Below, piece by piece: positions 1-11,999 of a stretch of 11,999 nucleotides of DNA. Every line of letters begins with the position of its first letter. The stretch's first letter is position 1. Source of the DNA: Sulfurovum sp. bin170 (GTDB taxonomy: Bacteria; Campylobacterota; Campylobacteria; Campylobacterales; Sulfurovaceae); assembly GCF_010892395.1 (NCBI RefSeq), contig NZ_JAACKB010000366.1, forward strand, positions 1 through 11,999, given 5' to 3'. Made by a program: the position numbers and the translations under genes. The notes beneath the pieces were generated by a model. It ran no database searches. It was not told the DNA's origin and was given only the letters and a program-made list of their open reading frames with translations.

Positions 1-831
1 AATATTCCTCACTCTCTATTCATTCCACCTCAGGAGAGGTGGAACGAGAAAGGAACCGATGGCTTTAACCTCGCAATATTCGGGACTAAAGTCTCCGATT
101 CCAAAGTGTTTTACAAGATGTCGAATAAGAGTATAGAGAATAAAAACAATTTTCTCTCTTTTTATCAATATGAGAGTATGAAAGCATTTCAAAAGTTAAA
201 AAATCTAAAAAGTTTAAAAAACAGTTTTATTTTTCATAGAAGTGGAGATATTAAATATAGCTCTTCAAAATATAAAACAGCAAACTCTTTCACATTTTCT
301 CGTTCCATCCTCTCTGAGGTGGAACGCATAGGCAGTAACAACAAAAATCAACGATTGAATCTTCTAAACATTCCACCTCAGAGAGGATGGAACGAGAAGC
401 ACGCTTTGGAATCGGAGACTTTAGTCCCGAATATAACGATGCTAAAGCCATCGTTTCCTAGTTTTTCAAGAAGTATTTTAAATAAAAATTCAAAATATTC
501 ATTCAATTCAAATCAGAATATAGTGTGTGACATGGTCACACCTACGGAGCTAAACTATAACAGAGCAGATAACACAATCGTAGAGATAACTTACAAAAAA
601 GAGAATATAAAAAAAGAGGAACAAAATACCAACTCATACAGTAACATTAACTCCCCAATAACTATAAAAAATGGTGTAGAGGTAACAGATAGCCATGAAG
701 AGAAGATAGAGAATTTAATAAACACTGTAGAGCAGAGAGTTATCCAAAGAGTCAGCTCTGATGTGATGGCAAAAGTTGAAGCAAAATGGAGTCGTGAAAT
801 CATGAGAAGAGGAGGAGACTATGGCAGATAG
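1..831 (+). CDS. Repeat-rich eCIS-linked hypothetical protein (5' partial)
   Basis: Function not recognised. The frame is open from the first base of the window, so the start probably lies upstream. The first GTG (106) falls directly after a repeat core, has no evident ribosome binding site and is unlikely to be the true start. At least 276 residues are visible, low in complexity and rich in Asn, Ser and Lys. Much of the first half is made of palindromic repeats read in frame: IPPQERWNEK and IFGTKVSDSK near the left edge, FSRSILSEVE, then IPPQRGWNEK, ALESETLVPN and PSFSRSIL. The last ~75 residues differ: a charged, probably amphipathic helix (EEKIENLINTVEQRVIQRV...) ending SREIMRRGGDYGR. The gene overlaps the tube gene by 11 bases, which suggests translational coupling. 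In other eCIS loci I recall a linker-rich protein with a basic C-terminal helix just before a gp19 gene; calling this the same family is inference. It has no signal peptide or membrane segment in the visible part. Confidence 0.6.
   Translation, partial: NIPHSLFIPPQERWNEKGTDGFNLAIFGTKVSDSKVFYKMSNKSIENKNNFLSFYQYESMKAFQKLKNLKSLKNSFIFHRSGDIKYSSSKYKTANSFTFSRSILSEVERIGSNNKNQRLNLLNIPPQRGWNEKHALESETLVPNITMLKPSFPSFSRSILNKNSKYSFNSNQNIVCDMVTPTELNYNRADNTIVEITYKKENIKKEEQNTNSYSNINSPITIKNGVEVTDSHEEKIENLINTVEQRVIQRVSSDVMAKVEAKWSREIMRRGGDYGR
21..120 (-). repeat. Palindromic coding repeat, copy 1
   Basis: The core at 51-105 is the reverse complement of the cores at 405-459 and 9223-9277, with five differences from the 9223 copy over 55 bases. 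To its left lies a palindromic end (23-31 pairing with 36-44, TTCCACCTC/GAGGTGGAA, followed by CGAGAA). To its right, 106-120 is the reverse complement of the CATCTTG(C/T)AAAAC end seen at 9208. The plus-strand frame reads through it as GTDGFNLAIFGTKVSDSK, which closely matches the minus-strand frame of the 9223 copy. Confidence 0.85.
297..398. repeat. Exact 28-base inverted repeat, 46-base spacer
   Basis: Bases 297-324 are the exact reverse complement of 371-398. Each arm is the same end module found beside repeat copy 1 (TTCCACCTC... followed by AACGAGAA), and each arm is itself partly palindromic. Both arms are translated in frame in the surrounding gene (FSRSILSEVE on the left, IPPQRGWNEK on the right). 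The right arm also forms the left end of repeat copy 2. Confidence 0.85.
369..474 (+). repeat. Palindromic coding repeat, copy 2
   Basis: The core at 405-459 shares its first 27 bases exactly with the other two copies and has five differences from the 9223 copy overall. Its left end is the TTCCACCTC/GGATGGAA palindromic module (369-398). Its right end (460-474, AGTTTTTCAAGAAGT) matches the right end of the 9223 copy at 13 of 15 bases. It is translated in frame as ALESETLVPN followed by LKPSFPSFSRS, the same frame as the copy in the gpI-like gene. Confidence 0.85.
525..541. repeat. Short perfect palindrome
   Basis: GTGTGAC, three bases, GTCACAC: a 7-base perfect inverted repeat inside the first gene (read as VCDMVTP). 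It could be the remnant of another small palindromic element or chance. No second copy was found in the window. Confidence 0.4.
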
Positions 832-1267
832 TAGAGCAAAAAAAATACTAAATTTTAGATTTTTAGTAGAGTTTAATGGCATTGTAGTAGGTGGCTTTTC
901 AGAAGTGAGTGGTTTTGAGCAAACGATAGAGACGGAGGATTATAGAGAGGGGGGAGGTTACTTTGTCCATAAACTTCCAAAAGCAGTTGTGCAAAGTACA
1001 CTCAAACTCAAGAGTGGCATGAGTGTTGATGATGAGCTATGGAGATGGTTTTCTCGCTGTAGAGATGCGGTACTATATGGACAAGCGCTGGAAAAGAAGA
1101 GTATCAAAGTGACTATGTTAGATGAAGCTAGAGGAGTACAGACCTATTTTGTTTTTAACAACGCCTACCCTATTAAGTGGAGTAGTACAACACTTAGTGC
1201 TACTAGTAACTCTGTGGCTATTGAAGAGTTAGAGATTGCCCATGAGGGTATGGTAAGGAGCAAGTAG
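821..1267 (+). CDS. gp19-like tube protein, probable tube initiator (Afp5-like)
   Basis: A 148-residue protein of the T4 gp19 tail-tube family. The typical opening is visible (LNFRFLVEFNGIVVGGFSEVSGFEQTIE: a beta strand, then the G-F-x-E-V-S-G turn), as are the YREGGG segment, the LKLKSGMSVDDELWRWF segment, and a late strand pair (YFVFNNAYPIKWSSTTLSA, VAIEELEIAHEGM). Such subunits form hexameric rings of the inner tube. Its place directly before the LysM adaptor and hub genes matches the Afp5/PVC5 position, so it is more likely the first ring that joins the tube to the hub than the main tube protein; this is inferred from order only. The ATG is preceded by a strong AGGAGG stretch at 810-815, and its stop shares one base with the next start. 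Confidence 0.85.
   Translation: MADSRAKKILNFRFLVEFNGIVVGGFSEVSGFEQTIETEDYREGGGYFVHKLPKAVVQSTLKLKSGMSVDDELWRWFSRCRDAVLYGQALEKKSIKVTMLDEARGVQTYFVFNNAYPIKWSSTTLSATSNSVAIEELEIAHEGMVRSK
1256..1260 (+). promoter_or_regulatory. RBS supporting the GTG start at 1267
   Basis: AGGAG lies six bases before GTG 1267. The alternative in-frame ATG at 1276 has only a GGAG that sits too close (about two bases), so the GTG that overlaps the previous stop (TAGTG) is preferred. Confidence 0.6.
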
Positions 1268-1893
1268 TGGAGAAGATGACAATCAATATAATGGCAGGTG
1301 AGTATAAAGATGAATCTTTCGAGTTGCCGTTTAATCCCAATGAGTATACAGAAACTCTAACCAATATCTATAAAGAAGATGAGCTTGTTGGACTCAAAAA
1401 TGCGATTGACCAGTTCAAGAGTATCAAAGAGGGTGATTTGACTCTAAATCTTCTTTTTGATACGACAAGTGAAGGGATAGATGTTAGAGTTCAACTGTTT
1501 AATTTGGATGATATTAGCAGGATGGATAAGAAGTTACATGCACCTCCACCTTGTCAATTTGTTTGGGGGTCGCTTACCTTTTATGGGGTTGTTAGTGAGT
1601 ATAGCCGTAAGTTTACCTACTTCTATAGTGATGGAACACCAGCACGAGCCAATGTGACGCTCAAACTCAAACGCTACAAGAGTACCGAGGAGATTGAAAA
1701 AGAGAATGAACTTCACTCATCAGATGTCACTAAAGTCCATCAACTAAAAGAGGGTGAATCACTATTTTATTTAGCACACAATCATTATCAAGACCCCACA
1801 CTATGGCGTAAGTTGGCTAGAGATAATGGGATTGATGACCCACTTAATATAGAACTGGGTTCTATGGTGAGATTAGCACCAAAGGATAAGTAA
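1267..1893 (+). CDS. LysM-containing tube-hub adaptor (Afp7-like)
   Basis: 208 residues. The first ~140 resemble the contractile-injection-system tube-protein N-terminal domain: FELPFNPNEYTET near the start, a DLTLNLLFDTT strand, then PPPCQFVWGSLTFYGVVSEYSRKFTYFYSDGTP and a closing VTLKLKRY. Residues ~157-205 form a LysM-type module (LKEGESLFYLAHNHYQDPTLWRKLARDNGI... ending GSMVRLAP). In Afp/PVC this protein sits between the inner tube and the spike hub; in such adaptors LysM may act as a structural clamp and not as a peptidoglycan binder. Its position between tube and hub genes supports the role. The start is GTG, and its TAA stop overlaps the next ATG by one base (TAATG). Confidence 0.85.
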   Translation: MEKMTINIMAGEYKDESFELPFNPNEYTETLTNIYKEDELVGLKNAIDQFKSIKEGDLTLNLLFDTTSEGIDVRVQLFNLDDISRMDKKLHAPPPCQFVWGSLTFYGVVSEYSRKFTYFYSDGTPARANVTLKLKRYKSTEEIEKENELHSSDVTKVHQLKEGESLFYLAHNHYQDPTLWRKLARDNGIDDPLNIELGSMVRLAPKDK

Positions 1894-2969
1894 TGTCCTC
1901 ACTAGCCTCCAAAAACCAAGAGTTTAATGCCCCCGAGGTTGAGGTTCTTATCGATGGAGAGTTGATTAGTAAATCTCATCTCTATGTCACCAACTTAGAG
2001 GTTGATTTGAGTAGTGAGATGGCTTCGCTCTTTAGTATGACTATTACCAAGACAATAAGTGACACATTAGAGATAACAGAGCCTTGGATTTTCAAGATGG
2101 GTGCTAGTGTGAAGATTCGTATAGGGTATCTAAGTGAGTTTGTGGATGTGATGGATGGAGTTATAAGCTCTGTGACTTATCACTATGGAGATGATAAACA
2201 TTTGAGCATAGAGGTCGAGGGGTGTGATTTGCTCTTTTTGCTTATGAAAAAGTATAATCAGAGAAGCTTTTCGGAGATGAGTGATAGTGAGGTGGCTAGT
2301 GCTGTTATTGCTAATTATGGCTTAGAGAGTGATATAGAGGATAGTGGGGTTATCTACAACCATATACAACAAGACCATGAGAGTGATTTCTCTTTTCTTG
2401 CACGACTTGCAAAGAGATGTGGTTTTGAATTCCATAGTAGAGGTGAGACTATCTGTTTTAAGTCACCTGCTGTTGATAGAGCCACAGATGAAGTTTTTAC
2501 TTTTGGTGTTACTCCTTTGCAAATTAGTTGTCGGCATGACATTACTCATCTCTTTGAGTCTGTAAAGACACAGGGGTGGGATGTACTAAATAGAGAGGCG
2601 ATTGCAGAGGAGTCAACTTTGGATGAGGTAGGTAGTGTGGAGAGTAGTTGGGAGAGTGCTTCTGCTTCTCTTGATAGATTGGGGCTTTCTGATATATCCT
2701 ATCCTCTTAGTGAAAACTATGAGAATAGTGAGTCAGCAAAGTCTGAGGCAGATGCGATGATGAGGAGATTTGCTTATACTTTTGTAGAACTGAAAGGCTC
2801 GATAATCGGAGTACCAACACTAGCCCCTTCCACGGTGATAGAGCTAAAAGGTTTTTGTAGAGAACACAATGGTAAGTACTATCTAACGCGTGTGATTCAT
2901 CGTATTGGTGAAGAGGGTTTTACAACCCACTTTGAGATGAGAGGAGACAGAATCCATGAATCCCTTTGA
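1893..2969 (+). CDS. gp27/gpD-like spike hub protein
   Basis: 358 residues of the phage late-control gene D / T4 gp27 family, the trimeric hub that adapts the six-fold tube to the three-fold spike. Visible family features: an N-terminal strand series (PEVEVLIDGELIS, LEVDLSSEMASLFSMTI), MGASVKIRIGYLSEFVDVMDGVISSV, a small helical insert (MSDSEVASAVIANYGL), then ESDFSFLARLAKRCGFEFHSRGETICF, the segment typical of gpD/VgrG proteins. The final part (GSIIGVPTLAPSTVIELKGF, GKYYLTRVIHRI) closes the barrel. In Afp8/PVC8 and VgrG this domain is fused to the gp5 domain; here the spike is a separate gene whose ATG lies 14 bases before this stop, so the two are probably translated together. No frameshift is evident, so the split looks genuine. 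Confidence 0.87.
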   Translation: MSSLASKNQEFNAPEVEVLIDGELISKSHLYVTNLEVDLSSEMASLFSMTITKTISDTLEITEPWIFKMGASVKIRIGYLSEFVDVMDGVISSVTYHYGDDKHLSIEVEGCDLLFLLMKKYNQRSFSEMSDSEVASAVIANYGLESDIEDSGVIYNHIQQDHESDFSFLARLAKRCGFEFHSRGETICFKSPAVDRATDEVFTFGVTPLQISCRHDITHLFESVKTQGWDVLNREAIAEESTLDEVGSVESSWESASASLDRLGLSDISYPLSENYENSESAKSEADAMMRRFAYTFVELKGSIIGVPTLAPSTVIELKGFCREHNGKYYLTRVIHRIGEEGFTTHFEMRGDRIHESL

Positions 2970-3678
2970 GAGAATAAAAAGTACAACCCAAAATGGAGAG
3001 CATAAGGGTGTTGTATCTGCTTTGGTTGTGGATAATGTTGACCCTGAATCATTTGGACGCATAAAAGTACAGTTTAACTGGCTACAAGAGGGTGAGCAAT
3101 CATTTTGGGCAAGAGTCTCAACCCCTATGGCAGGGAGTGAGCAGGGAATCTATTTTATTCCTGAGATTGATGATGAGGTTTTGGTGGTCTTTGAACATGG
3201 CAAGATTGAGTATCCTGTGGTTATTGGTTCTCTCTGGAGTGGTCTAAATCTTCCTCCACAGAACAATGATGATGAGAAGAATAACATTAGACAAATAGTC
3301 TCTAGAAGTGGTCACTCACTAACTTTTGATGATAGTGATGGGGAGGAGAAGTTGACTTTAGCATCATCAGATGAGCATAAGATTGAGTTTGATGACAAGA
3401 GTAAAACGGTGACTCTGCTAAGTAAAGGGGGACACACGATAGTGATTAATGATGATAAAAATGAGATTTTAATCCAAGATAGTGGTGGTAGTGAGATAAA
3501 GATGGAGGCAAATAGTGGCAAAGTCTCCATCAAAAGTAGTGGTGACCTCATCTTGGAGGGTGGTATGAATGTAACAATAAAAGCAGGAGCTTCACTGAAA
3601 CTAGAGGGTGGAAGTGGTACGGAGCTAATAAGCTCTGCTATTACTACTATCAAAGGTTCACTAGTGAAGATAAACTGA
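2956..3678 (+). CDS. gp5/VgrG-like spike protein (OB fold plus beta-helix)
   Basis: 240 residues. Residues ~15-95 form the phage base V OB fold (GVVSALVVDNVDPESFGRIKV, FWARVSTPMAGSEQGIYF, IDDEVLVVFEHG, YPVVIGSLWSG). From ~110 onward there are short alternating strands with Gly/Ser/Asp turns (HSLTFDDSDGEEKLTL, HKIEFDDKSKTVTLL, GHTIVINDDKNEILI, GKVSIKSSGDLIL, ASLKLEGG), as expected of the triple-stranded beta-helix needle. No lysozyme domain is present, unlike T4 gp5. The trimer should sit on the gp27-like hub and be capped by the PAAR protein encoded next. GAGGAG lies nine bases upstream of the ATG. The gene overlaps the hub gene by 14 bases and the PAAR gene by one (TGATG). Confidence 0.9.
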   Translation: MNPFERIKSTTQNGEHKGVVSALVVDNVDPESFGRIKVQFNWLQEGEQSFWARVSTPMAGSEQGIYFIPEIDDEVLVVFEHGKIEYPVVIGSLWSGLNLPPQNNDDEKNNIRQIVSRSGHSLTFDDSDGEEKLTLASSDEHKIEFDDKSKTVTLLSKGGHTIVINDDKNEILIQDSGGSEIKMEANSGKVSIKSSGDLILEGGMNVTIKAGASLKLEGGSGTELISSAITTIKGSLVKIN

Positions 3679-3974
3679 TGGGAAATCCAGTAGCTAGAGT
3701 GGGCGATACCACTTCACACGGAACACCACTCTCTCCTGGTCCAGGGAGTGCCAATGTGCTTATCGGTGGGCTTCCTGCTTGGCGAGTGGGGATAGACTTT
3801 CATGCCTGTCCACTGGTAACAGGTACAGTACCTCATGTTGGTGGCATGGTTGTTATGGGTAGTACAACGGTGTTTATAAACGGTATGCCTGTTGCTCGTA
3901 TGGGTGATAGTATAGTAGAGAGTGGTCCTCCCAATAGCATCGCTATGGGTGAGGCTACTGTATTGATTGGCTAG
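3678..3974 (+). CDS. PAAR-repeat spike tip protein (Afp10-like)
   Basis: 98 residues with PAAR motifs throughout: PVARVGDTTSHGTPLSPG, GGLPAWRVGIDFHACP, FINGMPVARMGDS, AMGEATVLIG. The PAAR cone sharpens the spike and is held by one metal ion. Candidate ligands are His14, His42, Cys44 and His53, which fit the three-His one-Cys zinc site of known PAAR proteins. There is no C-terminal extension, so no toxin is fused to the tip; cargo, if any, must be loaded otherwise. The ATG overlaps the spike gene stop by one base. PAAR precedes gp25 here, whereas in Afp the gp25 gene (afp9) comes before PAAR (afp10). Confidence 0.93.
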   Translation: MGNPVARVGDTTSHGTPLSPGPGSANVLIGGLPAWRVGIDFHACPLVTGTVPHVGGMVVMGSTTVFINGMPVARMGDSIVESGPPNSIAMGEATVLIG

Positions 3975-3983
3975 GAGAGTGTT

Positions 3984-4373
3984 ATGAAGAGAGAATTTTT
4001 AGGACGTGGATGGAAATTTCCTGTCGATATTGGTGATGATGGAGCATTTCTACTTAGTGAAGAGAGTGAGGATATTAGAGAAGCTATTTTGATTATACTC
4101 AAAACTGCCAAAGGTGAGAGGGTGATGGAGCCAGAGTTTGGTTGTGGGATTCACTCTTTTGTTTTTGAGGTGATTAACTCGGTCACCATGACGCGTATGA
4201 GAGAGGATATTCGAAAAGCTCTACTTCTTTATGAACCACGGATAGAGGTGATGGATATTCGAAGTGAGTATATAGATAGTGGTATTTTGAAGTTTGATAT
4301 TGAGTATCGAGTTATAAGTACCAATAGTAGATACAATATAGTCTATCCCTACCATATGAGCGAGGGGCGTTGA
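3984..4373 (+). CDS. gp25-like baseplate wedge protein (Afp9-like)
   Basis: 129 residues of the GpW/gp25 family. The hallmark helix and loop are present (SEDIREAILIILKTAKGERVMEPEFGCGIHSFVFE, residues ~25-60), including the GER-M-P-FG stretch that in T4 gp25 and TssE joins sheath to baseplate. It ends with strands (RIEVMDIRSEYIDSGILKFDIEYRV). Gp25 nucleates the first sheath ring and binds the J/gp6 wedge, whose gene follows directly. AGGAG at 3973-3977 lies six bases before the ATG; the gap to the PAAR gene is nine bases. Confidence 0.92.
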   Translation: MKREFLGRGWKFPVDIGDDGAFLLSEESEDIREAILIILKTAKGERVMEPEFGCGIHSFVFEVINSVTMTRMREDIRKALLLYEPRIEVMDIRSEYIDSGILKFDIEYRVISTNSRYNIVYPYHMSEGR

Positions 4374-4374
4374 G

Positions 4375-6924
4375 ATGAGACCACCAATATTGACACTAGA
4401 TAAAGTAGAAGATTTTGAGAACTCCATAAGAGATTTAATTCCCTCATATCTTCCAGAGTGGAAACCAAGAGATGGTGAGGTGGGTTGGGCTGTGGCTAAA
4501 TCCTTTAGTCAGATGTCCACACAGATTGCTAATCGACTCAACAGAGTACCTCAAAAACTCTTTTTATCCTATCTTGACAGACTAGAGATGAGACCCAAAG
4601 AGGCACAATCAGCCCTAACTCCGATAGAGTTTAAGTTACGAAAAAAAGGAGCCAAATCAGCACGGATACCTATAAAAAGTCAGCTTATGAGTCAATCAAA
4701 AGAGGTTTTTGAGACGCAAAGTGAGTTTACAGCGATGAGAGCAGAGATACTCTCTTGCTATTTTGTTAATAAGAGAGAGGATACCATCAGTGATATATGG
4801 TCACAACTTATCGCTAAAAAAGATGCTTTTTTGGACTCCAAGGGTGAAGCGAATAGGCATGAACTCTATATTAGAGATGATAAACTTTTCCGTTTTCAAA
4901 AAGGTTATGGAGAGAGACAGAGGGTTACTCTGCGTATTCCATATCAAGAAGATAGCCAAAAAGATATAAAGTGGTTCTATTGGGAAGATAATGGAGAGCT
5001 TCAAAGATGGATAGAGTTTAGAAAAAAAGTTGGAAAACGGTATATCTATCTAAAAAAGAAGCAAACAACACCAACCTCCACTACCACGGTTAATGGTGAA
5101 GAGGGATATTGGATTAGAGCCACGATAGATGTTGTAGATAAACCAATAAGTATAGATAATTTTGCTATTCGTCTAAGTTCGATTAGTGGACTTGATGCCT
5201 CTTTTACCAATGATGTGCCTATTGATTTGAGTGAAATTTTTTTCCCTTTTGGAGAGGAGCCTAAGCTTGAAGATAGCTGGTATCTAGCTTCAACGGAGGG
5301 GTTTTCAAAGAGTGGTCATAAGGTAAAATTACTCTTGGATAATATAGGTTTACTAACAGATGGTAAAGCTACTCTATCATGGGAGTACAATAGTGGTAAA
5401 AGTTGGCAACAATTGAATATAAAATATAGAGAAAAAGATGTTATATTTACCATACCCAATGATATTAATCTCTTTAAACACAATGATATAGAGAGCTACT
5501 GGATACGGGTGCGTATTGTTGCAGGTGGATATGCTCAAACCACGATTAATACAGCTCAGGTAGTAACCAAAGAGTGTCTAAGTTCAGAAGGAAAAACAAC
5601 CACCTTTGAGATTACTCAAAATGCACTAAGCACCACCTATACAGCACCAACATTGAGCTTTAACTATATAACAGTCAAAGGGTCAACAGAGGAGTTTCAA
5701 ACTATTATTGCCTACAATAATTATAATTATAAAAAACATCAAAAGATACCAACTCCTATCTTTAAAAGTTTTGAGGGTAGAGATAGGTCTCTCTATTTGG
5801 GATTTGATAACCCTTTTGAGTTGGGGTTAGTAAGTCTCTTTTTTGCTGTAGCTATTCGTCAGCTAAAACTCACTCGTACTATTAAGTGCTTCTATGAAGA
5901 TATAGATTCTACATGGAGAAAACTAAAAATAGAGGATAAGAGCCAAGCACTTCAAAACAGTGGAACCATAAGTTTTTTGGCTCCAAGTGAGCAGAGAGCA
6001 TCTACGCTATTTGCCACTTTGGCATATTGGATTAGGATTGATTTTATTGAGGATAGCTCCCAAACAACGGAGGCGAAGCCTTCTGATTCCAACTTTTTTG
6101 ATATACCAGTAGGAGATGGTGACCAAGGGGATATTATCCAAGGCATCTATCTAAACAGTGTTTGGGCTAAATATAGTCATGGTGGAGAGGTTGGAGCCAA
6201 CGGAGAAGCTCACAGTGTCAAGAAATTAATCACTACAATACCTGCTGTCAAGGAGGTTACCAATCCACTCTCTATAGCAGGAGGAGCCAAAGCAGAGTCC
6301 AATGAGAAGCTTATCCAAAAAGCACCTGCTAGGATACGCCATCGTAATCGTGGCATTAATCAGCAAGATATTGAATCACTAGTCTATGAAGCTTCAGCAG
6401 ACATAGCACAAGCAAAACTTTTTTCATTAAGTGAAAGTGGTAGTAACAGTGTTGTTCTCCTGCCATTTTTAGATGAACCGATGCCAAAACCTTCCTTTCT
6501 GCTTCGTCAGCAGATAGCGGAGTATCTTGATTCAAGAATCTCTGCCGTATCTTCACTAGAAGTAATTGCTCCTGAATATGTTTGTATCAATGTAGTAGCC
6601 ACTCTTCACACCAAAGAGGTCTCTTACGCAGACCGTATTCATGAAGATACTTTAAGTTCCCTTGAATCTTATCTACATCCATTGAGTGGGAAAATTAATG
6701 GAGCTGGATGGGAGTTTGGAGAATCTGTATGCCTATCAGATGTAATTGGTCTGTTGGAGCATATCCCCTATGTGGATTATATAAGTAATATTGAGGTGAT
6801 AATGAAGAGTGCTAATGATAAGAGAGTTCTTAGTGACTCAAATAGTAAATCTATACCGATTCCCCCTTATGCACTTATTGCATCAGGTGAACATAAAATC
6901 ATAGTAGTGGAGGTAGAGAGATGA
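4375..6924 (+). CDS. Baseplate J/gp6-type wedge protein 1 (Afp11-like)
   Basis: 849 residues, resembling the putative baseplate assembly protein family TIGR02243. N-terminal signature: WKPRDGEVGWAVAKSFSQM, then ANRLNRVPQKLFLSYLDRLEM and PKEAQSALTPIEFKL (residues ~30-85). A middle region of strands includes FPFGEEPKLEDSWYLAS (~290) and several ...YWIRVRI repeats. The J-type core begins at ~636 (GGAKAESNEKLIQKAPARIRHRNRGIN, then QQDIESLVYEAS). The C-terminal wedge has YLHPL at 766 and GWEFG at 778. These proteins dimerise into the iris-like ring around the hub and bind gp25. It starts two bases after the gp25 stop and overlaps the next gene as ATGA. It shares motifs with the protein encoded immediately downstream, so the two are likely paralogues. 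Confidence 0.88.
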   Translation: MRPPILTLDKVEDFENSIRDLIPSYLPEWKPRDGEVGWAVAKSFSQMSTQIANRLNRVPQKLFLSYLDRLEMRPKEAQSALTPIEFKLRKKGAKSARIPIKSQLMSQSKEVFETQSEFTAMRAEILSCYFVNKREDTISDIWSQLIAKKDAFLDSKGEANRHELYIRDDKLFRFQKGYGERQRVTLRIPYQEDSQKDIKWFYWEDNGELQRWIEFRKKVGKRYIYLKKKQTTPTSTTTVNGEEGYWIRATIDVVDKPISIDNFAIRLSSISGLDASFTNDVPIDLSEIFFPFGEEPKLEDSWYLASTEGFSKSGHKVKLLLDNIGLLTDGKATLSWEYNSGKSWQQLNIKYREKDVIFTIPNDINLFKHNDIESYWIRVRIVAGGYAQTTINTAQVVTKECLSSEGKTTTFEITQNALSTTYTAPTLSFNYITVKGSTEEFQTIIAYNNYNYKKHQKIPTPIFKSFEGRDRSLYLGFDNPFELGLVSLFFAVAIRQLKLTRTIKCFYEDIDSTWRKLKIEDKSQALQNSGTISFLAPSEQRASTLFATLAYWIRIDFIEDSSQTTEAKPSDSNFFDIPVGDGDQGDIIQGIYLNSVWAKYSHGGEVGANGEAHSVKKLITTIPAVKEVTNPLSIAGGAKAESNEKLIQKAPARIRHRNRGINQQDIESLVYEASADIAQAKLFSLSESGSNSVVLLPFLDEPMPKPSFLLRQQIAEYLDSRISAVSSLEVIAPEYVCINVVATLHTKEVSYADRIHEDTLSSLESYLHPLSGKINGAGWEFGESVCLSDVIGLLEHIPYVDYISNIEVIMKSANDKRVLSDSNSKSIPIPPYALIASGEHKIIVVEVER

Positions 6925-8801
6925 GTATTATAGTACCAGAGCTTGATGATATTGGATACAGAGAGTTCAGAGAGGAGTCAGAGGCTAGATTGCCCAAAGA
7001 TGCCCCAAGATGGAGTGAGCATAATCTATCAGACCCAGGGATTACCTTTTTGGAGATGCTATCGTGGCTAAGTGATATTGAACTCTATCGGCTCAATCGT
7101 ATTACCCCTAAGCACCTACAGAAGTTTTTGGCACTTCTTGGAGACCACTACCCTAGTGCCAGAGCTTCAAAGGGGATGATTGTCTCTACGGAGGGTGTCT
7201 CATCTGATATAAAAATTGATGTAGGAACGGCTATTGAGATGGAGATAAACCAGAGAAAAAGAGTCTTTCGTACCAAAAATAGATTTTGTGGAAATCCTGC
7301 TAAAATTGACCGTATTGATGTATTTAGAGAGAGTGAATTGTTTATATCACGACGAGTTGATAGTGGTGAGATTGAGCCTTTTTATGCTTTTGGAGAGGAG
7401 CCTAAAGAGGAGAACTTTTTCCGTCTCATTTTAAATGGGATTCCCTCAAAAGATCTAAATCTATATATTGAACTAGATGAGTCTAATCTTCCCTCTTATA
7501 ATCAGGAGTGGAGAGATGATTATCTATGGTTGCAAGAGCATGATAGTATTAAATTAGAGTGGTATATAACTATAGATGATGTAACTTATTGGATAGAACC
7601 AAAAGAGGATAAGAGTCTAAATCTTCGTTATAGTGGTATGGTTTCATTTACAATTGACAAACCAATTAGTAGCAGTGCAAAAGTTTTAATAATATGTAGA
7701 TTGAAAAACAGCTCATATATGATTGCCCCTTTTATCAAAAATATCTATCTTAACAGTATAGAGATAGAGCAGAGTGAAGCTATAGTGGAGAGGATAACAA
7801 GTAGTGGTGAAGCGAATCAAGAGTTGACTTTGGGTCATGAGTCTCTGTTGGATGCTAAGGGTAGTGGAGTTGCTATTGAGGTAGAGAGTGGTGGCAAGAT
7901 AGAGTCTTGGAGGCGTGTTGATACGCTTCAAAACTCCAAAGAGGAGGATAGAGATTTTATCTATGATAATACCACACAAAAGGTTCTCTTTGGAGATGGG
8001 CAGAGAGGTTCTATCGCTCCGTATGGCGATACTATTATCTGCAAATATCTTATAACTAGAGGTGAGAGTGGAGTAGTAGCCAATAGGGCTGACTCTTGGA
8101 CTATTAAAGGTTTTGAAGCGTTAAATTTTTATAATCCTAGAGGCATTAATGGTGCAGAGTCTATCCCTAGTTATGAGAGACGCTTTGCTACGATTATAGA
8201 GCGTTGGAAAACACCTACACAGGCTGTAACACTAGAGGATTATGAGACCCTTGCCAAGATGACAGCAGGTCTGCGTGTAGCAAGAGTAAAAGCTTTTGTA
8301 GATAAGCAAAAAAAGAACTGTGTAGCTGTTGTTGTTGTCCCATATAGTAGAGGTGACTATCCAATGCCTGATGATTTCTTCTGTAGACGAGTCTGTAGAT
8401 TTTTGGATAGCAGACGGCTTATTACCACAGTTATAGATGTTATCAAACCAATCTATACAGAGGTGGGAATCACTCTTCACATAAAAATTCATGCACATTT
8501 TGACATGGGGCGAGTTCGCAGAGACAGTGTAGAGGCTATTGATGAGTATCTACATCCACTAAGAGGTGGAGATGATAAGAGTGGTTGGGAGTTTGGGCGT
8601 GGAGTCTATGTTTCAGATATATATGCTCTAGTTGAGTCTATAGAGGGTATCTCATGTATATTTGATATATCATTTCATGGAGAGGGAACATATGATAACA
8701 GAAAAAAAGTATATACCATCGAAAAGAAGTCGCTTATTAGAAGTCTAGTTCATAGAGTGACATTTGAAAAGAGTAGCCTAGCGTGTGGAGGTGCATTGTG
8801 A
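6921..8801 (+). CDS. Baseplate J/gp6-type wedge protein 2
   Basis: 626 residues, again TIGR02243-like. It opens with the classic sequence WSEHNLSDPGITFLEMLSWL then YRLNRITPKHLQKFLALLG (residues ~31-74). It has FGEEPKEENFFRL near 156, matching FGEEPKLEDSWYL in the preceding protein. VLFGDGQRGSIAPYGDTI (~350) is the J-family FGDG-G-PG turn. After it come NPRGINGAES and RWKTPTQAVTLEDYETLAKM (~407-450). The C-terminus carries YLHPL at 543 and GWEFG at 555, with the same 12-residue spacing as in the first wedge protein. Two tandem wedge genes of unequal size suggest a heterodimeric wedge, comparable to Afp11/Afp12 or gp6/gp7, although both here are recognisably J-like. ATGA overlap with the upstream gene; GTGA overlap with the downstream one. 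Confidence 0.87.
   Translation: MSIIVPELDDIGYREFREESEARLPKDAPRWSEHNLSDPGITFLEMLSWLSDIELYRLNRITPKHLQKFLALLGDHYPSARASKGMIVSTEGVSSDIKIDVGTAIEMEINQRKRVFRTKNRFCGNPAKIDRIDVFRESELFISRRVDSGEIEPFYAFGEEPKEENFFRLILNGIPSKDLNLYIELDESNLPSYNQEWRDDYLWLQEHDSIKLEWYITIDDVTYWIEPKEDKSLNLRYSGMVSFTIDKPISSSAKVLIICRLKNSSYMIAPFIKNIYLNSIEIEQSEAIVERITSSGEANQELTLGHESLLDAKGSGVAIEVESGGKIESWRRVDTLQNSKEEDRDFIYDNTTQKVLFGDGQRGSIAPYGDTIICKYLITRGESGVVANRADSWTIKGFEALNFYNPRGINGAESIPSYERRFATIIERWKTPTQAVTLEDYETLAKMTAGLRVARVKAFVDKQKKNCVAVVVVPYSRGDYPMPDDFFCRRVCRFLDSRRLITTVIDVIKPIYTEVGITLHIKIHAHFDMGRVRRDSVEAIDEYLHPLRGGDDKSGWEFGRGVYVSDIYALVESIEGISCIFDISFHGEGTYDNRKKVYTIEKKSLIRSLVHRVTFEKSSLACGGAL
8787..8791 (+). promoter_or_regulatory. 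RBS that fixes the start of the gpI-like gene at GTG 8798
   Basis: GGAGG lies six bases before GTG 8798, which overlaps the previous stop as GTGA. An earlier in-frame GTG at 8783 would place this ribosome binding site inside the coding region and has none of its own, so it is rejected. Confidence 0.75.
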
Positions 8802-10438
8802 AAAAGAAAAAACAACAATTTATAAGTGCAGAGAGAATCAAGGGGGATAGCAACTACTCTATTGATAAGAATGGAGTATCTCTGCCGTCTAAGATGCGTT
8901 CTGTTAGCTATCCACCCCAAAAACTAGATTTTCTTATCAAAGCATTCTGCTATAGAGATCACAGAGATGAGTTACTTCTATTAGATAATTTTGGGCTGAT
9001 TTGGCGATACTATAGTAGTGTGGAGACTCTTCAAAAAACAGCTTTACAATTTGATGAACCCATCAAAGATATTGAATCTATTGGAGAGATAGTTATTGTT
9101 CAGTTCAACGAGCGTATAGAGGGTCACTTCTTGGCTAATGGACAGACCATATGGAGCAGAAATATTGTAGCCTCTTCCATCTCTAAATATAGTGAAAAGT
9201 TAATAGACATCTTGCAAAACTCTTTGGAATCGGAGACTTTAGTCCCGAACAAGACGAGGCTAAAGCCATCGGTTCCTAGTTTTGCAAGATGTCTAATAGC
9301 TATAAAAGAGAACGCTACTGATGAGCCGATAGTTTTAAATGAGGGTGGTGAGATTGTCTCTGTAGATAAACCATCATCATATCCTCTTGAAGACTGCATG
9401 GGTAGGAGTTGGAAGTTGGAGAGTGGAGAGCTTAGATATTCAATGCAGAGTCGTGAATATATATCACAAAACAGCCCTCTATATCTATTGGTGGATTCGC
9501 TAGAGTATAATACTCGTTGGCACAAGATATTCATAGATTATGATACTCCAGATGAGTGTGATATTCGCATGGAGGTAGTAGCAAGTAATGAGAATCCATT
9601 ACCTGATGGTAGCTCTTATACAACTATAAAAAATCTAAACAGAGATACGCTTCTGCCTGATAATCTTCAAGGACAATACCTATTTTTGAAAATATATCTA
9701 ATCGGAGACCAGACACTCCAAAACTCACCAACAATCAAAAGTCTAAGAGTAATCTATCCTCGCTCAACCTACCTAGAGTATCTACCAACTTACTATCACG
9801 AGAATGAAAAATCTGCCATGATATTGGAGCGTTTTTTCTCTATATTTGAAACCACATTCTTAGAACTCGAAGAAAGAAGAGCCAATACCCCTTCACTTAT
9901 AGATAGCAAAGAGACCTCAAAAAAGAATTTGGCATGGCTCTCTAGCTGGTTGGGGTTAACCTATGATGAGAGTTGGGATGAGAAGAGTTGGCGAAAGCTT
10001 ATCAGTGAAGCTCCAAAACTTTTTGATATTCGTGGTACGAGAAAGGGTATTGAACGAGTCATTGAAATCTATAGTGGCACTGTTCCACTCATTCAAGAGC
10101 CTATGCATAGACGATGTCAAAAAGATAAAGATATAGACAACTATAGCTTTTGTGTTTTTCTAAAACCTGAACAGTATAACAACATGGAGGAGGTGAAGAC
10201 AATCAGACGCATAGTAGAGGAGTGGAAACCTGCCTATACAAAAGCTAGTGTAGTTCCCCTAGAGCATAATATCCTTTTGGGAAGTTATGTTTTTTTGGAA
10301 ATCAATACGAAGCTTGAAAAGAGAAAAGTGCATCTAGGTGATGTTCGGATACCTTTTGGTGGGTTGGCTCCTGCTACCGAGGGTGATATGAGAAGTTTGG
10401 AACGCGTACGCATTGATAGTGATGCCATTTTACATTAA
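8798..10438 (+). CDS. gpI-like phage tail protein (TIGR02242 type) carrying a repeat insertion
   Basis: 546 residues from GTG 8798. Residues ~326-450 match the gpI-like tail protein domain: YLEYLPTYYHENEKSAMILERFFSIFE, LEERRANTPSLIDSK, LAWLSSWLGLTYDESW (~378) and FDIRGTRKGIERVIEIYSG (409-427). In phage P2, gpI pairs with J at the outer baseplate; in eCIS loci this gene regularly follows the J-type genes, as here. The first ~320 residues show strands like those of a beta-propeller or beta-sandwich (LLLLDNFGLIWRYYSS, GEIVIVQFNERIEGHFL), followed by an SPTIKSLRVIYPR strand. The oddity is residues ~136-166, encoded by a 92-base palindromic repeat (SLESETLVPN, LKPSVPSFARC) that is also found twice in the first gene. 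It keeps the frame open, so the protein is probably still made, with the insert as a surface loop. The start codon is GTG with GGAGG at the right distance. Confidence 0.85.
   Translation: MKKKKQQFISAERIKGDSNYSIDKNGVSLPSKMRSVSYPPQKLDFLIKAFCYRDHRDELLLLDNFGLIWRYYSSVETLQKTALQFDEPIKDIESIGEIVIVQFNERIEGHFLANGQTIWSRNIVASSISKYSEKLIDILQNSLESETLVPNKTRLKPSVPSFARCLIAIKENATDEPIVLNEGGEIVSVDKPSSYPLEDCMGRSWKLESGELRYSMQSREYISQNSPLYLLVDSLEYNTRWHKIFIDYDTPDECDIRMEVVASNENPLPDGSSYTTIKNLNRDTLLPDNLQGQYLFLKIYLIGDQTLQNSPTIKSLRVIYPRSTYLEYLPTYYHENEKSAMILERFFSIFETTFLELEERRANTPSLIDSKETSKKNLAWLSSWLGLTYDESWDEKSWRKLISEAPKLFDIRGTRKGIERVIEIYSGTVPLIQEPMHRRCQKDKDIDNYSFCVFLKPEQYNNMEEVKTIRRIVEEWKPAYTKASVVPLEHNILLGSYVFLEINTKLEKRKVHLGDVRIPFGGLAPATEGDMRSLERVRIDSDAILH
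9204..9295 (+). repeat. Palindromic coding repeat, copy 3 (92-base hairpin)
   Basis: Perfect 18-base terminal inverted repeats (9204-9221 TAGACATCTTGCAAAACT, 9278-9295) enclose the 55-base core (9223-9277). The core is itself an imperfect palindrome: 9226-9247 against 9255-9276 matches at 16 of 22 positions, three of the others being G-U in RNA, with a 7-base loop at 9248-9254. An asymmetric internal loop separates the two stems. The plus frame reads SLESETLVPNKTRLKPSVPSF; the minus strand is also open here (GTDGFSLVLFGTKVSDSKEF). Confidence 0.9.
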
Positions 10439-10442
10439 AGGA
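10438..10442 (+). promoter_or_regulatory. RBS supporting the GTG start at 10449
   Basis: AAGGA, partly overlapping the TAA stop of the gpI-like gene, lies six bases before GTG 10449. The next in-frame ATG (10479) has no comparable site. Confidence 0.55.
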
Positions 10443-10448
10443 TAAACA

Positions 10449-11999
10449 GTGGAAACAGATAATAAAAAAAATAACGAAATGGTAGTTGCATTTGAACGAA
10501 ATAACTACTTCTATGGCAAACTACTCACAGTAGATGATTTTCAGACTGAACAGGACTATTTTCATAGGAAGAGTCTCCTCTTAAACAGAGAACTTGAAGG
10601 GAGTGGTATTCTTAGTGGGCTTGATGTCTCAAATGTTATTAAAAAAGAAGATGATAATCTCACGATGAATATTACAGCTGGAGAAGCATTGGACTCTTGT
10701 GGAAATCTCATTATCATGAATCGTAATAAAGCTTCTATAAAAAATAACTCTTTAAATGAAATTCTTTATCTCTATATAGAGTACAAAGAGTGTAAGAAGG
10801 ATAGTGTAGAGTCGATAACCAAAGGAGAGAGCTGTGACGAGAACTGTTGTTCTAATCGTATCCTAGAGACTTTTGAACTCAGACTTTATACAAGCAAAGA
10901 GAATCATAAAGGTGTATTTCTAGCTACTTTGGAGAAAAATGAGAATAGTGATACTTATATAGTTAAGAGTAGTGAGCGTAAAATCATACGAAGTAATCAA
11001 GAGATTGATAATGATGTTACTGCTCATATAAATAGTACAGATAATCCACACAGAGTTAGAGCCGATCAGGTAGGAGCAATCAAGAGTATCAATCTCATAC
11101 AAAGTAGTGGTGGAGATATTAAACTTGAATCAAAAGATAAAACTATAAAGATTCTACCAGATGATGATAACAAAAGTATAAATATTGAACTCTCAGAGAC
11201 CGTTCTTGAACAACTTCATTTAGAGATTACAAGTATCAAATCAAATCTCAATATGGTACTTCGTTTCTTGATGGATAAGGCATTGAAATATAAGCTCAAA
11301 GCTTTTAGTTCTGTACTAGAACATTTTGAGAGTAGAGTGGCTATAGATATTGTAAAAAGAGTAAAAGAGGCGATTGATAATCGTATCTATCTTAGTGAAA
11401 AAGATTTTTTAACTCTAATGAGGCATCTAGCAGAGCAAGAGAGTAAACTGATAGATGAGATTAAAGCAGAAGCTTTACCAACACAGCTAGAACTTTATGA
11501 AAAGGCTATTGCTGGACTCAAAAAGGCGATGAGAACAGGAAATCTATTTGCTATTGCTGTAGCACAAGATGAGGTGTGTGAGAGAGCAGAGTGGTTAGTA
11601 CCAAGAGTTGAGAGAGTTGAAGTACCTAATATCGTCTCACTAGATATTCAAGAGGCTCAAACCATACTAGCTAGAGAGGGATTACTGGTTGGTAAACAGA
11701 GTTATACCATATCAGAAGATGCCCCTGAAAACACTATTTTAACTCAAACTCCAGATGCTGGTACAGAAGTTGTAAAAGGTAGCGAGATTAATATAGAGAT
11801 AGCTGTTCGACCTGAAAAAGTTGAAGTTCCTGATTTAATAAATCTTGACCGTTATGATGCAGAGTATAAACTTATAGATGCACAATTAACTTTAGGAGTT
11901 GTTGTTGTCGAGGAGACAAGTGATGATATTGAAGAGGGAACTGTACTATATCAAGAGCCACTTCCAAATAGTGAAGTTGACCCTGGAACAGCTGTAAAT
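10449..11999 (+). CDS. eCIS-associated FYGK protein with fibre motif and PASTA repeats (3' partial)
   Basis: The frame stays open from GTG 10449 to the window end (517 codons), so the gene is truncated by the edge. The opening, FERNNYFYGKLLTVDDF, then EQDYFHRKSLLLNRELEGSGILSGLDV, is a pattern I recognise from conserved proteins beside TIGR02243/TIGR02242 genes in eCIS loci; its role is unknown. A Cys group follows (Cys115, 129, 133, 134), a possible metal site or disulphides. TDNPHRVRADQVGA (197-210) resembles the NPHGVTAAQVGA motif of phage tail fibres. Residues ~240-385 look mainly helical. Residues ~390-457 and ~460 onward are two PASTA-type repeats (VEVPNIVSLDIQEAQTIL...GLLVG...QTPDAGTEVVKGSEINIEIA; VEVPDLINLDRYDAEYKL...GTVLYQEPLPNSEVDPGTAV), the second cut by the edge. 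PASTA domains bind peptidoglycan or beta-lactams in kinases and PBPs. A surface or receptor-facing baseplate part is inferred. No signal peptide. Confidence 0.8.
   Translation, partial: METDNKKNNEMVVAFERNNYFYGKLLTVDDFQTEQDYFHRKSLLLNRELEGSGILSGLDVSNVIKKEDDNLTMNITAGEALDSCGNLIIMNRNKASIKNNSLNEILYLYIEYKECKKDSVESITKGESCDENCCSNRILETFELRLYTSKENHKGVFLATLEKNENSDTYIVKSSERKIIRSNQEIDNDVTAHINSTDNPHRVRADQVGAIKSINLIQSSGGDIKLESKDKTIKILPDDDNKSINIELSETVLEQLHLEITSIKSNLNMVLRFLMDKALKYKLKAFSSVLEHFESRVAIDIVKRVKEAIDNRIYLSEKDFLTLMRHLAEQESKLIDEIKAEALPTQLELYEKAIAGLKKAMRTGNLFAIAVAQDEVCERAEWLVPRVERVEVPNIVSLDIQEAQTILAREGLLVGKQSYTISEDAPENTILTQTPDAGTEVVKGSEINIEIAVRPEKVEVPDLINLDRYDAEYKLIDAQLTLGVVVVEETSDDIEEGTVLYQEPLPNSEVDPGTAVN

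Follow-up and report, generated by a model that had tools for sequence, protein, structure and literature searches.

A 90-bp MITE with IS5-type ends and a REP-like core as the probable origin of in-frame peptide inserts in Sulfurovum genes

In the genome of Sulfurovum sp. bin170, a short sequence occurs three times on contig NZ_JAACKB010000366.1, in both directions and in more than one open reading frame (ORF). How can one sequence stand in different genes, in either direction, and leave them readable? We call "the window" the whole 11,999-nucleotide stretch of this contig that was analysed. The first-pass annotation of the window described a 55-base element at 51–105 (minus), 405–459 (plus) and 9223–9277 (plus); all three copies are indeed present at these positions, and 27 bases (TTTGGAATCGGAGACTTTAGTCCCGAA) are common to all of them. 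As a unit, however, the 55 bases are too small: they lie at the centre of an imperfect palindrome of 90 bp, which has terminal repeats of 17 bp and is bordered by a target duplication of 3 bp (ANT). The window holds one full copy of this palindrome (Table 1). When folded with its flanks, this copy forms a single long hairpin (−25.7 kcal/mol, z −7.08), and none of 200 shuffled sequences folded as well. Full copies are short (90 bp) and carry no transposase of their own, as is the case for miniature inverted-repeat transposable elements (MITEs). The first reading had missed where the element really ends, its target duplication, the family of the transposase, the covariation of the hairpins and the partial state of two of the three copies.

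Table 1. Positions of the element, its parts, neighbouring repeats and host genes in the window
Feature	Position	Strand	Remarks
Second palindromic repeat ATTCCACCTC...GAGGTGGAACG	15-50	+	Same type flanks RAYT genes on contig C352
Partial copy	51-126	-	Core 52-102 and left terminal repeat 103-126; no right terminal repeat, second repeat adjoins
Second palindromic repeat, minus copy	297-331	-	Repeat comparison
Second palindromic repeat	364-398	+	Repeat comparison
Partial copy	401-478	+	Core 408-458 and worn right terminal repeat; no left terminal repeat, second repeat adjoins
Host gene 1	1-831	+	5' end beyond contig; adjoins injection-system tube gene; two partial copies inside
Host gene 2, Tail_P2_I baseplate-type protein	8783-10438	+	Homologue alignment suggests start nearer 8798
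Target duplication AAT, left	9202-9204		AAT adjoining element and ANT pattern of other copies
Full-length element (MITE)	9205-9294	+	90 bp, AGAC...GTCT; host gene reads ...DILQNSLESETLVPNKTRLKPSVPSFARCL...
Left terminal inverted repeat AGACATCTTGCAAAACT	9205-9221	+	Letters equal left end of 903-bp IS in L237
51-bp core: two facing REP-like hairpins	9226-9276	+	GGAA and bulged stem, TTTA loop
Right terminal inverted repeat	9278-9294	-	AGTTTTGCAAGATGTCT on + strand; 1 base from right end of L237 IS
Target duplication AAT, right	9295-9297		AAT adjoining element and ANT pattern of other copies

A search of the own genome with a 23-base half of the core (GGAATCGGAGACTTTAGTCCCGA, up to three mismatches) gave 125 matches (61 forward and 64 reverse) and none with the reversed control, which rules out a chance repeat and agrees with the first-pass expectation that the genome would hold further copies rather than none. 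The exact form was found in 16 of 60 genomes, all of them among the 34 genomes of the genus (own genome included), that is, in 15 of 33 same-genus relatives. A phage or plasmid origin was rejected: the exact degenerate pattern had no occurrence in viral contigs, and the plasmid and phage collections gave no match at E 1e-5. Altogether, 226 copies were collected and deduplicated by flanking sequence, a count that may be off by a few; the set comprises own-genome matches listed among the 125 and others where another search named them, and was for the most part retrieved with patterns that resemble GACTTTAGTC and GGCTTTAGCC.

The flanks of full copies bear the mark of insertion. The bases immediately before and after the element were identical in 25 of the 27 own full copies and in 17 of 18 others; an A stood at −2 in 24/27 and 13/18, and a T at +2 in 23/27 and 18/18, respectively. 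In trmB, the own genome carries 93 extra nucleotides that were absent from 29 of the 29 relatives examined, out of 32 with a match. Target duplications and the empty TrmB site support the first-pass view that a mobile sequence inserts into genes in both orientations and keeps the frame open. The core inserts of CarB and a P-type ATPase were not simple additions (net 39–48 nt, compared with 51 or 93). For CysNC, the two orthologues recovered in the genus were distant (about 50% identity) and did not serve as empty sites.

An autonomous insertion sequence (IS) with the same ends was found in relatives within the genus. In locus L237, it occupies 838–1740 (903 bp), with the ends AGACATCTTGCAAAACT and AGTTTTGCAAGAAGTCT and the flanks ACT/ACT. 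In both L236 and L237, the left end of the IS is identical to that of the full window copy and the right end differs by one base; related IS copies in L241 and L243 are flanked by ATT/ATT. The three IS copies with both flanks thus read ACT, ATT and ATT, and the ANT duplication is common to MITE and IS. Elements of the ISL2 group duplicate ANT. The transposase of the 903-bp IS spans two overlapping reading frames, an arrangement that suggests −1 frameshifting. Both ORFs were matched by NCBIfam NF033581 (IS5 family transposase) at 47 and 122 bits, each half scoring below a cut-off of 140 that refers to the whole protein, and PF13359 scored 76.6 bits against a cut-off of 24.8. PF13359 was found in only five of the 34 genus genomes, in three of them above the cut-off. 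In the own genome, which is 83% complete, neither a PF13359 nor a PF01609 transposase was found, and a PF01609 transposase was accordingly set aside as the parent. We consider it very probable that the element is a MITE in which IS5-family (ISL2-like) terminal repeats surround a 51-bp core of two REP-like hairpins, its in-frame insertions being tolerated. A transposase of the 903-bp-type IS would move it in trans.

The core was looked for in four IS loci and was found in none of them. Copies fitting the hairpin motif were paired in 171 of 177 cases and fell into five stem types, whose counts are biased towards the GACTTTAGTC and GGCTTTAGCC forms because the collecting patterns were close to these. 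Scored against the GTAG and CGTC tags of REP/RAYT systems, the hairpin heads are GGAA; beside the right hairpin, CGTC stands in some copies, those of the window included, and CGTT or CGTA in others. This architecture raises the possibility, which we regard as doubtful, that the core itself is the mobile unit, a REP or BIME dispersed by a tyrosine transposase of the Y1 type (RAYT or IS200/IS605), and that the IS5-like ends were acquired secondarily. Core-only matches are common, the core consists of two hairpins that face each other, headed by GGAA and with a bulge and a TTTA loop, and the own genome has five Y1 matches (four above the cut-off), including, on contig C87, a decayed Y1 piece and a TnpB-like ORF beside core hairpins. 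However, none of the five own-genome Y1 loci is an intact Y1 gene, RAYT included, flanked by the core; two genes exceed the cut-off of RAYT model NF047646, and the one on C352 is flanked by a different repeat. Moreover, the core in the CarB of genome G033 is taken as an eroded full element because it retains DFLPSS, which we read as a worn form of the DFLQNS encoded by the left terminal repeat. We prefer the MITE with IS5-type ends, the terminal repeats of which would later erode and leave the core.

Forty-four of the 226 copies were classed as coding-like insertions in long frames, distributed over 41 ORFs, the classes resting on heuristic codon scores and spanning copies being open by definition. 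Their hosts are unrelated and often conserved (CarB, TrmB, CysNC, DnaX, HypF and the Tail_P2_I gene of the window), and a Pfam scan of 32 of the 41 ORFs found a family in 28. Since 173 of the 226 copies lie outside any spanning long frame, the genic state is that of a minority. The inserts are recognizable by two peptide tags, LESETLVPN...RLKPSVP in sense and GTDGFSL..FGTKVSDS on the other strand; the same peptides recur in unrelated genes and in both orientations, which, together with the autonomous IS that shares its ends in relatives, supports a tolerated mobile insert. On each strand, the 90-bp consensus contains a single open frame, as the first-pass annotation had claimed for the core. 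The special meaning attached to this openness did not survive, since it was reproduced in 48% of 4000 controls with the terminal repeats kept and the interior shuffled (18.5% of plain shuffles), and a frame open from end to end is likewise present in 29 of the 53 noncoding full copies; we do not use such openness as a sign of selection. All ten full coding copies that were measured are 90 bp long (one was unmeasured), whereas the noncoding full copies comprise 18 of 90 bp, 24 of 91 bp, four of other lengths and seven unmeasured. A Fisher test that compared in-frame with other lengths (p 0.0013) was likewise set aside as evidence of selection, being partly circular because a spanning frame was required for the coding call.

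The strong hairpin formed by the element and the conserved enzymes among its hosts would fit an insert that is removed or skipped at the RNA or translation level, by splicing or by ribosome bypass over the hairpin, and is never translated. If the frame were irrelevant for this reason, copies that are out of frame or contain a stop would be expected to interrupt many genes. Of the 138 copies that span no frame and have 200 nt to either side, only seven are bordered left and right by coding-like frames of the same strand, compared with 44 spanning copies (open by definition), and the uniform length of the coding full copies points the same way, with the circularity already noted. We regard removal or skipping as extremely improbable, and the insert is probably present in the mature protein.

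Could selection on the amino acid sequence instead have made the insert a domesticated functional peptide or domain? Of the coding copies that are partial or core-only and were assigned to a frame, 25 read in sense and 5 in antisense (p 0.0003); one of the sense frames is used 20 times and the other 5 times (p 0.004). A related peptide also occurs in two homologues of host gene 1. Full coding elements, in contrast, are balanced (six sense, five antisense) and their peptides are unrelated, and most copies, as stated above, lie outside a spanning long frame. In addition, the variants ETLVP, EALAP and ETSVP follow compensatory base-pair changes in the stems, and since the stems change by compensation and thereby alter the peptide, the peptide looks like a by-product. 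We consider domestication very unlikely; under the favoured MITE reading, the conserved feature would be hairpin pairing rather than the peptide.

The two host genes of the window differ in what they reveal. ORF 1–831 had no family in the Pfam scan, but it has three homologues besides its own record and is on that account taken as a real gene. The first-pass statement that all copies lie inside coding sequence holds for the 9223 copy, in the Tail_P2_I gene, and for the 401 copy, which a heuristic codon score rated as coding; the 51 copy was only weak by this score. At the site of the antisense copy of the window, two homologues (P0027 and P0029) have a degenerate copy in sense orientation, and P0028 has none. 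These degenerate copies count against a purely recent insertion in host gene 1. The sharing of the peptide and its position by orthologues, which had been named as a sign of an ancestral domain, was thus seen in this limited form and for ORF 1–831 only. In pairwise alignments, the Tail_P2_I host has 30 extra residues, in two gaps, relative to P0005 and P0007; the insert was less clean against P0008, the alignments with P0012, P0001, P0009 and P0011 were uninformative on it, and the multiple alignment placed it raggedly. A genus orthologue search for this host (34 genomes) was discarded, as all matches listed outside its own locus overlap the insert.

As a whole, these data suggest how the genes stay readable: 90 bp plus the 3-bp duplication make 31 codons, and each strand has an open frame, so that an in-frame insertion in either direction would leave the gene readable. 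Copies of this kind would persist as inserted peptides, in most cases away from annotated domains, and the others would be lost or intergenic. More tentatively, the transposon lineage might have settled on this gene-tolerated 90-bp form, its polar, proline-rich sense peptide being filtered by protein tolerance, and might act as a continuing source of in-frame inserts in core enzymes. If this were true, protein-coding palindromes of the Rickettsia type, in a non-Rickettsia, environmental lineage, would gain a visible transposase from an ordinary IS family. For annotators, the two tags above denote a peptide tag and not a conserved domain.

To our knowledge, and as far as the accounts consulted go, the origin and movement of protein-coding palindromes such as the Rickettsia palindromic elements (RPE) are unsettled, and we know of no sequence kinship between RPE and the Sulfurovum element. 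The NCBIfam library contains RPE-named models, and none was among the matches listed for four insert-bearing hosts (for one host, 25 of 45 families). In the cited portions of the literature, the palindromic elements of Rickettsia and Wolbachia are dispersed sequences of about 100–150 bp, found in frame in unrelated protein genes and also intergenically (PMC10969869, PMC2229807, PMC3767692). The likeness to RPE proposed in the first reading was borne out, as the Sulfurovum element is also a dispersed palindrome lying in frame inside unrelated genes in both directions. Unlike RPE, whose target duplication is entered as "?" in a table of PMC2229807, it belongs to another phylum, and its terminal repeats, its ANT duplication of 3 bp and an autonomous IS are identified. 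With IS5-family MITEs of the ISL2 group it shares the type of ends and duplication, both held in common with the 903-bp IS; among the ISL2-group IS described in part of PMC3196728, two (914 and 916 bp) have a −1 shift and another (991 bp) has just one ORF. It differs from such MITEs in its REP-like double-hairpin interior, absent from the four IS loci, and in its in-frame genic copies. Intragenic REPs of the GTAG and CGTC families are short hairpins inside genes of many species, and Sulfurovum sp. NBC37-1 holds both tags, according to the cited part of PMC3733652; the hairpins described here differ in lying within transposon ends, with a target duplication and GGAA heads. The core may overlap with one of those families. 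QMITE2 of Coxiella burnetii, as given in the cited part of PMC5896051, is a REP-containing MITE, mainly 3′ untranslated or intergenic, with 7–11-nt duplications and some named in-frame cases; the Sulfurovum element is likewise a MITE enclosing a REP, but duplicates 3 bp. We read it as a family probably separate from RPE that works alike, which extends the phenomenon of protein-coding palindromes outside the intracellular Rickettsiales; with ends, target duplication, empty site and autonomous relative visible in one lineage, the process becomes testable at the bench.

Contig C411, which makes up the entire window, belongs to an assembly of 2.12 Mb in 462 contigs (83% complete), and its Pfam matches showed part of the gene set of a contractile injection system (a gp19-like tube, a GPD hub, a spike-base domain, two baseplate-J-like proteins, Tail_P2_I and a PASTA protein). 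The three copies of a 55-base insert named in the first-pass annotation were all present, with 27 bases common to them; the 55-base unit was the core of a larger 90-bp unit, in which a 51-bp core and short spacers lie between 17-bp terminal repeats. Folded as single-stranded DNA, the copy at 9223 was far more stable than shuffled sequences (z -7.08). A fuzzy pattern, in which the T and A adjoining the element were fixed, yielded 45 full copies, and the base preceding TAGAC equalled the base following GTCTA in 25/27 copies from the own genome and 17/18 from other records. In most of the 45, A preceded and T followed this matching base. The insertion site reads ANT-AGAC...GTCT-ANT, a 3-bp duplication.

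Coordinates, ends and flanks of the features discussed
Feature	Location	Length	Ends or flanks	Remark
Full window copy	9205-9294		AGAC...GTCT; AAT on either side	
Second palindromic repeat	L204 (DNA locus) 360-385, 1024-1049; window 15-50, 297-331, 364-398		ATTCCACCTC...GAGGTGGAAC	
Putative parent IS	L237	903 bp	ends AGACATCTTGCAAAACT and AGTTTTGCAAGAAGTCT; flanks ACT/ACT	PF13359 match inside
Near twin of L237 IS	L236			at contig end
Relatives of L237 IS	L241, L243	925 and 924 bp	flanks ATT/ATT	
DnaE	L070 2-3484			intein-splicing domain match 141-365; element at 280-301, inside that stretch
UPF0227 + HD domains in one ORF	L062 5616-6851 (-)			antisense element between the domains
Gene 1	window 1-831 (+)			

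A clean gap in orthologues, expected of a mobile insert, was found in TrmB. In the own protein, residues 1-131 and 161-432 matched adjoining places in relatives (33 of 34 genomes gave matches). Across the 30 loci compared, the flanks lay 93 nt apart in the own genome and 0 nt apart in 29 of 29 relatives. The sequence at the own site is CC-ATT-AGAG...ATCT-ATT-TGAA, which implies CCATTT as the empty site; this occurred unchanged in 4 of the 29 relatives, most others having CCTTTT. For core inserts the same expectation held in part: they were absent in most relatives, but the net differences were 39, 48 and 45 nt, indicating that they are not simple 51-nt additions. At the P-type ATPase site, 66 nt in the own genome corresponded to 21 nt in 27 relatives and 27 nt in one, with one locus not showing both flanks; in CarB, genome G014 had the core, as did G033, where its position was shifted and its terminal repeat worn, while 26 other loci were without it and one more was without a flank. 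For window host gene 2, the homologues P0005 and P0007 were shorter by 30 residues in the insert region; among the matches listed between its protein and the genus, all overlapped the insert. Other palindrome-like inserts were seen in other genomes in the linker between the CarB halves (loci L246, L253 and L254), namely GTTCGGTAACACCGAAC, read RFGNTE, in G000 and G020 and CTTCGGCTACGCTCAGTGAACG in G023, so that this linker may attract insertions of several repeat families. The RAYT-type protein of locus L202 likewise ends RFGNTEH.

The ISL2 group generates an ANT duplication on insertion. PF13359 (DDE_Tnp_4) matched in 5 of 34 genus genomes (3 above the cut-off), and an IS with the same ends as the element was present in L237. 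This IS contains two overlapping ORFs, the overlap holding a run of eight A; both are hits of the NCBIfam model NF033581 (IS5 family transposase), with either half scoring under the whole-protein cut-off. Two IS5/ISL2-group elements with -1 frameshifting, of 914 and 916 bp, appear in a table of PMC3196728. Neither PF13359 nor PF01609 was found in the own genome (83% complete). The element would be mobilised in trans by an IS5-type transposase.

Further genome copies were indeed numerous: the 23-base half matched 125 times in the own genome (up to 3 mismatches; composite copies may be counted more than once), and the reversed pattern 0 times. The exact degenerate form occurred in 16 of 60 genomes, comprising 16/34 in the genus (own included) and 0/26 outside it. 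A looser search of 398 genomes from the order, with at most 2 candidates scored per genome and the genus thinly sampled, gave 9 positives: the own genome, 1 of the same genus, 5 of the same family and 2 of other families. In these last two (G185 and G374) the copies were 82-87% identical, and transfer and binning error are both possible. Elsewhere, the repeat gave at least 80 matches, and for all 80 listed the record title was that of a MAG assigned to Sulfurovum, Sulfurovaceae, Campylobacteraceae, Campylobacterales, Campylobacterota or Epsilonproteobacteria. A profile of full copies, run on the collected stretches, detected 226 distinct copies. Of these, 134 were own and 92 came from other records, and 65 of the 226 were nearly full length. 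In loci L034, L047, L048 and others, the core was part of a longer composite, with additional modules (CCAATGCCAATGAATTA, GTGTTTACAC hairpin) next to it. On contig C352, a RAYT gene (NF047646) is flanked by the second palindromic repeat (6 copies in the own-genome DNA examined), which in the window adjoins both partial elements. On contig C87 (L203/L205), a decayed IS200/IS605-like remnant, with a Y1 piece and what we read as a TnpB-like ORF, directly adjoins core hairpins of the GAC and GTG types.

The left hairpin motif was fitted by 177 of the 226 copies, 171 of them with a perfectly paired 3-bp stem of five types (GAC/GTC 111, GGC/GCC 46, GTG/CAC 7, GAG/CTC 6, GCG/CGC 1), the collecting patterns being biased towards the first two; the right hairpin was paired in 130 of 141 fitting copies. 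The degenerate pattern permitted unpaired mixtures, and among the matches listed all were paired. Since the stem changes convert ETLVP to EALAP or ETSVP, nucleic-acid pairing explains much of the peptide variation. The openness on both strands stressed in the first-pass annotation was real, the consensus having two open frames, but unremarkable: 48% of controls with shuffled interior and retained terminal repeats had one open frame per strand. At least one frame was open end to end in 29/53 noncoding full copies.

For 53/226 copies (23/134 own, 30/92 other), a frame without stops and 100 aa or longer ran across the whole copy. Of the 53, 44 (20 in the own genome, 24 in other records), in 41 ORFs, had flanks with coding-like codon use; 34 were sense and 10 antisense. 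Among 32 of the 41 ORFs scanned, 28 had a Pfam family at E 0.001, counting locus L161, which had a sub-cut-off TPR match only. Hosts included carbamoyl-phosphate synthase large chain, DnaE (within the intein stretch), DnaX, TrmB, CysNC, a fumarate reductase/succinate dehydrogenase-type flavoprotein, a CoaBC-type flavoprotein, HypF (two inserts), a P-type ATPase, PTS enzyme I, HsdR and a UvrD-like helicase. Of 29 inserts in Pfam-matched proteins (without L161), the match tables as we read them put 8 inside the best stretches listed, 2 at the edge of one and 19 outside. The recurring peptides were DFLQNSLESETLVPNxTRLKPSVPSFAR (sense) and KLGTDGFSLVLFGTKVSDSKEFCK (antisense). Orientation was balanced among full coding copies (6 sense against 5 antisense). 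Of the 33 core or partial ones, 20 and 5 used the two sense frames and 4 and 1 the two antisense frames, with 3 lacking a frame assignment. Apparent gene breakage was rare: of 138 non-spanning copies flanked by 200 nt to the left and right, 7 had coding-like frames abutting both sides, and in some of the 7 these frames may belong to neighbouring genes. In-frame genic insertions would survive because 93 nt adds 31 codons, the terminal ends would erode later, and the inserted peptide would be present in the host protein. The UPF0227-HD fusion of L062 may have been created by the element. The protein database gave four more insert-bearing proteins (P0020-P0023): in a glycosyltransferase-like protein the insert directly precedes IAGDGE, in two others it is close to the N-terminus, and the remaining one is an NlpC-type protein.

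An ancestral domain, the alternative named at first pass, predicts the same peptide at the same place in orthologues. Among the gene 1 homologues P0027-P0029, the FYQYE motif of P0027 and P0029 is closely preceded by NSLESTYLHPNITKLKSSFPSFTRYLLN or similar, a degenerate sense copy at the place of the antisense copy of gene 1; P0028 had none. The degenerate sense copies argue against a purely recent insertion at this place; the palindrome may have inserted there repeatedly or become inverted.

RPEs are palindromes already described within protein-coding genes (PMC10969869, PMC2229807 and PMC3767692), and intragenic REPs are also known, Sulfurovum sp. NBC37-1 being named for REPs in a passage of PMC3733652; the element belongs to this known kind of phenomenon. 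Among the titles and abstracts listed for Sulfurovum palindromes, MITE/REP and IS, and for Epsilonproteobacteria MITE, none reported it. Its core may overlap with one of the REP families of PMC3733652. We take the element to be a MITE of IS5 type that carries a REP-like core and behaves as a protein-coding palindrome. Like an RPE, the element is palindromic and lies in frame in genes.
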